Shown: piece by piece, positions 1 to 64,000 of the stretch
How positions within the stretch are numbered: the first letter of the stretch is position 1
Layout of the letters: each line of letters begins with the position of its first letter
NCBI RefSeq assembly: GCF_010119615.1
Contig: NZ_QOVG01000004.1
Location: 62,001 to 126,000 of the forward strand
DNA: 64,000 nt
From: Pseudoxanthomonas gei
GTDB lineage: Bacteria > Pseudomonadota > Gammaproteobacteria > Xanthomonadales > Xanthomonadaceae
Reading direction: 5' to 3'
Notes under the pieces: generated by a model
The model's input: the letters and a program-made list of their open reading frames with translations, nothing else
The model's database searches: none
Told to the model about the DNA's origin: nothing
Program-made: the position numbers and the translations under genes

Positions 1-879
1 AAGCCGATCGATACCGACCGCTGGTTCGTGGTCTGCGTGAACTCGCTGGGCAGCTGCAAGGGTTCGACGGGGCCTGCGTCGTTGAACCCGGACACCGGCA
101 CCCTGTACCGCCTGGATTTTCCTGAACTGTCGATCGAAGACGGCGCAGATGCGGCGCGCGAAGTCGTTCGCGGGCTCGGCATCGAACGACTGGCTTGCGT
201 CATCGGCAATTCGATGGGCGGTATGACCGCCCTGGCCCTGCTGTTGCGGCATCCGGGCCTGGCCCGTACCCATATCAATATTTCGGGTAGCGCGCAGGCA
301 CTGCCATTTTCTATCGCCATCCGTTCGCTGCAGCGCGAGGCCATTCGCCTGGACCCGAACTGGAACAACGGCAATTACGACGAGGCGACCTATCCGGAAT
401 CGGGCATGCGCATGGCCCGCAAGCTGGGTGTCATCACCTATCGTTCCGCGCTGGAATGGGATGGGCGCTTCGGCCGGGTACGACTGGAGTCCGATCGCCC
501 TGAAGAAGAACCCTTCGGCCTTGAATTCCAGGTGGAAAGTTACCTCGAGGGCCATGCGCGCCGCTTCGTGCGCCGCTTCGATCCCAACTGCTATCTGTAC
601 CTGAGCCGCTCGATGGACTGGTTCGACCTGGCTGACGTAGCTGGCGGCGACGTGCTCCAGGGACTTGCGCGGATCAAGGTCGAGAAGGCACTGGCCATCG
701 GCGCAAGCACCGACATCCTGTTCCCCCTGCAGCAGCAGCAGCAGGTGGCCGATGGCCTGCGCGCCGGCGGCGCCGAAGCTGAGTTCCTGCCATTGGACTC
801 GCCGCAGGGGCACGACGCATTCCTGGTGGACATGGAGCGTTTCGGACCCGCCGTGGCGAATTTCCTCGCTGTTCTCTGA
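1..879 (+). CDS. metX: MetX-family O-acyltransferase (serine or homoserine), 5' end missing
   Basis: The gene is open from base 1, so its N-terminus lies outside the window. The visible 292 residues are an alpha/beta hydrolase of the MetX family, which acylates the hydroxyl of homoserine or serine from acetyl- or succinyl-CoA in the cytoplasm. The family signature GSTGPASLNPDTG is present, and the nucleophile elbow GNSMGG has its Ser at nt 211-213. The acid Asp (STDILFP, nt 712-714) and the His (GHDAF, nt 811-813) complete the triad. In Xanthomonadales, members of this family have been described as L-serine O-succinyltransferases feeding cysteine synthesis. The cysteine dioxygenase gene 84 bp downstream fits that assignment, but substrate choice cannot be read from sequence alone. 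Confidence 0.85.
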   Translation, partial: KPIDTDRWFVVCVNSLGSCKGSTGPASLNPDTGTLYRLDFPELSIEDGADAAREVVRGLGIERLACVIGNSMGGMTALALLLRHPGLARTHINISGSAQALPFSIAIRSLQREAIRLDPNWNNGNYDEATYPESGMRMARKLGVITYRSALEWDGRFGRVRLESDRPEEEPFGLEFQVESYLEGHARRFVRRFDPNCYLYLSRSMDWFDLADVAGGDVLQGLARIKVEKALAIGASTDILFPLQQQQQVADGLRAGGAEAEFLPLDSPQGHDAFLVDMERFGPAVANFLAVL

Positions 880-963
880 GTTCCTGGCGCGCTGGCAGAG
901 GCGTGGCTACGGCCAAACTGCTGGCGGGCTAAAATGCGCGCACATTCTCCGCGGAACACCGCC

Positions 964-1545
964 ATGAACCTCGATTTCCCCGGCCACGAAAAATTGATCG
1001 CCTCGCTGGATGCCGCCGTCAGCCTGGGCGATGACCGCGCAGTCACCGATGCTTTGCGCAAGTCCCTGTGCAGGATGATCTGCGACGAGGACGTAGCCCT
1101 GCCCGCCTGCGTGCTGGAGCCCATCGCCGACCATTACGCACGGCGCGAGCTCTACACCAGCCCCGAACACGGCTACAGCGTGGTGGCGATGACCTGGGGC
1201 CCCGGCCAGGGCACCAAGATCCACGACCACTCGGGCATGTGGTGCGTCGAAGGCGTGTGGAAGGGCCGGCTCGAGATCACCCAGTACGAACTGGCCGAGC
1301 GGGACGCGGATCGCTACCGTTTCATTCCTGCTGGAACCATCGAGGCCGGCACCGGCTCGGCCGGCAGCCTGATCCCGCCGCATGAGTACCACACCATCCG
1401 CAATCCCTCTGAACAGGCCGTTGCCGTGTCTTTGCACGTCTACCAGCGCACCATGGTCCGCTGCGGCGTGTTTTCACCCGAAGGCGATAACACCGAATGG
1501 CAGAGTCGTGGCGAGCGCCTGCTGGGCACCGACCAGGTCCAGTAG
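964..1545 (+). CDS. Cysteine dioxygenase-type cupin thiol dioxygenase
   Basis: This 193-residue single-domain cupin belongs to the cysteine dioxygenase/3-mercaptopropionate dioxygenase family, which oxidises a small thiol to its sulfinic acid with non-haem iron. The three iron ligands are visible: His87 and His89 in KIHDHSGMWC, and His140 in PPHEYHTI. I start at 964 (MNLDFPGH). An in-frame ATG at 934 would add ten residues, but it overlaps a TAAAAT box that looks like a -10 element. The gene follows the acyltransferase on the same strand, pairing thiol synthesis with thiol breakdown. Cysteine versus 3-mercaptopropionate as substrate is not settled here. Confidence 0.85.
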   Translation: MNLDFPGHEKLIASLDAAVSLGDDRAVTDALRKSLCRMICDEDVALPACVLEPIADHYARRELYTSPEHGYSVVAMTWGPGQGTKIHDHSGMWCVEGVWKGRLEITQYELAERDADRYRFIPAGTIEAGTGSAGSLIPPHEYHTIRNPSEQAVAVSLHVYQRTMVRCGVFSPEGDNTEWQSRGERLLGTDQVQ

Positions 1546-1562
1546 GGTCTGCGGTTGTACCG

Positions 1563-1585
1563 GCGCGGCCACGAGGGGGCCGCGC
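1563..1585. terminator. Hairpin between convergent genes
   Basis: GCGCGGCC and GGCCGCGC form an 8-bp GC stem with a 7-nt loop in the 52-bp gap between the convergent dioxygenase and glucosidase genes. There is no clear T-tract on either strand, so termination is an inference from position. Confidence 0.4.
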
Positions 1586-1597
1586 ATCGCCAGCTGA

Positions 1598-4192
1598 TCA
1601 GGGGCCGCATTCCAGCAATCGGTCGGCCGTCGTGCCGTAGCCGACCTCGCTGATGGAAAGCTGGGTCCCGGCCTGCGCCTCGATTCCCGGCACTACGGTC
1701 AGGCGCCCCATGCTGGCGTTGGCGGCCTGGAAACATTTCAGCGGAACGCCGACCCGCGTCCAGGTATCCAGCGGCAGCGCGGCCAGTTGCGCGCCCACCG
1801 CAACACTTCCGCTGCAGCCTTCGCCACATTCAACGAAGAACCTTGCGTCAGGGGCCACATCGGACTCGCGGCGCAGCGTCAGCAGCAGCAAGGCGTCGCC
1901 ATTGGTTTCACGGCCCAGGTCCAGCGGTTGCGCGGGCACCAGTGCGACTTTGGACAGGCCCGGGCCGGTCCACTTGAACCGCCATGCATCCTCCTGCGCC
2001 TTGTGGTCCACAGCACTGACCGAAACGCCGACATTCCTGGATTCGATGGGCCTGGTGAGTTCCGAGGTGGCGGCGTCCTGCGCCGTAGTGCGCAAACGCC
2101 ACCCCTTGATCAATGCGCCGCGCTCGAAGAAGCGGTCCGACTGGTTGGCGCCCAGATCCACGCCTGGTTCTTCGGACAAGGATGCCAGGTCTCCCTTGTC
2201 CGCATAGGTAAGACCGTAACCGTAGGCGAACTGCGGCGAGTAGTTGGCCTGGCCGACATTGAGCGGCGTCTGCACCGCGTCGCGCGGCCACGAGTACGGC
2301 AGCTTGCCGCGGAAATCATGTGCGGCCTTCCCGTTCGCACCGCGCAGCAGCACATCGGCAATCCCGCCGCCTTCGGAGCCCGGCAACCAGGCGGCAACGA
2401 AGGCGTCGGATGCATTGATTTCGCGATTCACCCACAAGGGCCGTCCGGACAGGAATACGGCGACCACCTTGATGCCTTCCGACTTCAGGCGCTTGAGCAA
2501 GGCCAGGTCCTGGGTGCTGGCCGGCTTGTAGGCCACGGTCTTGATGTCGCCCTGGAATTCCGCATACGGGTCTTCGCCAAAAACCACGATCGCCACGTCG
2601 GGCTTCTGCGAATATCTGCCTTCCACTGAAAGTTCGGTGCCGCCACCGGCGGCCTTGACCTGTTCCTGGATGCCGGCCCAGATCGACTGCGCCCCGGGAA
2701 AGTCGGAAGCCTTCAGCCCGGTGCCCTGCCAGGTCAGCGTCCATCCGCCCGACTGCTTGCCGATATCGTCGGCGCCATCGCCGGCGACCAGGATGCGGCC
2801 CTTCGGATCCAGCGGCAGCAACTGACCCTGGTTCTTCAACAGCACCAGAGATTCACGCACTGCACGCCGGGCGACGGCACGGTGCTTCGGATCGCCCAGC
2901 AGCGCTGCCTGGCCACTCAGCGCGCGCTTCGAAGGCAGCCCGGCTTCAAACAGGCCGGCGCGCATCTTCACCCGCAGGATGCGGGTCACCGCATCATCCA
3001 GCCGGGCCATTGGAATCCGGCCTGCTTTCACGTGTTTCAGAGTGCTCTCGTAATAGCCCCTCCAGGTATCGGGCGCCATGATCATGTCCATGCCCGCGTT
3101 GATCGCATCGGGGCAATCGGTGGTCGTGCAACCCGGCAGCTGGCCCTGCGCGTTCCAGTCGCCCACGACGAATCCATCGAAACCCATGCGCTGCTTCAGC
3201 ACCCCGGTGAGCAGGCTCTGGTTGCCGTGCATCTTGGCGCCGTTCCAACTGGAGAAAGACGCCATCACTGCCTGCGCACCTGCCTGCAGGGCCGGTGCAT
3301 AGCCCGCGCCATGCGTGTCACGCAAGACGGTTTCGCTCACCTGGGTGTCGCCGGTGTCGCGTCCATCATGGGTGCCACCATCACCGAGGAAATGTTTGGC
3401 GGTGGCGATCACATGGCGCGGAGAGAGGAAGTCCTTGCCGCCGACCTTGCCCTGCAGTCCTTCGATAAGCGGCCCGGCATAGCTGGCCACCACCTCGGGA
3501 TTTTCCGAATAGCCTTCGTACGTACGTCCCCAGCGGTCGTCCTGAGGGACGGCCAGGGTGGGAGCAAACGTCCAGTCCAGCCCGGTCACGCGCAACTCGA
3601 CGGCGGTGGCGACAGCAATCTCGCGCATCAGTTCCGGATCGCGCGTGGCGCCCAGGCCGATGTTGTGCGGGAACAAAGTGGCACCGACCAAATTGTTGTG
3701 GCCGTGTACCGCGTCGATGCCGAACAGCAGCGGGATCGCGTTGTGGCCGCCACGGGTGTCCATGGAAGCGCGATAGAGTTCATCGGCCAGGGCCACCCAT
3801 TGCGCGGCGGTGGCGTGGTAATCGTTGCCGGGGTCCGAATTGCCGCCCGCCAAGGCCGAGCCCAGGCGGTATTTGCGCACGTCGTCGGGAGTCAGGCTGG
3901 CGATATCGCCCTGCACCAGTTGGCCGACCTTCTCTTCCACCGACATCTTCGCCAGCAATGCCTTGATGCGGCGTTCAAGCGCGGGATCGACCGCCAGCGG
4001 CGACTTCATTGCCGGCCATTGCCCGGGATCGGCGACGGCCGAAGCTTTCGCGTCGGGTGAGGAGGACGCTTCGGCAGCTTCGCTGGCGCCGGGCATGGCG
4101 GACCCGCCGGCGACCATGGCAAGCGCCACGACCAGCAGGGAAAGCGGCCGAAGGGGTGCGCGCGATGCGCCGGCGTGATGGTGCTTGCTCAT
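1598..4192 (-). CDS. GH3 exo-beta-glucosidase, exported
   Basis: An 864-residue glycoside hydrolase family 3 enzyme that releases terminal glucose from beta-glucosides or short beta-glucans, probably in the periplasm. I start at 4192 (MSKHHHAG) because it gives a proper signal peptide: a basic start, then LSLLVVALAMVAGG. The ORF also extends upstream. The N-terminal (beta/alpha)8 domain spans about residues 75-400, with KHF at 266-268 and the nucleophile Asp345 in GFVVGDWN. The alpha/beta sandwich domain follows. The last ~170 residues match the extra C-terminal domain of ExoP-like beta-glucosidases, which explains the length. The gene is divergent from a LacI regulator, which suggests substrate-induced control. 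Confidence 0.9.
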   Translation of the reverse strand: MSKHHHAGASRAPLRPLSLLVVALAMVAGGSAMPGASEAAEASSSPDAKASAVADPGQWPAMKSPLAVDPALERRIKALLAKMSVEEKVGQLVQGDIASLTPDDVRKYRLGSALAGGNSDPGNDYHATAAQWVALADELYRASMDTRGGHNAIPLLFGIDAVHGHNNLVGATLFPHNIGLGATRDPELMREIAVATAVELRVTGLDWTFAPTLAVPQDDRWGRTYEGYSENPEVVASYAGPLIEGLQGKVGGKDFLSPRHVIATAKHFLGDGGTHDGRDTGDTQVSETVLRDTHGAGYAPALQAGAQAVMASFSSWNGAKMHGNQSLLTGVLKQRMGFDGFVVGDWNAQGQLPGCTTTDCPDAINAGMDMIMAPDTWRGYYESTLKHVKAGRIPMARLDDAVTRILRVKMRAGLFEAGLPSKRALSGQAALLGDPKHRAVARRAVRESLVLLKNQGQLLPLDPKGRILVAGDGADDIGKQSGGWTLTWQGTGLKASDFPGAQSIWAGIQEQVKAAGGGTELSVEGRYSQKPDVAIVVFGEDPYAEFQGDIKTVAYKPASTQDLALLKRLKSEGIKVVAVFLSGRPLWVNREINASDAFVAAWLPGSEGGGIADVLLRGANGKAAHDFRGKLPYSWPRDAVQTPLNVGQANYSPQFAYGYGLTYADKGDLASLSEEPGVDLGANQSDRFFERGALIKGWRLRTTAQDAATSELTRPIESRNVGVSVSAVDHKAQEDAWRFKWTGPGLSKVALVPAQPLDLGRETNGDALLLLTLRRESDVAPDARFFVECGEGCSGSVAVGAQLAALPLDTWTRVGVPLKCFQAANASMGRLTVVPGIEAQAGTQLSISEVGYGTTADRLLECGP

Positions 4193-4210
4193 GGCTTGGG
4201 GTGTCCTGCA

Positions 4211-4220
4211 CGTTCGAACG
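4211..4220. promoter_or_regulatory. Candidate operator between GH3 gene and lacI-type gene
   Basis: A perfect 10-bp palindrome, CGTTCGAACG, with a central CG as in LacI-family operators, lies in the 86-bp divergent promoter region 18 bp upstream of the glucosidase start codon. The same 10-mer also occurs inside a coding region at 9586-9595, so chance cannot be excluded. Confidence 0.4.
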
Positions 4221-4278
4221 GAAAAGGAGGCGGCAGACGCAACAGGAAATATCCGGTGCATCTGGCAAGATAGGACGC

Positions 4279-5313
4279 ATGGCAGAGGAACGAACCAGCG
4301 GTCGGGCGCGCATCGAGGACGTGGCGGAAGCCGCCGGTGTTTCGATGAAGACGGTGTCCCGCGTCCTCAACCAGGAACCCAATGTTCGCGAGGAAACCCG
4401 CCGCAAGGTGGAAGCGGCGGTTGCCAAGCTGCAGTACCGGCCCAATCCATCGGCGCGCAGCCTGGCGGGGCAGCGCTCGTACGTGGTGGCGCTGATCTAC
4501 GACAACCCTTCCAGCAACTACCTGATGGAGGTCCAGGGTGGCGTGCTGGATGCCTGTCGCGCCAGCCACTACAACCTGGTGCTGGGGCCGGTGTCCTACG
4601 ACCATCCGGACTGCATCGCGCATATCACCGACCTGATCGAACACACCCGCTCCGACGGACTGGTATTGACCCCGCCGCTGACCGATGACGTCAAGTTGCT
4701 CGGCCACCTGGACGAAATGGGCGTGCCGTTCGCAAGCATTTCCCCGCGCACCCATCGCGGCCGCATCGGAGTCACCCTGGACGAACACGGGGCCGTGTTC
4801 GAAATGGTCAGCCACCTCATTTCCCTTGGCCATACACGCATCGGTCATATCAAGGGACATCCTGACCACGGTGCCAGCGAGTGGCGTCATGCCGGGTACC
4901 GCGAGGCACTGAAGCATGCCGGCATCGCCTACGACACCAGGCTGGTGATCAAGGGCGAATTCTCGTACGACTCGGGCGTGCGTGGCGGCGACAGGCTGCT
5001 CGACCTGGAAGACCCACCCACCGCCATTTTCGCGGCCAATGACGACACTGCCGCAGGCGTCATCCGGGCAGCCAGCAAGCGCGGTCTGGTGGTGCCCGAC
5101 GATCTTTCCGTTTGCGGATTCGACGACACGCCCATCTCCCGCCAGATATACCCGCAGATCACCACCGTGCGCCAGCCGACCCGGGAAATGGGGCGGGTGG
5201 CGACCCTGGAACTGCTCAAGGCCATACGCGACCCCAATGCAGGCGAGATGGTGCGCATGGGTTACGCCCTGCAGCTGCGCGAGTCGACCTCAAGCAGGCG
5301 CAAGACCCGGTAA
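4279..5313 (+). CDS. LacI-family transcriptional regulator
   Basis: A 344-residue LacI/GalR-type repressor. The DNA-binding helix-turn-helix and hinge lie at about residues 9-60 (IEDVAEAAGVSMKTVSRVLN, then YRPNPSARSL). A periplasmic-binding-protein-like sugar domain follows from about residue 65 (VALIYDNPSSNYL) to the end, including the family signature SVCGFDDTPISRQIYPQITTV. I chose ATG 4279 because the HTH begins a few residues later; the longer upstream reading overlaps the divergent gene. It lies between the GH3 glucosidase (divergent) and a sugar permease (convergent), so it probably senses a beta-glucoside breakdown product and represses both. The effector is unknown. Confidence 0.9.
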   Translation: MAEERTSGRARIEDVAEAAGVSMKTVSRVLNQEPNVREETRRKVEAAVAKLQYRPNPSARSLAGQRSYVVALIYDNPSSNYLMEVQGGVLDACRASHYNLVLGPVSYDHPDCIAHITDLIEHTRSDGLVLTPPLTDDVKLLGHLDEMGVPFASISPRTHRGRIGVTLDEHGAVFEMVSHLISLGHTRIGHIKGHPDHGASEWRHAGYREALKHAGIAYDTRLVIKGEFSYDSGVRGGDRLLDLEDPPTAIFAANDDTAAGVIRAASKRGLVVPDDLSVCGFDDTPISRQIYPQITTVRQPTREMGRVATLELLKAIRDPNAGEMVRMGYALQLRESTSSRRKTR

Positions 5314-5316
5314 TAC

Positions 5317-5344
5317 GCTGGCGCTGCGCATGCGCAGCGCCAGC
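5317..5344. terminator. Perfect 28-bp palindrome between convergent genes
   Basis: The half-site GCTGGCGCTGCGCA at 5317-5330 is followed immediately by its exact reverse complement to 5344. It begins 3 bp after the regulator's stop codon and ends 14 bp before the permease stop. This suits a bidirectional transcription end, although neither strand shows a T-tract. Confidence 0.5.
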
Positions 5345-5358
5345 AGCAATGCCCTTCG

Positions 5359-6828
5359 TCAATGCGCATTGCCGGCGGCAAGCTTGTCCAGGTCGATGCC
5401 CTGTGCCCTGAGGATGGACACCGTGCGCAGCGCATAGAACGCCAGGTAGGCGAAGCAGACCACGCCAACGAAGTAGCTCATCTGCATGCCAACCTGGTCT
5501 GCAGCCAGGCCCTGCAGCCAGCTTACGATGCCGCCGCCCATGATCATCATGATCAACAGGCTGCTGCCCTGGTTGGTGTGCTTGCCCAGGCCGGTGATGG
5601 ACAGGGCGAAAATGCACGGCCACATCGTGCTGCAGAACAGGCCGACGCTGATGAAGGCCACGGCGCTGGTCTTGCCGGTGGTGGACATGCCGATCACCAA
5701 CGCGGCAATTCCGCAGATGGCGAAGTACAGCAACATGCGCGCCGGATTGCCGCGACTGGCCAGGGTGGCCAGGATCATCAACGCGATGACGAACACATAG
5801 CCCATGAATTGCGACACTTCATGTCGTGCAATCGCGTTCACCGCCAGGAATACTCCAAAGGCCAGGAAAGGCAGGACCAGGGTCAGCAGCCGCTTGGCAC
5901 CGGCCCCGACGTTGAACGCGCCCGCCGCGCCGGTCCAGCGCCCGATCATCAGGCTCGCCCAGTACAGCGAAACATAGGGGGCAACCGAGGACGTGGAAAT
6001 GCCCATGCTTTCTTCCAGCAGCGCCGGCAGGTTGGCGACGGTAGACACCTCCACGCCCACGTAGACAAAGATGGCCAGCATGCCCAGCACCAGCTGCGGG
6101 TAGCCGAAGGCCGAAGCCTTGTGCAGCAACTTGCTGTTGTCCTGCGCTTCGGACTCGGTCACTTCCTCAAGGTCGATGCGATCGGGCACCGAGGAAAACT
6201 TGAGGAAAACCGCCACCAGCAGGAAGGCCAAACCCAGCACGAGGTAGGGGGTTTTCACGCTTTCGATGCTGGCCTCGGTACCTCCTGCGGCAACGCTGCC
6301 GAAGATGGCCAGGCTTACGAGCAGCGGGCCGATGGTCGTGCCGAAATTATTGACGCCACCAGCCATGGTCAGGCGTTGCGAACCCGTACGCGGGTCGCCC
6401 ATCACGATGGCCAGCGGATTGGCGGCGATCTGCTGCAGTGAGAAACCCAGGCCCACGATGAACAGGCCCGACAGCATCAGGTTGAAAGATCCCAGGTTGG
6501 CAGCAGGGTAAAAGAGCAAGGTGCCGATGGCCGAGATCACCAGCCCAAGGGCGATACCGTTCTTGTAGCCGATGCGATTCAGGACGTCGGTGCCGATGAA
6601 CTTGGAAACGAAAAAATAGATCAACGAGCCGACCGTATAGGCCACGTAGAACGCAACCGACACGAACTGGCTCTGCGCATGACTGAGGCTGAATGCCTTC
6701 TTGAATACCGGGATCAGGATGTCGTTGCTCGCCGCTACGAATCCCCAGAAAAAGAATACCGTGATCAGGACGCCGAACTGGGACCAACGGGTCTGCTGTG
6801 TGGCCATGTTTTCAGTAACCGCCTTCAT
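5359..6828 (-). CDS. gluP: Glucose/galactose (FGHS-type) MFS transporter
   Basis: A 489-residue inner-membrane sugar:proton symporter of the FucP/GluP branch of the major facilitator superfamily, with about twelve hydrophobic segments. Typical family features are the first helix FGVLITVFFFWGFVAASNDILIP, the LQQIAANPLA stretch and the late GLFCSTMWPCIFALSITGLG. It probably imports glucose (or galactose) released by the neighbouring GH3 enzyme. The start is ATG 6828 (MKAVTEN); ATG 6807 (MATQQTRW) is possible and seven codons shorter. The long leader holds a LacI-type operator at 7056-7069, so LacI-type repression is likely. Confidence 0.88.
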   Translation of the reverse strand: MKAVTENMATQQTRWSQFGVLITVFFFWGFVAASNDILIPVFKKAFSLSHAQSQFVSVAFYVAYTVGSLIYFFVSKFIGTDVLNRIGYKNGIALGLVISAIGTLLFYPAANLGSFNLMLSGLFIVGLGFSLQQIAANPLAIVMGDPRTGSQRLTMAGGVNNFGTTIGPLLVSLAIFGSVAAGGTEASIESVKTPYLVLGLAFLLVAVFLKFSSVPDRIDLEEVTESEAQDNSKLLHKASAFGYPQLVLGMLAIFVYVGVEVSTVANLPALLEESMGISTSSVAPYVSLYWASLMIGRWTGAAGAFNVGAGAKRLLTLVLPFLAFGVFLAVNAIARHEVSQFMGYVFVIALMILATLASRGNPARMLLYFAICGIAALVIGMSTTGKTSAVAFISVGLFCSTMWPCIFALSITGLGKHTNQGSSLLIMMIMGGGIVSWLQGLAADQVGMQMSYFVGVVCFAYLAFYALRTVSILRAQGIDLDKLAAGNAH

Positions 6829-7055
6829 AGTTGGAGATCGCCCTGAAACTGCACAGGGAGCCCGCTGCTTTTGTACGCATCTTTTGTATCCGCCGAGATT
6901 ACATCGCGAGTCGAATATCGCACAGGCGCAGGACCTTGCTGGGTCCTTCCCCCTCGTGGCGACAGCTTGAGCACGGATGCGACATGGGACCGGGATTGGA
7001 TCGAAGGCCCACTTGCCTCCTTCCCCAGCCCGCCACGACCTTTTCCGGCTACCCC

Positions 7056-7069
7056 TGACAGCGCTGTCA
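7056..7069. promoter_or_regulatory. LacI-type operator upstream of gluP
   Basis: TGACAGCGCTGTCA is a perfect 14-bp palindrome with the central CG typical of LacI-family operators. On the minus strand it overlaps TTGACA, a perfect -35 hexamer, about 230 bp ahead of the gluP start, so a bound repressor would block a promoter. The local LacI-type regulator is the obvious candidate, but this is inferred from position. Confidence 0.6.
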
Positions 7070-7149
7070 AGATACTTAATCGGCGCGGGAATGCATTCCG
7101 CGCTGCAGCATGCCCGTCGTGCCTCCATGGCGGGGACAGCGGTCCGGGA

Positions 7150-7178
7150 TTGGGGATTGCCGCGCAGTCGGCTATACT
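7150..7178 (+). promoter_or_regulatory. Promoter of tRNA-Leu(CAA)
   Basis: TTGGGG at 7150-7155 and TATACT at 7173-7178 are separated by 17 bp and end 10 bp before the tRNA 5' end. The -10 is good and the -35 is partial. Confidence 0.55.
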
Positions 7179-7188
7179 CCGCGGCCGC

Positions 7189-7274
7189 GCCGAAGTGGCG
7201 GAATGGTAGACGCAGCGGACTCAAAATCCGCCGCCCTTAAAAGCGTGTGGGTTCGAGTCCCACCTTCGGCACCA
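7189..7274 (+). tRNA. tRNA-Leu(CAA)
   Basis: An 86-nt class II tRNA with encoded CCA. The acceptor stem GCCGAAG/CTTCGGC is perfect. The anticodon stem GCGGA/TCCGC closes the loop CTCAAAA with anticodon CAA, which reads UUG. A long variable arm and the T-loop GGTTCGAGTCC follow. It is a single gene with its own promoter and terminator. Confidence 0.95.
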
Positions 7275-7280
7275 GCAAGA

Positions 7281-7305
7281 AGCCCTGCGATCGCGGGGCT
7301 TTTTT
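7281..7305 (+). terminator. Rho-independent terminator of tRNA-Leu(CAA)
   Basis: AGCCCTGC and GCGGGGCT form the stem around a GATC loop and are followed by a run of T, starting 6 bp after the tRNA CCA. Confidence 0.85.
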
Positions 7306-7534
7306 CTTGCCTGTGGCTGCCTCGCTACATTGCCTGCCGGGTACGAAGCCCGCTTCCCCAGATGCGGCTGGTCAAGCCGATCGGCCCGCGGATAGCGATA
7401 AAACGATAGCTGCAGCGCCATGCGGCCGTGGCTGGCTACTGCGTCAATCCATTGGCGAAGTTGCGCACTGTCTCCGGTGTTGCCGGCATATTTTTGTTAG
7501 ATTGGGTTTGCCTCGATTTGTCAGGAACCATGCC

Positions 7535-8218
7535 ATGGACGCATCAACCAGCGATTCGATCGCGGGCGGCGCCGACCTTGCCGTCTCCCTGCGCCCCCGT
7601 CCGGCCGTCGACCTCTGCAAGCGCGGAGAATTGCGGGTAGAGCGCTTCCTTGATGCGGCCACCGAGGTATTCACCGAGAAGGGCTACCAGCACGCCCGCC
7701 TGAGCGAGATCGTGGCGCGCGCCGGGGGATCGCTGGCCACCCTGTATCGCGTCTTCGGGGACAAGGAAGGACTGGCCCACGCCATCATCCGGCGTCGGCT
7801 GCAAGACCTGAGCGCCCGCCTGCAGGACCTCAACCTTTCTGGCCTGTCACCCGAGGATGCGTTGCAACAGGCCGCCGAACGGATTGCCGAGGGCATGTGC
7901 ACCGCTGAATCGGTGGTCATCCACCGGATCGTCATTGGTGAGGGTCAATCCTTCCCCGGCATGCGCGACTGGTTCTTCGACCATGCTGTCGCCGCGGTGC
8001 GCACCAGCCTGGCGGACTATTTCGAGCAGGAAATGGCCGCTGGCCGGCTGAAACTTGCGTCGTCCAGCCTGGCGGCCAGCCAGTTCTTCATGATGCTGTT
8101 CGGCGACCTGGTGATCCGCGTCTCGTCCGGCAACCTCAAGGAGCCGGATCCGCAGGAACTGCGTTCGTATGCGCAGAACGCGGTACAGCTTTTCCTGCAC
8201 GGCGCCCTGCCCCGCTAG
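7535..8218 (+). CDS. TetR/AcrR-family transcriptional regulator
   Basis: A 227-residue regulator with an N-terminal TetR helix-turn-helix at about residues 28-80: RFLDAATEVFTEKGYQHARL, then AGGSLATLYRVFGDKEGL. An all-helical C-terminal ligand domain resembles AefR-like members. ATG 7535 is preceded by AGGA at good spacing. The upstream open frame runs through the tRNA and is not coding. An oxidoreductase gene starts 75 bp downstream on the same strand and may be co-transcribed or controlled by it. The ligand is unknown. Confidence 0.85.
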   Translation: MDASTSDSIAGGADLAVSLRPRPAVDLCKRGELRVERFLDAATEVFTEKGYQHARLSEIVARAGGSLATLYRVFGDKEGLAHAIIRRRLQDLSARLQDLNLSGLSPEDALQQAAERIAEGMCTAESVVIHRIVIGEGQSFPGMRDWFFDHAVAAVRTSLADYFEQEMAAGRLKLASSSLAASQFFMMLFGDLVIRVSSGNLKEPDPQELRSYAQNAVQLFLHGALPR

Positions 8219-8293
8219 CCTTCCGCCCTGCACGCTCACGCCGGCCATATGCGGCGGACGGCATGCTGCGCGCTTTCCCTGTCTGGCGCGCGC

Positions 8294-9508
8294 ATGGATC
8301 TCAAGAGCGGTTACCCCTACTGGGCCGTCAAGAACGGCCTGATGCACTCCTTCCCCCCATTGCAGGAAGACGTGCGATGCGATGTCGCCATCATCGGCGG
8401 CGGCATCACCGGCGCGCTGATTGCCGATGAACTGGCCGGACATGGCCATGACGTGGCGGTAGTCGAGCAGCGCGACGTAGGCTGGGGAAGCTCGTCGGCC
8501 AGCACCGCATTGCTGCAGTATGAAATAGACACCCACATGATCGACCTGGCCAAGCGCTATGGCGAACGCGATGCCGTACTTGCGTACCGGCAGTGCGCTG
8601 AGGCGATCTCCATGCTGCAGGACAAGGCCCGGGACATCCGCGACGTGGATTTCGGCTGGATGGAAAGCCTCTACTACGCCAGCAAACGCCGGCACGCCAG
8701 TGTGCTGCGGGAGGAATTCGAGCTGCGCCTGCGCCATGGTTTCGAGGTGGAGCTGCTGGAGAACGAAGACGTCAACGCGCGCTATGGCATCGATGCGCCG
8801 GTGGCGATCCTCAGCCACCAGGCAGCGCGCATCGATCCCTACCGCATGGCCTATCGTTTGCTTGCCCGCTTGCAGAAACGCGGCGGCGCGGTCTTCGACC
8901 GCACGCGCATCCAGAGTATCCAGTCCACTTCGCGCGGCATCACCCTGCAGACCACAGAAGGCCAGGTCATCCGCGCCGACCACCTGGTGCTTGCGGCCGG
9001 TTATGCCAGCCAGCAATGGCTGGAGAAAAAAGTCGCGCAGAACCGCAGCAGCTACGCGTTCATCACCGACCCCATCGAGGCCGACACGCTGGGCCAGCTG
9101 AAGGACACGATGGTATGGGAGTCGGCACGCCCCTACCTTTACATGCGCAGCACTGGCGATGGCCGGCTGCTGGTGGGCGGGGAAGACGACAGCATCGACA
9201 TCCCCGCGCGGCGCGACGCACGCGTGGACAAGAAGGCGCGCACCCTGGAGAAGAAGGTCGGCAAGCTCTTCCCCGAGGTGCCATTCAAACCCGCGTTTGC
9301 ATGGGCAGGCACGTTCGCCGAGACCCGGGACGGGCTGCCTTTTTTCGGTCCGCATGCGCAGCACGGGCCGCGCGTGCACTTCGCCATGGCCTATGGCGGC
9401 AACGGCATCACCTACAGCATGCTGGGAGCTGGCCTGCTGCGCGCTCTGATCGAGAAGCGCAAACACCCACTGGCAAGACTATTCGCTTTTGGACGATTGG
9501 ATCGCTGA
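8294..9508 (+). CDS. FAD-dependent oxidoreductase, DAO family
   Basis: A 404-residue flavoprotein of the D-amino-acid oxidase/glycine oxidase superfamily. The dinucleotide-binding motif is GGGITG at residues 35-40 (CDVAIIGGGITGALIADELA). The C-terminal flavin site reads FAWAGTFAETRDGLPFFG and then MAYGGNGITYSMLGAG. Family members oxidise C-N bonds of amines or amino acids, but the substrate cannot be named. I chose ATG 8294 over an upstream ATG at 8249 because the conserved sequence begins soon after. No signal peptide is seen. The TetR gene upstream could regulate it. Confidence 0.8.
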   Translation: MDLKSGYPYWAVKNGLMHSFPPLQEDVRCDVAIIGGGITGALIADELAGHGHDVAVVEQRDVGWGSSSASTALLQYEIDTHMIDLAKRYGERDAVLAYRQCAEAISMLQDKARDIRDVDFGWMESLYYASKRRHASVLREEFELRLRHGFEVELLENEDVNARYGIDAPVAILSHQAARIDPYRMAYRLLARLQKRGGAVFDRTRIQSIQSTSRGITLQTTEGQVIRADHLVLAAGYASQQWLEKKVAQNRSSYAFITDPIEADTLGQLKDTMVWESARPYLYMRSTGDGRLLVGGEDDSIDIPARRDARVDKKARTLEKKVGKLFPEVPFKPAFAWAGTFAETRDGLPFFGPHAQHGPRVHFAMAYGGNGITYSMLGAGLLRALIEKRKHPLARLFAFGRLDR

Positions 9509-9539
9509 GCGTAATCGGGGCCTGGCGAGAAGCAAAAAC

Positions 9540-9974
9540 TCACGGCCACCAACCTTGCCCCGTCATTGCGTAGCGGTCGGCCGCACGTTCGAACGGATTG
9601 CGCACGCTGACCCCACCGCAAGCCAGGTAGACCGGCAGGAACAACGGCCCCAGCACCATGTACTGGTAGACATGGGCGCGCTCGTGGTCGCCAATCTTGA
9701 TGCGCGGATGCTGGCAGCGCCCTGCGCTGTGCTCGTAGGTCACGCATTCCGAATCCAGCGTGTGCCCGGTGTGCAGGATGGTGTTGCCCAGAGTGATGGC
9801 GCCGCCCGGACCCCACGGCCAATGGTGGAAGACCACGGCGAAGTCGCGGCTGCTGACCTGCGGCTTCGCGCCGAAAAGCATGCCCACCCCGCCACCGAGC
9901 AGGCCAATCAGACTATTCGGCGAAGCCCAGACGATCCCGAGGGCCAATCCAATCTCCCGCCACCCGACTTGCAT
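9540..9974 (-). CDS. Small membrane protein with HExxH zincin-like motif
   Basis: A 144-residue protein that I do not recognise. It has a hydrophobic N-terminal segment (about 7-35) and another at 105-122. Between them lies HERAH at 97-101, a textbook HExxH zinc motif. A later NPFERAADRY (126-135) resembles the third-ligand region (E, then AD) that follows HExxH in DUF4157-like putative metallopeptidases. Three cysteine or histidine clusters (FHHW, HTGH, CQH) precede it. It sits directly downstream of a PspC-domain gene on the same strand. A membrane-bound protease role is an inference from the motif only. Confidence 0.6.
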   Translation of the reverse strand: MQVGWREIGLALGIVWASPNSLIGLLGGGVGMLFGAKPQVSSRDFAVVFHHWPWGPGGAITLGNTILHTGHTLDSECVTYEHSAGRCQHPRIKIGDHERAHVYQYMVLGPLFLPVYLACGGVSVRNPFERAADRYAMTGQGWWP

Positions 9975-9980
9975 GGGCGC

Positions 9981-10181
9981 TCAGTCCGCTTCGTTGGGCA
10001 TCAACAGCCACAGGATCAGGTACACCAGGATCCCCGGGAAGGCAGCCGAGGCGAGCGAGACGATGACGAAGAGGACGCGTAGCAAGGTCGAATTCCAACC
10101 AAAGCGACGCGCGATCCCACCCATCACGCCCGCCAGCATGCGGTCGCTGAGTGAGCGCGCGAAGGGTTTTTCCTGTTCCAC
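9981..10181 (-). CDS. PspC-domain membrane protein
   Basis: A 66-residue protein that is essentially one PspC domain. The amphipathic start LSDRMLAGVMGGIARRFGW is typical, followed by a hydrophobic span VLFVIVSLASAAFPGILVYLILWLL. PspC proteins act at the inner membrane in envelope stress responses, often by binding PspA or a sensor. No pspA or pspB lies nearby, so this is a stand-alone member. The start codon is GTG 10181. It is 6 bp upstream of the HExxH gene, so the two are probably co-transcribed. Confidence 0.8.
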   Translation of the reverse strand: MEQEKPFARSLSDRMLAGVMGGIARRFGWNSTLLRVLFVIVSLASAAFPGILVYLILWLLMPNEAD

Positions 10182-10224
10182 GATAGCGTCCTCCCGAAAA
10201 AAACGATGCTTGAAGTCTAGCGCT

Positions 10225-10614
10225 TCAGTGCGTCGCGGCGGTATTGCGCAGCCGCTGCAATTCGCCCAGGAACCAGGTGGACGCGGCTTGTTCGGTGCTG
10301 CCGCATTTCACCCGGTAGGGACGCCCACTCAGGCTGCTGCGGCTCGCGGCACGCTCGACGAACTGCTCGGCGGTGTCCACCTTGTTCTTCTTCAAGAGGT
10401 AGTCGTACTTGCGTTGCAGGTGGGCGCGCGCCTCGGCCGCGTCGTACCAGCTCCCGTTACGCTGGAAACGGCATTTCGAATCCCCAAGCACGGCGATCAG
10501 CCGTGCAATTTCAGCTTTGGCCTTTGCAGAAGGCGCTGCTGTCGTCATGGGCGCCAGCAGTACTCCTGCAAGGGCCAGGATCGAGCTGGCCATTGCACTG
10601 CGAAGTCCACCCAT
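10225..10614 (-). CDS. DUF5329-family secreted protein
   Basis: A 129-residue protein with a cleavable signal (MASSILALAGVLLAPMTTAA) and the DUF5329 pattern: KCRFQRNGSWYDAAEARAHLQRKYDYL, then AEQFVERAASRSSLSGRPYRV. The family has no assigned function. I start at ATG 10614, which has GAGGGTGG just upstream; a longer frame would overlap phaC. It begins 11 bp after the phaC stop, so it is probably the last gene of the phaEC transcript, though a role in polyester metabolism is not shown. Confidence 0.75.
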   Translation of the reverse strand: MGGLRSAMASSILALAGVLLAPMTTAAPSAKAKAEIARLIAVLGDSKCRFQRNGSWYDAAEARAHLQRKYDYLLKKNKVDTAEQFVERAASRSSLSGRPYRVKCGSTEQAASTWFLGELQRLRNTAATH

Positions 10615-10625
10615 CGCAGCCACCC

Positions 10626-11696
10626 TCAACGGGCCCGTCGCGCCAGCCACTCATGGATGGCAGTCGGCACTTCGCGCTGGGCCCGGCTGGACACGTAGAT
10701 GCCGATATGGCCGCCCTTGAAGCTGAGCTCGGTGTAGTCGCGCGTGCCAGCCAGCCCTTGCAAGGCACGTGACGCATCCGGCGGCACCAGGTGGTCCTGT
10801 TCGGCGAAGATGTTGAGGATCGGCATGTCGACATAACGCAGATCAACCGGCTCGCCATCGATCTCGATGCCGCCGTTGACGAAGCCGTTGCCCTGGTAGA
10901 ACTGCTTGATGAACTGGCGGAACGCCTCGCCCGCGAGGTCAGGCGAATCGAAGATCCACTTCTCCATGCGCAGGAAATCCTCGATAGCCGCCTTGTCATC
11001 GAGGATGTCGACCAGGCCCACGTATTTCTGCAGGTGCAGACGGAACGGCTTCAGCATCAGGTAGCTGGAATTCATCATGTCCGCCGGCACGTTGCCCAGC
11101 GTGTCCACCATCAGGTCCACGTCGATGTCCTGGGTCCAGTTCGACAGCATGTTGCCCGGGGTGTGGAAATCCACCGGCGTGACCATGGTGATGAGGTTCT
11201 TCACCTTCTCCGGATGCAGCGAGGCATAACAAAGCGAAAACGCGCCGCCCTGGCAGATGCCGAGGAGATTGATGGCGTCGCGCCCGGAGCTCGTGCGCAG
11301 GTGGTCGACCGCGCCGCCAATGAAGCGGTTGATGTAGTCGTCCAGCATCAGGAAACGGTCGGAGCGATCCGGGTATCCCCAGTCGATGATGTAGACGTCT
11401 TCCCCTCGCGCCAGCAATCCCTTGACCAGGGAGCGGTCGTCTTGCAGGTCGACCATGTACGGCCGGTTGACCAGCGCGTAGGCAATGAGCAACGGAACTT
11501 TCGCCGTGGGCGCATGCGCACCGATGAAGCGGTACAGCACCACTTTGCCATCGCGCCACACTTCCTGCTTGGCGGTTGCCCCGTACTGCACATCCTCCAC
11601 TTCCGGCAGCGTGCGCAGGCCCGCCGAAAGCTTCTGCTGCAGGGTCATGGCTTCCTGCGCCAACGCGCTGGGGGTCAAGTTCAGGGGACCGTTCAT
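10626..11696 (-). CDS. phaC: Class III polyhydroxyalkanoate synthase, catalytic subunit
   Basis: A 356-residue PhaC, the length of class III enzymes, which polymerise 3-hydroxyacyl-CoA (mainly 3-hydroxybutyryl-CoA) into granule polyester. The lipase-like box GICQGG carries the catalytic Cys148; Asp301 (EQDHLVPP) and His330 (KGGHIG) complete the triad. The start ATG overlaps the phaE stop by 4 bp (ATGA), so the two subunits are translationally coupled. Class III PhaC needs PhaE for activity, and PhaE lies immediately upstream. I see no phaA or phaB in the window. Confidence 0.95.
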   Translation of the reverse strand: MNGPLNLTPSALAQEAMTLQQKLSAGLRTLPEVEDVQYGATAKQEVWRDGKVVLYRFIGAHAPTAKVPLLIAYALVNRPYMVDLQDDRSLVKGLLARGEDVYIIDWGYPDRSDRFLMLDDYINRFIGGAVDHLRTSSGRDAINLLGICQGGAFSLCYASLHPEKVKNLITMVTPVDFHTPGNMLSNWTQDIDVDLMVDTLGNVPADMMNSSYLMLKPFRLHLQKYVGLVDILDDKAAIEDFLRMEKWIFDSPDLAGEAFRQFIKQFYQGNGFVNGGIEIDGEPVDLRYVDMPILNIFAEQDHLVPPDASRALQGLAGTRDYTELSFKGGHIGIYVSSRAQREVPTAIHEWLARRAR

Positions 11697-13105
11697 TTGC
11701 GTGCTCCCTTGCTGCGTGCGCCCTTGCCGGCAGGACTGCCCGGCAAAGGTGTGGGCGCGTAGCGCGCCACCCAGTCCTTCATCGAGACCACAGGCGCAGG
11801 CGTTTGCGCGGGCGCGGACTTCCGTTGCGCGGCGCCCTTCGGCAGGGCCCGGCTTGCGGCCACCGACGGCGAACTATCGCGGAATACCGTGACTTTCGTT
11901 GCTGGCTTCGTTGCTGGCTTCGTTGCTGGCTTCGTTGCTGGCTTCGTTGCTGGCTTCGTTGCCGCCGCCAGCTTGCGCCCGGCCGGCGCAGGGTCTTTGC
12001 GTGCCGGTGTCTTCTGCATGACCATCGCGGGCTTGGCTGCGACCTTGCGCGCCGCGGCTTTCTTCGCGGGAAGCACCTTCGCTGGCGCGGGTGTCGGCGC
12101 CCGTGCCTTGCGCACTGCAGCCTGCTTGCGTGGACCGCGGCGCGGCCTTGCTCGCGGGGATGAAGGCGTGGCGCCCTCTGCCACGGACGTCGCCGCCCTG
12201 CGCTCGGCCACGGGCCGGGTGCCGGCCGCCGCAGCGCGACGCAATGCCCGCTCGAGTTCGGCGATCTTGCGATGGGCCGAATCGACCTCGGTACGGGTCG
12301 GCATGCCAAACAGTCCGGTCAGGTGCTCGACTTCGAGCTGAATCGCCGCGCGCAAGCGCATCTGTGCATTCCCGAGTGCGCCGTAGACCTCGCGGAATTC
12401 CTGGGACAGCGCTATCGCGGCATACGCTTCCTCGGCCGAATCGATCCACAGGTCGAACAGACCGCGCGCAGTGGTGATCTGCCGGCCCGGCTCCTCGCGT
12501 GCGGTCAGCTTGTCCTCGAAGACCTCGAACGCGCGCTTGGCGCATTGCGCCATCAGGGTATTGAATTCCTCGGTCTGCAGCTGGTAATCCTGCTGCGCCT
12601 TTTGCAGCGCCTGCCAGCGCTCCTGGTGTTCGCGGTACTGCCCGAAGGCAGGCATCTGCTGCCAACGCTGGCCCTGCTGCTGGAAGCCCTCCAGGTAGGG
12701 CTTCACCTGTTCCAGCCATTGATCCAGCCCGTGCGCGCCCTGCCCGCGCATCGCCTTGAACATTTCCGGAAACGGGTTGTCGCCAGCCGCGCCTATCGCG
12801 CGCCGCCAAGCCTGGCTGATGTCCGCCGCGCTGCTGTCCTGTCCGGCGAACTGCGCGGCAACCTGCTGCATCTGCCCGAACCACTGGCTGGCCTGCTGGT
12901 TGAAACGCCCTACCGCATCGTTGGCCTGGCTGTGCCCGCCCGGCATCAATTTCGACCACCAGTCCACCGCCTGCTGCCACTGGTTGGCCGGCGGGACCGG
13001 CGCGCCGCCTGCACCTGCCTGGCGCATCGCCTCGCCCCATGCGCTCCAGTATTGCCGTGCCATGCCCTCGAAATCGCCGTTGTTGCCGAATCCGCTACTG
13101 AACAT
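11693..13105 (-). CDS. phaE: PHA synthase subunit PhaE with long Lys/Ala/Pro-rich tail
   Basis: A 470-residue partner subunit of class III PHA synthase. Residues 1-290 are the PhaE core: the start MARQYWSAWGEAMRQAG, the helical centre, and the conserved block LFDLWIDSAEEAYAAIALSQEFREVYGALGN split across 216-246. A coiled coil at about 278-294 follows. Residues ~300-470 are a basic, Ala/Lys/Pro-rich tail with AAKP-like motifs and a run of TKPA repeats, resembling the histone H1-like tails of PhaF phasins. The tail makes it longer than usual PhaE proteins. GGAGGT sits at good distance before ATG 13105. It is coupled to phaC by a 4-bp overlap. Confidence 0.92.
   Translation of the reverse strand: MFSSGFGNNGDFEGMARQYWSAWGEAMRQAGAGGAPVPPANQWQQAVDWWSKLMPGGHSQANDAVGRFNQQASQWFGQMQQVAAQFAGQDSSAADISQAWRRAIGAAGDNPFPEMFKAMRGQGAHGLDQWLEQVKPYLEGFQQQGQRWQQMPAFGQYREHQERWQALQKAQQDYQLQTEEFNTLMAQCAKRAFEVFEDKLTAREEPGRQITTARGLFDLWIDSAEEAYAAIALSQEFREVYGALGNAQMRLRAAIQLEVEHLTGLFGMPTRTEVDSAHRKIAELERALRRAAAAGTRPVAERRAATSVAEGATPSSPRARPRRGPRKQAAVRKARAPTPAPAKVLPAKKAAARKVAAKPAMVMQKTPARKDPAPAGRKLAAATKPATKPATKPATKPATKPATKVTVFRDSSPSVAASRALPKGAAQRKSAPAQTPAPVVSMKDWVARYAPTPLPGSPAGKGARSKGARK
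11895..11966. repeat. 12-bp tandem repeat inside phaE
   Basis: Five perfect head-to-tail copies of TTCGTTGCTGGC (11895-11954) are followed by one degenerate copy. The unit is a multiple of three and encodes TKPA on the coding strand, so changes in copy number would lengthen or shorten the tail without a frameshift. Confidence 0.95.
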
Positions 13106-13185
13106 CTTCCACCTCCCGGGCTACGTCCCGATCATAGCAATCGAGGATGGCAAATCGAGCCCGGGCCGACGGCCGTCCCCGGCGT

Positions 13186-13800
13186 TCAGGGCTTGGGGAT
13201 ATGCAAGGTCTTGCTGATCATCAGGGAGCCGGACAGGGCGAACAACAGCACCAGCGGATGCAGCAGCCACGGACCCAGACGCAGTTCACCGAACCACAGC
13301 GACGCGCCCAGGTGACCACCCAGCGCGGCAACCGCCAGCACCACCACCAGCAGCAGGCTGGTCGGAATAGGCGTGCCTTCGAAATATTTCACCTTGTCGT
13401 CTTCGCCGGACAACTGTTCGGCGGTGACGTTGTAGCGCGCCAGCCGGCTGACCCCGCAACAGACGAAGTAGCTGAGTACCAGCCAGTCCCAGCCGCCCTG
13501 CATTCCGCAGGCATAGGCCAGGGCGGCAGGTGCCACGCCGAAGGAAACGATGTCGGCCAGCGAATCCAGTTCCCGGCCCAGCGTCGAGGACGACTTGCGC
13601 CAGCGCGCGATGCGGCCGTCGAGTGCATCGAAGATGAAAGCCAGGGGAATCAGCGCCATGCCGAACAGCAGGTCGCGCACGTTGCCCTCCTGCAGGAAGC
13701 GCATCGAGGCGAAGACCGCACCGGTCCCGCAGAAGGCATTGGCCAGCGTGAACCAGTCGGCCAGGTGGAAGTCGCGCAGCATGGAGAAGTGGCGGGGCAT
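13186..13800 (-). CDS. pssA: CDP-diacylglycerol-serine O-phosphatidyltransferase
   Basis: A 204-residue integral membrane enzyme that makes phosphatidylserine, the precursor of phosphatidylethanolamine, from CDP-diacylglycerol and serine. The full CDP-alcohol phosphotransferase signature is present: Asp58, Asp61-Gly62, Ala65-Arg66, Gly75, Asp79, Asp83. About six to eight hydrophobic segments surround it. The size and the motif place it in the CDP-alcohol (Bacillus-type) class, not the phospholipase-D-like E. coli class. It lies 68 bp downstream of the oligomer hydrolase and 80 bp upstream of phaE on the same strand. Confidence 0.88.
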   Translation of the reverse strand: MPRHFSMLRDFHLADWFTLANAFCGTGAVFASMRFLQEGNVRDLLFGMALIPLAFIFDALDGRIARWRKSSSTLGRELDSLADIVSFGVAPAALAYACGMQGGWDWLVLSYFVCCGVSRLARYNVTAEQLSGEDDKVKYFEGTPIPTSLLLVVVLAVAALGGHLGASLWFGELRLGPWLLHPLVLLFALSGSLMISKTLHIPKP

Positions 13801-13868
13801 GGGCTGTCCGTGGCTTAGTGAAGGCCACAGACTGCCAAATGCAGTGTTAAGACCGCAACGCGGGCGAC

Positions 13869-15707
13869 TCAGCGCTGGGCGGGAATGGCGAGCTGCACGG
13901 CTTCCACTGCGCCGGTTCCGCGCGGGCTCGCTTCGATGACGGCGTCAGCGGGCTTGCCCGCCTTCCCATCCAGGCGGGCCGCCACCTGGTCCAGCGCCGC
14001 GTACACATACGGCAGCACGGGCACATAGCGCGCGCCATACGCCGGTAGCGCCAGGAAGCCGTCGAAATGCTGGGCATGCTTCACTTGCCAGTAGGCCACG
14101 TCCCGTCCCGCGGCCTGCGCGGTGGCGACATAGGGCGCGCTGCTGAACGCGGGCGGCACCAGTCCATCGTCCAGGCCATGGATGACCACGACCGGCAGGC
14201 CCTTGCGCGGCATTGCAGCCCGCGTCTGCGCCAGTCCACGCTTGAATGCGCTGTCATCCGGCGCCTCCGGCAGGCCCCGCAGGCACTGCAGTCCCGGCAG
14301 GGTGAAATCGGGTGGAGCCAGTTTGGTATCCACGATGCCAACGCCGGCTCCCGGCGGAATGCCGCTGCCGTCGGCAAACCACGCGCTGCGTTCGGCCTGG
14401 GTGGCCGCGCGCGGCGAGAAATCAGGATTCTGCGCGGCAAAGGAGTAGCCGCAGGGATGCTGCCCGATCGGCGAGCGCGCATAGGCCGAGGCGTAGGTCA
14501 CGGCCACTGCGCGCCACAGGTCGAAGCCGACACTCAACGCGCCAGCGGTCAGCGCCTGGTCCGTCCAGCCATTGGCATGCAGGCGCTGGTAAGCGGATTC
14601 CGCCTGCGCCTTCGTGTTGTCTCCCGTGACCAGTCCGGACTGTTTGAGTGCGGCGCAACGCGCAATCCACAACGGCTCAGCCTGCGCGCGCACCGGCGGC
14701 TGCGGCAATGAGTCGGCCGGCAGGTGCAGCAGGGCGCAGGGCATCAGCAGGGCGGCTTCGGTGGTGTAGTCGTAGAGCGTGCGGCTGCCCGCACCCGGAA
14801 CATAGATGTTCGGCTCACCTGCAACCACCGCATCCAGCCACTCCCCTTCCAGTTCCGCGGCCCGCAGCACAGCGCCGCCCCCATTGGAAATACCCACCGC
14901 GATCACGCGGGTGTTGTCGAAGTTGAAGGGAGCCGATTGCGGAAATGCGCGATCCAACGCGGACAGCGCGAATTCGGCCGCCTGTTTCACATGGCGGCCC
15001 CAGTCGGCTTCGGGATTGTCACCCGAATGCGCGTGCTTGAAGGCCACGCCCGACGCTCCGGTGTCAACGTCAGGACGGAACGCGAGTGCTTCTTCCAGCG
15101 TGCCGCGCGTGCCGTCCAGCTTCACTCCGGTATGGGTGTCTATGTCGTAGTAATCGGTGCCCGCACCCTTGTCGGTGTAGGCAACGGCGCAACCCTTGGG
15201 CAGGCCCCAGGCACCGGCTACGGCGATGGAGCCGTAAACGCCACGCGAGCCCGACGAGGCCGTGACCACCACGCAGCGCTTGGCCTGGTCGAACGCGTCC
15301 GGAACCTGCACCAGCACGCGATGCGGCTGGCTGGCGCCGGCCACCGTGGCGAACGCGGAGAACTCGCGCCCCGGCACCCCGGCCACGCTGCCATAAACCT
15401 GGCCATAGCCTCCACTCGCCGACAGGTCGGCGATGCCACGCCAGTTGTTCCATATCGCCCGTCGGCGCAGCTCGGCGGCCGTGGGATTGGCAACCTCGGC
15501 GAATGCGGGCGGCACCATCGCCCGCAACCCCGCCAGGCCCAGGCCGGCGGTGAGCAGGTCATCGTCGCCACGATGTCCGGTTTCGCGTTGCGGCTCGATC
15601 ATCGCAACCTCTTTCGACGACGCACGGTGGAGTGAGGTACTGCAGGCCGAGGGCAACAGGCAGGCGAGCAGCACGGCGGCGAGGCGCAGGGACGGAGTCT
15701 GGTTCAT
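13869..15707 (-). CDS. D-(-)-3-hydroxybutyrate oligomer hydrolase
   Basis: A 612-residue hydrolase of the 3-hydroxybutyrate-oligomer hydrolase family, which cuts short polyhydroxybutyrate fragments to 3-hydroxybutyrate monomers. It starts with a signal peptide (LRLAAVLLACLLPSAC); Cys22 sits in a lipobox-like but non-canonical PSAC, so it is either a lipoprotein or periplasmic. The family blocks VVVTASSGSRGVYG, AVAYTDKGAGTDYYD and VGISNGGGAV (likely nucleophile Ser274) are clear, as is the late VVVIHGLDDGLVPPAF. It is divergent from the response-regulator gene, with a GTAC-N4-GTAC motif between, and upstream of pssA-phaE-phaC on the same strand. Confidence 0.9.
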   Translation of the reverse strand: MNQTPSLRLAAVLLACLLPSACSTSLHRASSKEVAMIEPQRETGHRGDDDLLTAGLGLAGLRAMVPPAFAEVANPTAAELRRRAIWNNWRGIADLSASGGYGQVYGSVAGVPGREFSAFATVAGASQPHRVLVQVPDAFDQAKRCVVVTASSGSRGVYGSIAVAGAWGLPKGCAVAYTDKGAGTDYYDIDTHTGVKLDGTRGTLEEALAFRPDVDTGASGVAFKHAHSGDNPEADWGRHVKQAAEFALSALDRAFPQSAPFNFDNTRVIAVGISNGGGAVLRAAELEGEWLDAVVAGEPNIYVPGAGSRTLYDYTTEAALLMPCALLHLPADSLPQPPVRAQAEPLWIARCAALKQSGLVTGDNTKAQAESAYQRLHANGWTDQALTAGALSVGFDLWRAVAVTYASAYARSPIGQHPCGYSFAAQNPDFSPRAATQAERSAWFADGSGIPPGAGVGIVDTKLAPPDFTLPGLQCLRGLPEAPDDSAFKRGLAQTRAAMPRKGLPVVVIHGLDDGLVPPAFSSAPYVATAQAAGRDVAYWQVKHAQHFDGFLALPAYGARYVPVLPYVYAALDQVAARLDGKAGKPADAVIEASPRGTGAVEAVQLAIPAQR

Positions 15708-15743
15708 GGGGCCAAGCTAACCCGGACTGCACCGCACGTCATC

Positions 15744-15755
15744 GTACTTTGGTAC
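15744..15755. promoter_or_regulatory. GTAC-N4-GTAC motif in divergent promoter
   Basis: GTACTTTGGTAC lies between the oligomer hydrolase and response-regulator genes. Its right half sits where a -35 hexamer would be for a TATGCT -10 at 15773-15778 (17-bp gap), the usual place for an activator that contacts RNA polymerase. The same motif, 10 of 12 bases when reverse-complemented, recurs at 23028-23039. Confidence 0.5.
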
Positions 15756-15843
15756 CACGCATCCGCTGCCACTATGCTGCTAGGGTTCGCGCTCCCCGCG
15801 CGACCACTGCGCAACCACCATGCCAACCGGATGCCCTGCCCGC

Positions 15844-16509
15844 ATGCCCAAGCTGCTGATCGCCGACGACCATCCGCTGTTCCGTGCCGCCCTGCGTGGC
15901 GCGGCGGCCGATGCCGTGGCCGATCTGTCGGTGCTGGAGGCCGAGTCACTGCAAGGCGTGCTGGCGGCGCTGGAAGCCCACGCCGACATCGACCTGGTGT
16001 TGCTGGACCTGCATATGCCCGGCAACCACGGCCTGGCCGGGCTGGCCGCTATCCGCGCGCAGTTTCCTGAAGTCGCGGTGGTCGTGGTGTCGGCCAACGA
16101 TGACCCGCGCGTGGTGCGGCGTGCGCTTGACCATGGCGCCGCCGGTTACCTGCCCAAGAGTTCGGGACTGGATGAACTGCGCGATGCGATCCGCAGCGTG
16201 CTGGCCTGTGAGCAGTGGCTGCCTTCTTCACTTCGCGCAACAGTGGCGCGTTCGCAGTCCTCGCAACACGATACCGAGCTGGCTGCACGCCTGGCGAGCC
16301 TGTCGCCGCAGCAGTTCCGGGTGCTCACCCTGGTCGCCGAAGGCCTGTTGAACAAGCAGATCGCCGACCGCCTGGATGTGCAGGAACGCACGGTCAAGGC
16401 GCACCTGACCGCCATCTTCGAACGCATGGGCGTACGCAACCGCACCCAGGCCGGGGTGGTGTTGAGGGAACTGGAACTGAGCGACCCAGCGCGGCAGATG
16501 GAAGGATGA
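15844..16509 (+). CDS. LuxR/NarL-type response regulator (CrbR/ErdR-like)
   Basis: A two-domain response regulator of 221 residues from ATG 15844; an in-frame ATG at 15820 adds eight. The receiver domain starts KLLIADDHPLF (acidic pocket Asp8-Asp9) and has the phosphoacceptor Asp55 in LVLLDLHMPG. The C-terminal LuxR helix-turn-helix reads LSPQQFRVLTLVAEGLLNKQIADRLDVQERTVKAHL in its central part. It resembles CrbR/ErdR/AgmR regulators, which partner kinases with a solute-transporter domain; such a kinase is encoded two genes away on the opposite strand. In other proteobacteria this pair activates acetate use. Here the target is probably local (see findings). Confidence 0.85.
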   Translation: MPKLLIADDHPLFRAALRGAAADAVADLSVLEAESLQGVLAALEAHADIDLVLLDLHMPGNHGLAGLAAIRAQFPEVAVVVVSANDDPRVVRRALDHGAAGYLPKSSGLDELRDAIRSVLACEQWLPSSLRATVARSQSSQHDTELAARLASLSPQQFRVLTLVAEGLLNKQIADRLDVQERTVKAHLTAIFERMGVRNRTQAGVVLRELELSDPARQMEG

Positions 16510-16570
16510 TGCGCTGGTCATTTTTTCGACACATCGCTTGACACGCCCGCCAGGCATGACGGATTCGAAG

Positions 16571-16616
16571 TTACCCACAGCTTTGCCCGCGTTCCATCCA
16601 CAGCACCTGTGGATGG
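16571..16616. repeat. Hairpin and DnaA-box-like 9-mers between convergent genes
   Basis: CCATCCACAG (16594-16603) and CTGTGGATGG (16607-16616) form a perfect 10-bp stem with a 3-nt loop. TTACCCACA at 16571-16579 is one base from the DnaA box TTATCCACA, and both stem arms are two bases from it. The element may end transcription from both sides or bind DnaA; there is no T-tract. Confidence 0.5.
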
Positions 16617-16632
16617 CTACCCGGACCCCGCA

Positions 16633-17121
16633 TCAGACCCGCGAATAGTTCCAGGACACCATGCCGCCATCGCGGTATGGCATCACTCCGTGGAAACCGC
16701 GCGGGTCCTCGTCGAACACCAGCGGCAGGAAATGGCGGTCGCCGTCCCATAGCGGCAGCTGCATGATGTCGGCGACCGCCACCCATTCCAGCGTGCCTTC
16801 GACGTTTTCCGTATACGGCGTACCCGAATATTCGGTGACCACGAACAGGAAGCCCAGCCAGTCTTCGCCATTCTTGCCGAAGCCGGGCCAGCTGATGGTC
16901 CCGCGCAGCGCCAGGGCCTCGCATTCGATACCGGCTTCCTCCAGGATCTCGCGGCGCATGCCCGCCACTACATCCTCGTCGCGCTCGATCTTTCCGCCCA
17001 GCCCGTTGTATTTGCCCAGATGCTGGTCGTCGGGCCGCGCATTGCGATGGATCAGCAATACCTTTGAGCGATCGGGGGAAAAGACATAGCCAAGCGTGGC
17101 GACGATGGGGGTGTAAGGCAT
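16633..17121 (-). CDS. Nudix hydrolase, MutT-like
   Basis: A 162-residue Nudix enzyme. The Nudix box G-x5-E-x7-REILEEAG is intact within GGKIERDEDVVAGMRREILE. The N-terminal VATLGYVFSPDRSKVLLIHR and the C-terminal GGMVSWNYSRV resemble 8-oxo-dGTP diphosphatases of the MutT/NUDT1 type, which clean oxidised nucleotides, but substrate choice varies widely in the family. It sits between the response regulator and its likely sensor kinase, separated from the kinase by a repeat element, and need not share their function. Confidence 0.85.
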   Translation of the reverse strand: MPYTPIVATLGYVFSPDRSKVLLIHRNARPDDQHLGKYNGLGGKIERDEDVVAGMRREILEEAGIECEALALRGTISWPGFGKNGEDWLGFLFVVTEYSGTPYTENVEGTLEWVAVADIMQLPLWDGDRHFLPLVFDEDPRGFHGVMPYRDGGMVSWNYSRV

Positions 17122-17181
17122 CAGGGAAGTTCTGCGGGGGATCGGCAGGCCATTCTAGATGCCGGCGCGGTCGTATCCCGT

Positions 17182-17280
17182 GTAGGAGCGTTGTAGGAGC
17201 GAAGCGAGTCGCGAAGCTCACAATGGATCTGGTCTACGGGTTTCGCGACTTGCGTCGCTCCTACATCGCCCCCTACACCG
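17182..17280. repeat. GTAG-headed inverted repeat (SMAG/REP-like)
   Basis: GTAGGAGCG occurs at 17182 and again at 17193, where it runs on into a palindromic arm to about 17215. The inverted copy TTCGCGACTTGCG...CGCTCCTAC occupies 17242-17264, and another CCCTACA lies at 17272-17278. This matches the GTAG-headed dispersed palindromes of Stenotrophomonas and relatives. The stop codon of the kinase gene (TAG, 17273-17275) is part of a flanking GTAG. Confidence 0.8.
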
Positions 17281-20200
17281 CCCTTGCCGCGAGCAACCTG
17301 TCCAAGACCGATTTCAGCGCCAAGGGGCGCACGGGCTTCGCCAGCAGGGCCAGCCCTGCTTCCTGCACCGCATGGCGCACGGCGTCGGTCTGGTCGGCGC
17401 TGAGGATCAGGCACGGCCTGGCGCCCGAGTGCGCGGCAAGTCGCTGGGCGACGGCCAGGCCGGTATCCCCATCGTCCAGATGGAAATCGAACAGCCACAG
17501 ATCGACCTGCCGGTTTTCAATAATCCGCGCTGCCTGCGCACCATCGGCCGCGACGTGCACGATGCAGCCCCAACCCGACAGTACCTGGCGCAGCGCCTCG
17601 GCCACCGCGGCGTCGTTGTCCAGTGCCAGCACGTGGCGGCCGGACAGACCCGACCTCGCCGTGCTGCTGGACACGCTGGATCGCGGCGTCACCCGCGGCA
17701 GGCTCACCGCGAAGATCGCTCCGCTGCCGACGCGGCTGCGCAGGGACAGCGGCGCATGCAGGAGATGGGCAATACGGTCGGCAATCGACAGGCCCAGACC
17801 CAACCCCTGCCCGCTGGCCGCTTCGCCCCGCCTGAACTCCTCGAAGATCGCCTGCTGGTCGCCCTGCTCTATGCCCGGGCCGGTATCGTGCACCTCGATG
17901 CGCACACCGTTGCCAGTACGGCGCACGCCCAGCAGGATTCCGCCGGACTGCGTGTAGCGCACCGCATTGGCGAGGAAGTTCTGCAGGATGCGGCGCAGCA
18001 GCTGCGGGTCGGTGTGCACCCAAGCGCGCGTAGGCACGTGGCGGAACGACAGCCCGTGCTCGCCGGCCAATGCACGGAATTCGGAGACCAGCGGTTCCAG
18101 CACTTCGGCCAGCGGCAGGTCACGCGGTTCCGGCACCAGCCCGCCGGCTTCCAGCCGCGACATGTCCAGCAGGCCGGTCAGCAGGTCGGTGGTGGAATCC
18201 AGTGCGCCGCGGATCTGTTGCACCGACTGGCGCTGGCTGCCATCGGCCAGCTGCTGCGACAAGGCATCGGTGAACAGGTGCGCGGCGTGCAGCGGCTGCA
18301 GCAGGTCGTGCCCGATCGCGGTAAGGAAGCGGCTCTTGGCATCATTGGCGTGTTCGGCTTCGGCCTTGGCGGTCTCCAGCAGCGCGGTGCGATCGACCAC
18401 GCGCTGCTCAAGCGTTTCGTTGGCCTGCTTGAGGCTGCGCTCGGCCTGGCGCGAGGCGCTGACGTCGGTGTAGGTGGCGACGAAGCCGCCGCCGGGCATG
18501 GGATTGCCGCGGATCTCCACGATGCTTCCATCCGGGAAAACGCGTTCTGTCAGGTGCGCGGTGCCGGCGCGCATGTAGGCGATGCGCCGCTGCAATGCCG
18601 CTTCGTCCGAACCGCGGTGCGGCATGCTTCGAAGGGCCCAGCGGGTCAGGTCGATGATCGGGCGGCCAACCTGCAGCAACTCATCGGGGAAGCCGAACAT
18701 CTGCACGTAGCGACGGTTCCATGCCACCAGGCGCTGCTCGCGGTCGACTACGCTGATGCCCTGGCTCATGTTCTGCAGTGCGGCCTCCAGCACCTGCTGG
18801 TTGAAACGCAGATCCTGCGAGACCTCACCGACGATGGCCGCCACGGCATCCAGCTCGCCGCTTTCACGGCGCGCCGCGTTCAGCAACAGTCGCGCGGACG
18901 CCGACCCAAGCACCGCCGACAGTTCGCGTTCCATACGCGCTTCAGTCAATGCGGGCACAGGACCCTGCGCCGGCGCTCCATCGAGCAACTGCTCGACGCG
19001 CTCGCGGGCCAGGAAGCGCAGTCCCGCATCGCGCAATGCCTGCCGGTCCAGGGCGCGGCCGCGATGATGCGGGGTTTCCCGACGCCAGGCGGTAGCCAGC
19101 ACGGTGGCCAGGATGCCGATGAACAGGCTGACGCCGACCGCACGCCCCAGCGGACTCCATCCGGTCAATCCGAACAATCCCTGCGGCGATAGCCAGGCCT
19201 GCCCGAAAGGACCCGACTGCAACCAGCCGGGATCGCTTGCGGACAGCGCGACCAGCATCGGCATCAGCATCACCCACGCCCAGGCGATGAACGCGGCGAC
19301 CACGCCGATGATGGCCGCGCGCGGCGGTGTCTGCGGGCGCCACACCGCGAAGCCCAACGCCGGCGCCAGTGTCGCCAGCGCGGAAAACGACACCGCGCCG
19401 ATGTCGGCCAGCGCCTCGTTGCCGCTGTCCAGGCGGCTGTAGGCCCAGGCCAGCAACATGATCACCAGGATGCCGCCGCGACGCAGCAGCAGCAGGTCGC
19501 CACGCCGGTCGCCGCCCTTGCCGCGCGACCACGCGCCGCGTAGCAGGCCCGGCGCGAACCAGTGGTTGCCGATCATCAGGCTCAGGGTCAGCGTGCTCAC
19601 CACCACCATGCCGGTGGCCGCGCTCAAGCCGCCCAGGAACGCGAACAGCGCCACGCCTTCATGGCCCTGCGAGAACGGCAACGCCAGTGCGTACATGTCT
19701 GAGGGCACGCCCGTACCCAGCAAGGCGGTGCCGGCGCGCGCCAGTGGCAGCGCCGGCAAAGCGATCAGGATCAGGTACAGCGGGAACTGCCAGCGCGCGG
19801 TTCGCACATCGCGGTCGTCGCGGCATTCCACCACGCCCACGTGGAACTGGTGAGGCAGGATGAACATCGCCAGCGCGCCCAGCAGCACCAGCGGCGCGAA
19901 TCCGCCCACCGGTTCCAGTGGCACCGCCGGCAGCGTCGCCGCAGGCATGGATTTCAGGCCGAACCAGACGAAGGCACCCAGTGCCAGCATCGCCACCAGC
20001 TTGAACAGCGACTCGAAGGCCATCGCCAGCACCAGGCCACGGTTGTGTTCGGCCGCATTGGCGCGACGGGTGCCGAACAGCATGGCGAACAGGGCCATCG
20101 CCAGGGCCACGTACAACGCACTGTCGCGCCAGGCGGGCACGGCTTCGACTACGTCGCCGGCGTCAACGGTGAGCGTGGCGAAACTCATCGCGATGGCCTT

Positions 20201-20602
20201 CAGTTGCAACGCGATATAGGGAATCAACCCCAGCACCGCGACCAGGGTCACTGTCGCGGCAAGCCATGCGTCCTTGCCAAGCCGGGTGGCGATCAGGTCG
20301 GCCAGCGAAGTGGCATTGGTCTCGCGCGCCAGCTTCACCAGCCGCACCATGAAACCCACGGCCAGTGCGTAAAAAAAGATCGCGCCCAGGAAGGTCGGCG
20401 GCAGCGGCCAGCCATAGCGTGCGGCCTGGGTGACGGTGCCGTAGAAAGTCCATGACGTGCAATGCACCGCCAGCGACAGCGAATACACATGGCGCCAATG
20501 GCGGGCGAACAGGGTTGGATGGCGCTCGCCATACAGCGCGGTGCCGAACATCAATCCCAGCCAGACGACACTGGCGAATGCGACAGTCCAGAAACTCAGC
20601 AT
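17273..20602 (-). CDS. Hybrid sensor kinase with SSS transporter domain (CrbS/MxtR-like)
   Basis: A 1109-residue membrane sensor. Residues ~1-500 form a sodium/solute symporter (SLC5) domain with about 12-13 membrane spans. A STAC-like linker follows (about 510-600: ALRDAGLRFLARERVEQLL, then LSAVLGSASARLLL), then PAS (about 620-740: GISVVDREQRLVAWN), a coiled coil, and HisKA with phospho-His765 in GHDLLQPL. The ATPase domain contains NFLANAVRYTQSGG and DTGPGI, and a C-terminal receiver carries Asp1039 in LFDFHLDD. This order is that of CrbS/MxtR kinases, which sense solutes such as acetate. The likely partner regulator is at 15844-16509. The gene lies 128 bp downstream of a TonB receptor gene. 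Confidence 0.88.
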   Translation of the reverse strand: MLSFWTVAFASVVWLGLMFGTALYGERHPTLFARHWRHVYSLSLAVHCTSWTFYGTVTQAARYGWPLPPTFLGAIFFYALAVGFMVRLVKLARETNATSLADLIATRLGKDAWLAATVTLVAVLGLIPYIALQLKAIAMSFATLTVDAGDVVEAVPAWRDSALYVALAMALFAMLFGTRRANAAEHNRGLVLAMAFESLFKLVAMLALGAFVWFGLKSMPAATLPAVPLEPVGGFAPLVLLGALAMFILPHQFHVGVVECRDDRDVRTARWQFPLYLILIALPALPLARAGTALLGTGVPSDMYALALPFSQGHEGVALFAFLGGLSAATGMVVVSTLTLSLMIGNHWFAPGLLRGAWSRGKGGDRRGDLLLLRRGGILVIMLLAWAYSRLDSGNEALADIGAVSFSALATLAPALGFAVWRPQTPPRAAIIGVVAAFIAWAWVMLMPMLVALSASDPGWLQSGPFGQAWLSPQGLFGLTGWSPLGRAVGVSLFIGILATVLATAWRRETPHHRGRALDRQALRDAGLRFLARERVEQLLDGAPAQGPVPALTEARMERELSAVLGSASARLLLNAARRESGELDAVAAIVGEVSQDLRFNQQVLEAALQNMSQGISVVDREQRLVAWNRRYVQMFGFPDELLQVGRPIIDLTRWALRSMPHRGSDEAALQRRIAYMRAGTAHLTERVFPDGSIVEIRGNPMPGGGFVATYTDVSASRQAERSLKQANETLEQRVVDRTALLETAKAEAEHANDAKSRFLTAIGHDLLQPLHAAHLFTDALSQQLADGSQRQSVQQIRGALDSTTDLLTGLLDMSRLEAGGLVPEPRDLPLAEVLEPLVSEFRALAGEHGLSFRHVPTRAWVHTDPQLLRRILQNFLANAVRYTQSGGILLGVRRTGNGVRIEVHDTGPGIEQGDQQAIFEEFRRGEAASGQGLGLGLSIADRIAHLLHAPLSLRSRVGSGAIFAVSLPRVTPRSSVSSSTARSGLSGRHVLALDNDAAVAEALRQVLSGWGCIVHVAADGAQAARIIENRQVDLWLFDFHLDDGDTGLAVAQRLAAHSGARPCLILSADQTDAVRHAVQEAGLALLAKPVRPLALKSVLDRLLAARAV

Positions 20603-20676
20603 GCGATATGGCGATCAGTCGACAGGGTCATGAGCATTCTGGCGAAGTGGATTGCAGGTGCGCCGAGCATAACGCA

Positions 20677-20704
20677 GCAACGGCGGGCTTTCGCCCGCCG
20701 TTGC
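20677..20704. terminator. Strong hairpin after the TonB receptor gene
   Basis: GCAACGGCGGGC and GCCCGCCGTTGC form a 12-bp perfect stem with a TTTC-type loop, 26 bp past the receptor stop and 74 bp ahead of the kinase start. There is no T-tract, so it may only reduce read-through into the kinase gene or protect the receptor mRNA. Confidence 0.6.
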
Positions 20705-20730
20705 CGGTCAATCAAGCCATCACGCAACCA

Positions 20731-22938
20731 TCAGAAATCGTAGCGCGCGGTCAGCGTGTACTGGCGCGGCGGACCGTAGAAGCCGGTCAGCACGCCATAG
20801 GCGGCGATGTTGTAGCCGGTGGTGCGATATTCCTCGTCGGCCAGGTTGCTGCCCTGCAGGGACAGCTGCCAGGCATCGTTGACCTTCCAGATGATGCCCG
20901 CGCCCAGCAGGCCGTAGCCGTCCTGGCGGATCAAGGGACTGAGGTCGGTGGTCGGCCAGACTTCGGCCTGGTACGAATAACCCACTCGTGCGGACAGGTT
21001 GCCGCCATTGGCCAGGTCGGTGCGGTATTCCACATTAAATGCACCCGAGAATTCCGGAGCATTGGTGAAGTGCTGGCTTTTGGCGACGTTGACGCCCGAG
21101 GTGATGAACTCGTCGTACTTGGCGTCCAGCCAGGCCAGGTTGCCGCTGATCAGCCAGTTCCGGGTCGGCAGCCACTGGTATTCCACCTCGACGCCGTTGA
21201 CCGTGCCCTTGCCGGCGTTGGTGAAGTCACCAAAGAAGCTCTGGGTGTTGTTCGGCAGCGTGTAGGAAGTGAACACCGACAGCTGGATGTCCTTGTACAC
21301 GTTGTGGAACGCAGCCAGGTTCAGGAACAGGCGCTGGTCGAAGAACGCCATCTTGCTGCCAACCTCGAAGCTGTCGACGCTCTCGTCATCGAACGGTTCG
21401 CCCGAACGCGGCACCGCGGTGGTGTTGGCGCGGATGTTGTAGCCGCCGGACTTGAACCCGCGCGAGGCCAGGCCGTAGACCAGGATGTCATCGGTGACCT
21501 GGTAATCCAGCGAGATCTTCGGCGACAGGTTCTTGAAGTTCACGGTCTTGTCGAAGTTGGCCGCCGTGCCCCACGAAGTGATGTAGTCGTTGGTGAGGTA
21601 GAAGCGGTTCAGCGCAATGGCGTGCTTGTCTTCATCGGTATAGCGCGCGCCCACGTCCAGCTTCAGCTTTTCGGTCAGGTCGAAGGTCCAGTCGGCGTAG
21701 AAGGCAAGGCTGCTGGTATTGACCACGCCCTGGGTGTCGCCGAACAGCGGGTTGGTCAGCGACGGCGCCTGGAAGGGATTGGAGAAGTAGTTCAGGACCT
21801 GGCCGCCGGCATCGCCGTTGAACGCATACAGGCCCATCACGCCGCGAGCGCGGCCACCGGCGTCGTAGTTGGCCTGCAGTTCGTGGCTGACCTGGCTGTC
21901 GCTGTAGAACGCGCGCACGTCGACCAGCTTGAGCGGCGTGGTGTCGAAGTCGATGTTGGTTTCGGTATCGGACTCGCGCTTGGCGATCACGTACTTGAAC
22001 GCCCAGTTGTCGTTCGGCCGCCAGTTGACCGTGGCCGACGCGCCCTTGATCACCGTGTCATTGACGTTGGGCATGCCACTGCGGATGTCGTAGCGGTCGT
22101 CCAGCGGCTGGTACGCCGGGGCGATCGGATTGGGCGCCAGCATCTTGGCACCTCGCACGCCGGACTTGTCGTCCATCCAGTCCAGCGCGAACTGCACGTC
22201 GAAGTCGTCGCCCGAATAGGCACCCAACTGGAAGCGTGCCGAATTGATTTCCTTGTCACTGACTTCCTGGTCGTTGAGCAGGTTGGTGCCGAAGCCATCG
22301 CGGTTCATGCTGGCCACAGCGACGCGTGCACGCAGGCCACTGTCGGCGCCGCCGATCGAGCCGCCGATCGCCGCCTTGGCATCCAGCTGGTTGTAGTTGC
22401 CGACGCTCACCTGGGCGAAACCGGAGGTCTCGGTGGGCAGGCCGCGCGAGATGTACTTGATCGCGCCACCAATGGTGTTCTTGCCGTACAGCGTGCCCTG
22501 CGGGCCGCGCAGCACTTCGATGCGTTCGACGTCGAACACATCCAGCAGGGCGCCCTGCGGACGCGCGATGTAGACGTCGTCCAGGTAGATGCCCACGCCC
22601 GGGTCCACGCCCCACAGCGGATCGGCCTGGCCGACGCCGCGGATGTACGCGGTGGCGGTGCTGCTGGAGCCGCGTGCGGCATAGATGGTCAGGTTGGGAA
22701 CCTGCGCATCCAGGTCGCCAATGTCGTTGATGTTGAGCTTGTCCAACGCTTCGGAAGTGAACGCAGTCACTGCCACCGGCACTTCCTGCAGGGTTTCCTC
22801 ACGCTTGCGCGCAGTGACCGTGACCCTGTCCAGCGTGGCTGCATTGCTGGTCGCTTCGGCAGGCGCCGCTTCCTGTGCCCATGCCGCTGGTGCCAGCAGT
22901 ACGCAGCCTATGGCCAGACTCAGATGTTTACGCTTCAT
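20731..22938 (-). CDS. TonB-dependent outer-membrane receptor
   Basis: A 735-residue TonB-dependent transporter. A signal peptide ends AAWAQ at about residue 20, and a TonB-box-like DRVTVTARKREE follows. The plug domain covers about 45-165 (LQEVPVAVTAFTSEAL, YIRGVGQADPLWGVDPGVG, ERIEVLRGPQGTLYGKNTIGG). A 22-strand-type barrel ends in the aromatic YTLTARYDF. The plug resembles receptors common in sphingomonads and xanthomonads that are not tied to siderophores, so the ligand is open. It is divergent from a GntP-type permease, with GTAC-N4-GTAC in between and the CrbS-like kinase downstream. I infer import of a carbon source, perhaps hydroxybutyrate oligomers. ATG 22938 follows a GGAG-type site. 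Confidence 0.88.
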   Translation of the reverse strand: MKRKHLSLAIGCVLLAPAAWAQEAAPAEATSNAATLDRVTVTARKREETLQEVPVAVTAFTSEALDKLNINDIGDLDAQVPNLTIYAARGSSSTATAYIRGVGQADPLWGVDPGVGIYLDDVYIARPQGALLDVFDVERIEVLRGPQGTLYGKNTIGGAIKYISRGLPTETSGFAQVSVGNYNQLDAKAAIGGSIGGADSGLRARVAVASMNRDGFGTNLLNDQEVSDKEINSARFQLGAYSGDDFDVQFALDWMDDKSGVRGAKMLAPNPIAPAYQPLDDRYDIRSGMPNVNDTVIKGASATVNWRPNDNWAFKYVIAKRESDTETNIDFDTTPLKLVDVRAFYSDSQVSHELQANYDAGGRARGVMGLYAFNGDAGGQVLNYFSNPFQAPSLTNPLFGDTQGVVNTSSLAFYADWTFDLTEKLKLDVGARYTDEDKHAIALNRFYLTNDYITSWGTAANFDKTVNFKNLSPKISLDYQVTDDILVYGLASRGFKSGGYNIRANTTAVPRSGEPFDDESVDSFEVGSKMAFFDQRLFLNLAAFHNVYKDIQLSVFTSYTLPNNTQSFFGDFTNAGKGTVNGVEVEYQWLPTRNWLISGNLAWLDAKYDEFITSGVNVAKSQHFTNAPEFSGAFNVEYRTDLANGGNLSARVGYSYQAEVWPTTDLSPLIRQDGYGLLGAGIIWKVNDAWQLSLQGSNLADEEYRTTGYNIAAYGVLTGFYGPPRQYTLTARYDF

Positions 22939-23027
22939 GTTTGATTCCCCTCTCCCGGGTACGACGTGGCGGGCCGATGCGGCCGATTCGCAGGCAAGGC
23001 TAGAGACTTGGCGGCGGGGCAGCACCT

Positions 23028-23039
23028 GTACCTTCGTAC
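23028..23039. promoter_or_regulatory. GTAC-N4-GTAC motif in divergent promoter
   Basis: GTACCTTCGTAC, extended to TGTAC-N4-GTACA as a perfect inverted repeat, lies about 90 bp from the TonB receptor start and 147 bp from the permease start. It matches the motif at 15744-15755 (shared form GTACSAARGTAC) and is a candidate site for the local response regulator. Confidence 0.5.
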
Positions 23040-23185
23040 AGTGGGGAGGAAGCGCCGCGCTGCGGATACTCGCCGGGAGAAGGGGGACGGTAGATGGTGA
23101 AGAAGAGCTCGTCTCTTCGGGTCTGACCATTTGCAGGCAGCAACGCTGCCCACTTCACCCTTAACCGCATTTCCGGAGTTTCCCG

Positions 23186-24583
23186 ATGTCCTTCCTGATC
23201 GTGCTGGCCGCATTGTGCTTCCTGATGTTCGTGGCCTACCGCGGCTACAGCGTGATCCTGTTCGCGCCGATCGCGGCGCTGGGCGCGGTGCTGCTGACCG
23301 ACCCCGCCCTGGTCGCGCCGATGTTCACCGGCCTGTTCATGGACAAGATGGTCGGCTTCCTGAAACTGTATTTCCCGGTGTTCCTGCTGGGCGCGGTGTT
23401 CGGCAAGCTGATCGAGATCTCGGGCTTCTCCAAGTCGATCGTGGCCGCCACCATCAAGGTCGTCGGCGCCCAGCGCGCGATGCTGTCGATCGTGCTGGTC
23501 TGCGCGCTGCTGACCTACGGCGGCGTGTCGCTGTTCGTGGTGGTGTTCGCGGTGTATCCGTTCGCCGCCGAACTGTTCCGCCAGAGTGACATCCCCAAGC
23601 GCCTGGTCCCCGGCACCATCGCCCTGGGTGCCTTCACCTTCACCATGGACGCGCTGCCGGGCACGCCGCAGATCCAGAACATCATCCCCACGTCCTTCTT
23701 CGGCACCACCGGCTGGGCGGCGCCGATGCTGGGCACGCTGGGCGGCGTGTTCATCCTGATCCTGGGCATGAGCTACCTGGAATGGCGCCGCCGGGTCGCG
23801 GTGCGTGCGGGCGAAGGCTACGGCACCGACCTGCGCAACGAACCGGAGCCCTTCCGCGGCGACAAGCTGGCCCATCCATTGATCGCTATCCTGCCTCTGG
23901 TGCTGGTAGGCGTGGCCAATTTCGCTTTCACCCACTGGATCCCGGGCTTCTACGGACAAAGCCAGTCGTTCATTCCCGCCGTGATCGGCAATCCCGCGCC
24001 GGTGGTGCAGGAAGTTTCCAAGGTCGCGGCGATCTGGGCCGTGCAGGGCGCCCTGCTGGTTGGCATCGCGGCGGTGATCGCCTTCGCCTGGAAACCGGTG
24101 ATCGCCAGTTTCGCCGAGGGCACCAAATCGGCCATCGGCGGGGCGTTGCTGGCCTCGATGAATACCGCGTCCGAGTACGGCTTCGGTGCCGTGATTGCGG
24201 CATTGCCGGGCTTCCTGGTGGTGGCCAACGCCTTGCAGGCCATTCCCGACCCGCTGGTCAACGAAGCGGTGTCGGTCACCGCGCTGGCCGGCATCACCGG
24301 TTCGGCGTCCGGTGGCATGAGCATCGCCCTGGCAGCGATGGCCGACAGCTTCATCGCCAACGCCAATGCAGCGGGAATCCCGATGGAAGTGCTGCATCGC
24401 GTCGCCGCGATGGCGTCGGGTGGCATGGACACCCTGCCCCACAACGGCGCGGTGATCACCCTGCTTGCCGTCACCGGCCTGACCCATCGCCAGTCCTACA
24501 AGGACGTATTCGCCATTACCGTGATCAAGACCCTGGCCGTGTTCTTCATCATCGGCCTGTACTACGCCACCGGGCTGGTCTGA
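23186..24583 (+). CDS. GntP-type permease, possible 3-hydroxybutyrate transporter
   Basis: A 465-residue inner-membrane carrier of the GntP/ion-transporter superfamily with about twelve hydrophobic spans. Notable stretches are DALPGTPQIQNIIPTSFFGT and, near the C-terminus, HRVAAMASGGMDTLPHNGAVITLL followed by LTHRQSY. Proteins with this C-terminal pattern are often annotated as D-beta-hydroxybutyrate permeases in proteobacteria, which would fit the neighbouring oligomer hydrolase and PHA genes. Gluconate or another organic acid is the alternative. It is divergent from the TonB receptor gene and is probably co-regulated with it. Confidence 0.8.
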   Translation: MSFLIVLAALCFLMFVAYRGYSVILFAPIAALGAVLLTDPALVAPMFTGLFMDKMVGFLKLYFPVFLLGAVFGKLIEISGFSKSIVAATIKVVGAQRAMLSIVLVCALLTYGGVSLFVVVFAVYPFAAELFRQSDIPKRLVPGTIALGAFTFTMDALPGTPQIQNIIPTSFFGTTGWAAPMLGTLGGVFILILGMSYLEWRRRVAVRAGEGYGTDLRNEPEPFRGDKLAHPLIAILPLVLVGVANFAFTHWIPGFYGQSQSFIPAVIGNPAPVVQEVSKVAAIWAVQGALLVGIAAVIAFAWKPVIASFAEGTKSAIGGALLASMNTASEYGFGAVIAALPGFLVVANALQAIPDPLVNEAVSVTALAGITGSASGGMSIALAAMADSFIANANAAGIPMEVLHRVAAMASGGMDTLPHNGAVITLLAVTGLTHRQSYKDVFAITVIKTLAVFFIIGLYYATGLV

Positions 24584-24694
24584 ACCAGGCGCCTGGGCGC
24601 AGCGGGCGATGAGCGCTGCCTGATTGGCCGGCGAAAGCTGGCGACGGCGCCAGAAAAATTGCGGCCGGGTCCAGGCGCATGCCACGATCGACGC

Positions 24695-25951
24695 ATGAAG
24701 AAGCTCGCCACACCCTCCGCGCCGCCCGTATCGCCCACCGCCAATGACCTGCGTGGACTGGGCCGGCTGGCCGTCGATGGCGTCACCGGCGTGACCAACC
24801 TGGTGGAGGCCATGCACGCGGCCATTACCCACCTGCCCGCGGTCATCGGCAGGCCAGCGCCTGCCACAACCAGCGGTCTCACCGGACTTGTCTATCGCGG
24901 CGTGCGCGGCGTTACCCAACTGGTAGGAACCGGCGTGGACCGCTCACTATCGGGTCTCGCGCCGTTGCTGGGTGGAGACGAGCCGTCGCCGCAACGTGAA
25001 GCCATACGCGCCGCCGTGAACGGGGTGCTTGGCGATCACCTCGAATCGAGCGCCAACCCCTTGGCGATTGCGATGCAATTCCGCAGCCAGGGGCAGCCAC
25101 TCGCGCTTTCCCCGCGGGCGCTTACTGCAAGCCTTCCCGATGCCACCGGGAAACTGCTGGTGCTGGTGCACGGCCTGTGCATGAACGACCTGCAGTGGAA
25201 CTACGCGGGCCATGACCACGGCCAGGCATTGCAGCAGGACCTCGGCTACACGCCGGTCTACCTGCATTACAACAGCGGCCGGCGCATCTCCCATAACGGC
25301 CTGGAACTGGCCGGCCTGCTCGAGCAACTGGTGCGTGCCTACCCGGTGCCCGTGGAGGAAATCACCCTGCTCTGCCACAGCATGGGCGGCCTGGTCGCGC
25401 GCGCCGCGCTTGACCAGGCATTGGCCAGCTCGCACGCCTGGGCGGGCCTGCCCACCCGCGTGCTGTTCCTGGGCACCCCGCACCACGGCGCGCCACTGGA
25501 ACGTGCCGGCAGCTGGGCCGACATGCTGATCGGCATCAGCCCCTACAGCGCTCCTCTGGTGCGCATCGGCAAGATCCGCAGCGCCGGCATCCAGGACCTT
25601 CGCCATGGCAACCTGCGCGATGCCGATTGGCAGGATCGCAACGGCGATGACCGCGCCGACGGCCGCACGCCCATGCCCTTGCCCGCCTCGGTGCTGGCCT
25701 ATGCAATGGCCGTCTCCACTCAGGAAGCCAGGGAAGACCGCGACATCCATTCGATCCGCGGCGACGGCCTGGTTCCCGTCGCCAGCGCCCTGGGCGTACA
25801 TGCCGACCGCGCCTTCGACCTGCGCATCCCCAAACCACGCCGATGGGTAGGCCATGAGGCCAACCATCTGGAATTGCTGGGCAGCCAGGCGGTCTACCGG
25901 CAGATGCTGCGCTGGCTGCGCAAGCCTGCAGCCCCGGCGGTCAAGGAGTAG
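24695..25951 (+). CDS. Alpha/beta hydrolase (lipase/PGAP1-like) with amphipathic N-terminal region
   Basis: A 418-residue hydrolase. The catalytic fold starts at about residue 145 with LLVLVHGLCMNDLQW (oxyanion HG) and has the nucleophile Ser229 in CHSMGG. The later GTPHHGAPLER, GDGLVPVASALG (acid) and GHEANHLELL (His) are as in lipase/PGAP1-like esterases. Residues 1-130 have no signal peptide but carry two similar amphipathic segments: GVTGVTNLVEAMH and GVRGVTQLVGTGVD. These might bind a membrane or granule surface. It follows the permease by 111 bp on the same strand. Substrate unknown; a polyester or lipid ester is plausible by context. Confidence 0.75.
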   Translation: MKKLATPSAPPVSPTANDLRGLGRLAVDGVTGVTNLVEAMHAAITHLPAVIGRPAPATTSGLTGLVYRGVRGVTQLVGTGVDRSLSGLAPLLGGDEPSPQREAIRAAVNGVLGDHLESSANPLAIAMQFRSQGQPLALSPRALTASLPDATGKLLVLVHGLCMNDLQWNYAGHDHGQALQQDLGYTPVYLHYNSGRRISHNGLELAGLLEQLVRAYPVPVEEITLLCHSMGGLVARAALDQALASSHAWAGLPTRVLFLGTPHHGAPLERAGSWADMLIGISPYSAPLVRIGKIRSAGIQDLRHGNLRDADWQDRNGDDRADGRTPMPLPASVLAYAMAVSTQEAREDRDIHSIRGDGLVPVASALGVHADRAFDLRIPKPRRWVGHEANHLELLGSQAVYRQMLRWLRKPAAPAVKE

Positions 25952-26024
25952 ACACTGTCTCTCCGCCCCCCTTGCTTCGCAGCTTCCCTTCACTGCGCCG
26001 CATTGCACGCGCAGTGACTGCAGC

Positions 26025-26453
26025 TCAACCCTTTCGTGGTGTCCCCTTCCGGTCGAAACAGTGCCGCCCCTGCCCGTGCAGCCATTCCTGGTCGATCCAG
26101 CCGCGGCCCGACTCCTGCGCGGTATCGGTGGTGAACACCGCACACAGGCGATAGGTGTCATGGCCGGTCGTTTCATAGCCGTAAGGCGCATCGGTTTGCG
26201 GATCCCGGGTGGCCAGGCGCACGCCGGGTTCGCTGGCCAGGGCCGCAAGGCTGGCTGGCAGCGGCTTGCCGGCCTGCGCACGGGTGGTGATCAGCATCGC
26301 GATGCGTGTCAGGTCCTGCTCGCGCTTTCGGTCCAGCCTGGATTCGCGCTGGGATGCTGGCGAGCCCATCACCAGCATTGCCCCTATCAGGGTGGCCACC
26401 ACCACCACGCTGGCGGCGATGGCAAGCCAGCGCCCGGCATTGCGAGTGCTCAT
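26025..26453 (-). CDS. Membrane-anchored hypothetical protein
   Basis: A 142-residue protein that I do not recognise. A single N-terminal membrane anchor (WLAIAASVVVVATLIGAMLV, about 9-28) is followed by a soluble domain with a basic helix (RLDRKREQDLTRIAMLI) and a Cys-containing C-terminus (YRLCAVFTTDT, then GRHCFDRKG). I start at ATG 26453, which overlaps the stop of the DUF5671 gene by 4 bp. The two are therefore co-translated and probably work together in the envelope. Confidence 0.7.
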   Translation of the reverse strand: MSTRNAGRWLAIAASVVVVATLIGAMLVMGSPASQRESRLDRKREQDLTRIAMLITTRAQAGKPLPASLAALASEPGVRLATRDPQTDAPYGYETTGHDTYRLCAVFTTDTAQESGRGWIDQEWLHGQGRHCFDRKGTPRKG

Positions 26454-27094
26454 GCCTCCTGTTCCTCCTTGCGCAGGTCCCACAGGTAATAACCGAACAC
26501 GGTGCCGGCGATCAGCGCGGCCACCACCACCTTGAGCAGGAAACGCAGGCTGAGCTCGCCGCCCAGCACGTTGTTGACCAGCGTGATCATGTCCACGATC
26601 AGCACGACCGCCGCCACGAACAGGGTCACGTACGTCAGCCAGCGGCGGATCGCCGAAAGCCGCTTGGCCGGACTGCGCGCAAGCTGCTGGCCGAGGTAGC
26701 GGGCGACGAACAGGAAAACCGGGAAGGCGATGATCACCGAGGCGGTGGACCAGCGGATCGAATCGGCCAGGCTCCTGACCACGTATTCGCTGTCGGCCGG
26801 ATCCGGCCAGGCCTGCTCGATCAGTTTGAACAGCAGGCTGCCCAGATGCCAGGCGGAAATGTAGAGCGTGGTGAACAGGGTCAGGTAGAGGAAGGCCTCT
26901 CGCGCCGACAGATAGGGACGTGGCCTGGGAACGGGCACGGGAAAGGCGACATCGGCGTAGACATTCAAGGCGCCGCGGATCTGCTCGGCCTGCCAGCCCG
27001 CCGAAACCAGCGCGGCCTCCATCGCTTGTTTCGACTCGCCCCTTGCCAGCGCTTCGCGCACGAACAGATCCAGGTCCTGGGTTGCTGAAGCCAC
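26450..27094 (-). CDS. DUF5671-domain membrane protein
   Basis: A 214-residue inner-membrane protein matching DUF5671. An N-terminal soluble helical part (DLDLFVREALARGESKQAMEAAL, then GWQAEQIRGALNVYAD) resembles a short helical protein-interaction region. Four hydrophobic segments follow, the first at about LYLTLFTTLYISAWHLGSLLF and the last at LLKVVVAALIAGTVFGYYLW. The function is unknown. It is the first gene of a two-gene unit with the anchored protein downstream (4-bp overlap). Confidence 0.75.
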   Translation of the reverse strand: MASATQDLDLFVREALARGESKQAMEAALVSAGWQAEQIRGALNVYADVAFPVPVPRPRPYLSAREAFLYLTLFTTLYISAWHLGSLLFKLIEQAWPDPADSEYVVRSLADSIRWSTASVIIAFPVFLFVARYLGQQLARSPAKRLSAIRRWLTYVTLFVAAVVLIVDMITLVNNVLGGELSLRFLLKVVVAALIAGTVFGYYLWDLRKEEQEA

Positions 27095-27195
27095 GTCGTT
27101 CTCACTTTGGAAAATCGTGGGTCGAATCTAGCAGCGGGCAATGCAATGCGCCAATCGCCAGGCGGCACGACCCCATAGACAGGCATCGCCCAAAG

Positions 27196-27219
27196 AAAAA
27201 GCGGGCCGAAGCCCGCTTT
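27196..27219 (-). terminator. Rho-independent terminator of pnp
   Basis: On the minus strand AAAGCGGGC and GCCCGCTTT pair around a TTCG tetraloop and run into a T-tract, 25 bp after the pnp stop codon. It is a textbook intrinsic terminator. Confidence 0.92.
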
Positions 27220-27244
27220 CTTTATGCAACCAGTAGGCAGCGGC

Positions 27245-29353
27245 TTACTCGGCCGCGACGCCCTCGCCTTCTTCCACGGCCTTCATGGACAGGCGGATGC
27301 GGCCCTGCTTGTCGACTTCCAGGACCTTGACCTTGACCAGGTCGCCTTCCTTCAACACGTCGCTGACCTTCTCGACGCGGTCGCTGGAGATCTGCGACAC
27401 ATGGACCAGGCCGTCCTTGCCCGGGGCGATGGTGACGAACGCACCGAAGTCCATCAGCTTGGCGACCTTGCCCTCGTAGATGCGGCCCGGCTCGACGTCG
27501 GACGTGATCTGCTCGATGCGGGCCTTGGCGGCCTGGCCGGCGGCGCCGTTCACCGAGGCGATGGTGATGGTGCCATCGTCCTGGATGTCGATCTGGGTGC
27601 CGGTCTCCTTGGTGATGGCCTGAATCACCGAACCGCCCTTGCCGATCACTTCGCGGATCTTGTCGGGGTGGATCTTGATGGTGATCAGGCGCGGCGCGAA
27701 CTCGCTCAGCTCCTGGCGCGGCACGGTCAGCGCAGCTTCCATTTCCTTGAGGATATGCAGGCGACCCTGCTTGGCCTGGGCCAGGGCGACCTTCATGATC
27801 TCTTCGGTGATGCCCTGGATCTTGATGTCCATCTGCAGCGCCGAGATGCCCTTGGCGGTACCGGCGACCTTGAAGTCCATGTCGCCCAGGTGGTCTTCGT
27901 CACCCAGGATGTCGGACAGAACCACGAAGTCATCGCCTTCCTTGACCAGGCCCATGGCGATGCCGGCGACGGGCGCCGAGATCGGCACGCCGGCATCCAT
28001 CAGCGCCAGCGAGCTGCCGCAGACCGAGGCCATCGACGAGGAGCCGTTGGATTCGGTGATTTCCGAGACCACGCGGATGGTGTACGGGAAGGCTTCCATG
28101 GTCGGCATCACTGCCAGCACGCCGCGCTTGGCGAGGCGGCCGTGGCCGATCTCGCGACGCTTCGGGCCCATCATGCGGCCGGCCTCACCCACCGAGTAAG
28201 GAGGGAAGTTGTAATGGAACAGGAAGTGTTCCTTGTACTCGCCGGCCACCGCGTCGATGACCTGGCCATCGCGGGCGGTGCCCAGGGTGACGGCGACGAT
28301 CGCCTGGGTCTCGCCACGGGTGAACAGCGAGGAGCCGTGCACGCGCGGCAACACGCTGACGCGCGAAGTGATCGGACGCACGGTGTCCAGCGCGCGGCCG
28401 TCGATGCGCACCTTGGTCTTGAGGACCGAGTTGCGCATGGTCTGGTATTCCTGCTCGCTGAATTCCTTGGCCAGGTCGCCATGGGTCCAGGCGTTGCTTT
28501 CGGCGTCGGCCGCCAGCGCGCTGATGGTTTCCTTCTTGACGCCGGAGATGGTGTCCTTGCGCTCGAGCTTGTCGCGCACCTGGAACGCCTGCGACAGCTT
28601 GTCGCCGATGGCGTGGCGGATGGCGCTGATCAGGCCTTCGTTGGTTTCCGGGGCGGACCAGGTCCACTTCGGCTTGCCACCTTCGGCAACCAGTTCATTG
28701 ATGGCGGCGATCGCCACCTGCAGCTGCTGGTGGCCGAACATGACCGCACCCAGCATCACGTCTTCGGACAGCTCGCGCGCTTCGGATTCGACCATCAGCA
28801 CGGCGGCGGCGGTACCGGCGACCACGAGCTCCAGCTCCGAATCCTTCAGCTCGCTGACGGTCGGGTTCAACAGGTATTGGCCGTCTTTGTAACCGACCTT
28901 GGCCGCGCCGATCGGGCCGTCGAACGGCGCACCGGACAGCGACAGCGCGGCGGACGCGCCGATCAGGGCCAGGATATCGCCGTCGATTTCCGGGTTCATC
29001 GACATGACCGTGGCGATGATCTGCACTTCATTGCGGAAACCATCGGGGAACAACGGGCGGATTGGGCGATCGATCAAACGGGAAATCAACGTTTCCTTCT
29101 CGCTCTGGCGGCCTTCACGCTTGAAGAAGCCACCCGGGATGCGGCCGCCGGCGTAGAACTTTTCCTGGTAGTCCACGGTGAGCGGGAAGAAGTCCTGTCC
29201 TTCGCGCGCGGTCTTGTTGGCCACGGCGCTGACCAGCAGCACGGTGCCTTCGCACGACACCATCACGGCGCCGCCGGCTTGGCGGGCGATTTCGCCGGTT
29301 TCCAGGGTGACCTGGTGCTTGCCGTACTGGAAGGTCTTGGTAATTTTTGCCAC
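27245..29353 (-). CDS. pnp: Polyribonucleotide nucleotidyltransferase
   Basis: A 702-residue polynucleotide phosphorylase, the phosphate-dependent 3'-5' exoribonuclease of the degradosome. Two RNase PH domains are visible: the first with [19 protein letters not shown], the second with [18 protein letters not shown] and the catalytic-side region [10 protein letters not shown]-like [16 protein letters not shown] domain ([20 protein letters not shown], about 560-610) and an S1 domain ([17 protein letters not shown], about 622-690) close the protein. It is a full-length protein. It lies downstream of rpsO, with a terminator between that allows partial read-through, as in E. coli. Confidence 0.97.
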
Positions 29354-29479
29354 GTTGTCTGATCCTTGGTGATGCGCTATCGGTTGAACCGGATGCAGCC
29401 CATGCTGCAGGCGGATGGCCGGGTTGGTCCGGCCGGGTATCGCGGGTTGGAACCTGTCAGGGCGTGAATTTCGTCCCTT

Positions 29480-29512
29480 AAAACAAAACCGCGGCGCATT
29501 CCTGCGCCGCGG
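29480..29512 (-). terminator. Terminator between rpsO and pnp
   Basis: On the minus strand CCGCGGCGCA and TGCGCCGCGG pair around a 4-nt loop and are followed by TTTTGTTTT. It lies 12 bp past the rpsO stop codon. The 126 bp from here to pnp form its leader, in which I see no clear gene. Confidence 0.9.
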
Positions 29513-29524
29513 TCGGTATTCGGT

Positions 29525-29785
29525 TTAGCGACGCAGGCCGAGTTTCTCGATCAGGGTCTTGTAGCGCTCGCCATCCTTCTTCTTCAGGTAGTCGAGCAGG
29601 CTGCGGCGGCGGTTCACGAGCTGGAGCAGGCCACGGCGGCTGTGGTGGTCTTTCTTGTGGGTCTTGAAGTGGCCGCTGAGCATCTCGATGCGGGCGGTGA
29701 TCAGGGCGACCTGGACTTCCGGGGAGCCGGTGTCGGCGGGACCGCGCTTGTTGTCTTCAATGACTTTCTGGGTATCGATGGGCAT
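29525..29785 (-). CDS. rpsO: 30S ribosomal protein S15
   Basis: An 86-residue ribosomal protein S15 that binds 16S rRNA early in assembly of the small-subunit platform. The family signature is complete: [21 protein letters not shown], then [22 protein letters not shown] start at ATG 29785 (MPIDTQKV), with GAGAGAAG upstream. A longer open frame reads into the leader and has no family similarity. It has its own promoter at 29939-29967 and sits between truB and pnp as in most gammaproteobacteria. Confidence 0.97.
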
Positions 29786-29938
29786 TTGTCTTCTCTCTGG
29801 ATGCGTGGCCTGCAGGAACGCGCTGGACCCCTGGTTCAGGGATGCGGTGCGCACCGCGGACTCGCCGTTTGCTGGATGCTGCGATGGATTGCCGCGAGGG
29901 TGATCTGTGTAGATCAAGGATGCCGAAAAGGCCGCGGC

Positions 29939-29967
29939 ATTGTAGTCGCCGGGGACTGGCAAGACAA
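29939..29967 (-). promoter_or_regulatory. rpsO promoter
   Basis: Reading the minus strand, TTGTCT (29967-29962) and TACAAT (29944-29939) are separated by exactly 17 bp. A start near 29932 would give a leader of about 145 nt that includes a small hairpin, GATCT/AGATC at 29902-29915. Confidence 0.7.
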
Positions 29968-29971
29968 GGTT

Positions 29972-31003
29972 TTACTCGATTTCGTGAGGCAGCATGGGTG
30001 AGGCTGGAGGTGAAACCGGAGCGGCGTGGACCGGTGAGTTTTCGCCTCCCGCCTCCCCTTTCACGTCTGCCCGCTCCCAGTTGAACAGGCGCTGCGGCGC
30101 CAGCACCCTGCCCTCATCCAGCTGGGCCAGCCCCAGCACCCTACCGGCACCGTCATAGACCGCGCACGACCCGACCGGCCCCGGAATGCCCGGCAGGCGC
30201 TGGCCCTGGCTGAAACGGCGTGCCGCTTCGTCGGCCAGGTCGATACGGGCGAAACCAATCAGGCCGGCATCGAGCGGCAGCAGGCAGGACTCCAGGCTGC
30301 GCTCGTCCCGCCTGGCAAGGGCCTGCAAGGCCTCCAGCGTCCACATGCGCGGCTCGCGGAAGGGCTCGACCCACAGACGACGCAGTTCCACCACGTGCGC
30401 CCCACAGCCCAGCAGCTCCCCCAGGTCGCGGACCAGGCTGCGCACGTAAGTCCCCGAACCGCACTCAACCTGCAGCCGCAGCAGCGGCTCGCCCCCATCC
30501 AGCAGGTCGTCGGCCGATTGCAGCTCCAGGCGGTGGACTTCGACCGCACGTGGCTCGACTTCGACCAGCTCGCCACGCCGGGCCTTGGCGTACAGCGGCT
30601 CGCCCCCGCGCTTGAGGGCGGAATAAATGGGCGGGCGCTGCTGGATGCGGCCGGTGAGCTGGCGCAGGGCCGCATCGATCTGCGGCAAGGTGTAGTGGCC
30701 TACCGGGCGCTCGAGCAGCGGCTGGCCTTCGGCATCATCGGTATCGGTGGTAACGCCGAGCCGGGCCACGGTGTCGTAGGCCTTGCGTGCGCCAAGCAGG
30801 TTGCCGGCGATCTTGGTGGCCTCGCCGAAGCACAGCGGCAACAGCCCGGTCGCCAGCGGATCCAGGCTGCCGGTATGGCCACCCTTCTCGGCGCGGAACA
30901 GGAAGCGTGCGCGCTGCAACGCCTGGTTCGAACTCAGTCCCTGCGGCTTGTCGAGCAGCAGGATGCCATCGAGGCGGCGGAATTTGACCTTGGGCAGCGA
31001 CAT
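29972..31003 (-). CDS. truB: tRNA pseudouridine(55) synthase
   Basis: A 343-residue TruB that converts U55 in the T-loop of tRNAs to pseudouridine. The catalytic Asp48 lies in [16 protein letters not shown], and the family motif [16 protein letters not shown] follows. A C-terminal PUA-like portion ends in a tail of about 30 residues ([20 protein letters not shown]) that is not part of the core. I use ATG 31003 (MSLPKVKF); a TTG twelve bases earlier is less likely. It is separated from rbfA upstream by a repeat element. Confidence 0.95.
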
Positions 31004-31023
31004 GTATTGCAGCAAGCTTCTCT

Positions 31024-31096
31024 GTAGGAGCGGGCCTTGCCCGCGATGCTCTTCGTTGCCTGCCAGGAGAAGCCTCGCGGACAGGGCCCGCTCCTA
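31024..31096. repeat. GTAG-headed inverted repeat between truB and rbfA
   Basis: GTAGGAGCGGGCCTTGCCCGCG (first arm, from 31024) is itself a hairpin. The facing arm, ending GGGCCCGCTCCTAC at 31096, mirrors it, giving a 73-bp dimer. It is of the same type as the element at 17182-17280 and lies within the transcript joining rbfA and truB. Confidence 0.8.
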
Positions 31097-31110
31097 CAGT
31101 TCCAGCACAG

Positions 31111-31491
31111 TCACTTTTCGGAAGCGTCGTCTTCTTCAGCGTCCACCGGCGGCGGCGGCAGGTCGCGCAGCAGGTTTTCGATGCGTTCGCCACGATCCAC
31201 CGAGTCGTCGTAGTGGAAATGCAGTTCGGGAACGTGGCGCAGCTTCATCGCCTTTCCGAGCTTGTAGCGGATCTGCGGCGACAGCTCTTTCAGGTCCTTG
31301 ACCGCTTCCACGGACTTTTCCTGCATCAGCGCGGTCACGAAGACCTTGGCATGGGCCAGGTCGCGGGTGACCTCGACATCGGAGACGCTGATCGAAGGCA
31401 GGCCGTGCTCGCGCACGGCCTCGTGCACCAGCTTGCCGAGTTCACGGCGGAGCTGGGCGGAGACACGGTCGCTGCGGTGGAAGGTTTTCAT
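31111..31491 (-). CDS. rbfA: 30S ribosome-binding factor A
   Basis: A 126-residue KH-like assembly factor for the 30S subunit, needed for 16S rRNA 5'-end maturation and cold growth. The family start MKTFHRSDRVSAQLRRELGKLVHEAV and the core ISVSDVEVTRDLAHAKVFVT are clear, ending with LRHVPELHFHYDDSVDRGERIENLL. I start at ATG 31491. The longer frame upstream reads into low-GC repeat DNA and begins with a spurious hydrophobic stretch. The last 15 residues are an acidic tail. It lies between infB and truB. Confidence 0.95.
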   Translation of the reverse strand: MKTFHRSDRVSAQLRRELGKLVHEAVREHGLPSISVSDVEVTRDLAHAKVFVTALMQEKSVEAVKDLKELSPQIRYKLGKAMKLRHVPELHFHYDDSVDRGERIENLLRDLPPPPVDAEEDDASEK

Positions 31492-31494
31492 AAC

Positions 31495-31620
31495 GGTGAA
31501 TGGCCAAGAGTGAATGGTAAAGAGGAAAGTCAGGGCAAGAGCAAACAACAGCAGCAAGTGCAAAAAAGAAATCTCGGCGACTTGCTCTAACTATTCACTC
31601 TTCACCCTTCACCATTTACC
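31495..31620. repeat. Degenerate 7-bp repeats between infB and rbfA
   Basis: This spacer is visibly poorer in GC than its surroundings. It holds heptads such as CTATTCA, CTCTTCA, CCCTTCA, CCATTTA in a row at 31591-31618, and TGAATGG-type heptads in the opposite sense at 31496-31516. AAGAGTGAAT (31506-31515) and ATTCACTCTT (31593-31602) are exact inverted copies. Confidence 0.7.
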
Positions 31621-31623
31621 GCC

Positions 31624-34251
31624 TCAAAGCGTGCGCTGCACTTCGATGCGCTCGAAGCACTCGATCTGGTCGCCCGGCTGCACGTCGTTGTAGGCCTTCA
31701 CGCCGATGCCGCACTCGGTGCCGTTGCGCACTTCGTCCACGTTTTCCTTGAAGCGGCGCAGCGATTCCAGCTCGCCTTCGAACACCACCACGCTGTCGCG
31801 CAGTACGCGGATCGGCTTGCTGCGCTTGACCGTGCCCTCCACGACCATGCAGCCGGCGACCGCGCCGAACTTGGAGCTGCGGAACACGTCGCGCACCTCG
31901 GCAATACCGATGATTTCCTCGCGGATTTCCACGCCCAGCAAGCCGGAAGCCACCTGCTTCACCTGGTCGATGACGTCGTAGATGATCGAGAAGTAGCGCA
32001 GGTCGACGCCGTTGGACTCGACGATGCGGCGCGCGGCCGCGTCGGCGCGCACGTTGAAGCCGATCATGGTGGCCTTCGAGGTCAATGCGGAATTCGCATC
32101 GGACTCGGTGATGCCGCCCACGCCCGAGTGGATGATGTTGATGCGGATCATGTCGTTGGACAGGGCCACTAGCGACTGCTTCAGCGCTTCCACCGAACCC
32201 TGCACGTCGGCCTTGATCACCAGGTTCAGCACCAGCTGGGCGTCGCCCTTGCCGAGCTGCGACATGATGTCTTCCATGCGGCTGCCCGCGGACTGGACCA
32301 TGCGCGATTCGCGGCGCTTGATGTCGCGCTGCTGGGCCACGTCCTTGGCCAGCCGCTCGTCGGCCACCACCACGAAATCATCGCCCGCGTCGGGCACGCC
32401 CGACAGGCCAAGCACCTGCACCGGGATCGACGGGCCGGCTTCGGCCGGCTGGCCTCCGGTCTCGTCGAACAGCGCGCGCACGCGGCCGTACTGGGTACCG
32501 CACACCAGGTAATCGCCCTTCTTCAGCAGGCCCTGTTGCACCAGCACCGTCGCGACCGGGCCGCGGCCCTTGTCCAGCGAGGATTCGATGACCACGCCGC
32601 TGGCGCGGCCTGTGTAGGAAGCCTTCAGTTCCAGCAGCTCGGCCTGCAGCAACACCGAATCGAGCAGGTTGTCGACACCGTCGCCGGTCTTGGCCGAGAC
32701 TTCCACGAACTGGGTATCGCCACCGAACTCTTCGGCCACCACTTCGTGGGTCAGGAATTCGTTCTTCACGCGACCCGGATCGGCATCGCTCTTGTCCATC
32801 TTGTTGATGGCGATGATCAGCGGAACCTTGGCCGCCTTGGCCAGCTTCACTGCCTCGATGGTCTGCGGCATGACGCCGTCATCGGCCGCCACCACCAGCA
32901 CCACGATATCGGTGAGCTTGGCGCCACGTGCGCGCATCTGGCTGAAAGCCGCGTGTCCGGGCGTGTCAAGGAAACTGATGACGCCCTTGCCGGTTTCCAC
33001 GTGGTAGGCGCCGATGTGCTGGGTGATGCCACCCGCTTCACCATTGGCGACCTTGGTGCGGCGGATGTAGTCCAGCAGCGAGGTCTTGCCATGGTCTACG
33101 TGGCCCATGATGGTCACCACCGGCGGACGCGGGGACTGTTCGCCCTGGTCGGTCTCGCTGTGGGCAATCAGATGGTCCTCGACGTCGCCGCTGTCGGCGC
33201 GCACCACGTTGTGTCCGAGTTCCTCGGTCACCAGCGCGGCGGTGTCATGGTCGATGCTCTGGGTGATGGTCGCCATGACGCCCATCTTGAACAATGCCTT
33301 GACCACGTCGCCGCCCTTCAGCGCGAGCTTCTGCGCCAGGTCGGCCACGGTGATGGTCTCGCCGATGGCCACGTCGCGCACGATCGGCGCGGTGGGACGC
33401 TCGAAACCATGGTTGCCGGTGCCGCCGCGCGATTGCTCATGACGGCGCGGCTTGGGCTTGCCACGGGTGGTGGTGCGGCGGGCGCGGTCGGCGGCGGAAA
33501 GATGCAGCTGGCCGGCGAAACGCTGGGTGCTGTCGTCGTCTTCCACGCCGGCGACCATCGCATGCGAACCACGGGTCTTGTGCTTGCTGGCGGTGGTCGC
33601 ATTGCGGTCGTCGGCGCGCGGCGGATCCTTGCGCACTGGCGGCTTGGGCACATGGTGGCCACCGACGGCGGGCTTGGCCGCCCGGGGAGCGTCCGCGTCG
33701 TCCGCAGGCGCGGCGCCGGTGGCAGCAGCCACGGCTTCGGCATCGGCCTGTGCGCGCTCTGCCTCGGCCTTGAGCCGGATGGCCTCTTCAGCAAGGCGCA
33801 CGCGGTCACGCTCGTCGGCACGCTTCTTGTCGGTCTCGGCCAGACGCTGCTGTTCTTCCAGGTTGCGCTGGTTGGATTCCTGCAGCTTGCGCAGCGCATC
33901 GGCGCGCTCGTCGCTCGGCGGAGCCTCGACCTCGTCGCTCTTGATATAGGTGCGCTTCTGCCGAACCTCCACGTTGACCGTGGTCTTGGTGCGTCCCGCG
34001 GCGACCGTCACTTCCTGCACCTTGCGGCGATTGAGGGTGATCTTCTTCGGCGCGTCGGCATCCTCGGCAGGCTTGTCGGCCTTGCCATGGGTGCGGCGCA
34101 GGAAGCCGAGCAGCTTCATCTTCTCGGTGCTGGTCACGGCCTGGTCGGGACCGCTGAAGCTCATGCCGGCCTCGGCCAGCTGCTCCAGGAGTTTTTCGAC
34201 CGGCGTATTGACCAGTTCGGCAAGCTTGCGGATGGTGGTTTGCTGCGTCAT
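31624..34251 (-). CDS. infB: Translation initiation factor IF-2
   Basis: An 875-residue IF-2, the GTPase that brings initiator tRNA to the 30S subunit and joins the 50S. It has the N-terminal IF2_N domain (about 5-52: [20 protein letters not shown]), then a long charged Ala/Lys/Glu linker, and a second IF2_N-like part near 295-345. The G domain has GHVDHGKT at 383-390, DTPGH, and NKMDKSDAD. Domains II-IV follow up to [16 protein letters not shown]. It is full length for the long bacterial form. It lies downstream of nusA, the usual metY-rimP-nusA-infB order. Confidence 0.97.
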
Positions 34252-34380
34252 TCGGATCCCGTGACCTTCTTATGCGCCCCCCGCGTATTGCGAAGGGAAC
34301 GCGGATTCTAGCCCTGTATTCTCCAGGGCGGCGTTCATTGCCGGCTCATACGCCGCTTTCCATACGTGTCTGGATGGCGC

Positions 34381-35892
34381 TCATGCGCCACGCTCCAGGC
34401 GGGCGATCTCCTCGGCGCGGGCTGCCAGGATCAGCGCCTTGGCGCGATCCTCGTCCAGGCCTTCGATACCGAACTCGACGATTTCGTCGGTGCCCAGGTC
34501 GGACAGGTCCTCGCTGGTGCGAACCCCATGCCCGGCCAGCGCATAGGCGGTTTCGTCATCCATGCCTTCCAGCGCCAGCAGGTCTTCGGCCGGCTGGTTC
34601 TCGTCGACTTCCTCTTCCTCGGCCAAAGCCTCGTTGAGCAGCGCGTCGCGGGCGCGGGCACGCAATTCCTCGACGATGTCCTCGTCGAAGCCTTCCACCG
34701 CCAGCAGCTCGCCGACCGGCACGTAGGCGATTTCCTCGACCGTGTTGAAGCCTTCGGCGACCAGGATGGCGGCGATTTCCTCGTCCACTTCCAGCTTGTC
34801 GACGAACAACTGGCGGGCCACGGCCTGCTCTGCCTCGGACTTGGCCGAGACCTGGTCCTGGGTCATCACGTTCAGCTGCCAACCGGTCAGGCGGCTCGCT
34901 AGGCGCACGTTCTGGCCACCCTTGCCGATGGCCTGGGCCAGCCGGTCTTCGGCAACGGCCAGGTCCATGGAATGCTTTTCCTCATCGACGATGATCGACT
35001 GCACTTCCGCCGGGGCCATCGCATTGATGACGAAATTGGCGGCGCTGTCGTTCCACAGCACGATGTCCACGCGCTCGCCATTGAGCTCGTTGGAAACGGC
35101 CTGCACGCGCGAACCGCGCATGCCGATACAGGCGCCGATCGGGTCGGTGCGGGTGTCGTGCGCCAGCACCGCGATCTTGGCGCGGTCACCGGGATCGCGC
35201 GCACAGGCCTTGATCTCGACCAGGCCCTGGCCGACTTCCGGCACTTCCAGCTTGAACAGCTCGATCATGAATTCAGGCGCCGCGCGGCTGATGAACAGCT
35301 GCGGGCCACGCGGCTCGGTACGCACGTCGAACAGGTAGCCGCGCACGCGGTCGCCGGCGCGCAGCGTATCGCGCGGGATGCCCTTGTCCTTGGGGATGAA
35401 GGCCTCGGCGTTGCCGCCCAGGTCCACGAAGATGTTGCCGCGCTCGGCGCGCTTGACGATACCGGTGACCAGCTCGCCGATGCGATCCTTCCATGCATCC
35501 ACGACCTGCGCACGCTCGGCTTCGCGCACGCGCTGCACGATGACCTGCTTGGCGGCCTGGGCGGCAATGCGGCCGAAATCGGGGTTCTCGATCTGCTCTT
35601 CGATGTAGTCGCCGACTTCGGCGCCTTCGCTCTCGTCCTCGGCATCCATCAGGCGGATCTGGAAGTCGGGCGACTCCATGACCACGTCGTCGGCCACCAC
35701 TTCCCAGCGGCGGAAGGTTTCGTATTCACCGGTCTTGTGGTCGATGGTCACCCGGGTCAGCACTTCCTGCTCGGGATAGCGCTTCTTGGCAGCTGATGCC
35801 AGCGCGGCCTCGATGGCATCGAAGATCACTTCGCGCGGCACGCCTTTCTCGTTGGCCACCGCATCCACTACCAGCAACAATTCCTTACTCAT
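34381..35892 (-). CDS. nusA: Transcription termination/antitermination factor NusA
   Basis: A 503-residue NusA that binds RNA polymerase and controls pausing, termination and antitermination. In order it shows the N-terminal polymerase-binding domain (MSKELLLVVDAVANEKGVPREVI), S1 (about 135-200: GELVTGIVKRAERGNIFVDLGG), and two KH domains (DPIGACIGMRGSRVQAVSNELNG split at 252-274, then LAQAIGKGGQNVRLASRLTGW). Two acidic C-terminal repeats follow (EEIAYVPVGELLAVEGFDEDI and DLSDLGTDEIVEFG). It begins 3 bp after the rimP stop. The 129-bp gap before infB contains no gene. Confidence 0.97.
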   Translation of the reverse strand: MSKELLLVVDAVANEKGVPREVIFDAIEAALASAAKKRYPEQEVLTRVTIDHKTGEYETFRRWEVVADDVVMESPDFQIRLMDAEDESEGAEVGDYIEEQIENPDFGRIAAQAAKQVIVQRVREAERAQVVDAWKDRIGELVTGIVKRAERGNIFVDLGGNAEAFIPKDKGIPRDTLRAGDRVRGYLFDVRTEPRGPQLFISRAAPEFMIELFKLEVPEVGQGLVEIKACARDPGDRAKIAVLAHDTRTDPIGACIGMRGSRVQAVSNELNGERVDIVLWNDSAANFVINAMAPAEVQSIIVDEEKHSMDLAVAEDRLAQAIGKGGQNVRLASRLTGWQLNVMTQDQVSAKSEAEQAVARQLFVDKLEVDEEIAAILVAEGFNTVEEIAYVPVGELLAVEGFDEDIVEELRARARDALLNEALAEEEEVDENQPAEDLLALEGMDDETAYALAGHGVRTSEDLSDLGTDEIVEFGIEGLDEDRAKALILAARAEEIARLERGA

Positions 35893-35895
35893 CGT

Positions 35896-36591
35896 TCACT
35901 CCGCGCGCGGCCGCTTGGCCGCCGGTTGGTTGGTTTTTGCCTGGCCCGGTTGCTTGGGGGCCGGTTTCTTGGAAGCCGTTTTTCTGGCTGGTTTTTTCTT
36001 TGCAGCTTTTTTCACTGGCACTGTTTTCTTGGGCGCGACCGCTGCCTTAGCCGCCTTGGCCGCGGCAGCGGGCTTCACCGGCCCGGCCTTCTTGGGCTGC
36101 GGCGCGAAACCCAGCGCCACCCAGTCGGGCATGATCCGCGCCTTGTCCACGTTCTCGAACGCCACGGTCATTTCCGCGTTGTCGACCAGGAACACGATAT
36201 TGCCGCCCTCGATGCGCACGATGGCGCCCTGCAGGCGGCGGCGCCCTTCCTGCGGCAGCCGCAACACCACCTTGGCCGACTCGCCCTGGTGGCGCGCGAA
36301 CTGCGCCAGCGTGAACAGCGGGCGCTCGATGCCTGGCGAGGAGACTTCCAGCGTGTAGTTGCCGGTGATCGGATCCTCGACGTCGAGCTGGGCCGAGACT
36401 TCACGGCTGACCGCTTCGCAGTCCTCGATATTGACCATGCGCGTGGCCAGTTCGGCCTCCACCACGTCGATGTACAACCGCAGCGTGGCGCTGCCTGGCG
36501 CGGGCAGGTATTCGGCGCCCAGCAGCTCCAGGCCCAGGGCATGCACCGTGGGGGCCAGCAGGTTCGCGATTTGTTTGCCCTTGTCGCTCAC
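35896..36591 (-). CDS. rimP: Ribosome maturation factor RimP with basic C-terminal tail
   Basis: A 231-residue RimP for late 30S assembly. Residues 1-165 are the standard two-domain protein ([44 protein letters not shown], then [25 protein letters not shown]). The last ~65 residues are a Lys/Ala/Pro-rich tail ([25 protein letters not shown]) absent from most RimP proteins. The start is GTG 36591 ([10 protein letters not shown]); the open frame runs further upstream, but that sequence contains the tRNA terminator region and is not RimP-like. It is followed at once by nusA. Confidence 0.93.
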
Positions 36592-36643
36592 GTAGTGACG
36601 GTTCGCCGTTGCTTGAATGAAAAATGGAGGCCCGGAAACAGCA

Positions 36644-36664
36644 AAGGGCCCTGGTGGGCCCCTT
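36644..36664 (-). terminator. GC hairpin in the rimP leader
   Basis: GGGCCC, TGGT loop, GGGCCC, flanked on the minus strand by AAGG and CTTTG, lies about 55 bp upstream of the rimP start. It could end leftover transcription from the tRNA gene or attenuate the rimP operon. Confidence 0.45.
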
Positions 36665-36733
36665 GTCCGATACTGCTGGATTCCGGTGTGGAGGTGGGAA
36701 CATTCACCTTCACGAGCCCAGGCCTTGGTCAGC

Positions 36734-36758
36734 AAAAAAGCCTCTTTCGGGAGGCTTT
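36734..36758 (-). terminator. Terminator of the initiator tRNA gene
   Basis: On the minus strand AAAGCCTC and GAGGCTTT pair around CCGAA and run into TTTTTT, 20 bp after the tRNA CCA. It is a clear intrinsic terminator. Confidence 0.88.
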
Positions 36759-36777
36759 CCAGTCAAACCGAAAAGCT

Positions 36778-36854
36778 TGGTAGCGGGGGCAGGATTTGAA
36801 CCTGCGACCTTCGGGTTATGAGCCCGACGAGCTGCCAGACTGCTCCACCCCGCA
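36778..36854 (-). tRNA. Initiator tRNA-fMet(CAT)
   Basis: A 77-nt tRNA with encoded CCA and anticodon CAT. Three consecutive G-C pairs (GGG/CCC) close the anticodon loop CTCATAA, the mark of initiator tRNA. The first and last acceptor positions do not pair, also as in initiators, but here they are T1 and T72 instead of the usual C1/A72. The T-arm GCAGGTTCAAATCCTGC is perfect. It lies upstream of rimP, as metY does in E. coli. Confidence 0.95.
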
Positions 36855-36865
36855 TCAGAAGCGGA

Positions 36866-36894
36866 ATTATGGTGACTCGGGCTTTTTATTGCAA
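36866..36894 (-). promoter_or_regulatory. Promoter of the initiator tRNA
   Basis: Reading the minus strand, TTGCAA (36894-36889) and CATAAT (36871-36866) are 17 bp apart. The -10 ends 11 bp before the tRNA 5' end. The promoter lies just after nuoN, so the tRNA does not depend on nuo read-through. Confidence 0.75.
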
Positions 36895-36913
36895 GCCCGG
36901 ATCGCAAATGGGT

Positions 36914-38359
36914 TCATCCAGCGAAGGCGTGCTGGCACCACGCCATGATCGGATTCCAGAAAATTCCGAGCACCAGCAAGGCCAGCGCATTGGCACCGAA
37001 CACCACAGGCACCACGCGATCCTTGCGCACTGGCGGCAGTTCACCGACAGGCTCGTCGAAGTACATGACCTTGATGACGCGCAGGTAATAGAAGCCACCG
37101 ATAACAGCGCAGACCACACCCAGGATGGCCAGCCAGACCAGGCCTGCGTCCACTGCCGCGCCCAGCACCACCAGTTTGGCCCAGAAGCCCAGGAACGGCG
37201 GCACGCCGGCCAGCGACGCCATCACGCACATCACCAGCGCGGCCTGCCACGGATTGCGCGCATTGAGGCCCTTGAAGTCGTCGATGTTCTCGGCTTCGAA
37301 GCCCTGGCGCGACAGCACGATGATGCTGCCGAAAGCCGCCGCCGACATGACCGCGTAGCTGATCGCATAGAACAGGGCAGCGGCATAGCCACGCTCCCCG
37401 CCCCCGGCAAGGCCGAGCAACAGGAAGCCGATGTGCGAGACCGTGGAATAGGCCAGCATGCGCTTGAGGTTGGTCTGCGCTATGGCGATCAGGTTGCCGA
37501 CCACCAGCGAAGCGGCAGCCAGGCCCGCCAGCAACAGCTGCCATTGCTCGGATATCGGCCCTAGGCCGCCTTCCAGCAGCCGGTAGGCCATGGCGAAGGC
37601 AGCGAGCTTGGGGCCGGCGCTGATGAACAGCGTGATCGGCGTGGGCGCGCCCTGGTACACATCCGGCAACCACATGTGGAACGGCGCGGCCCCAAGCTTG
37701 AAAGCCAGGCCCGCGACCAGGAACACCACGCCAGTCAGCAGCAGGGTCCGGTCTGCCACGTGCGCCGATGCGGCATGGATGCCGGCTAGGTCAAGCGTGC
37801 CGGTGGCGCCATACACCAGCGACATGCCGTACAGCAGCAGGCCGGAGGCCAGCGAACCAAGCACGATGTATTTCATGCCCGCTTCGGCGGAAAGGCCATC
37901 ATCGCGATTGAGGGCGACCAGTGCGTACGAACACAGCGCCAGCAACTCCAGGCCCAGATAGACCATCACCAGGTTGCCGGCAGAAACCAGCATCATCATG
38001 CCGGCCGTGGCCAGCAGCACCAGCACCGGCACCTCGCCAACGTAAAGTTTGCGTTCGCGCAGGTACGGCCAGGCATACAGCAACGACAGTGCACTGACGG
38101 CCAGGATCACCACCTTGCTTACATCGGCCATGACGTCGCGCACGAACATGCCGTTGAATACCGTGCCCTGCCCGCCCACGCCGCAGGCGATCATGGCCAG
38201 CACGCCGGCCAGCACTAGCAGCGACAGCATATGGGTCAGCCCACGGCGCGCGTCGTCTAGGAACAGGTCGAGCATCAGCAGCGCGAAGGCGCCCCCGATC
38301 AGCACCAGCTCTGGCAGCAGCGGCATCAGGTCGGCGGTGGTGGACAGCGTAATGGTCAT
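36914..38359 (-). CDS. nuoN: NADH-quinone oxidoreductase subunit N
   Basis: A 481-residue antiporter-like membrane subunit of respiratory complex I, one of the proton channels of the membrane arm. About 14 hydrophobic spans are visible. The conserved GLELLALCSYALVALNRDD, the Lys-bearing GLAFKLGAAPFHMWLPDVYQGAPTP segments and LKRMLAYSTVSHIGFLLLG identify the family. It is the last gene of the operon and starts 9 bp after the nuoM stop. Confidence 0.97.
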   Translation of the reverse strand: MTITLSTTADLMPLLPELVLIGGAFALLMLDLFLDDARRGLTHMLSLLVLAGVLAMIACGVGGQGTVFNGMFVRDVMADVSKVVILAVSALSLLYAWPYLRERKLYVGEVPVLVLLATAGMMMLVSAGNLVMVYLGLELLALCSYALVALNRDDGLSAEAGMKYIVLGSLASGLLLYGMSLVYGATGTLDLAGIHAASAHVADRTLLLTGVVFLVAGLAFKLGAAPFHMWLPDVYQGAPTPITLFISAGPKLAAFAMAYRLLEGGLGPISEQWQLLLAGLAAASLVVGNLIAIAQTNLKRMLAYSTVSHIGFLLLGLAGGGERGYAAALFYAISYAVMSAAAFGSIIVLSRQGFEAENIDDFKGLNARNPWQAALVMCVMASLAGVPPFLGFWAKLVVLGAAVDAGLVWLAILGVVCAVIGGFYYLRVIKVMYFDEPVGELPPVRKDRVVPVVFGANALALLVLGIFWNPIMAWCQHAFAG

Positions 38360-38368
38360 CGTTGTTCC

Positions 38369-39892
38369 TTACAGCTTGCTGTTGACGAGCTGCATTGCGA
38401 GTTGCTGGATCGCCGGCTCCATCAGGTCGGTGAGCGGCTTGGGCCACAGGCCGATGGCGAGCACGCCGATTGCGAATACGCCCAGCACCAGCATTTCGCG
38501 GCCATTGATGTCCTTGAGCTCGGCCACATGGCTGTTGGCCACTTCGCCATACATCACCCGCTTTACCAGCCACAGCGTGTATGCGGCACCGATTATCAGC
38601 GTGGTCGCGGCTACCAGGGCGATGAAGGGGTGGTCCTGGAAGCTCGCCACGATCACCATGAACTCGCCTACGAAACCGCTGGTTCCGGGCAAGCCCGCGT
38701 TGGCCATGGCGAAGAACACGAACAGCACCGCGAACCACGGCATCACGTTGGCGACGCCGCCGTAGTCGCGGATCATGCGCGTGTGCATGCGGTCGTAGAG
38801 CACGCCGACGCACGAGAACATCGCGCCAGAGATGAAACCGTGCGAAATCATCTGCACCATCGAACCCTGCAGGCCCAGGCGGGCGCCATCCAGGTTGCCG
38901 TCGCGCATCATGCCGAAGGCCACGAAGATACCCAGGGTGACGAAGCCCATGTGCGAGACCGACGAATAGGCGATCAGCTTCTTCATGTCGTCCTGTACCA
39001 GTGCCACCAGGCCCACGTAGACCACACCGATAAGCGACAGCACGATGACCAGCCAGGCCCACTCATGTCCGGCGTCCGGCAGGATCGGCAGGGTGAACCG
39101 CAGGAAGCCGTAGCCGCCGATCTTCAGCATGATCGCCGCCAGGATCACCGAACCTGCCGTGGGGGCTTCGACGTGGGCATCCGGCAACCAGGTGTGGACC
39201 GGGAACATCGGCACCTTGACCGCGAACGCGACCAGGAAGGCGAAGAACAGCCAGGTCTGTTCCTTTGCGTTGAGCGGCAGCTGGTACAGGTCGGCGAACT
39301 GGAAGCTGCCACCCTTCAGGTACAGGTACACCAGGCCCACCAGCATCAGCACCGAGCCGAGGAAGGTGTACAGGAAGAACTTGATCGAGGCATAGATGCG
39401 GCGCGGCCCGCCCCAGACGCCGATGATCAGGAACATCGGGATCAGCATCGCTTCGAAGAACACGTAGAAAAGCATCGCGTCGGTGGCGCAGAACACGCCG
39501 ATCATCATGCCTTCAAGGAACAGGAACGCCGCCACGTACTGGCTGACGCGCTTCTCTATCACCGTCCACGCGCCAATCAGCGCCAGCGCGGTGGTCAACG
39601 TGGTCAACACGATCAGCGCGATGGAAATACCATCCGCGCCCAGGTTGTAGCCGATCTTGTAGGAAGGTACCCAGGCGTGCTGCTCGACGAACTGCATGGC
39701 GGGATTGGCCGCATCCATCCCGGTCAACAAGCCGATGCTGGCGACGAACGTCGCCAACGCCACGCCCAACGCCGTCCAGCGCGCCGCGGATGCGCGGTTG
39801 TTGCCCAGGGCAAGCACCAGCGCGCCGCCCAGCATGGGCAACCAGATCAATACACTAAGCAAAGGCCAGTTCGACACGTATTGGTAATCCAT
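38369..39892 (-). CDS. nuoM: NADH-quinone oxidoreductase subunit M
   Basis: A 507-residue antiporter-like proton-pumping subunit of complex I. Clear family stretches are FFEAMLIPMFLIIGVWGG (channel Glu), VKVPMFPVHTWLPDAHVEAPT and KKLIAYSSVSHMGFVTLG. I start at ATG 39892 (MDYQYVSNWPLL); the open frame upstream has no similarity. The gene lies between nuoL (19-bp gap) and nuoN (9-bp gap) on one transcript. Confidence 0.97.
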   Translation of the reverse strand: MDYQYVSNWPLLSVLIWLPMLGGALVLALGNNRASAARWTALGVALATFVASIGLLTGMDAANPAMQFVEQHAWVPSYKIGYNLGADGISIALIVLTTLTTALALIGAWTVIEKRVSQYVAAFLFLEGMMIGVFCATDAMLFYVFFEAMLIPMFLIIGVWGGPRRIYASIKFFLYTFLGSVLMLVGLVYLYLKGGSFQFADLYQLPLNAKEQTWLFFAFLVAFAVKVPMFPVHTWLPDAHVEAPTAGSVILAAIMLKIGGYGFLRFTLPILPDAGHEWAWLVIVLSLIGVVYVGLVALVQDDMKKLIAYSSVSHMGFVTLGIFVAFGMMRDGNLDGARLGLQGSMVQMISHGFISGAMFSCVGVLYDRMHTRMIRDYGGVANVMPWFAVLFVFFAMANAGLPGTSGFVGEFMVIVASFQDHPFIALVAATTLIIGAAYTLWLVKRVMYGEVANSHVAELKDINGREMLVLGVFAIGVLAIGLWPKPLTDLMEPAIQQLAMQLVNSKL

Positions 39893-39911
39893 CAGTTGAG
39901 CGTTACAGCGT

Positions 39912-42200
39912 TCATTGCCAGAAACGCATGAGCACGGCCAGCAGTGCAATCAGGCCAAGGATCATTGCGAAGGCGTAGTGGTAGAGCAGACCCGATTGGG
40001 TACGCCGCAGCAGGCTGGCGGCCAGGTCCACAAGCCTGGCACTGCCATTGACCGCCGCACCATCGATCACCGTCCGGTCGACCGCGCTGGACAGCTTGCC
40101 CAACGCCAGGCCACCGCCGGCAAGGCCGCCGATCCATAGCGAATCCATCCAGTACTTCTGTTCCAGGATGTTGGCCAGGAACGCGCCGACACGGCTGTTG
40201 CGCATGCGCGCGGGCCATTCGGGCGACAGCAGGACATACAGGACCGTCGCCAGTGCAAAGCCGGCCAGCGCCAGCCAGAACGGCGCCGCCTTCATGCCAT
40301 GTATCGCGAAGGCGACCGGGCCGTGGAATTCCTGCTTCAAGGCCATCACCGTGTCGCGGATGGAGAACGGCGCGTTCGGATCGGTGTTTATGAAGTCGAT
40401 GGCGCCCAGGAAGAACGGCACCTGCGCGTGGTGCCCGCTCCAGTCGGTACCGAACAGCATCGGCCCGATGGTGAAGAAGCCGATCGCGATCGACGGAATC
40501 GCCAGCAGGATCAACGGCACTGTCACTACCCAGGGCGATTCATGCGGCTCATGTGCGCCGTGGTGGCCGTGATCGTCATGGCCGTGCCCCTCAACGGCGT
40601 GCTCCTCAACGGCATGCCCATCAACGGCATGCGCATGCTGCGCCCCGGCGTGCACGTCGTGGCCATGGCCGCTGTCGGCAGCGTGCGCATCGCGGAAACG
40701 CTCCTTGCCGTGGAAGGTCAGGTACAGCAGGCGGAAGCTGTAGAAGCTGGTGATGAACACGCCCAGCAGCACGGCCCAGTAACCGTAGTTGGCGATCCAG
40801 GCGCTGGGGCCGTGGACGTCCTGCGGCGCCATAGCGCCCAGCTCGGCCAGCTTGTGCGCGAATTCGCCCGCCGCTTCCTGGTGGTGCTTGGCCGCCTCGA
40901 TGATGGTGTCCTTGGAATAGAACCCCGAGAAGAACGGCGTGCCGACCAGCGCCAGGGTGCCGATCCACATGGTCGCGAAAGTGATCGGCATGTACTTGCG
41001 CAGACCGCCCATCTTGCGCATGTCCTGCTCGTGATGCATGGCGATGATCACCGAGCCTGCGCCGAGGAACAGCAAAGCCTTGAAGAACGCATGGGTCATC
41101 AGGTGGAACACCGCCGCCGAATAGGCCGACACACCTAGTGCCACGGTCATGTAACCGAGCTGCGACAGCGTCGAATAGGCCACGACGCGCTTGATGTCGT
41201 TCTGCACGATACCGATCAGGCCGGTGAACAGCGCCGTGGTGGCGCCGATGAACAGGACGAAGTCCAGGGCGGTCTGCGACAGCTCGAACAATGGCGACAT
41301 GCGCGCCACCATGAAGATGCCAGCGGTGACCATGGTCGCGGCGTGGATCAGCGCCGAGATGGGCGTCGGGCCTTCCATCGAATCAGGCAGCCACACGTGC
41401 AACGGCACCTGCGCGGACTTGCCCATGGCACCGATGAACAGGCAGATGCAGATGACGGTGACGATGGACCAGACGAGCGGCTGGTCCAGGACCTGCCAGG
41501 TGGACCCGAACAGCGATATCGCGCCCGACCACACCTGCACCATCCTGCCACCCAGCAGTGGCGCATTGGCAAACACTTCGGCGTAGTCCAGCGTGCCGAA
41601 CATCGCCAGCACGCCGGCGATGCCGAGCAGGAAGCCGAAGTCACCGACCCGGTTGACCAGGAAGGCCTTGAGGTTGGCGAAGATCGCACTGGGCCGCTTG
41701 AACCAGAAACCGATCAGCAGGTACGACACCAGGCCCACTGCTTCCCAGCCGAAGAACAGCTGCAGGAAGTTGTTGCTCATCACCAGCATGAGCATGGAGA
41801 AGGTGAACAGCGAGATGTAGCTGAAGAAGCGCTGGTAGCCCGGATCCTCGGCCATGTAGCCGATAGTGTAGACGTGGACCAGCAGCGACACGAAGGTCAC
41901 CACCACCATCATCATCGCGGTCAGCTTGTCGATCATGAAGCCGACATGCGCGTCGAAATTGCCGACCTGGAAGAACGTGTAGACGTTCTGGTTGAACGGC
42001 GAGGCACCCTGCGCCACCAGCTGGTACAGCACCCACGACGACAGCGCGCAACTGGCCGCAACGCCCAGGATGGTGATCCAGTGCGCGCCGGCGCGGCCCA
42101 CCTGGCGCCCGAACAGGCCGGCCACGATGCTGCCGACCAGCGGCGCCAGCACGATGGCCAGCAGCACATTCTTGGAGAGGAGGATTTCCAGACCCGTCAT
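39912..42200 (-). CDS. nuoL: NADH-quinone oxidoreductase subunit L with His-rich loop
   Basis: A 762-residue distal proton-pumping subunit of complex I, carrying the lateral helix at its C-terminus. Family stretches include FFGWEAVGLVSYLLIGFWF, SAQVPLHVWLPDSMEGPTP and IKRVVAYSTLSQLGYMTVALG. The protein is much longer than E. coli NuoL (613 residues). Part of the excess is a hydrophilic loop at about 504-554 with 15 histidines in roughly 50 residues (for example VEGHGHDDHGHHGAH), between two membrane spans. The rest of the subunit looks intact. Confidence 0.96.
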   Translation of the reverse strand: MTGLEILLSKNVLLAIVLAPLVGSIVAGLFGRQVGRAGAHWITILGVAASCALSSWVLYQLVAQGASPFNQNVYTFFQVGNFDAHVGFMIDKLTAMMMVVVTFVSLLVHVYTIGYMAEDPGYQRFFSYISLFTFSMLMLVMSNNFLQLFFGWEAVGLVSYLLIGFWFKRPSAIFANLKAFLVNRVGDFGFLLGIAGVLAMFGTLDYAEVFANAPLLGGRMVQVWSGAISLFGSTWQVLDQPLVWSIVTVICICLFIGAMGKSAQVPLHVWLPDSMEGPTPISALIHAATMVTAGIFMVARMSPLFELSQTALDFVLFIGATTALFTGLIGIVQNDIKRVVAYSTLSQLGYMTVALGVSAYSAAVFHLMTHAFFKALLFLGAGSVIIAMHHEQDMRKMGGLRKYMPITFATMWIGTLALVGTPFFSGFYSKDTIIEAAKHHQEAAGEFAHKLAELGAMAPQDVHGPSAWIANYGYWAVLLGVFITSFYSFRLLYLTFHGKERFRDAHAADSGHGHDVHAGAQHAHAVDGHAVEEHAVEGHGHDDHGHHGAHEPHESPWVVTVPLILLAIPSIAIGFFTIGPMLFGTDWSGHHAQVPFFLGAIDFINTDPNAPFSIRDTVMALKQEFHGPVAFAIHGMKAAPFWLALAGFALATVLYVLLSPEWPARMRNSRVGAFLANILEQKYWMDSLWIGGLAGGGLALGKLSSAVDRTVIDGAAVNGSARLVDLAASLLRRTQSGLLYHYAFAMILGLIALLAVLMRFWQ

Positions 42201-42207
42201 CGGTGCA

Positions 42208-42513
42208 TCAGCCTTTCAAGGTATCTACTTCGGCCACGTTGATCGTGCGCCGGGTGCGGAACAGGGTGACCAGGATCGCCAGGCCGATCGCGGCCTCGGC
42301 GGCGGCCACGGTCAGGATGAAGAACACGAAGATCTGCCCGTCGGGGTCGCCGAACTGGCGCGAGAAGGCGATGAAGTTGATGTTCACCGCAAGCAGCATC
42401 AGCTCGATGGACATCAGCAGCACGATGATGTTCTTGCGATTGAGGAAGATGCCGGCAACGCTGATGCAGAACAGCACCGCGCCCAGCGCAAGCAGGTGGC
42501 CGAGCGCGATCAT
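42208..42513 (-). CDS. nuoK: NADH-quinone oxidoreductase subunit K
   Basis: A 101-residue MrpC-like subunit of complex I with three membrane helices. The buried glutamates of the proton path are seen in [17 protein letters not shown] and [20 protein letters not shown] 42513 overlaps the nuoJ stop by 4 bp, so translation is coupled. Confidence 0.96.
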
Positions 42514-43169
42514 GGCCTGGACTCCGTTTCGTCGGTCGCGGGCGGAACGATGAGGGTCTCGCGCACCGGATTCTCCACCGCGACATCGACCATGCGCAGG
42601 CGATCGGAGGCCTTGACGCGGGACTGCTCGGCCGGATCCTGCTTCTTGATGCCCGTGCGCTTGCGCAGGGTGAGCATCACCGCGGCAACCACCGCCACGG
42701 TCAGGATCACCGCGGCGAATTCGAAGGGCAGCAGGAACTTGGTGAACAGGGTGCGTGCCAGCCAGGCCGTATTGGAAACATCGGCCGCCTCGGAAGCGGC
42801 ATTGACCGCATACGGCGTCGCCAGCTTTGCCTTGAAGCCGATCAGGGTCAGGATCTCCACCAGCATCACCACCGCCACCAGCAGGCCCACCGGCAGGTAG
42901 CGGACCCAGCCCTCGCGCAGCTTGACCACGTCGATGTCCAGCATCATCACCACGAACAGGAACAGCACCATGACCGCGCCCACGTAGACCACGACCAGCG
43001 CCACGGCGAGGAACTCGGCCCCGACCAGCAGCCAGACGCAGGCCATGGAGAAGAACGTGAGGATCAGGCACAGCACCGCATGCACGGGGTTGCGCACGCT
43101 GATGACACCACCGGCGGCGACGACCGCGACCGTGGCGAACAGATAAAAGAAGGCAAGCAGCAGATCCAT
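42510..43169 (-). CDS. nuoJ: NADH-quinone oxidoreductase subunit J
   Basis: A 219-residue membrane subunit of complex I with five hydrophobic spans. The conserved third-helix motif [22 protein letters not shown] is present. Two adjacent ATG codons exist (43172 and 43169). I prefer 43169 because GAGG then lies at a workable distance. The last ~45 residues are a charged tail ([17 protein letters not shown]) longer than usual. It overlaps nuoK by 4 bp. Confidence 0.95.
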
Positions 43170-43176
43170 CATGACC

Positions 43177-43665
43177 TCAGCGGAAGGCGGCGTCGGCGGC
43201 GCGGCGCTCGGCGATCTCGGCTTCCAGCCGGTCCCCGATCGCCAGCAACTGCGGCTTGGTGACGATGTTCTCGCCACGGTTCTCGAAGTGGTATTCCAGG
43301 ATGTGGGTTTCCACGATGGAATCCACCGGGCAGCTTTCCTCGCAGAAACCGCAGTAGATGCACTTGAACAGGTCGATGTCATAGCGCGTGGTGCGGCGCG
43401 TGCCGTCCTCGCGCTTTTCCGAATCGATGGTGATCGCCAGCGCCGGGCACACCGCCTCGCACAACTTGCAGGCGATGCAGCGTTCCTCGCCGTTCGGGTA
43501 GCGGCGCAGCGCGTGCAGGCCGCGGAAACGCGGCGACTGCGGGAACTTCTCCATCGGGTACATCACCGTGTACTTCGGCTTGAACGTGTACTTGAAGGTC
43601 AGCCACAGGCCGCCGAGCAGTTCCAGCAGCATCAGGCTCTTGAGGTAATGGGTAAACCTGTTCAT
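43177..43665 (-). CDS. nuoI: NADH-quinone oxidoreductase subunit I
   Basis: A 162-residue ferredoxin-like subunit holding two 4Fe-4S clusters (N6a and N6b) that pass electrons towards the quinone site. Both motifs are perfect: [12 protein letters not shown] and [12 protein letters not shown]. The amphipathic N-terminus [21 protein letters not shown] and the [13 protein letters not shown] segment are typical. The true start is ATG 43665. An 86-bp duplicated copy of this start region sits upstream, with ATG changed to ATC. Confidence 0.97.
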
Positions 43666-43776
43666 CACTCGGACGCCCTTTTCGAACACGACACCGCCCG
43701 GAGCTGCATTGGCAGCATCAGGCTCTCGAAGCAATGGGACACTTTATTGATCACTCAGACGCCCTTCTCGAACACG
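43626..43776. repeat. 86-bp-offset tandem duplication across the nuoH-nuoI junction
   Basis: 43626-43690 and 43712-43776 match at about 53 of 65 bases without gaps, offset by 86 bp, with weaker similarity in the remaining 21 bp. The right copy carries the end of nuoH with its TGA and, where nuoI would start, ATC. The left copy carries the working nuoI ATG and CGA in place of the TGA. Confidence 0.9.
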
Positions 43777-44846
43777 CCAAAAAACACCATCAACGCGGTG
43801 ACCGCGATCCAGAGGATGGTCAGTGGAATGAACACCTTCCAGCCCAGGCGCATGATCTGGTCGTAGCGGTAGCGCGGGAAACTTGCACGGAACCAGATGA
43901 AGCAGCTGGCGAAGAAACCCACCTTCAGCAACAGCCAGGGCCAGCCGCCGGTCCAGATCCAGTTGATCCAGGGCGAAACGTCGGCGGTGATCCAGCCCTG
44001 CAACGGGCTCAGCCAGCCGCCCATGAAGAACAGCGAGACCAGGAAGCTGACCAGGATCATGTTGGCGTATTCGGCCAGGAAGAACAGCGAGAACGCCGCG
44101 CCCGAATACTCGACCATATGTCCGGCCACGATTTCCGACTCGCCTTCGGTGACGTCGAACGGGGCGCGGTTGGTTTCGGCCACGCCCGACACCCAGTACA
44201 CGATGAAGAGCGGGAACAGCGGCAGCCAGAACCACTCGAACGGACCGTTGTTGCCGGCCTGCGCCATCACGATCTCGCTCAGATTCATGCTGCCGGCGGC
44301 AATCAGCACGCCAACCAGGGCAAAGCCCATCGCGATCTCGTAACTGACCACCTGGGCGGCCGAACGCATCGCGCCAAGGAAGGCATACTTCGAGTTGGAG
44401 GCCCAGCCGGCGATGATGATGCCGTACACGCCCAGCGAGGTCATCGCCAGCAGGTACAGCAGGCCCGCGTTGGCATTGGACAGCACCAGCTGCGCATCGA
44501 ACGGCACCACCGCCCATGCCGCGAACGCCGGCGCCAAGGCAATCAACGGCCCAAGGATGTACATGGTCTTCTGAGCCTTGGCAGGCATCAGGACTTCCTT
44601 GAACAGCAGCTTGAACACGTCGGCGAAGGCCTGGAAGATGCCCATGCCGACGTACATCGGCCCGTGCCGCACGTGCATCCAGCCGATCAGCTTGCGCTCC
44701 CAGACCACGTAGAAGGCAACGGCGACAATCACCGGAACGGCGATTGTCAGGATCTTGAGGACGATCCACAGCACCACGCCAATGTTGCCCAGCCCGAGGA
44801 ACCAGTCCCGCAGCGGGTCGATGGCATTCAGCAGCAGCTCGTTCAT
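43755..44846 (-). CDS. nuoH: NADH-quinone oxidoreductase subunit H
   Basis: A 363-residue membrane subunit of complex I forming most of the quinone chamber and linking the arms. Clear family stretches are [46 protein letters not shown] and [22 protein letters not shown] start at ATG 44846 (MNELLLNA), which overlaps the nuoG stop by 4 bp. The end FGVFEKGV is echoed in the duplicated DNA just downstream, so the gap to nuoI (89 bp) is unusually long for this operon. Confidence 0.96.
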
Positions 44847-47095
44847 GCGCGCACCACCGTCACGCGTCCGGCGCCCAAAGGCGCGGTCGCGCCATGGCCG
44901 CTTTCGATCCACGCCGAACCCTTGGCCACACACGCATCCACGAACAGCGGCAAGGTCGCCGTGCCGTCGGGTGCGCCCACTTTCACCACCTGTCCATGGG
45001 TCAGGCCTGATGCTTCGGCATCGACGGGATTCAAGGTGATGCGTGGCGAGGTGTTGAGCGGATGCTCCTGCAGGGCCCGCGCACGGCGCACGACGCCATC
45101 GGTGCGATAGATAGCGGCGGACGCGGCCACTTCCAGCCCGGCATCGCCTACGGCCAGCGCGGGAGAGGTCGCAATGCGGTCGGGTGCCACAACCTTGCCT
45201 GCAGCTTTCGCGCCTGCCAGGTCAATGAATTCGAACGCGGACAGCTGAAGTTCTCCACCCAGTGCGCGCAACACTTTCCAGCCTTCGCGCGCCTCGCCCG
45301 GCAACTTGCCGCCAGCCTGGGTGCGCTGTTCGATGCCATCAAGATTGGTCAATACCGCGTCGATCTCGGGCAGCGCGCCAATCGGCAGGATCACATCGGC
45401 CACGTTGCGCGTGGACTTGCAGGCGAAATGGCTGAAGGCAAGCACCTTGGCAGCCTTCAGCGCCTTCTGCGCCACGGCGCCTTCGGCGAAATCCAGGCCC
45501 GGCTCGATGCCGTAGATGACATACGCCGCGCGAGGCTCGGCGAACATGCCCGCGACGTCGCGCTTGCTCGGCAGGACGCCGTTGCGCGCCAGGCCCAGCG
45601 CGTTGGCGCCTTGCGGAATGCGGCACAGCGCAGCACCGGTTGCCTCAGCGAACGCCTTGGCGGCAGCACGCAGTGCAGCGGCCTGCGGGTGGTTCTCGGC
45701 CAGCGCGCCGACGATCAATACCGGGCGGCTGGCGCCCTTCACTGCATCGATCAGCGCGGCGTCGTTCAAGGCCCCTGCCAGCTGCGACGGCGCGACGATC
45801 TGCTTAGCTGCCAGCGAGAATGCAAAGTCGAAGTCCACCGGGTTGACTGCGTAGACCTTGGCGTTGCGATGGGTGTTGGCCTTGCGGATGCGCTGGTGCA
45901 GCAACGGCAGCTCATGGCGGATGTTGGTGCCGAACAGGACGATGGCGTCGGCCTGTTCGATCTCGGCCAGCGGCATGGCGAAAGGTTCGGCCACGGCGCC
46001 ATCGGAGAAGTCCCGATTGAAGATGCGATGGTCCAGGTTTCCACTACCCAGCGCATCTGCCAGACGGGCCAGCAGGCTGCCTTCGTCGTTAGAGGTTGCG
46101 GGATGCGCGAGCACACCCAGCTCATCGCCGCCGTGGGCGCGCAACAATCCGGCGGCAGCGGCCAGGCCTTCGGCCCAGGACACTTCCTTCCAGTCGTTAT
46201 CGGTACCGCTCTCGCCCACCTTCAGCAGAGGCTTGACCGCGCGGTCTTCGGCGTACAGGCCTTGGTGCGAGTAACGATCACGATCGGACAACCAGCACTC
46301 GTTGACCGCTTCGTTGTCGCGCGGCACGGTACGCAGCACTTCGCCACGGCGCACGTGCGTGAACAGGTTCGAACCCATCGCATCGTGGTAGCCGACCGAT
46401 TCGCGCGCGACCAGTTCCCACGGACGCGCGCGGAACTGGAACACCTTGTTGGTCAGCGCGCCGACCGGGCACACGTCGACGACATTGCCGGACAGCTCCG
46501 TGGTCAACGGCTTGCCGTCATAGGTGCCGATCTGCAGGTTCTCGCCACGGTACATGCCGCCGAGTTCATAGGTGCCGGCAATGTCCGCGGTGAAGCGAAC
46601 GCAGCGCGTGCACTGGATGCAGCGGGTCATCTCGGTCGCGACCAGCGGACCGATATCCTCGTCAGGCACCACGCGCTTGCGCTCCTGGAACCGGCTGACC
46701 GAACGGCCATAGCCCAGGGACAGGTCCTGCAGTTCGCATTCGCCGCCCTGGTCGCAGATCGGGCAGTCCAGCGGATGATTGATGAGCAGGAATTCCATCA
46801 CGTTGCGCTGCGACTTCAACGCCTTCTCGCTGCGAGTGGCGATCTTCATGCCATCCATGACCGGCGTGGCGCAGGCCGGCGCGGGCTTGGGCATCTTCTC
46901 CACTTCGACCAGGCACATGCGGCAGTTGGCGGCAATGGCCAGCTTGTCGTGGTAGCAGAAACGCGGGATCGGGATACCGGCCTTGTCGGCAGCCTGGATG
47001 ATCATCGAGCCCTTGGGCGCGGCCATTTCCACGCCATCGATGAACACGGTGACGTGATCGGGCGGCAGGTTCGGATTCACCGGCTGGGCGCTCAT
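44843..47095 (-). CDS. nuoG: NADH-quinone oxidoreductase subunit G
   Basis: A 750-residue peripheral-arm subunit of complex I. The N-terminal ferredoxin-like part holds 2Fe-2S ligands ([19 protein letters not shown]), then the HxxxCxxC...C site [18 protein letters not shown] and the 4Fe-4[11 protein letters not shown]. The rest is a molybdopterin-oxidoreductase-like domain without cofactor. The gene overlaps nuoF upstream and nuoH downstream by 4 bp each. Confidence 0.96.
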
Positions 47096-48453
47096 GCGGC
47101 GCGCTCCTGCGCCACGCGATCAACCTTCTGGTCGACGATGGAGTGGCCGTTGAGGATGTAGTACTCGAACTCGTTCCAGTAATGACGCAGGAAGCCCTGC
47201 ACCGGCCAGGCCGCCGCTTCGCCAAAGGCGCAGATGGTGTGGCCTTCGATCTGTCCTGCCGAAGCCTTCAGCGTATTGAGGTCCTCCAGCGTGGCCTTGC
47301 CCTCCACCACGCGGGTGATCATGCGGTACATCCAGCCGGTGCCTTCGCGGCACGGGGTGCACTGGCCGCAGCTTTCCTTGAAATAGAAGCGCGCGATACG
47401 CTGGCAGGCACGCACCATGCAGGTGGTTTCGTCCATCACGATCACCGCACCCGAGCCCAGGCCGGAACCGGCCTTCTGGATGCTGTCGTAATCCATGGTC
47501 AGGCCCATCATGGTTTCGCCCGGCAGCACCGGCATCGAGGAACCACCGGGAATCACCGCTTTGAGCTTGTGCCCGTTGCGCACGCCGCCCGCCATTTCCA
47601 GCAGCTCGGCGAACGAGGTACCCAGGCGGATTTCGTAGTTGCCGGGGCGTGCCACGTGGCCGGAAACCGAGAAGATCTTCGGCCCGCCATTGTTGGGCTT
47701 GCCCAGGTTGAGGAACCACTCGCCGCCGTTGCGGATGATCGCCGGCACTGAAGCGTAGGTCTCGGTGTTGTTGATCGTGGTCGGCTTGCCGTACAGCCCG
47801 AAGTTGGCCGGAAACGGTGGCTTGAAGCGCGGCTGGCCCTTCTTGCCTTCCAGCGATTCCATCAACGCGGTTTCTTCGCCACAGATATAGGCGCCGGCAC
47901 CCAGTGCGTTGTAGATGTCGATGTCGATGCCCGAACCCAGCACGTTCTGGCCCAGCCAGCCGTGCTTGTAGGCCTCGGCGGTGGCTTCTTCCAGGTGCTC
48001 GAAGGGTTCGTGGTGGAACTCACCGCGCAGGTAGTTGTAGGCCTTGCTCGAACCGGTGGCGTAGCAGGCAATGGCCATGCCCTCGATCACCGCATGTGGA
48101 TTGAAGCGCAGGATGTCGCGGTCCTTGCAGGTACCGGGCTCGGATTCATCGGAGTTGCAGAGGATGTATTTCTGCATGTCGCCCTTGGGCATGAAGCTCC
48201 ACTTCAGGCCGGTGGGGAACCCTGCGCCGCCACGGCCGCGCAGGCCGGACTGCTTGACCATCTCGACCACGTCCGCAGGCGCGATCTTCCCTTCGATGAT
48301 CTTGCGCAGCGCGCTGTAGCCACCGGTCTTGAGGTAGTTCTCGTAAGACCAGGGCTTGTCGAAATGCAGCGTGGTGTAGACCACCTGGTGCTCTTTCGGC
48401 GCCGGGCCGACGGGACCCGTCGGCTTTGAATCGGAATGTCCGTGGTGTGCCAT
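47092..48453 (-). CDS. nuoF: NADH-quinone oxidoreductase subunit F
   Basis: A 453-residue NADH-binding subunit of complex I, where NADH reduces FMN. The nucleotide site [20 protein letters not shown], the FMN-side [19 protein letters not shown] and the N3 4Fe-4S motif [16 protein letters not shown] are all present. A His-containing N-terminal extension ([14 protein letters not shown]) of about 25 residues precedes the core. nuoE ends 3 bp before its start. Confidence 0.97.
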
Positions 48454-48456
48454 TTC

Positions 48457-48984
48457 TTATTCCAACCCGTCCAGCAGCTCATCCACCTTCGCGGGGGTGA
48501 GGTTCTCGTGGTAGTGGCCGTTGATGACCATCATCGGCGCGCCGGCGCACGCGGCCAGGCACTCTTCTTCGCGCTTCATGAAGACCCGGCCGTCGGCGGT
48601 GGATTCGCCCAGCTTGCAGCCGAGTTTCTTCTCGGCATGCGCGACCAGGTCTTCGGCGCCGTTGAGCCAGCAACTGATGTTGGTGCAGAAGGCCACGTTG
48701 TTGCGGCCGACCTTCTCGGTCTCGAACATCGAGTAGAAGCTCGCCACTTCGTAGGCCCATACCGGCGGCAGGTCCAGGTACTTGGCGACGCCAACGATCA
48801 GCTCGTCGCTGAGCCAGCCCTGGTTCTGTTCCTGCGCGGCATGCAGGCCCGCCAGCACCGCCGAACGCTTGCGGTCGGGCGGGAACTTGGCCAGCCAGTG
48901 ATCGATGTGCGCGCGCGTTTCATCGCTCAGCACCACCAGCGGGTCGACATTGCGCGCCGCTTCGAAATTACCCGTGGCCCTCAT
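48457..48984 (-). CDS. nuoE: NADH-quinone oxidoreductase subunit E
   Basis: A 175-residue thioredoxin-fold subunit carrying the N1a 2Fe-2S cluster. The four ligands are seen as CTNISC and CLAAC in [15 protein letters not shown] and [13 protein letters not shown]. An N-terminal helical bundle precedes it ([21 protein letters not shown]). ATG 48984 overlaps the nuoD stop by 4 bp. Confidence 0.96.
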
Positions 48985-50285
48985 CGGTCCACCTCACCAA
49001 AGACAAGATCATAGGTGCCGATCATGGCCACGACGTCGGGCAGCATGTGGCCGCTGACGACATGGTCCATCGACGAAAGATGGGCAAAGCCCGGTGCGCG
49101 CAGGTGCACGCGGAACGGCTTGTTGGCGCCGTCGGAAACCAGGTAGCAGCCGAACTCGCCCTTGGGCGCCTCAACCGCGGCATAGGTCTCGCCGGCAGGC
49201 ACGCAGTATCCTTCGCTGAACAGCTTGAAGTGATGGATGAGCGCTTCCATGTCGTCCTTCATCTCCTCGCGGGACGGCGGCGCGACCTTGAAGTTCTGCA
49301 CCATCACCGGCCCTGGATTGGCCTTCAGCCATTTCACGCACTGCCTGATGATCAGGTTGGACTGGCGCATCTCGGCCATGCGCACCAGGTAACGGTCGTA
49401 GCAGTCTCCGTTGGTGCCTACCGGAATCTCAAACTGGACCGTGTCGTATTTCGCATACGGTTGCTTCTTGCGCAGGTCCCAGGCCACGCCCGAACCGCGC
49501 AGCATGGCGCCGGTCATGCCCCAAGCACGCGCTTCCTCGGGCGAGATCACGCCGATGCCCACGGTGCGCTGCTTCCAGATGCGGTTGTCGGTGAGCAGGG
49601 TTTCGTACTCGTCGACGCGCTTCGGGAATTCGTTGGTGAAGTCCTCGATGAAATCGAGCAGCGTGCCTTCGCGCGCGGCGTTGAACTGCTTCAGCGACTT
49701 GCCCTTGCGCCAGGGCGATTCCTTGTACTTGGGCATATGGTCCGGCAGGTCGCGATAGACCCCGCCTGGCCGGTAGTACGTGGCATGCATGCGCGCGCCG
49801 CTGACCGCTTCATAGCAGTCCATCAGCTCTTCGCGCTCGCGGAAGGCGTACAGCATCACCGCCATGGCGCCCAGGTCCAGGCCATTGGAGCCGACCCACA
49901 TCAGGTGGTTCAGGATGCGGGTGATCTCGTCGAACATGGTGCGTATGTACTGCGCGCGCTCTGGCGCCCTGATGCCCATCAGCGATTCGATGGCCATCAC
50001 GTAGGCATGCTCGTTGCACATCATCGACACGTAGTCGAGGCGATCCATGTAACCGATCGACTGGTTGTACGGCTTGCTCTCGGCCAGCTTCTCGGTGCCA
50101 CGATGCAGCAGGCCGATGTGCGGATCGGCACGCACTATGGTTTCGCCATCCATTTCCAGGATCAGGCGCAGCACGCCATGCGCGGCCGGATGCTGGGGAC
50201 CGAAATTCATCGTGTAGTTGCGGATTTCCTGGCGGCTTTCGGCAGGGTTGCTGGCGAAGGCGACGCCGGATTGCTGGACGCTCAC
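48981..50285 (-). CDS. nuoD: NADH-quinone oxidoreductase subunit D
   Basis: A 434-residue subunit of complex I related to the hydrogenase large subunit, lining the quinone site. Family stretches are [36 protein letters not shown] and [21 protein letters not shown]. The first ~20 residues ([20 protein letters not shown]) are variable. Its start overlaps the nuoC stop by 4 bp. Confidence 0.97.
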
Positions 50286-51025
50286 TTGGCAGACTCCCGT
50301 TGCGCCTGCTCGGCAGCGGCACGCTCGCCGGCAGCGGTGGCGTAACGCGCATCGTCGCGGATCACGCGCGGCACGCCGACGCGGGGTTCGACCGACGTCA
50401 CCGGCTCATAGATCACGCGCTTCTTCTCTTCGTCATAGCGCACTTCCACGTTGCCGATCAGCGGGAAATCCTTGCGGAACGGATGCCCGACGAAACCGTA
50501 GTCGGTGAGGATGCGGCGCAGGTCCGGGTGGCCCTGGTAAAGAATGCCGAACAGGTCGAAGGCCTCGCGTTCGAACCAGTTGGCGCCCGGCCAGATATCG
50601 GTGACCGAGGCGACCATCGGCAACTCATCGTTGCCCGCGTAGCAGCGCACGCGCAGCAAGCGGTTGTGCTGGTAGGAACGCAGGTGGGCCACCGTGGCGA
50701 AGCGATGCACCGGACCTTCGCCATGCGGACGGTTTTCCCAGGTGAAGCGCCCCGGGCCGAAGCCTAGTTCGACGCCGCGGCTGAAGCCTTCGGAGGAAAC
50801 CTTGGCCGTCTCCCACTCGTCGCTGCCATAACCCAGGTAATCCACGCCGCACAGGTCGACCAGCTGCTCGAAGCCGAAATCGTCACGCAGCGACAGGCAG
50901 GCGGCGTGCCACGTATCCGAGGGCACCTCGAGCGTCACTTCGGCACGGGCTTCGGCAATGCTGAGGATGGCGTCGGGGAAACGCGCCTGCAGTTGTTCGA
51001 TGTAGGTTGCAGCTTGCTCGGCCAT
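50282..51025 (-). CDS. nuoC: NADH-quinone oxidoreductase subunit C
   Basis: A 247-residue 30-kDa-type subunit of the complex I connecting arm. The signature is [38 protein letters not shown] in overlapping parts at about residues 152-190. A charged C-terminal tail ([17 protein letters not shown]) follows. I start at ATG 51025 ([10 protein letters not shown]); the open frame continues upstream through nuoB in another phase and is not coding. The 56-bp gap to nuoB is one of the few in this operon. Confidence 0.95.
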
Positions 51026-51081
51026 GGGGGCGTGGCGTGCTCGGTAATGAAAGGGGTGAGGGGAATTTCGTTGAATGTGGA

Positions 51082-51636
<555 letters not shown>

Positions 51637-51640
51637 AGGA

Positions 51641-51997
51641 TCACTCCCATTCCAGGGCTCCCTTCTTCCAGACGTAGATGAAACCGAGGAACAGCATGCC
51701 CACGAACAGGCCCATGGTGACCAGCGCGCGCGCGCCAATCTCCTGCCAAACCAGGGTCCAGGGCACGATGAATATGATTTCCAGATCGAAGACGATGAAC
51801 TGGATGGCGATGAGGTAATAGCGCACGTCGAACTTCATGCGCGCATCCTCGAAGGCCTCGAAGCCGCACTCGTAAGGAGACAGCTTTTGCGCGTCGGGAC
51901 GCCGGGGGCCGATGAACCGTCCTATCACCATCAGCGATATGCCGATGCCGGTAGCTACGATCAGGAACAACAGGGTCGGCAGGTATTCGGCCAGCAC
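51641..51997 (-). CDS. nuoA: NADH-quinone oxidoreductase subunit A
   Basis: A 118-residue membrane subunit of complex I with three helices, the first gene of the operon. The conserved loop [30 protein letters not shown] (parts) near the quinone entry is intact. The start codon is GTG 51997. The promoter probably lies in the 126 bp up to tRNA-Leu, where TATGAT (minus strand, about 52076-52071) could be a -10. Confidence 0.95.
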
Positions 51998-52077
51998 GCG
52001 TGGTCCTCGGTTGGTTTACCTGCGGAAGCCGGCGCGATTCACGCCCCGCTGCCGCCGTTTTTCGCGTCTCCAATCAT

Positions 52078-52106
52078 AAAGTCCGCGCCTTGCGTACGCG
52101 GGCTTT
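52078..52106 (-). terminator. Hairpin after tRNA-Leu(GAG), ahead of nuoA
   Basis: AAAGTCCGCG and CGCGGGCTTT pair (one G-T) around a 9-nt loop, 17 bp after the tRNA. On the minus strand only CTTTATG follows, so termination would be partial. The adjoining TATGAT may be the nuo -10. Confidence 0.55.
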
Positions 52107-52123
52107 GAGACGGATTCGCATCT

Positions 52124-52208
52124 TGGTGCCCAAGAGGGGACTCGAACCCCTACGACTTTCGCCGCTACCACCTCAAGGTAGTGCGTCTACCAATTCCGCC
52201 ACCTGGGC
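52124..52208 (-). tRNA. tRNA-Leu(GAG)
   Basis: An 85-nt class II tRNA with encoded CCA. The acceptor GCCCAGG/CTTGGGC has one G-T pair. The anticodon stem CTACC/GGTAG closes TTGAGGT with anticodon GAG, reading CUC and CUU. A long variable arm is present, and the T-loop GGTTCGAGTCC is standard. It sits between secG and nuoA, as in related genomes, and is probably co-transcribed with secG. Confidence 0.95.
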
Positions 52209-52258
52209 AAACGTGTTCGCTTGGGCACGCCCAAGCGAGATGTTCATTGTAACCGTCT

Positions 52259-52756
52259 TCAGCCGCCTTGCGGTGGTGTCGAAGGCTGCGGCGCTGCTTT
52301 CGCCGGCGCTGCTTTGGCTGGTGCGTTGTCGCTGCCGACCGGAGTCGATTCCACCGGAGCCGAAGAGGCCGGCGCAGCCGGCACGCTCGATGGCGTGGCA
52401 GGCAGCGTGATAGGTGCGCTGGGAACGGTCGAAGGCGCCTTGGCGGGCAGCTCACCGGCCGCGGCCGGACCTGCAGGTTGCTCGGCCATCAGGCCGAGGT
52501 TCTGCTGCACCACCGGACGGGCGCCGTGCGACGCCTGCCAGGCCATGAACAGGCTGATGCCGAAGAAGGTGATCGCCAGCCACTTGGTGCTCTTGGACAG
52601 GAAGTTGGACGCACCACGCGCACCGAACACGGTGCCGGACGCACCCGAGCCGAAGCCCGAACCCGCGGCCGCGCCACTGCCACGCTGCATCAGGACCATT
52701 GCGATGATCGCAATGGCCACCAGCACGTAGATCACATTGAGGGTCAACATCAACAT
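52259..52756 (-). CDS. secG: Protein-export membrane protein SecG with Pro/Ala-rich tail
   Basis: A 165-residue SecG, the third channel subunit of the SecYEG translocon. The two membrane helices (VIYVLVAIAIIAMVLMQRGSG and KWLAITFFGISLFMAWQ) and the loop GASGTVFGARGASNFLSKSTK are typical. From about residue 95 on, a Pro/Ala/Ser-rich tail makes it longer than E. coli SecG (110). ATG 52756 or 52750 can be the start. It lies 57 bp downstream of tpiA and before tRNA-Leu. Confidence 0.93.
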   Translation of the reverse strand: MLMLTLNVIYVLVAIAIIAMVLMQRGSGAAAGSGFGSGASGTVFGARGASNFLSKSTKWLAITFFGISLFMAWQASHGARPVVQQNLGLMAEQPAGPAAAGELPAKAPSTVPSAPITLPATPSSVPAAPASSAPVESTPVGSDNAPAKAAPAKAAPQPSTPPQGG

Positions 52757-52813
52757 TTCTGCATCTCGATCAAATTATGAAGTGGGCTGACGCGCCGAGC
52801 CGGCGGTCGCTGG

Positions 52814-53566
52814 TCAGTCAGCCGCAGCCCGGGCAATGGCCAGGAAATCGGCGGCCACCAGGGAGGCGCCACCGACCAGTCCGCCATCGACATCGGGTTG
52901 CGCGAACAGTTCCGCGGCATTGTCGGGCTTGACGCTTCCGCCATAGAGCAGCGGCAGCGAATCGCCAATTCTAGCATCGCGGGCCTTGAACACGCCACGG
53001 ATGAAGGCGTGAACGTCCTGCGCCTGCTGCGGGCTGGCGGTGCGGCCGGTGCCGATTGCCCAGACCGGCTCGTAGGCCACCACGGCGTCCTTGAAGGCCT
53101 CGATGCCCACCAGGTCGAGCACCGGCCCCAGCTGGGAAGCGATCACCGCCTCGGTCTGGCCGGCTTCGCGCTGCTCCAGGGTTTCACCAACGCAGAGGAT
53201 GGGAAGCAGGCCTGCATTACGGGCCGCACGGAACTTCAGTGCTACCAGTTCGCTGCTTTCGGCATGGTACTGGCGGCGCTCGGAATGGCCGACCAGGCCG
53301 TATCGCGCACCCACGTCCACCAGCATCGCCGCAGAAACCTCGCCGGTATAGGCGCCCTTCTCATTGCTGCTGACGTCCTGCGAGCCAAAGGCGATGTCGT
53401 GGCGTTCGAAGTCCTCGATCAGGTCGCCCAGGTAGGGCATGGGCGGCAGGATCACCACCTCGACCCCGGCCACGGGCAGGCCCGCAACCAGCTCGGCGAC
53501 CAGACCGGTCGCGAAAGCGCGCGTGCCATGCAGTTTCCAGTTTCCCGCTACGATCTTTCGGCGCAT
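52814..53566 (-). CDS. tpiA: Triose-phosphate isomerase
   Basis: A 250-residue glycolytic TIM-barrel enzyme interconverting dihydroxyacetone phosphate and glyceraldehyde 3-phosphate. The catalytic residues are visible: Lys11 in GNWKLHG, His94 in VGHSERR and Glu166 in VAYEPVWAIGTG, with the phosphate loop YGGSVKPDN. I start at ATG 53566 (MRRKIVAGNW). It heads the tpiA-secG-tRNA-Leu-nuo arrangement and is divergent from a dehydrogenase gene. Confidence 0.97.
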   Translation of the reverse strand: MRRKIVAGNWKLHGTRAFATGLVAELVAGLPVAGVEVVILPPMPYLGDLIEDFERHDIAFGSQDVSSNEKGAYTGEVSAAMLVDVGARYGLVGHSERRQYHAESSELVALKFRAARNAGLLPILCVGETLEQREAGQTEAVIASQLGPVLDLVGIEAFKDAVVAYEPVWAIGTGRTASPQQAQDVHAFIRGVFKARDARIGDSLPLLYGGSVKPDNAAELFAQPDVDGGLVGGASLVAADFLAIARAAAD

Positions 53567-53641
53567 CACGTGATTCCTGTCAGCCTGACTCGGGGGCCGC
53601 AAAGGATAGCCGATGGCTCGCCCTCTTCCCCAAGGACCACG

Positions 53642-54451
53642 ATGATCTCTTCCAGCACGCCCTCAGGCTACGCCCTGGTGACAGGGGCCTCGAGCGGAAT
53701 CGGCGCCGCCATTGCCCGCGAATACGCCCGGCGTGGCGTGCCATTGATCCTGACCGCGCGGCGGCTGGACAAGCTCGAGCAGCTGGCCAATGAACTGCGG
53801 CCCCAGGTCAGCGTGATAGTGATCCCTGCAGATCTGGGAGATCCGTCCGCCCCGGCATCACTGGTCGCCGAGATCGAACGACGCTCGCTGCCGGTGCGGA
53901 TCCTGGTCAACAACGCCGGCTACGGGGTTCCGGGCCGTTATACGACCCGGGACTGGCCCGTCCACGCGCAGTTCCTGCAGGTGATGATCGGCGCCGTCAG
54001 TGAATTGACCTGGCGCCTGCTGCCGGCCATCCGCGAATCCGGCCAGGGGCGAATCCTCAACGTGGCGTCCTTCGCGGCACTGGTACCCGGCGCCGACGGT
54101 CAGACCCTGTATGCGGCGGCCAAGTCCTACCTGGTGAGGTTCAGCGAATCCCTGTCCCTGGAGAATGCAGATCGTGGCGTGCATGTCACCGCCTTGTGCC
54201 CTGGCTTCACCTGGTCGGAATTCCACGACGTGACCGGCACGCGCGAGATGGTGTCGAAGCTCCCGAAGTGGGCCTGGCTGGAAACCGATGCCGTCGCCCT
54301 GGCAGGGATCGAAGGCGCGGAGAAAGGCCGGGTGATCGTGGTCCCCGGGCGTGTCTACCAGCTGGCCCATTCCATCGCCAGGCACTTGCCGCAGCGCTGG
54401 GTCCTGCGAGCGATGGGCAGGAACTCCGGGCGCATCCGCAGGATCGACTGA
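53642..54451 (+). CDS. Short-chain dehydrogenase/reductase
   Basis: A 269-residue classical SDR. The cofactor site is TGASSGIG (14-21); NNAG, the Ser of VASFAA and the catalytic Tyr157/Lys161 in YAAAKSYL follow. The overall pattern (ALVTGASSGIGAAIAREYARRG) is like the DltE/YqjQ-type cluster that often acts on lipids or ketones; the substrate is unknown. AAGGA precedes ATG 53642. It is the only plus-strand gene between 26 and 60 kb. Confidence 0.85.
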   Translation: MISSSTPSGYALVTGASSGIGAAIAREYARRGVPLILTARRLDKLEQLANELRPQVSVIVIPADLGDPSAPASLVAEIERRSLPVRILVNNAGYGVPGRYTTRDWPVHAQFLQVMIGAVSELTWRLLPAIRESGQGRILNVASFAALVPGADGQTLYAAAKSYLVRFSESLSLENADRGVHVTALCPGFTWSEFHDVTGTREMVSKLPKWAWLETDAVALAGIEGAEKGRVIVVPGRVYQLAHSIARHLPQRWVLRAMGRNSGRIRRID

Positions 54452-54463
54452 AGCCGCCGATGA

Positions 54464-55291
54464 TCAGCGGCGCAGCAGCCTGCGAACCGGATTCAACTGC
54501 TGGCCGAGCCTGAACCACCGGCTCCCTTCCAACTCCCTGACCCGCGCTTCGGCAAGTTCGGCCCTTCGTGCCTGCTCGCGGAGCGCGGCCTCGGCCGCGC
54601 CGACGGGGAAAGCCAGGGGATGGCCGTAACGCAGATGGAATTCATCAATCGTGCAAGGCGGAATGTCGAACGCGCCTGCCAGGTTGGCATGTTCATTGGC
54701 CAGGTAAAACGTATTGATCCCATCGAAGCGCACCTTGCGGTAGCCGGCTGCGGGGACGATGTCTTTCCATTCCGGCTCCTGGTCGAATGGCGTCTCGATG
54801 ACGATCAGCCATGGACGCCAGCGGGAGAAATCCATTCCGCGCAGCACGGCGCCTTCGAATCCTTCCACGTCGATCTTGAGGAAATGGATCTCGCCGCTGA
54901 CGTACTCCTCGCACAGCGAGGCAAGCGTGCGCATGGGCAGCTTGCACTTCTCCAGCTGGATGCCGGACGCCGCATACATGGCCACCATTTCGTCACTCGC
55001 GGTCGATAGCCCGCTATCGGGAAAGACGTGGAAATCCACTTCTCCCTGAGTTTCACCGACGACCAGCTGCAGGTTGGTGTCCCCGGGACGCTCGCGGCAC
55101 AGCGCCTGGTAATAGACATCCACCGGTTCCACGTTGATGCCGCGCCAGCCGCGTTCGTAATAAGCGCGCGTCACCGAATCATGATTGGGGTCGTTGGCGC
55201 CGACGTCGATGTAGAAACCGCCCGGGAAGAACTGCAGCGCCCGCCAAAGCGCGATGTCTTCGAAGTTCTGGGCGTAGGAAATGAAGGTCAT
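54464..55291 (-). CDS. FkbM-family methyltransferase
   Basis: A 275-residue SAM-dependent O-methyltransferase of the FkbM family. It starts with ISYAQNFEDIALWRAL, typical of the family, and the SAM-binding GGFYIDVGANDPNHDSVT. IHFLKIDVEGFEGAVLRGMDF is the second family motif. A C-terminal coiled coil (AALREQARRAELAEARVREL) and a basic end (PVRRLLRR) follow. Such enzymes usually methylate glycan or natural-product hydroxyls. No glycan cluster is visible nearby. It ends 12 bp from the convergent dehydrogenase. Confidence 0.82.
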   Translation of the reverse strand: MTFISYAQNFEDIALWRALQFFPGGFYIDVGANDPNHDSVTRAYYERGWRGINVEPVDVYYQALCRERPGDTNLQLVVGETQGEVDFHVFPDSGLSTASDEMVAMYAASGIQLEKCKLPMRTLASLCEEYVSGEIHFLKIDVEGFEGAVLRGMDFSRWRPWLIVIETPFDQEPEWKDIVPAAGYRKVRFDGINTFYLANEHANLAGAFDIPPCTIDEFHLRYGHPLAFPVGAAEAALREQARRAELAEARVRELEGSRWFRLGQQLNPVRRLLRR

Positions 55292-55387
55292 GCCTGCATC
55301 CTGCCCGCCCCGGCCAAGGCATGGCAAGCGTGGCTGGACATCATGTCGACTCCGGTCGCGGCCGGCGGCCGTACACGCGGGTCGCCA

Positions 55388-56341
55388 TCACTTCAGTTTG
55401 ATCTCGCGCAGCCGCTCTTCCAGGTAGCCCTGGGCTGTGATCGGTTCGGGGTAGCGCTTGGGATTACCGGGCGTAATCGTGGAAGGCAACACGTCGATCA
55501 GGAAATCCGGGTTGGGATGCAGGAAGAACGGCACCGAATAACGGGGCTTGCGCGCCTGCTCCCCCGGCGGGTTCGTCACCCGGTGGGTGGTGGACGGGTA
55601 CACGTGGTTGGTCAGGCGCTGCAGCATGTCGCCGATGTTGACCACGATGGTGTCGGCGTCAGAGGTGAAAGGCACCCACTCGCCCTGCTGTGAACGCACT
55701 TCCAGCCCCGCGGCGCTGGCGCCCACCAGCAGCGTGATCAGGTTGATGTCCTCGTGCGCACCGGCGCGCACGTTGGGGATGTCATCGGCAGTGATCGGCG
55801 GGTAGTGGATCGGGCGCAGGATCGAATTGCCCGAGTTGGTCTTGTCGGCGAAATAGTCTTCCGGCAGTTCCAGATGCAGGGCCAGCGCCGCCAGCACGCG
55901 CGAACCCAGCTGGTCGAGCGCCTGGTAGAGCCCATAGCCATGTTCGCGGAAGCCCGGGACTTCATCTGGCCACAGGTTCGGCGGCATCACGTCGGCGTAT
56001 TCTGAATCGCGCGGGATTTCGCGACCGATGTGCCAGAACTCCTTCAGGTCGAAATGCTTGGAGTCCTTGGCGGTCTCCACGCCGAACGGGGTGTAGCCAC
56101 GGGCGCCGCCGCTGCCGGGCACGTGGTACTTGCGCTTGGTTTCCTCCGGCAGGGCGAAGAAATTGCGGAACGCATCGTAGGCGGCGTCGATGGCACCTTG
56201 CGGAATGCCGTGGTTGCGAATGCCAGCGAAACCCCACTGCCGATAAGCCGCGCCCAGTTCGGCGACGAACGCCTCGCGGTCGTTGCTGCTGGACGGATTG
56301 ATGAAACGGTTGATATCGAGGGTTGGAATTCTTTCGGACAT
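55388..56341 (-). CDS. Isopenicillin-N-synthase-like Fe(II)/2-oxoglutarate oxygenase
   Basis: A 317-residue double-stranded-beta-helix oxygenase. The N-terminal DIOX_N part (IPTLDINRFINPSSSNDREAF, then QWGFAGIRNHGIP) is followed by the catalytic core with iron ligands His196 and Asp198 (GAHEDINLIT) and His253 (TTHRVTNP). Arg267 (PRYSVPFF) is placed to bind the 2-oxoglutarate carboxylate. It resembles bacterial IPNS-family proteins of unknown substrate found in many proteobacteria. I start at ATG 56341 (MSERIPTLD). It follows glmM by 46 bp. Confidence 0.88.
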   Translation of the reverse strand: MSERIPTLDINRFINPSSSNDREAFVAELGAAYRQWGFAGIRNHGIPQGAIDAAYDAFRNFFALPEETKRKYHVPGSGGARGYTPFGVETAKDSKHFDLKEFWHIGREIPRDSEYADVMPPNLWPDEVPGFREHGYGLYQALDQLGSRVLAALALHLELPEDYFADKTNSGNSILRPIHYPPITADDIPNVRAGAHEDINLITLLVGASAAGLEVRSQQGEWVPFTSDADTIVVNIGDMLQRLTNHVYPSTTHRVTNPPGEQARKPRYSVPFFLHPNPDFLIDVLPSTITPGNPKRYPEPITAQGYLEERLREIKLK

Positions 56342-56387
56342 GGAATGCTCTGGTTGCTTGTTGCGTTCTGCACAGGCAGAAGGAGGT

Positions 56388-57742
56388 TCAGGATGCCGCA
56401 CGCACCGCGTCGGCAAGTTTGTCGAGCGTGCGCTGCACCAGGGCATCGTCGTCCGCTTCCACGGTGACGCGCACGACCGGCTCGGTGCCCGAGGGACGCA
56501 GGAAGGCGCGTCCACGGCCTGCTACGGCTGCCTCGGCTTCTACCAGTGCCGCCTTGACGCTATCCGCTTCGGTGGGGCGGGCGCCATTGTTCAAGCGCAC
56601 GTTGATGGTCTTCTGCGGCACCATCACCAGTCCGGCCAGCGCCTGGCGCAGCGAAAGTCCGGTACGGCTCAGCACTTCCAGTACCTGCAGGGCGCTGACG
56701 ATGCCGTCGCCGGTGCTGGTGCGGTCAAGGCAAAGCAGATGACCGGAGGCCTCGCCGCCCAGGATGCCCTTCCCTTCCACCAGGGCCTGGTGCACATAGC
56801 GGTCGCCGACCTTGGTGCGGATGAACTTGATGCCGGCCTTGGCGAAGGCCTGTTCCAGGCCGTAATTGGTCATCAGTGTGCCGACCACCGGGCCGCGCAG
56901 GCGCCCGGTGCGGTTCCAGTCGTTGGCCAGGATGTAGACCAGGCCATCGCCATCGACCACGGTCCCGTCGCCATCCACGAACAGCACGCGGTCGCCGTCG
57001 CCATCGAAGGCGATGCCCAGGTCGGCGCCGCTCTCGCGAACGCGGGATGACAGGGCTTCGGGGTGGGTCGAGCCAACCCCGTCGTTGATATTGAGTCCAT
57101 TGGGATCGGCGCCGATCACCTCCACGCGCGCACCCAGCTCGCGCAGCACCAAGGGGGCGACCTGGTAGGTCGCGCCATTGGCGCAGTCGACCACGATGCG
57201 CATGCCGTCCAGCCCGAACTGCCGCGGCACCGAACTCTTGCAGGCCTCGACGTAGCGCCCGATAGCATCGCGGCTGCGCACTGCCTTGCCCAGCTGCTCG
57301 GAAGGCACGGTGCGGAAGGGATGCTCCAGCGCCGCCTCGATGGCCAGTTCGGTTGCATCGTCCAGCTTTTCGCCTTCAGCGGAGAAGAACTTGATGCCGT
57401 TGTCGTGGTGCGGGTTGTGCGAGGCCGAGATCACGATACCGCCGTCGGCGCGGAACGAGCGGGTCATGTGCGACACCGCCGGCGTGGGCATGGGGCCCAT
57501 CAGCTCCACATCCACGCCCGCGGCCACCAGGCCCGCTTCCAGCGCGGCTTCGAACATGTAGTTTGAAATGCGCGTGTCCTTGCCGATCAGCACGCGCGGC
57601 TTGCGCCAGTCGTCCGTGGCCTTGACCGAGGCGCGCAGCGCGTGCCCGTAGGCATTGCCCAACCGCAGCATGAAATCAGCGGAAATAGGGCCTTCGCCGA
57701 CGCGGCCGCGGATGCCATCGGTGCCGAAATACTTTTTCTTGC

Positions 57743-57746
<4 letters not shown>
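56388..57746 (-). CDS. glmM: Phosphoglucosamine mutase
   Basis: A 452-residue mutase converting glucosamine 6-phosphate to glucosamine 1-phosphate for UDP-GlcNAc, feeding peptidoglycan and LPS. The start [19 protein letters not shown], the phosphoserine Ser109 in [16 protein letters not shown], the metal loop DGDGDR and the phosphate-binding [11 protein letters not shown] are all intact. ATG 57746 overlaps the accD stop by 4 bp. Confidence 0.97.
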
Positions 57747-58639
<893 letters not shown>

Positions 58640-58726
58640 GCGTTTGCCATGGTATTTGCGGTGTCCCGTTCAGTTTCGGCGCTTCAGCCAGCGGCGAAGT
58701 TTAGCCCAGGCGCCGTCGATCGCGGG

Positions 58727-59527
58727 TCAGGCGTCCAGCGCGGCCCGCAGCGGAGCCAGGAATGCCGCGGCCCGGGAAGCCGCATCCGCAGGATCTATGG
58801 CATCGGCAAGGCTGGCCACCAGCGCGCTGCCCACCACTACCCCGTCGGCTTCGACGGCCATGGCGGCCGCGCTGGCCGCGTCCCTGATGCCGAAGCCGGC
58901 CACGACAGGGACCCGGCTATGTGCGCGCAGGTCATGCAACCTGGCCCCTGCCGCTGTTGTGTCCAGGTGGCCGGCGCCGGTCACCCCGGCGAAGCTGACG
59001 TAGTACAGGTAACCCTGTGCGGTTTCGCAGAGCATCGCCATGCGTTCGGAGGAGGTGGTCGGCGATGCCAGAGCGATCAGGTCCAGGCCGTGCCGCGAAA
59101 ACAGCTCGCGCGTGTCGGCTGCTTCTTCCGGAGGCAGGTCGACCAGCAGAACGCCATCGACGCCGGCGGCAACGGCTTCGGCGGCGAAGCGCTCGTAGCC
59201 ATGGATCTCGACCGGATTCAGGTAACCCATCAGCACCACGGGCGTGGTGGCGTCACGCTGGCGGAACTCGCCGACCGCCTTGAGCACGTAGCGCAGCCCG
59301 GCCCCGCGCCGCAAGGCCTGCTCGGAACTGCGCTGGATGGTCGGGCCGTCGGCCATCGGGTCGGAAAACGGCACTCCCAGTTCAATCACGTCCGCGCCCG
59401 CTTCGACCAGTGCGTGCATGGCCGGCACGGTCGCTTCCAGCGAAGGGTCGCCGGCGGTGATAAAGGGGATGAGGGCCTTGCGGCGACCTGCTTTGAGTTG
59501 TGAAAAACGACTGGCGATTCGACTCAC
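58727..59527 (-). CDS. trpA: Tryptophan synthase alpha chain
   Basis: A 266-residue TIM-barrel subunit that cleaves indole-3-glycerol phosphate to indole. Catalytic Glu49 (VIELGVPFSDP) and Asp60 (DPMADGPTIQ) are present, and the phosphate loop GFGIRD is intact. The start appears to be GTG 59527 (VSRIASRF), with GAGG about 8 bp upstream; no ATG is available. A repeat element separates it from trpB, where many operons overlap. Confidence 0.93.
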   Translation of the reverse strand: MSRIASRFSQLKAGRRKALIPFITAGDPSLEATVPAMHALVEAGADVIELGVPFSDPMADGPTIQRSSEQALRRGAGLRYVLKAVGEFRQRDATTPVVLMGYLNPVEIHGYERFAAEAVAAGVDGVLLVDLPPEEAADTRELFSRHGLDLIALASPTTSSERMAMLCETAQGYLYYVSFAGVTGAGHLDTTAAGARLHDLRAHSRVPVVAGFGIRDAASAAAMAVEADGVVVGSALVASLADAIDPADAASRAAAFLAPLRAALDA

Positions 59528-59548
59528 GATGAAGCCTCGTTTGAGCCT

Positions 59549-59664
59549 CTCTCCCACCGGGAGAGGGGTTGGGGTGAGGGTGCGGCGAAGCAGTGATGGT
59601 TGATACGCGTGGACTCCGCCGCACCCTCATCCGCCCTTCGGGCACCTTCTCCCGCAGGGAGAAG
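59549..59664. repeat. Composite inverted-repeat element between trpB and trpA
   Basis: Two outer hairpins, CTCTCCC/GGGAGAG (59549-59565) and CTTCTCCC/GGGAGAAG (59646-59664), flank a 13-bp perfect inverted repeat TGAGGGTGCGGCG (59575-59587) / CGCCGCACCCTCA (59617-59629). The arms with GGTTGGGGTGAGGG and CCTCATCCGCCCTTCGGG are of a REP-like class scattered in many high-GC proteobacteria. Confidence 0.85.
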
Positions 59665-59672
59665 GGATTCGT

Positions 59673-60890
59673 CTACAGCTCAAGGCCTTCGCGCATGGCG
59701 ATGGTATGCACGTCCTTGTCGCCGCGTCCGGACAGGTTGCACAGCACCAGCGCGTCCTTTGGAAGTTCGCGCGCCAGCTTGATCGCCTGGGCGACGGCAT
59801 GGCTGGATTCGAGCGCGGCCAGGATGCCCTCGGTGCGCGCCAGGGTGTGGAAGGCGGCCAGTGCCTCGTCATCGGTGACGCCAACGTATTGCGCGCGCCC
59901 GGCGTCGCTGAGGAAGGAATGCTCCGGGCCCACGCCCGGGTAGTCGAGGCCTGCGGACACCGAATGGGTCTCGGTGATCTGGCCGTCGTCATCGCAGATC
60001 ACGTAGGTGCGGTTGCCATGCAACACGCCGGGGCGGCCCGCGGAAATCGAGGCGGCGTGACGTCCGGTTTCGACGCCGTCGCCGGCCGCCTCGGCGCCGA
60101 CGATCTTCACGCCGGCATCGTTGAGAAAGGCATGGAACAGGCCGATCGCATTGCTGCCGCCGCCGACGCAGGCGGTGATCACGTCGGGAAGACGGCCATA
60201 TTCCGACAGCATCTGCGCACGCGCCTCCCGGCCGACCACCGCATTGAAGTCGCGCACCATGCGCGGATACGGGTCGGGGCCGGCGACCGTGCCGATGATG
60301 TAGAAGGTGTCCTGCACATTGGTCACCCAGTCGCGCATCGCTTCGTTCAAGGCGTCCTTCAGGGTCTGCGAACCCGAGGTCACCGGAACGACTTTCGCGC
60401 CCAGCAATTGCATGCGGTAGACGTTGATCTTCTGGCGCTCGATGTCGGTGGCGCCCATGTACACCACGCACTCCAGGCCCAGGCGTGCGGCGACAGTGGC
60501 ACTGGCCACGCCATGCTGGCCGGCACCGGTCTCGGCAATGATGCGGGTCTTGCCCATGCGGCTGGCCAGCAGGGCCTGGCCGATGGTGTTGTTGATCTTG
60601 TGCGCGCCGGTGTGGTTCAGGTCCTCGCGCTTGAGCAGGATGCGGGCGCCGCCGACTTCCCGGGACAGGCGCTCGGCTTCGTAGATCGGGCTGGGGCGGC
60701 CGACGTAATGCTTGAGGTCCTTTTCGAATTCGGCGATGAAGGCCGGGTCCACGCGGGCGGCGTCATAGGCGGCCGCCAGCTCCTGCAGCGGCCCGATCAA
60801 CGTTTCGGCGACGAAGCGGCCGCCGTAGCGCCCGAAGTGGCCATTGGCGTCGGGGTAGGCGTGGTAGTCGGTGATGGGAGCCTGGTTCAT
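59673..60890 (-). CDS. trpB: Tryptophan synthase beta chain
   Basis: A 405-residue PLP enzyme joining indole and serine to tryptophan. The PLP lysine is Lys98 in HTGAHKINN. The phosphate-binding GGGSNAIG and [13 protein letters not shown] are intact. I start at ATG 60890 ([14 protein letters not shown]). A small hairpin (60905-60922) lies in the leader. It is divergent from a LysR regulator, which is probably its activator. Confidence 0.97.
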
Positions 60891-60955
60891 CGTGGTGATC
60901 GACTGCGGTCTGGGGGGACCGCACTTTAACGCACACGAACGCGCCAATAAATCGA

Positions 60956-60987
60956 TAAAATCTCACCCACCCGTCAGTAAAACTCAC
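60956..60987. promoter_or_regulatory. Direct repeats in the trpB/LysR promoter region
   Basis: TAAAATCTCAC (60956-60966) and TAAAACTCAC (60978-60987) are spaced 22 bp start to start, two helical turns, in the 102-bp divergent region. Such spacing suits a LysR-type dimer pair. A hairpin GCGGTC/GACCGC at 60905-60922 lies between them and trpB. Confidence 0.45.
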
Positions 60988-60992
60988 ACTTC

Positions 60993-61907
60993 ATGGCCCG
61001 AACCCTGCCCTCCCTCAACGCCCTGCACGCCTTCGAGTCCGCCGCCCGGCTGGGAAGCGTGACCCGGGCCGCAGGCGAACTGCATGTCACCCACGGCGCC
61101 GTCAGCCGGCAGATCAAGGCGCTGGAGGCCGAACTGGGCCAGCCCCTGTTTGCCCGCCACGGACGCGGCCTGGCCTTGACCCATGCGGGCCTGCGCCTGC
61201 GTGATGCCACCGGCACTGCCTTCCAGCAACTGGAGGCGTCCTGGTCCAGCCTGCGTCGCGACAGCGCCCCATCAGCGCTGGTATTGGGCTGCCCGGGCAG
61301 CGTGCTGGCGCGCTGGGTCATTCCGCGCCTGCCGCGGCTGGCGGTCGAACTGCCGGGATTGAACCTGCACCTGGTCGTGAACGAAGGCGAGTTCGACCCG
61401 GCACTGGCGGGGCTGGATGCCGCCTTGCTGCTTGCCGAGCCTCCCTTCCACCAGGGATGGCAGGTGCAGGAACTGGCGACCGAAAGCATCGGCCCGGTGG
61501 TGAGCCCGCGCTATGCGGGCTTCGCCTCCTTGCGCGGGCAGCCGCCGGCAGCCTTGCTGGAGGAGTCGCTGCTGCACACCAGTTCGCGCCCCCAGGCCTG
61601 GCCGGCGTGGGCATCGGCCAATGCACTGGAACCCGGCAGCCTGGATCTGGGGGCGGGCTTCGAACATCTTTATTACCTGCTGGAAGCAGCGGTGGCCGGA
61701 CTGGGCGTGGCCATCGCCCCGCAACCCCTGGTCAGCGCGGACCTTGCGGCCGGAAGGCTGGTGGCGCCCTGGGGCTTCGTGCAGGCTCCCGGTCGCTGGG
61801 TGCTCTGTTGCCGCCGCGGCAGCGTCGACGGCCGAATCACCCTGCTCGGCGAGTGGCTGCAGCGGGAACTGTCCGCATCGCAACCCGCCGGACCCACGGC
61901 CGCCTGA
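60993..61907 (+). CDS. LysR-family regulator (TrpI/GcvA-like)
   Basis: A 304-residue LysR regulator. The winged HTH occupies residues 6-65 (LPSLNALHAFESAARLGSVT, then AAGELHVTHGAVSRQIKALE), of the GcvA/TrpI subgroup. The effector domain follows (LVLGCPGSVLARWVIPRLPRL to the end). It is divergent from trpBA, the arrangement in which TrpI of pseudomonads activates trpBA in response to indole-3-glycerol phosphate; I infer the same role. It converges on trpF. Confidence 0.85.
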   Translation: MARTLPSLNALHAFESAARLGSVTRAAGELHVTHGAVSRQIKALEAELGQPLFARHGRGLALTHAGLRLRDATGTAFQQLEASWSSLRRDSAPSALVLGCPGSVLARWVIPRLPRLAVELPGLNLHLVVNEGEFDPALAGLDAALLLAEPPFHQGWQVQELATESIGPVVSPRYAGFASLRGQPPAALLEESLLHTSSRPQAWPAWASANALEPGSLDLGAGFEHLYYLLEAAVAGLGVAIAPQPLVSADLAAGRLVAPWGFVQAPGRWVLCCRRGSVDGRITLLGEWLQRELSASQPAGPTAA

Positions 61908-61927
61908 GCCTCCTCAGCCGGAGGCCT

Positions 61928-62563
61928 TCAACCGGGCAACGAGTCAGCGCGCCGGGCCTCATCCACGAACGTGCGCATGCGGTCCGCACTCTTGATGCCC
62001 GGCGAGGATTCGATGCCGCTGGACACGTCCACCCCCCACGGTCGCGCGGTGTGGATGGCAGTGGCCACGTTTTCGCTGCTGAGTCCGCCGGCCAGCAGCA
62101 CCGGCTTGTCCAGCTGCGGCACGCGTCGCCAGTCGAAGCGCCGCCCGCTGCCACCCTGCTCGCCCGCTCCGTGACCGTCCAGCAACAGGCCATAGGCCCC
62201 GGGAAATCCTGCGGCAAGCGCGGCGGCGTCTTCGTCCGTGCCGCCCATGGCGATCGCCTTCAGGTACGGCACGCCGAATCCGGAGCAGAAAGCATCGGTT
62301 TCGGCGCCGTGGAACTGCAGGAGATCCGGATGCACGGCTTCCACCAGCGCCTCGACGTCAGCGCGCGGGTTGTCCATGACCAGGGCCACCACCGCGATTT
62401 CCTCGGGCACCAGGTCGCGCAGCATGCGCGCGTGCCCCAGCAGCAGTTTGCGTGGGCTGCGCGGCGCGAACACCAGGCCGAGGTAGTCCACGCCCAGCTC
62501 CACCGCCAGGCGCACGTCCTCGGCACGGGACAAGCCGCAGAACTTGATGCGGGTACGGGTCAC
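61928..62563 (-). CDS. trpF: Phosphoribosylanthranilate isomerase
   Basis: A 211-residue TIM-barrel enzyme of tryptophan synthesis. The catalytic Cys9 lies in [11 protein letters not shown], and the second catalytic Asp is probably in [10 protein letters not shown]. The phosphate site [10 protein letters not shown] and [14 protein letters not shown] are typical. ATG 62563 overlaps the truA stop by 4 bp. Confidence 0.96.
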
Positions 62564-63342
62564 AGGTTCAGCTCCGCCGGCAGTCCGCAGGCTGCAGGGT
62601 ACAGCGGCCCCAGGAACACCAGGCCGTCGGCCGGCGCCGTGGGTCCGGCCAGGGTGCGATCGCGACCGGCCAGCAGTTCGGCCATCCAGTCTTCCGGCTT
62701 TTCACCCCGCCCCACCAGCAGCAATGAGCCGACCAGGTTGCGCACCATGTGGTGGAGGAAGGCGTTGGCCTGCACCTCCACCACCACCTGCTCGCCCTCG
62801 CGGCTGATCGACAGCCGCTGCAGGTCGCGCACCGCGTGGGGCGCCTGGCAGTGCACGGTGCGGAAGGCATTGAAGTCGTGTTCGCCCAGCAAGGCCTGCG
62901 CGGCGCGATGCATGGCATCGGCATCCAGCGGCAGGCGCTCCCAGCTCAGCTGCTGCCTGCCCAGGGCCGGGCGCACGGCGCGGTTGAGGATCCGGTAGCG
63001 GTAGCGGCGCGCGCGCGCCGAGAAGCGCGCATTGAAATCAGCGGCCACCGGCTGGCACCAGCGCACGCACACCGATGGCGGCAATCGCGTGGTCGTGCCC
63101 AGGCTCCAGCTGCGCGGGGTACGCACTGCCTCGCTGTCGAAATGCACCACCTGGCATTCCGCATGCACGCCGGCGTCGGTGCGTCCGGCGCACACGACCT
63201 GGACCGGATGGGCGGCCACCGTGGACAGCGCTTCCTCCAGCGTGGCCTGCACCGTCGCCACGCCCGCCTCGCCGTGCGGGGCCAGTCGCTGCCAGCCATG
63301 GAAGTCCGACCCGTCGTATTCGACGCCCAGTGCGTAACGCAT
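62560..63342 (-). CDS. truA: tRNA pseudouridine(38-40) synthase
   Basis: A 260-residue TruA that modifies U38-U40 in the anticodon arm of many tRNAs. The catalytic Asp56 is in [11 protein letters not shown]. The start [16 protein letters not shown] and the C-terminal [17 protein letters not shown] are typical. I use ATG 63342 (MRYALGVEY); a TTG six bases upstream is unlikely. It lies between fimV and trpF, as in Pseudomonas. Confidence 0.96.
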
Positions 63343-63367
63343 CAGCAACGCTCCCTGCGGAGTGCGC

Positions 63368-64000
63368 TCAACCTATATCGCGCAGCAACTGCGTCGCTTC
63401 ATCGCGCGCGGCGGCATCGCCACCGGCAGCCACTTCACCCAGCAGGCCGCGTGCGGTCTCCACGTCGCCCAGGTCCAGGTAGGCAATGGCCAGCTCAAGG
63501 CGCTCGCGACCGGCAGGCGCCGGGTTGAGCGGCGCGAGGTCCAGGCCCGCTTCGCCGGTATGCCAGGTCGGCTTGACCGCCGCGCTGGTCCAGGCCTGTG
63601 CTGCTGGCGCAGGAATGGCGCCGGCGTCCTCCGCTGCTGATTCATCGTCGGCCTCGGCCAGCGCAGCCGGCACGCCATCTTCGTAGTCGTTGTCGAAATC
63701 CGGGTCCAGCGGCTCGTCGACTTCCGCCTCGACCGGGGCGGCAACCGCACCGCTCACCGGCATCGCCGCAGCCAGTGCCGCGCTGTCGTAGCCCGTGCGC
63801 GGGCTTGCCTTTACCGAAGGTTTGCGACGGCTGATCAGCCAGGCCACGACCAGACCGGCGACCAGCAGGCCCAGGCCCGCCCACAGCCACAGCGGTTGCG
63901 ATGCGCCGCCCTGGTTCTGCGCCAGGCGCTGCTGGGCGGCGGCCAGCTCGCTGTCCTTCATGGCAATCAGCTTGGCCTGCTGCTGCTTCAAACCTTCCAG
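63368..64000 (-). CDS. fimV: FimV-like protein, C-terminal part only
   Basis: An open frame that enters from beyond base 64000. The visible 210 residues begin in a Gln-rich coiled coil ([24 protein letters not shown]), then one membrane helix ([21 protein letters not shown]), an acidic cytoplasmic region, and a C-terminal FimV domain ([29 protein letters not shown], then QLLRDIG). FimV is an inner-membrane hub for type IV pili and polarity. The position before truA matches the fimV-truA-trpF order of pseudomonads. The N-terminal LysM part is outside the window. Confidence 0.9.

Follow-up and report, generated by a model that had tools for sequence, protein, structure and literature searches.

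The closest described counterparts of the system analysed here are CrbS/CrbR (MxtR/ErdR) and RpuS/RpuR. CrbS/CrbR pairs an SLC5-type hybrid kinase with a LuxR-family regulator. CrbR is an activator, and in P. fluorescens activation by it requires the ACTU motif, an imperfect palindrome at -52 to -36 that is built on an AC-N4-GT core and precedes the -35 region closely (PMC5715377, PMC8402216). RpuS/RpuR, the pyruvate system of Sinorhizobium fredii, is an SLC5/STAC two-component system as well; the promoter motif dedicated to it is described as an imperfect direct repeat, and its target is the transporter MctP (PMC9100948). No SLC5-type system for 3-hydroxybutyrate was found described among the titles and abstract beginnings listed from open-licence literature.

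The window (the whole 64,000-nucleotide stretch of Pseudoxanthomonas gei DNA that was analysed) contains a gene cluster that, like RpuS/RpuR, combines an SLC5-type two-component system with a promoter motif of its own and a predicted transporter target, but its motif is an inverted repeat and its genes concern 3-hydroxybutyrate. With CrbS/CrbR it shares the hybrid kinase, the LuxR-family regulator and an imperfect palindrome whose core is AC-N4-GT and whose predicted place is just upstream of the -35 region. Unlike in CrbS/CrbR, the half-site is GTAC and not GAC, the neighbours are 3-hydroxybutyrate genes, one of the sites lies in the promoter of the regulator gene, and the system coexists with a separate CrbR-like regulator adjoining acs and with a second kinase. 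We consider it likely that the two palindromes, sites A and B (Table 1), are operators of the cluster's response regulator, which would activate 3-hydroxybutyrate import and breakdown upon a signal from the kinase.

Table 1. Genes, palindromes and predicted promoter elements of the cluster (positions in the window)
Feature	Position	Strand	Description
3-Hydroxybutyrate-oligomer hydrolase	13869..15707	-	PF10605, 448 bits
-10-like TAGCTT toward oligomer hydrolase	15714..15719	-	24 nt from site A; then 6 nt and ATG
Site A	15744..15755	none	GTACTTTGGTAC; predicted operator common to the oligomer-hydrolase (-) and response-regulator (+) promoters
-10-like TAGGGT, extended TGCTAGGGT, toward response regulator	15781..15786	+	25 nt from site A
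Response regulator, 221 aa	15844..16509	+	PF00072 and PF00196: receiver and LuxR/NarL-type HTH; presumed binder of A and B
Hybrid sensor kinase, 1109 aa	17273..20602	-	SLC5-fold membrane domain, PAS, HisKA, HATPase, receiver (Pfam, model); presumed partner
TonB-dependent receptor	20731..22938	-	PF00593, PF07715
-10-like TAGCCT toward TonB receptor	22997..23002	-	25 nt from site B
Site B	23028..23039	none	GTACCTTCGTAC; predicted operator common to the TonB-receptor (-) and permease (+) promoters
-10-like GATACT toward permease	23065..23070	+	25 nt from site B
GntP-type permease	23186..24583	+	Plasmid homologues (75% identity) carry the annotation 'GntP family permease'

An earlier note on this DNA had reported these two 12-mers in two divergent promoters, and a sequence check bore this out: 10 of 12 positions are identical when one site is reversed. 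Eight of these ten are the GTAC half-sites used for picking, so the extra agreement is only two of the four central bases. The window holds GTAC-N4-GTAC three times, against 0.08 expected (100 shuffles); the third, at 8576-8587 and absent from the earlier note, lies within an oxidoreductase-like coding ORF and was taken as background. There are 14 such sites in the P. gei genome (3.43 Mb), and all 12 besides A and B are overlapped by ORFs in mechanical ORF maps. In these maps site B is overlapped solely because the TonB ORF is drawn too long; we take its start at 22938. The exact sequence GTACSAARGTAC occurs four times in this genome, at A, at B and in genes for an MFS transporter and a homocysteine S-methyltransferase (Pfam). 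A genome scan, as proposed in the earlier note, recovered A and B but, among the 14 sites and 20 matches within one mismatch on the ORF maps (most of them overlapped by ORFs), no further convincing promoter, so that the regulon looks confined to the cluster. Matches L141 and L142 are presumably 23S rRNA and L130 tmRNA, as read by eye; the L128 match (GTGCTTTGGTAC) may be intergenic and is a possible further regulon member.

Orthologues of the regulator align from the ATG at 15844. Its best PDB match is NarL (1a04), which has the same receiver and HTH architecture, differs in signal, and recognizes a palindromic TAC...GTA with half-sites spaced wider than in A and B. The membrane part of the kinase matched no transporter family in Pfam even at E 10; a model of residues 1-600 matches SLC5 transporters, with the sodium/iodide symporter as the best Foldseek hit (E 1.6e-07, TM 0.58 by query, rmsd 6.4), and the profile match is to PDB chain 10ed_A, 'histidine kinase' (E 1.7e-92). 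No domain named STAC appeared in the Pfam output.

The cluster regulator is a paralogue of CrbR/ErdR, and not CrbR. Against the NCBIfam ErdR model (cut-off 390 bits) it scores 226.4, and the acs-linked regulator is also below, at 237.8; in the tree, 19 acs-type regulators group together without the cluster regulator (support 0.965). The P. gei genome carries acs with its adjoining CrbR-like regulator on contig C46 and a second kinase of the family on C48. The idea of one sensor kinase for two regulators, prompted by a scan that scored 18 of 60 candidates and showed a single kinase in this genome, was dropped, the second kinase lying at G000:C48:44457-47867; we name this second kinase CrbS on the strength of its 79% identity to the kinase ~11 kb from acs in another genome (G011). 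The acs promoter of P. gei has an ACTU-type site, TTCGACGATGGTCTAA, not GTAC. Allowing up to two mismatches, the genome gave 5 ACTU-type matches against 10 for the backwards control, and weight is therefore given only to the exact match, the one at acs.

Binding of A and B by the acs-linked CrbR, which would make the cluster part of an extended acetate regulon, is an unlikely reading. The AC-N4-GT core is common to A, B and ACTU, the published P. fluorescens ACTU sites allow TAC in one half (TACTACCATCGTCGAAT), and the acs-linked regulator and second kinase are both present in the genome; however, the acs loci of the genus over the model cut-off have GAC-N4-GTC in 15 of 15 cases, with no TAC-N4-GTA in the 300 bp inspected, the HTH of the cluster and acs-linked regulators is consistently different (ERTVKAH vs EATIKAH), and the only exact ACTU-type match in the P. 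gei genome is the one at acs. The regulon that the earlier note had proposed for the LuxR-type regulator is upheld, by comparison, for a predicted common site in an activator-like place at its own and neighbouring promoters, but not for acs, which has instead its own adjoining regulator and a GAC-N4-GTC site; the suggested comparison with the CrbR motif gives the same core but different outer bases.

For promoter geometry, the best 80 of 376 loci were compared; together they cover 1.59 Mb and come mostly from Lysobacteraceae. These loci and the comparison genomes described below share species, and counts from the two are not independent. Among these best 80 of 376, TANNNT stands left of A at offset 24 or 25 in 42/42 strict-A loci, and right of A at offset 23-26 in only 27 of the 42. 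Toward the TonB receptor, TANNNT stands at offset 25-26 in 68 of 76 loci; toward the permease, GATACT is found at offset 25-26 in 38 of 76, the other 38 having mostly (G/A)A(C/G)ACT at about the same place, and TANNNT right of B in none of the 25 strict-B loci. The -10-like elements are weak. They are conserved at a distance of 24-26 nt, in many loci both left and right of the site, which would place one palindrome near -43 for both divergent promoters. This would be a class II-like (-35 proximal) activator position, for which a centre near -41 to -45 from +1 is expected, judged from predicted -10 elements of which the one right of B is not TANNNT. The hydrolase mRNA is predicted to be leaderless here (-10-N6-ATG), and among 40 testable loci there are 21 in which the hydrolase ATG coincides with the predicted +1.

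The earlier note had placed site A over the -35 of a promoter with TATGCT (15773-15778) as its -10. This hexamer is probably not the promoter, and we replaced it by the extended element at 15781-15786, the form TG.TA...T standing further on, right of A, in 19 of 20 loci; with the -10 so moved, site A would lie just upstream of the -35 (centre about -43). Divergent promoters with one common operator are often repressed, and binding alone gives no sign, which would allow the regulator on A and B to be a repressor, or a mixed activator and repressor. We think this improbable, given that, seen from either promoter of a pair, the site precedes the predicted -35 region, and that CrbR is an activator.

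The GTAC letters of the sites are themselves fixed by the search pattern. Each of the 20 loci with regulator orthologues of at least 86% has one GTAC-N4-GTAC at site A, and among the best 80 of 376 loci site A is strict in 42 of 44 testable ones; the CATC left of GTAC is invariant in all 42 while the outer flanks drift. In the other two testable loci the A promoter departs from the strict site by one mismatch and keeps this CATC. Among orthologous permease promoters, 19 of 21 carry site B in its strict form. In the best 80 of 376 loci it is strict in only 25 of 80, within two mismatches of GTACSTTSGTAC in 76 and worse in 4; for most loci of Stenotrophomonas, Lysobacter and Luteimonas, GTCC/GGAC stands in one half of site B.

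Of 25 genomes scanned, 11 have a close regulator orthologue, and 8 of these contain GTACYTTSGTAC exactly twice, at A and B; the remaining three have 4 (P. gei), 3 (G001) and 1 (G003). The nine scanned genomes of the order without a close regulator have 1, 1, 3, 0, 0, 1, 0, 2 and 2, some within ORFs, one intergenic at an unrelated place and one adjoining a MerR gene. The context of the whole-genome matches was read for all but one in G001 (C61) and one in G027 (C92). A regulator of at least 60% is present in 21/21 genomes with a permease of at least 83%. G032, with a regulator of 62%, has a site that separates a GntP permease from a TonB receptor. In 10 more distant regulator loci, the 1500 bp upstream held a match with at most one mismatch in 1, at most two in 3, and none better than three in 6.

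It is quite unlikely that A and B belong to another transcription factor, such as one of the MerR family. The MerR mercury operator has the same GTAC-N4-GTAC core, read by an unrelated protein family. One genome (G032) has, besides its site at the permease, another GTACCAAGGTAC at the start of a MerR gene (Pfam), with a divergent ORF read as MerT-like, and in two others (G025 and G037) the cluster genes are on different contigs or places and the permease site is kept. However, MerR operators lie within the -35/-10 spacer, whereas A and B are upstream, 24-26 nt outside the -10-like elements; no other transcription factor, MerR-family proteins included, was found by Pfam among the nine window proteins scanned; and the regulator's own promoter carries the site, with regulator and permease co-occurring as above. 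Chance palindromes in GC-rich DNA, for which one could cite the third window site and the two further GTACSAARGTAC matches in coding DNA, are refuted to a negligible residue, as promoters A and B, with 1.6% of the bases in the best 80 of 376 loci, contain 67 of the 69 GTAC-N4-GTAC sites found there (1.1 expected). The 13 control patterns, six with GTAC at a different spacing and seven with a different palindromic tetramer at N4, gave 0 or 1 site each in these promoters; the sites in these promoters are not chance.

The gene cluster looks made for the use of 3-hydroxybutyrate, the building block of bacterial storage plastic. The permease of the window has no Pfam, NCBIfam or PDB match and a poor model (mean pLDDT 50.8), and its identity was therefore read from the neighbours of its plasmid homologues, which in two records form an operon with 3-oxoacid CoA-transferase and 3-hydroxybutyrate dehydrogenase; the substrate is probably 3-hydroxybutyrate or acetoacetate. 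The dehydrogenase, a target suggested in the earlier note, stands directly behind site A in 15 of 20 close loci but is missing there in the window, the best match elsewhere in the genome being 45%. The likely targets are the oligomer hydrolase, the regulator itself, the TonB receptor and the GntP-type permease, with the dehydrogenase in most close relatives.

Judged from sequence, A and B are probably switches bound by the cluster's own regulator. We infer direct binding, activation and not repression, the pairing of kinase and regulator, and the ligand. The SLC5-type sensor kinase would detect a ligand, most likely 3-hydroxybutyrate or a close metabolite, and a dimer of the phosphorylated regulator would bind the palindrome GTAC-SAAR-GTAC. 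Bound at about -43 for both divergent promoters, in a class II-like activator position, the dimer would turn on the genes by which 3-hydroxybutyrate oligomers are taken up and degraded (those for the TonB receptor, the oligomer hydrolase and the GntP-type permease), in most close relatives also that for the dehydrogenase, and its own gene, a positive autoregulation.

More tentatively, it is possible that the cluster represents a further, 3-hydroxybutyrate-sensing functional class of SLC5-type two-component systems, in which the DNA specificity of the regulator diverged from that of the paralogue for acetate (the half-site changing from GAC to GTAC, for which R182 instead of A182 in the HTH is one candidate cause) via operators with one half changed that are still found in living lineages, and in which a single dyad drives each divergent pair from an activator position for both.

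For a sensor system that was not found described, and that many genomes of Pseudoxanthomonas, Stenotrophomonas, Lysobacter and Luteimonas carry, the analysis suggests a regulon, its operator and a class of ligand. Its genes concern the breakdown of oligomers of polyhydroxybutyrate, a biodegradable plastic. In addition, two paralogous regulators coexist naturally in one cell here, their predicted operators having the AC-N4-GT core in common and about three outer bases per half-site that are different, which makes the insulation of paralogous response regulators directly testable.

The two 12-mers recorded in the earlier note were confirmed at their positions, and constitute a real, conserved pair of predicted operators, sites A and B. 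GTAC-N4-GTAC occurs three times in the window (0.08 expected from shuffles), with the third copy (8576-8587) lying within a coding ORF. In the 3.43 Mb genome of the organism there are 14 copies, compared to 55 for the same pattern read backwards, and every copy other than A and B is overlapped by an ORF in mechanical ORF maps.

Coordinates of the two sites and the surrounding genes in the window
Feature	Position	Strand	Location
Class III PHA synthase PhaC and PhaE genes	10626-13105	(-)	beyond oligomer hydrolase
3-hydroxybutyrate (3HB)-oligomer hydrolase	13869-15707	(-)	
Site A	15744-15755		between hydrolase and regulator genes
Response regulator	15844-16509		
NUDIX-type gene	16633-17121	(-)	between regulator and kinase
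Hybrid sensor kinase	17273-20602		
TonB receptor	20731-22938		
Site B	23028-23039		between TonB receptor and permease genes
Permease	23186-24583		

The kinase N-terminus gave a good model (mean pLDDT 80.5, pTM 0.84), and its top Foldseek matches are the SLC5 transporters NIS, SGLT2, CHT1, SGLT1 and SMCT1; a profile built from 18 such N-termini matched one solved chain, 10ed_A, named 'histidine kinase'. Azospirillum plasmids encode proteins that share 75% identity with the permease and are annotated as GntP family permease, and in the two records inspected the Azospirillum homologue is followed by genes for 3-oxoacid CoA-transferase (A and B) and for 3-hydroxybutyrate dehydrogenase. The top named-record match of the window's permease, among the best 80 of 376 relatives, is from Pseudoxanthomonas yeongjuensis (96%), which makes Pseudoxanthomonas the most likely genus for the window. 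The TonB receptor beside site B belongs to two unlike classes occupying the same place, with at least 59% identity to that of the window in 52 of 77 loci and at most 35% in the other 25. PhaE contains a run of short ATKP repeats, and the NUDIX-type gene is also present in the loci of some relatives, such as L026 and L032.

A search of 41 genomes (the organism's own and 40 relatives) detected the regulator with at least 86% identity in 20, own counted. Each of these 20 loci contains exactly one GTAC-N4-GTAC, as GTACTTTGGTAC in 19 and GTACTTTCGTAC in one (either strand). The distance from site A to the regulator is variable, because a dehydrogenase gene (82-100% identity to the copy in locus L017) intervenes in 15 of the 20. 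The L017 dehydrogenase scores 355.8 bits against the TIGR01963 (3-hydroxybutyrate dehydrogenase) cut-off of 307.05, and its top PDB matches are hydroxybutyrate dehydrogenases. In the window this gene is absent at 15756-15843, and the best match elsewhere in the organism's own genome is 45%. Among the named loci, site A is strict in 42 of the 44 that are testable, and each of those 42 carries CATC on the left side of the site; CATC also precedes the two non-strict forms, GTACTTTCGTCC (L185) and GTACTTTGGTCC (L209).

At site B, strict GTAC-N4-GTAC is found upstream of the permease in 19 of 21 loci with permease identity of at least 83%, and the remaining two have a single letter altered in one half. 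In genome G032, with a regulator of 62% identity, GTACCAAGGTAC is flanked by a GntP permease (PF02447) on one side and a TonB receptor (PF07715) on the other. Of the 80 named loci, 25 have a strict site B and 76 have one that departs from GTACSTTSGTAC at no more than two positions; both sites are strict in 14. The degenerate forms mostly retain one GTAC half, with GTCC or GGAC as the other; the altered half is the left (TonB side) in Stenotrophomonas and the right (permease side) in Lysobacter/Luteimonas (loci L145-L224), as if a symmetric site were decaying in opposite halves.

The named loci (best 80 of 376 relatives) comprise 1,592,470 bases, of which 1.6% belongs to promoters A and B. They contain 69 GTAC-N4-GTAC, and 67 of these fall in one of the two promoters, where 1.1 would be expected from their share of the sequence. 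GTAC at spacers of 2, 3, 5, 6, 7 and 8 gave 1, 0, 0, 0, 1 and 0 occurrences there, none of seven further palindromic tetramers at spacer 4 occurred there, and GAC-N4-GTC gave 8 (6.6 expected). GTACYTTSGTAC was scanned for in 25 genomes: 11 with a close regulator, 5 of the same genus without one, and 9 of other genera. It occurs exactly twice, at A and B, in 8 of the 11, the others being the own genome (4 copies), G001 (3) and G003 (1), a fragmented genome in which the permease was not found. Counts in the five same-genus genomes were 0, 2, 0, 0 and 0 (both copies, in G007, ORF-overlapped), and in the nine of other genera 1, 1, 3, 0, 0, 1, 0, 2 and 2. Of 11 such loci inspected (G007 included), two are permease/TonB promoters (G025, G032), L240 is beside a MerR gene, L236 is intergenic in an unrelated place, L238 is doubtful, and six are under long ORFs. 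The pattern is therefore not exclusive to the system, yet nearly so in close-regulator genomes. At L240:1501-1512 (G032) the same core accompanies an unrelated regulator family (MerR, by Pfam), and the adjoining ORF reads as MerT-like.

TANNNT is present on the hydrolase side of A at 24-25 nt in 42/42 loci and on the other side at 23-26 nt in 27/42; on the TonB side of B it lies at 25-26 nt in 68/76, and the permease side has GATACT at 25-26 nt in 38/76. The window hexamers at the four promoters are TAGCTT, TAGGGT, TAGCCT and GATACT, which, if they are -10 elements, place the dyad near -43 for all four. Where the hydrolase frame could be read (40 loci), its ATG coincides with the predicted +1 (TANNNT-N6-ATG) in 21, while in others the start is further downstream. 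The window shows this same exact spacing (TAGCTT at 15714-15719), so that a leaderless mRNA is predicted; the ATG position is support of another kind for the -10 reading.

In P. fluorescens, CrbR activation requires the ACTU motif, which occupies positions -52 to -36 of acs, and the sites listed include TACTACCATCGTCGAAT and TACTACCAAAGTCTAAT (PMC5715377). In the comparison with the CrbR motif suggested earlier, these listed sites have AC-N4-GT in common with A and B. The organism's own acs site is of the GAC-N4-GTC type rather than GTAC. Its acs has a CrbR-family regulator directly downstream, a second kinase is on another contig, and the acs promoter carries TTCGACGATGGTCTAA; nowhere else does the genome match TTMGACSAWSGTCTAA exactly. 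GAC-N4-GTC is present in 17 of the 25 acs loci that score above the model cut-off, including 15/15 of the genus, and the eight loci without it are from other genera; TAC-N4-GTA was found in 0/15 genus acs loci in the 300 bp inspected.

The regulator tree places the 19 acs-type regulators together (support 0.965) and the window regulator within a separate group of 61 (support only 0.643). The HTH stretch, which we take to be the recognition helix from a NarL alignment and the known NarL structure, reads QERTVKAHL in the window type and SEATIKAHV in the acs type; residue 182 is R in 62/65 window-type and A in 19/19 acs-type regulators. R182 is not the whole cause of the site change, because a distant regulator (G026) has ERT in its HTH, yet its best upstream site is GGACCTAGGTCC. 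For 10 more distant regulators, 1500 bp upstream was compared with GTACYTTSGTAC: the best match has one mismatch in G032 (GGACTTTGGTAC, before the dehydrogenase), two in G037, G034 and G028, and three in the other six. Some distant regulators (L041-L043) fall in another tree group, a further LuxR-type group with an ENTVKIHV helix, from the same-genus genomes without a close regulator G018, G009 and G007.

The operator pair most likely belongs to a CrbR-paralogous system. We hypothesize from the co-location of the genes that the kinase signals to the cluster's response regulator, which, when phosphorylated, would bind A and B and activate transcription; the ligand is probably 3-hydroxybutyrate or a near relative. 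The system is a variation on known regulation, and not a new sort of regulation.
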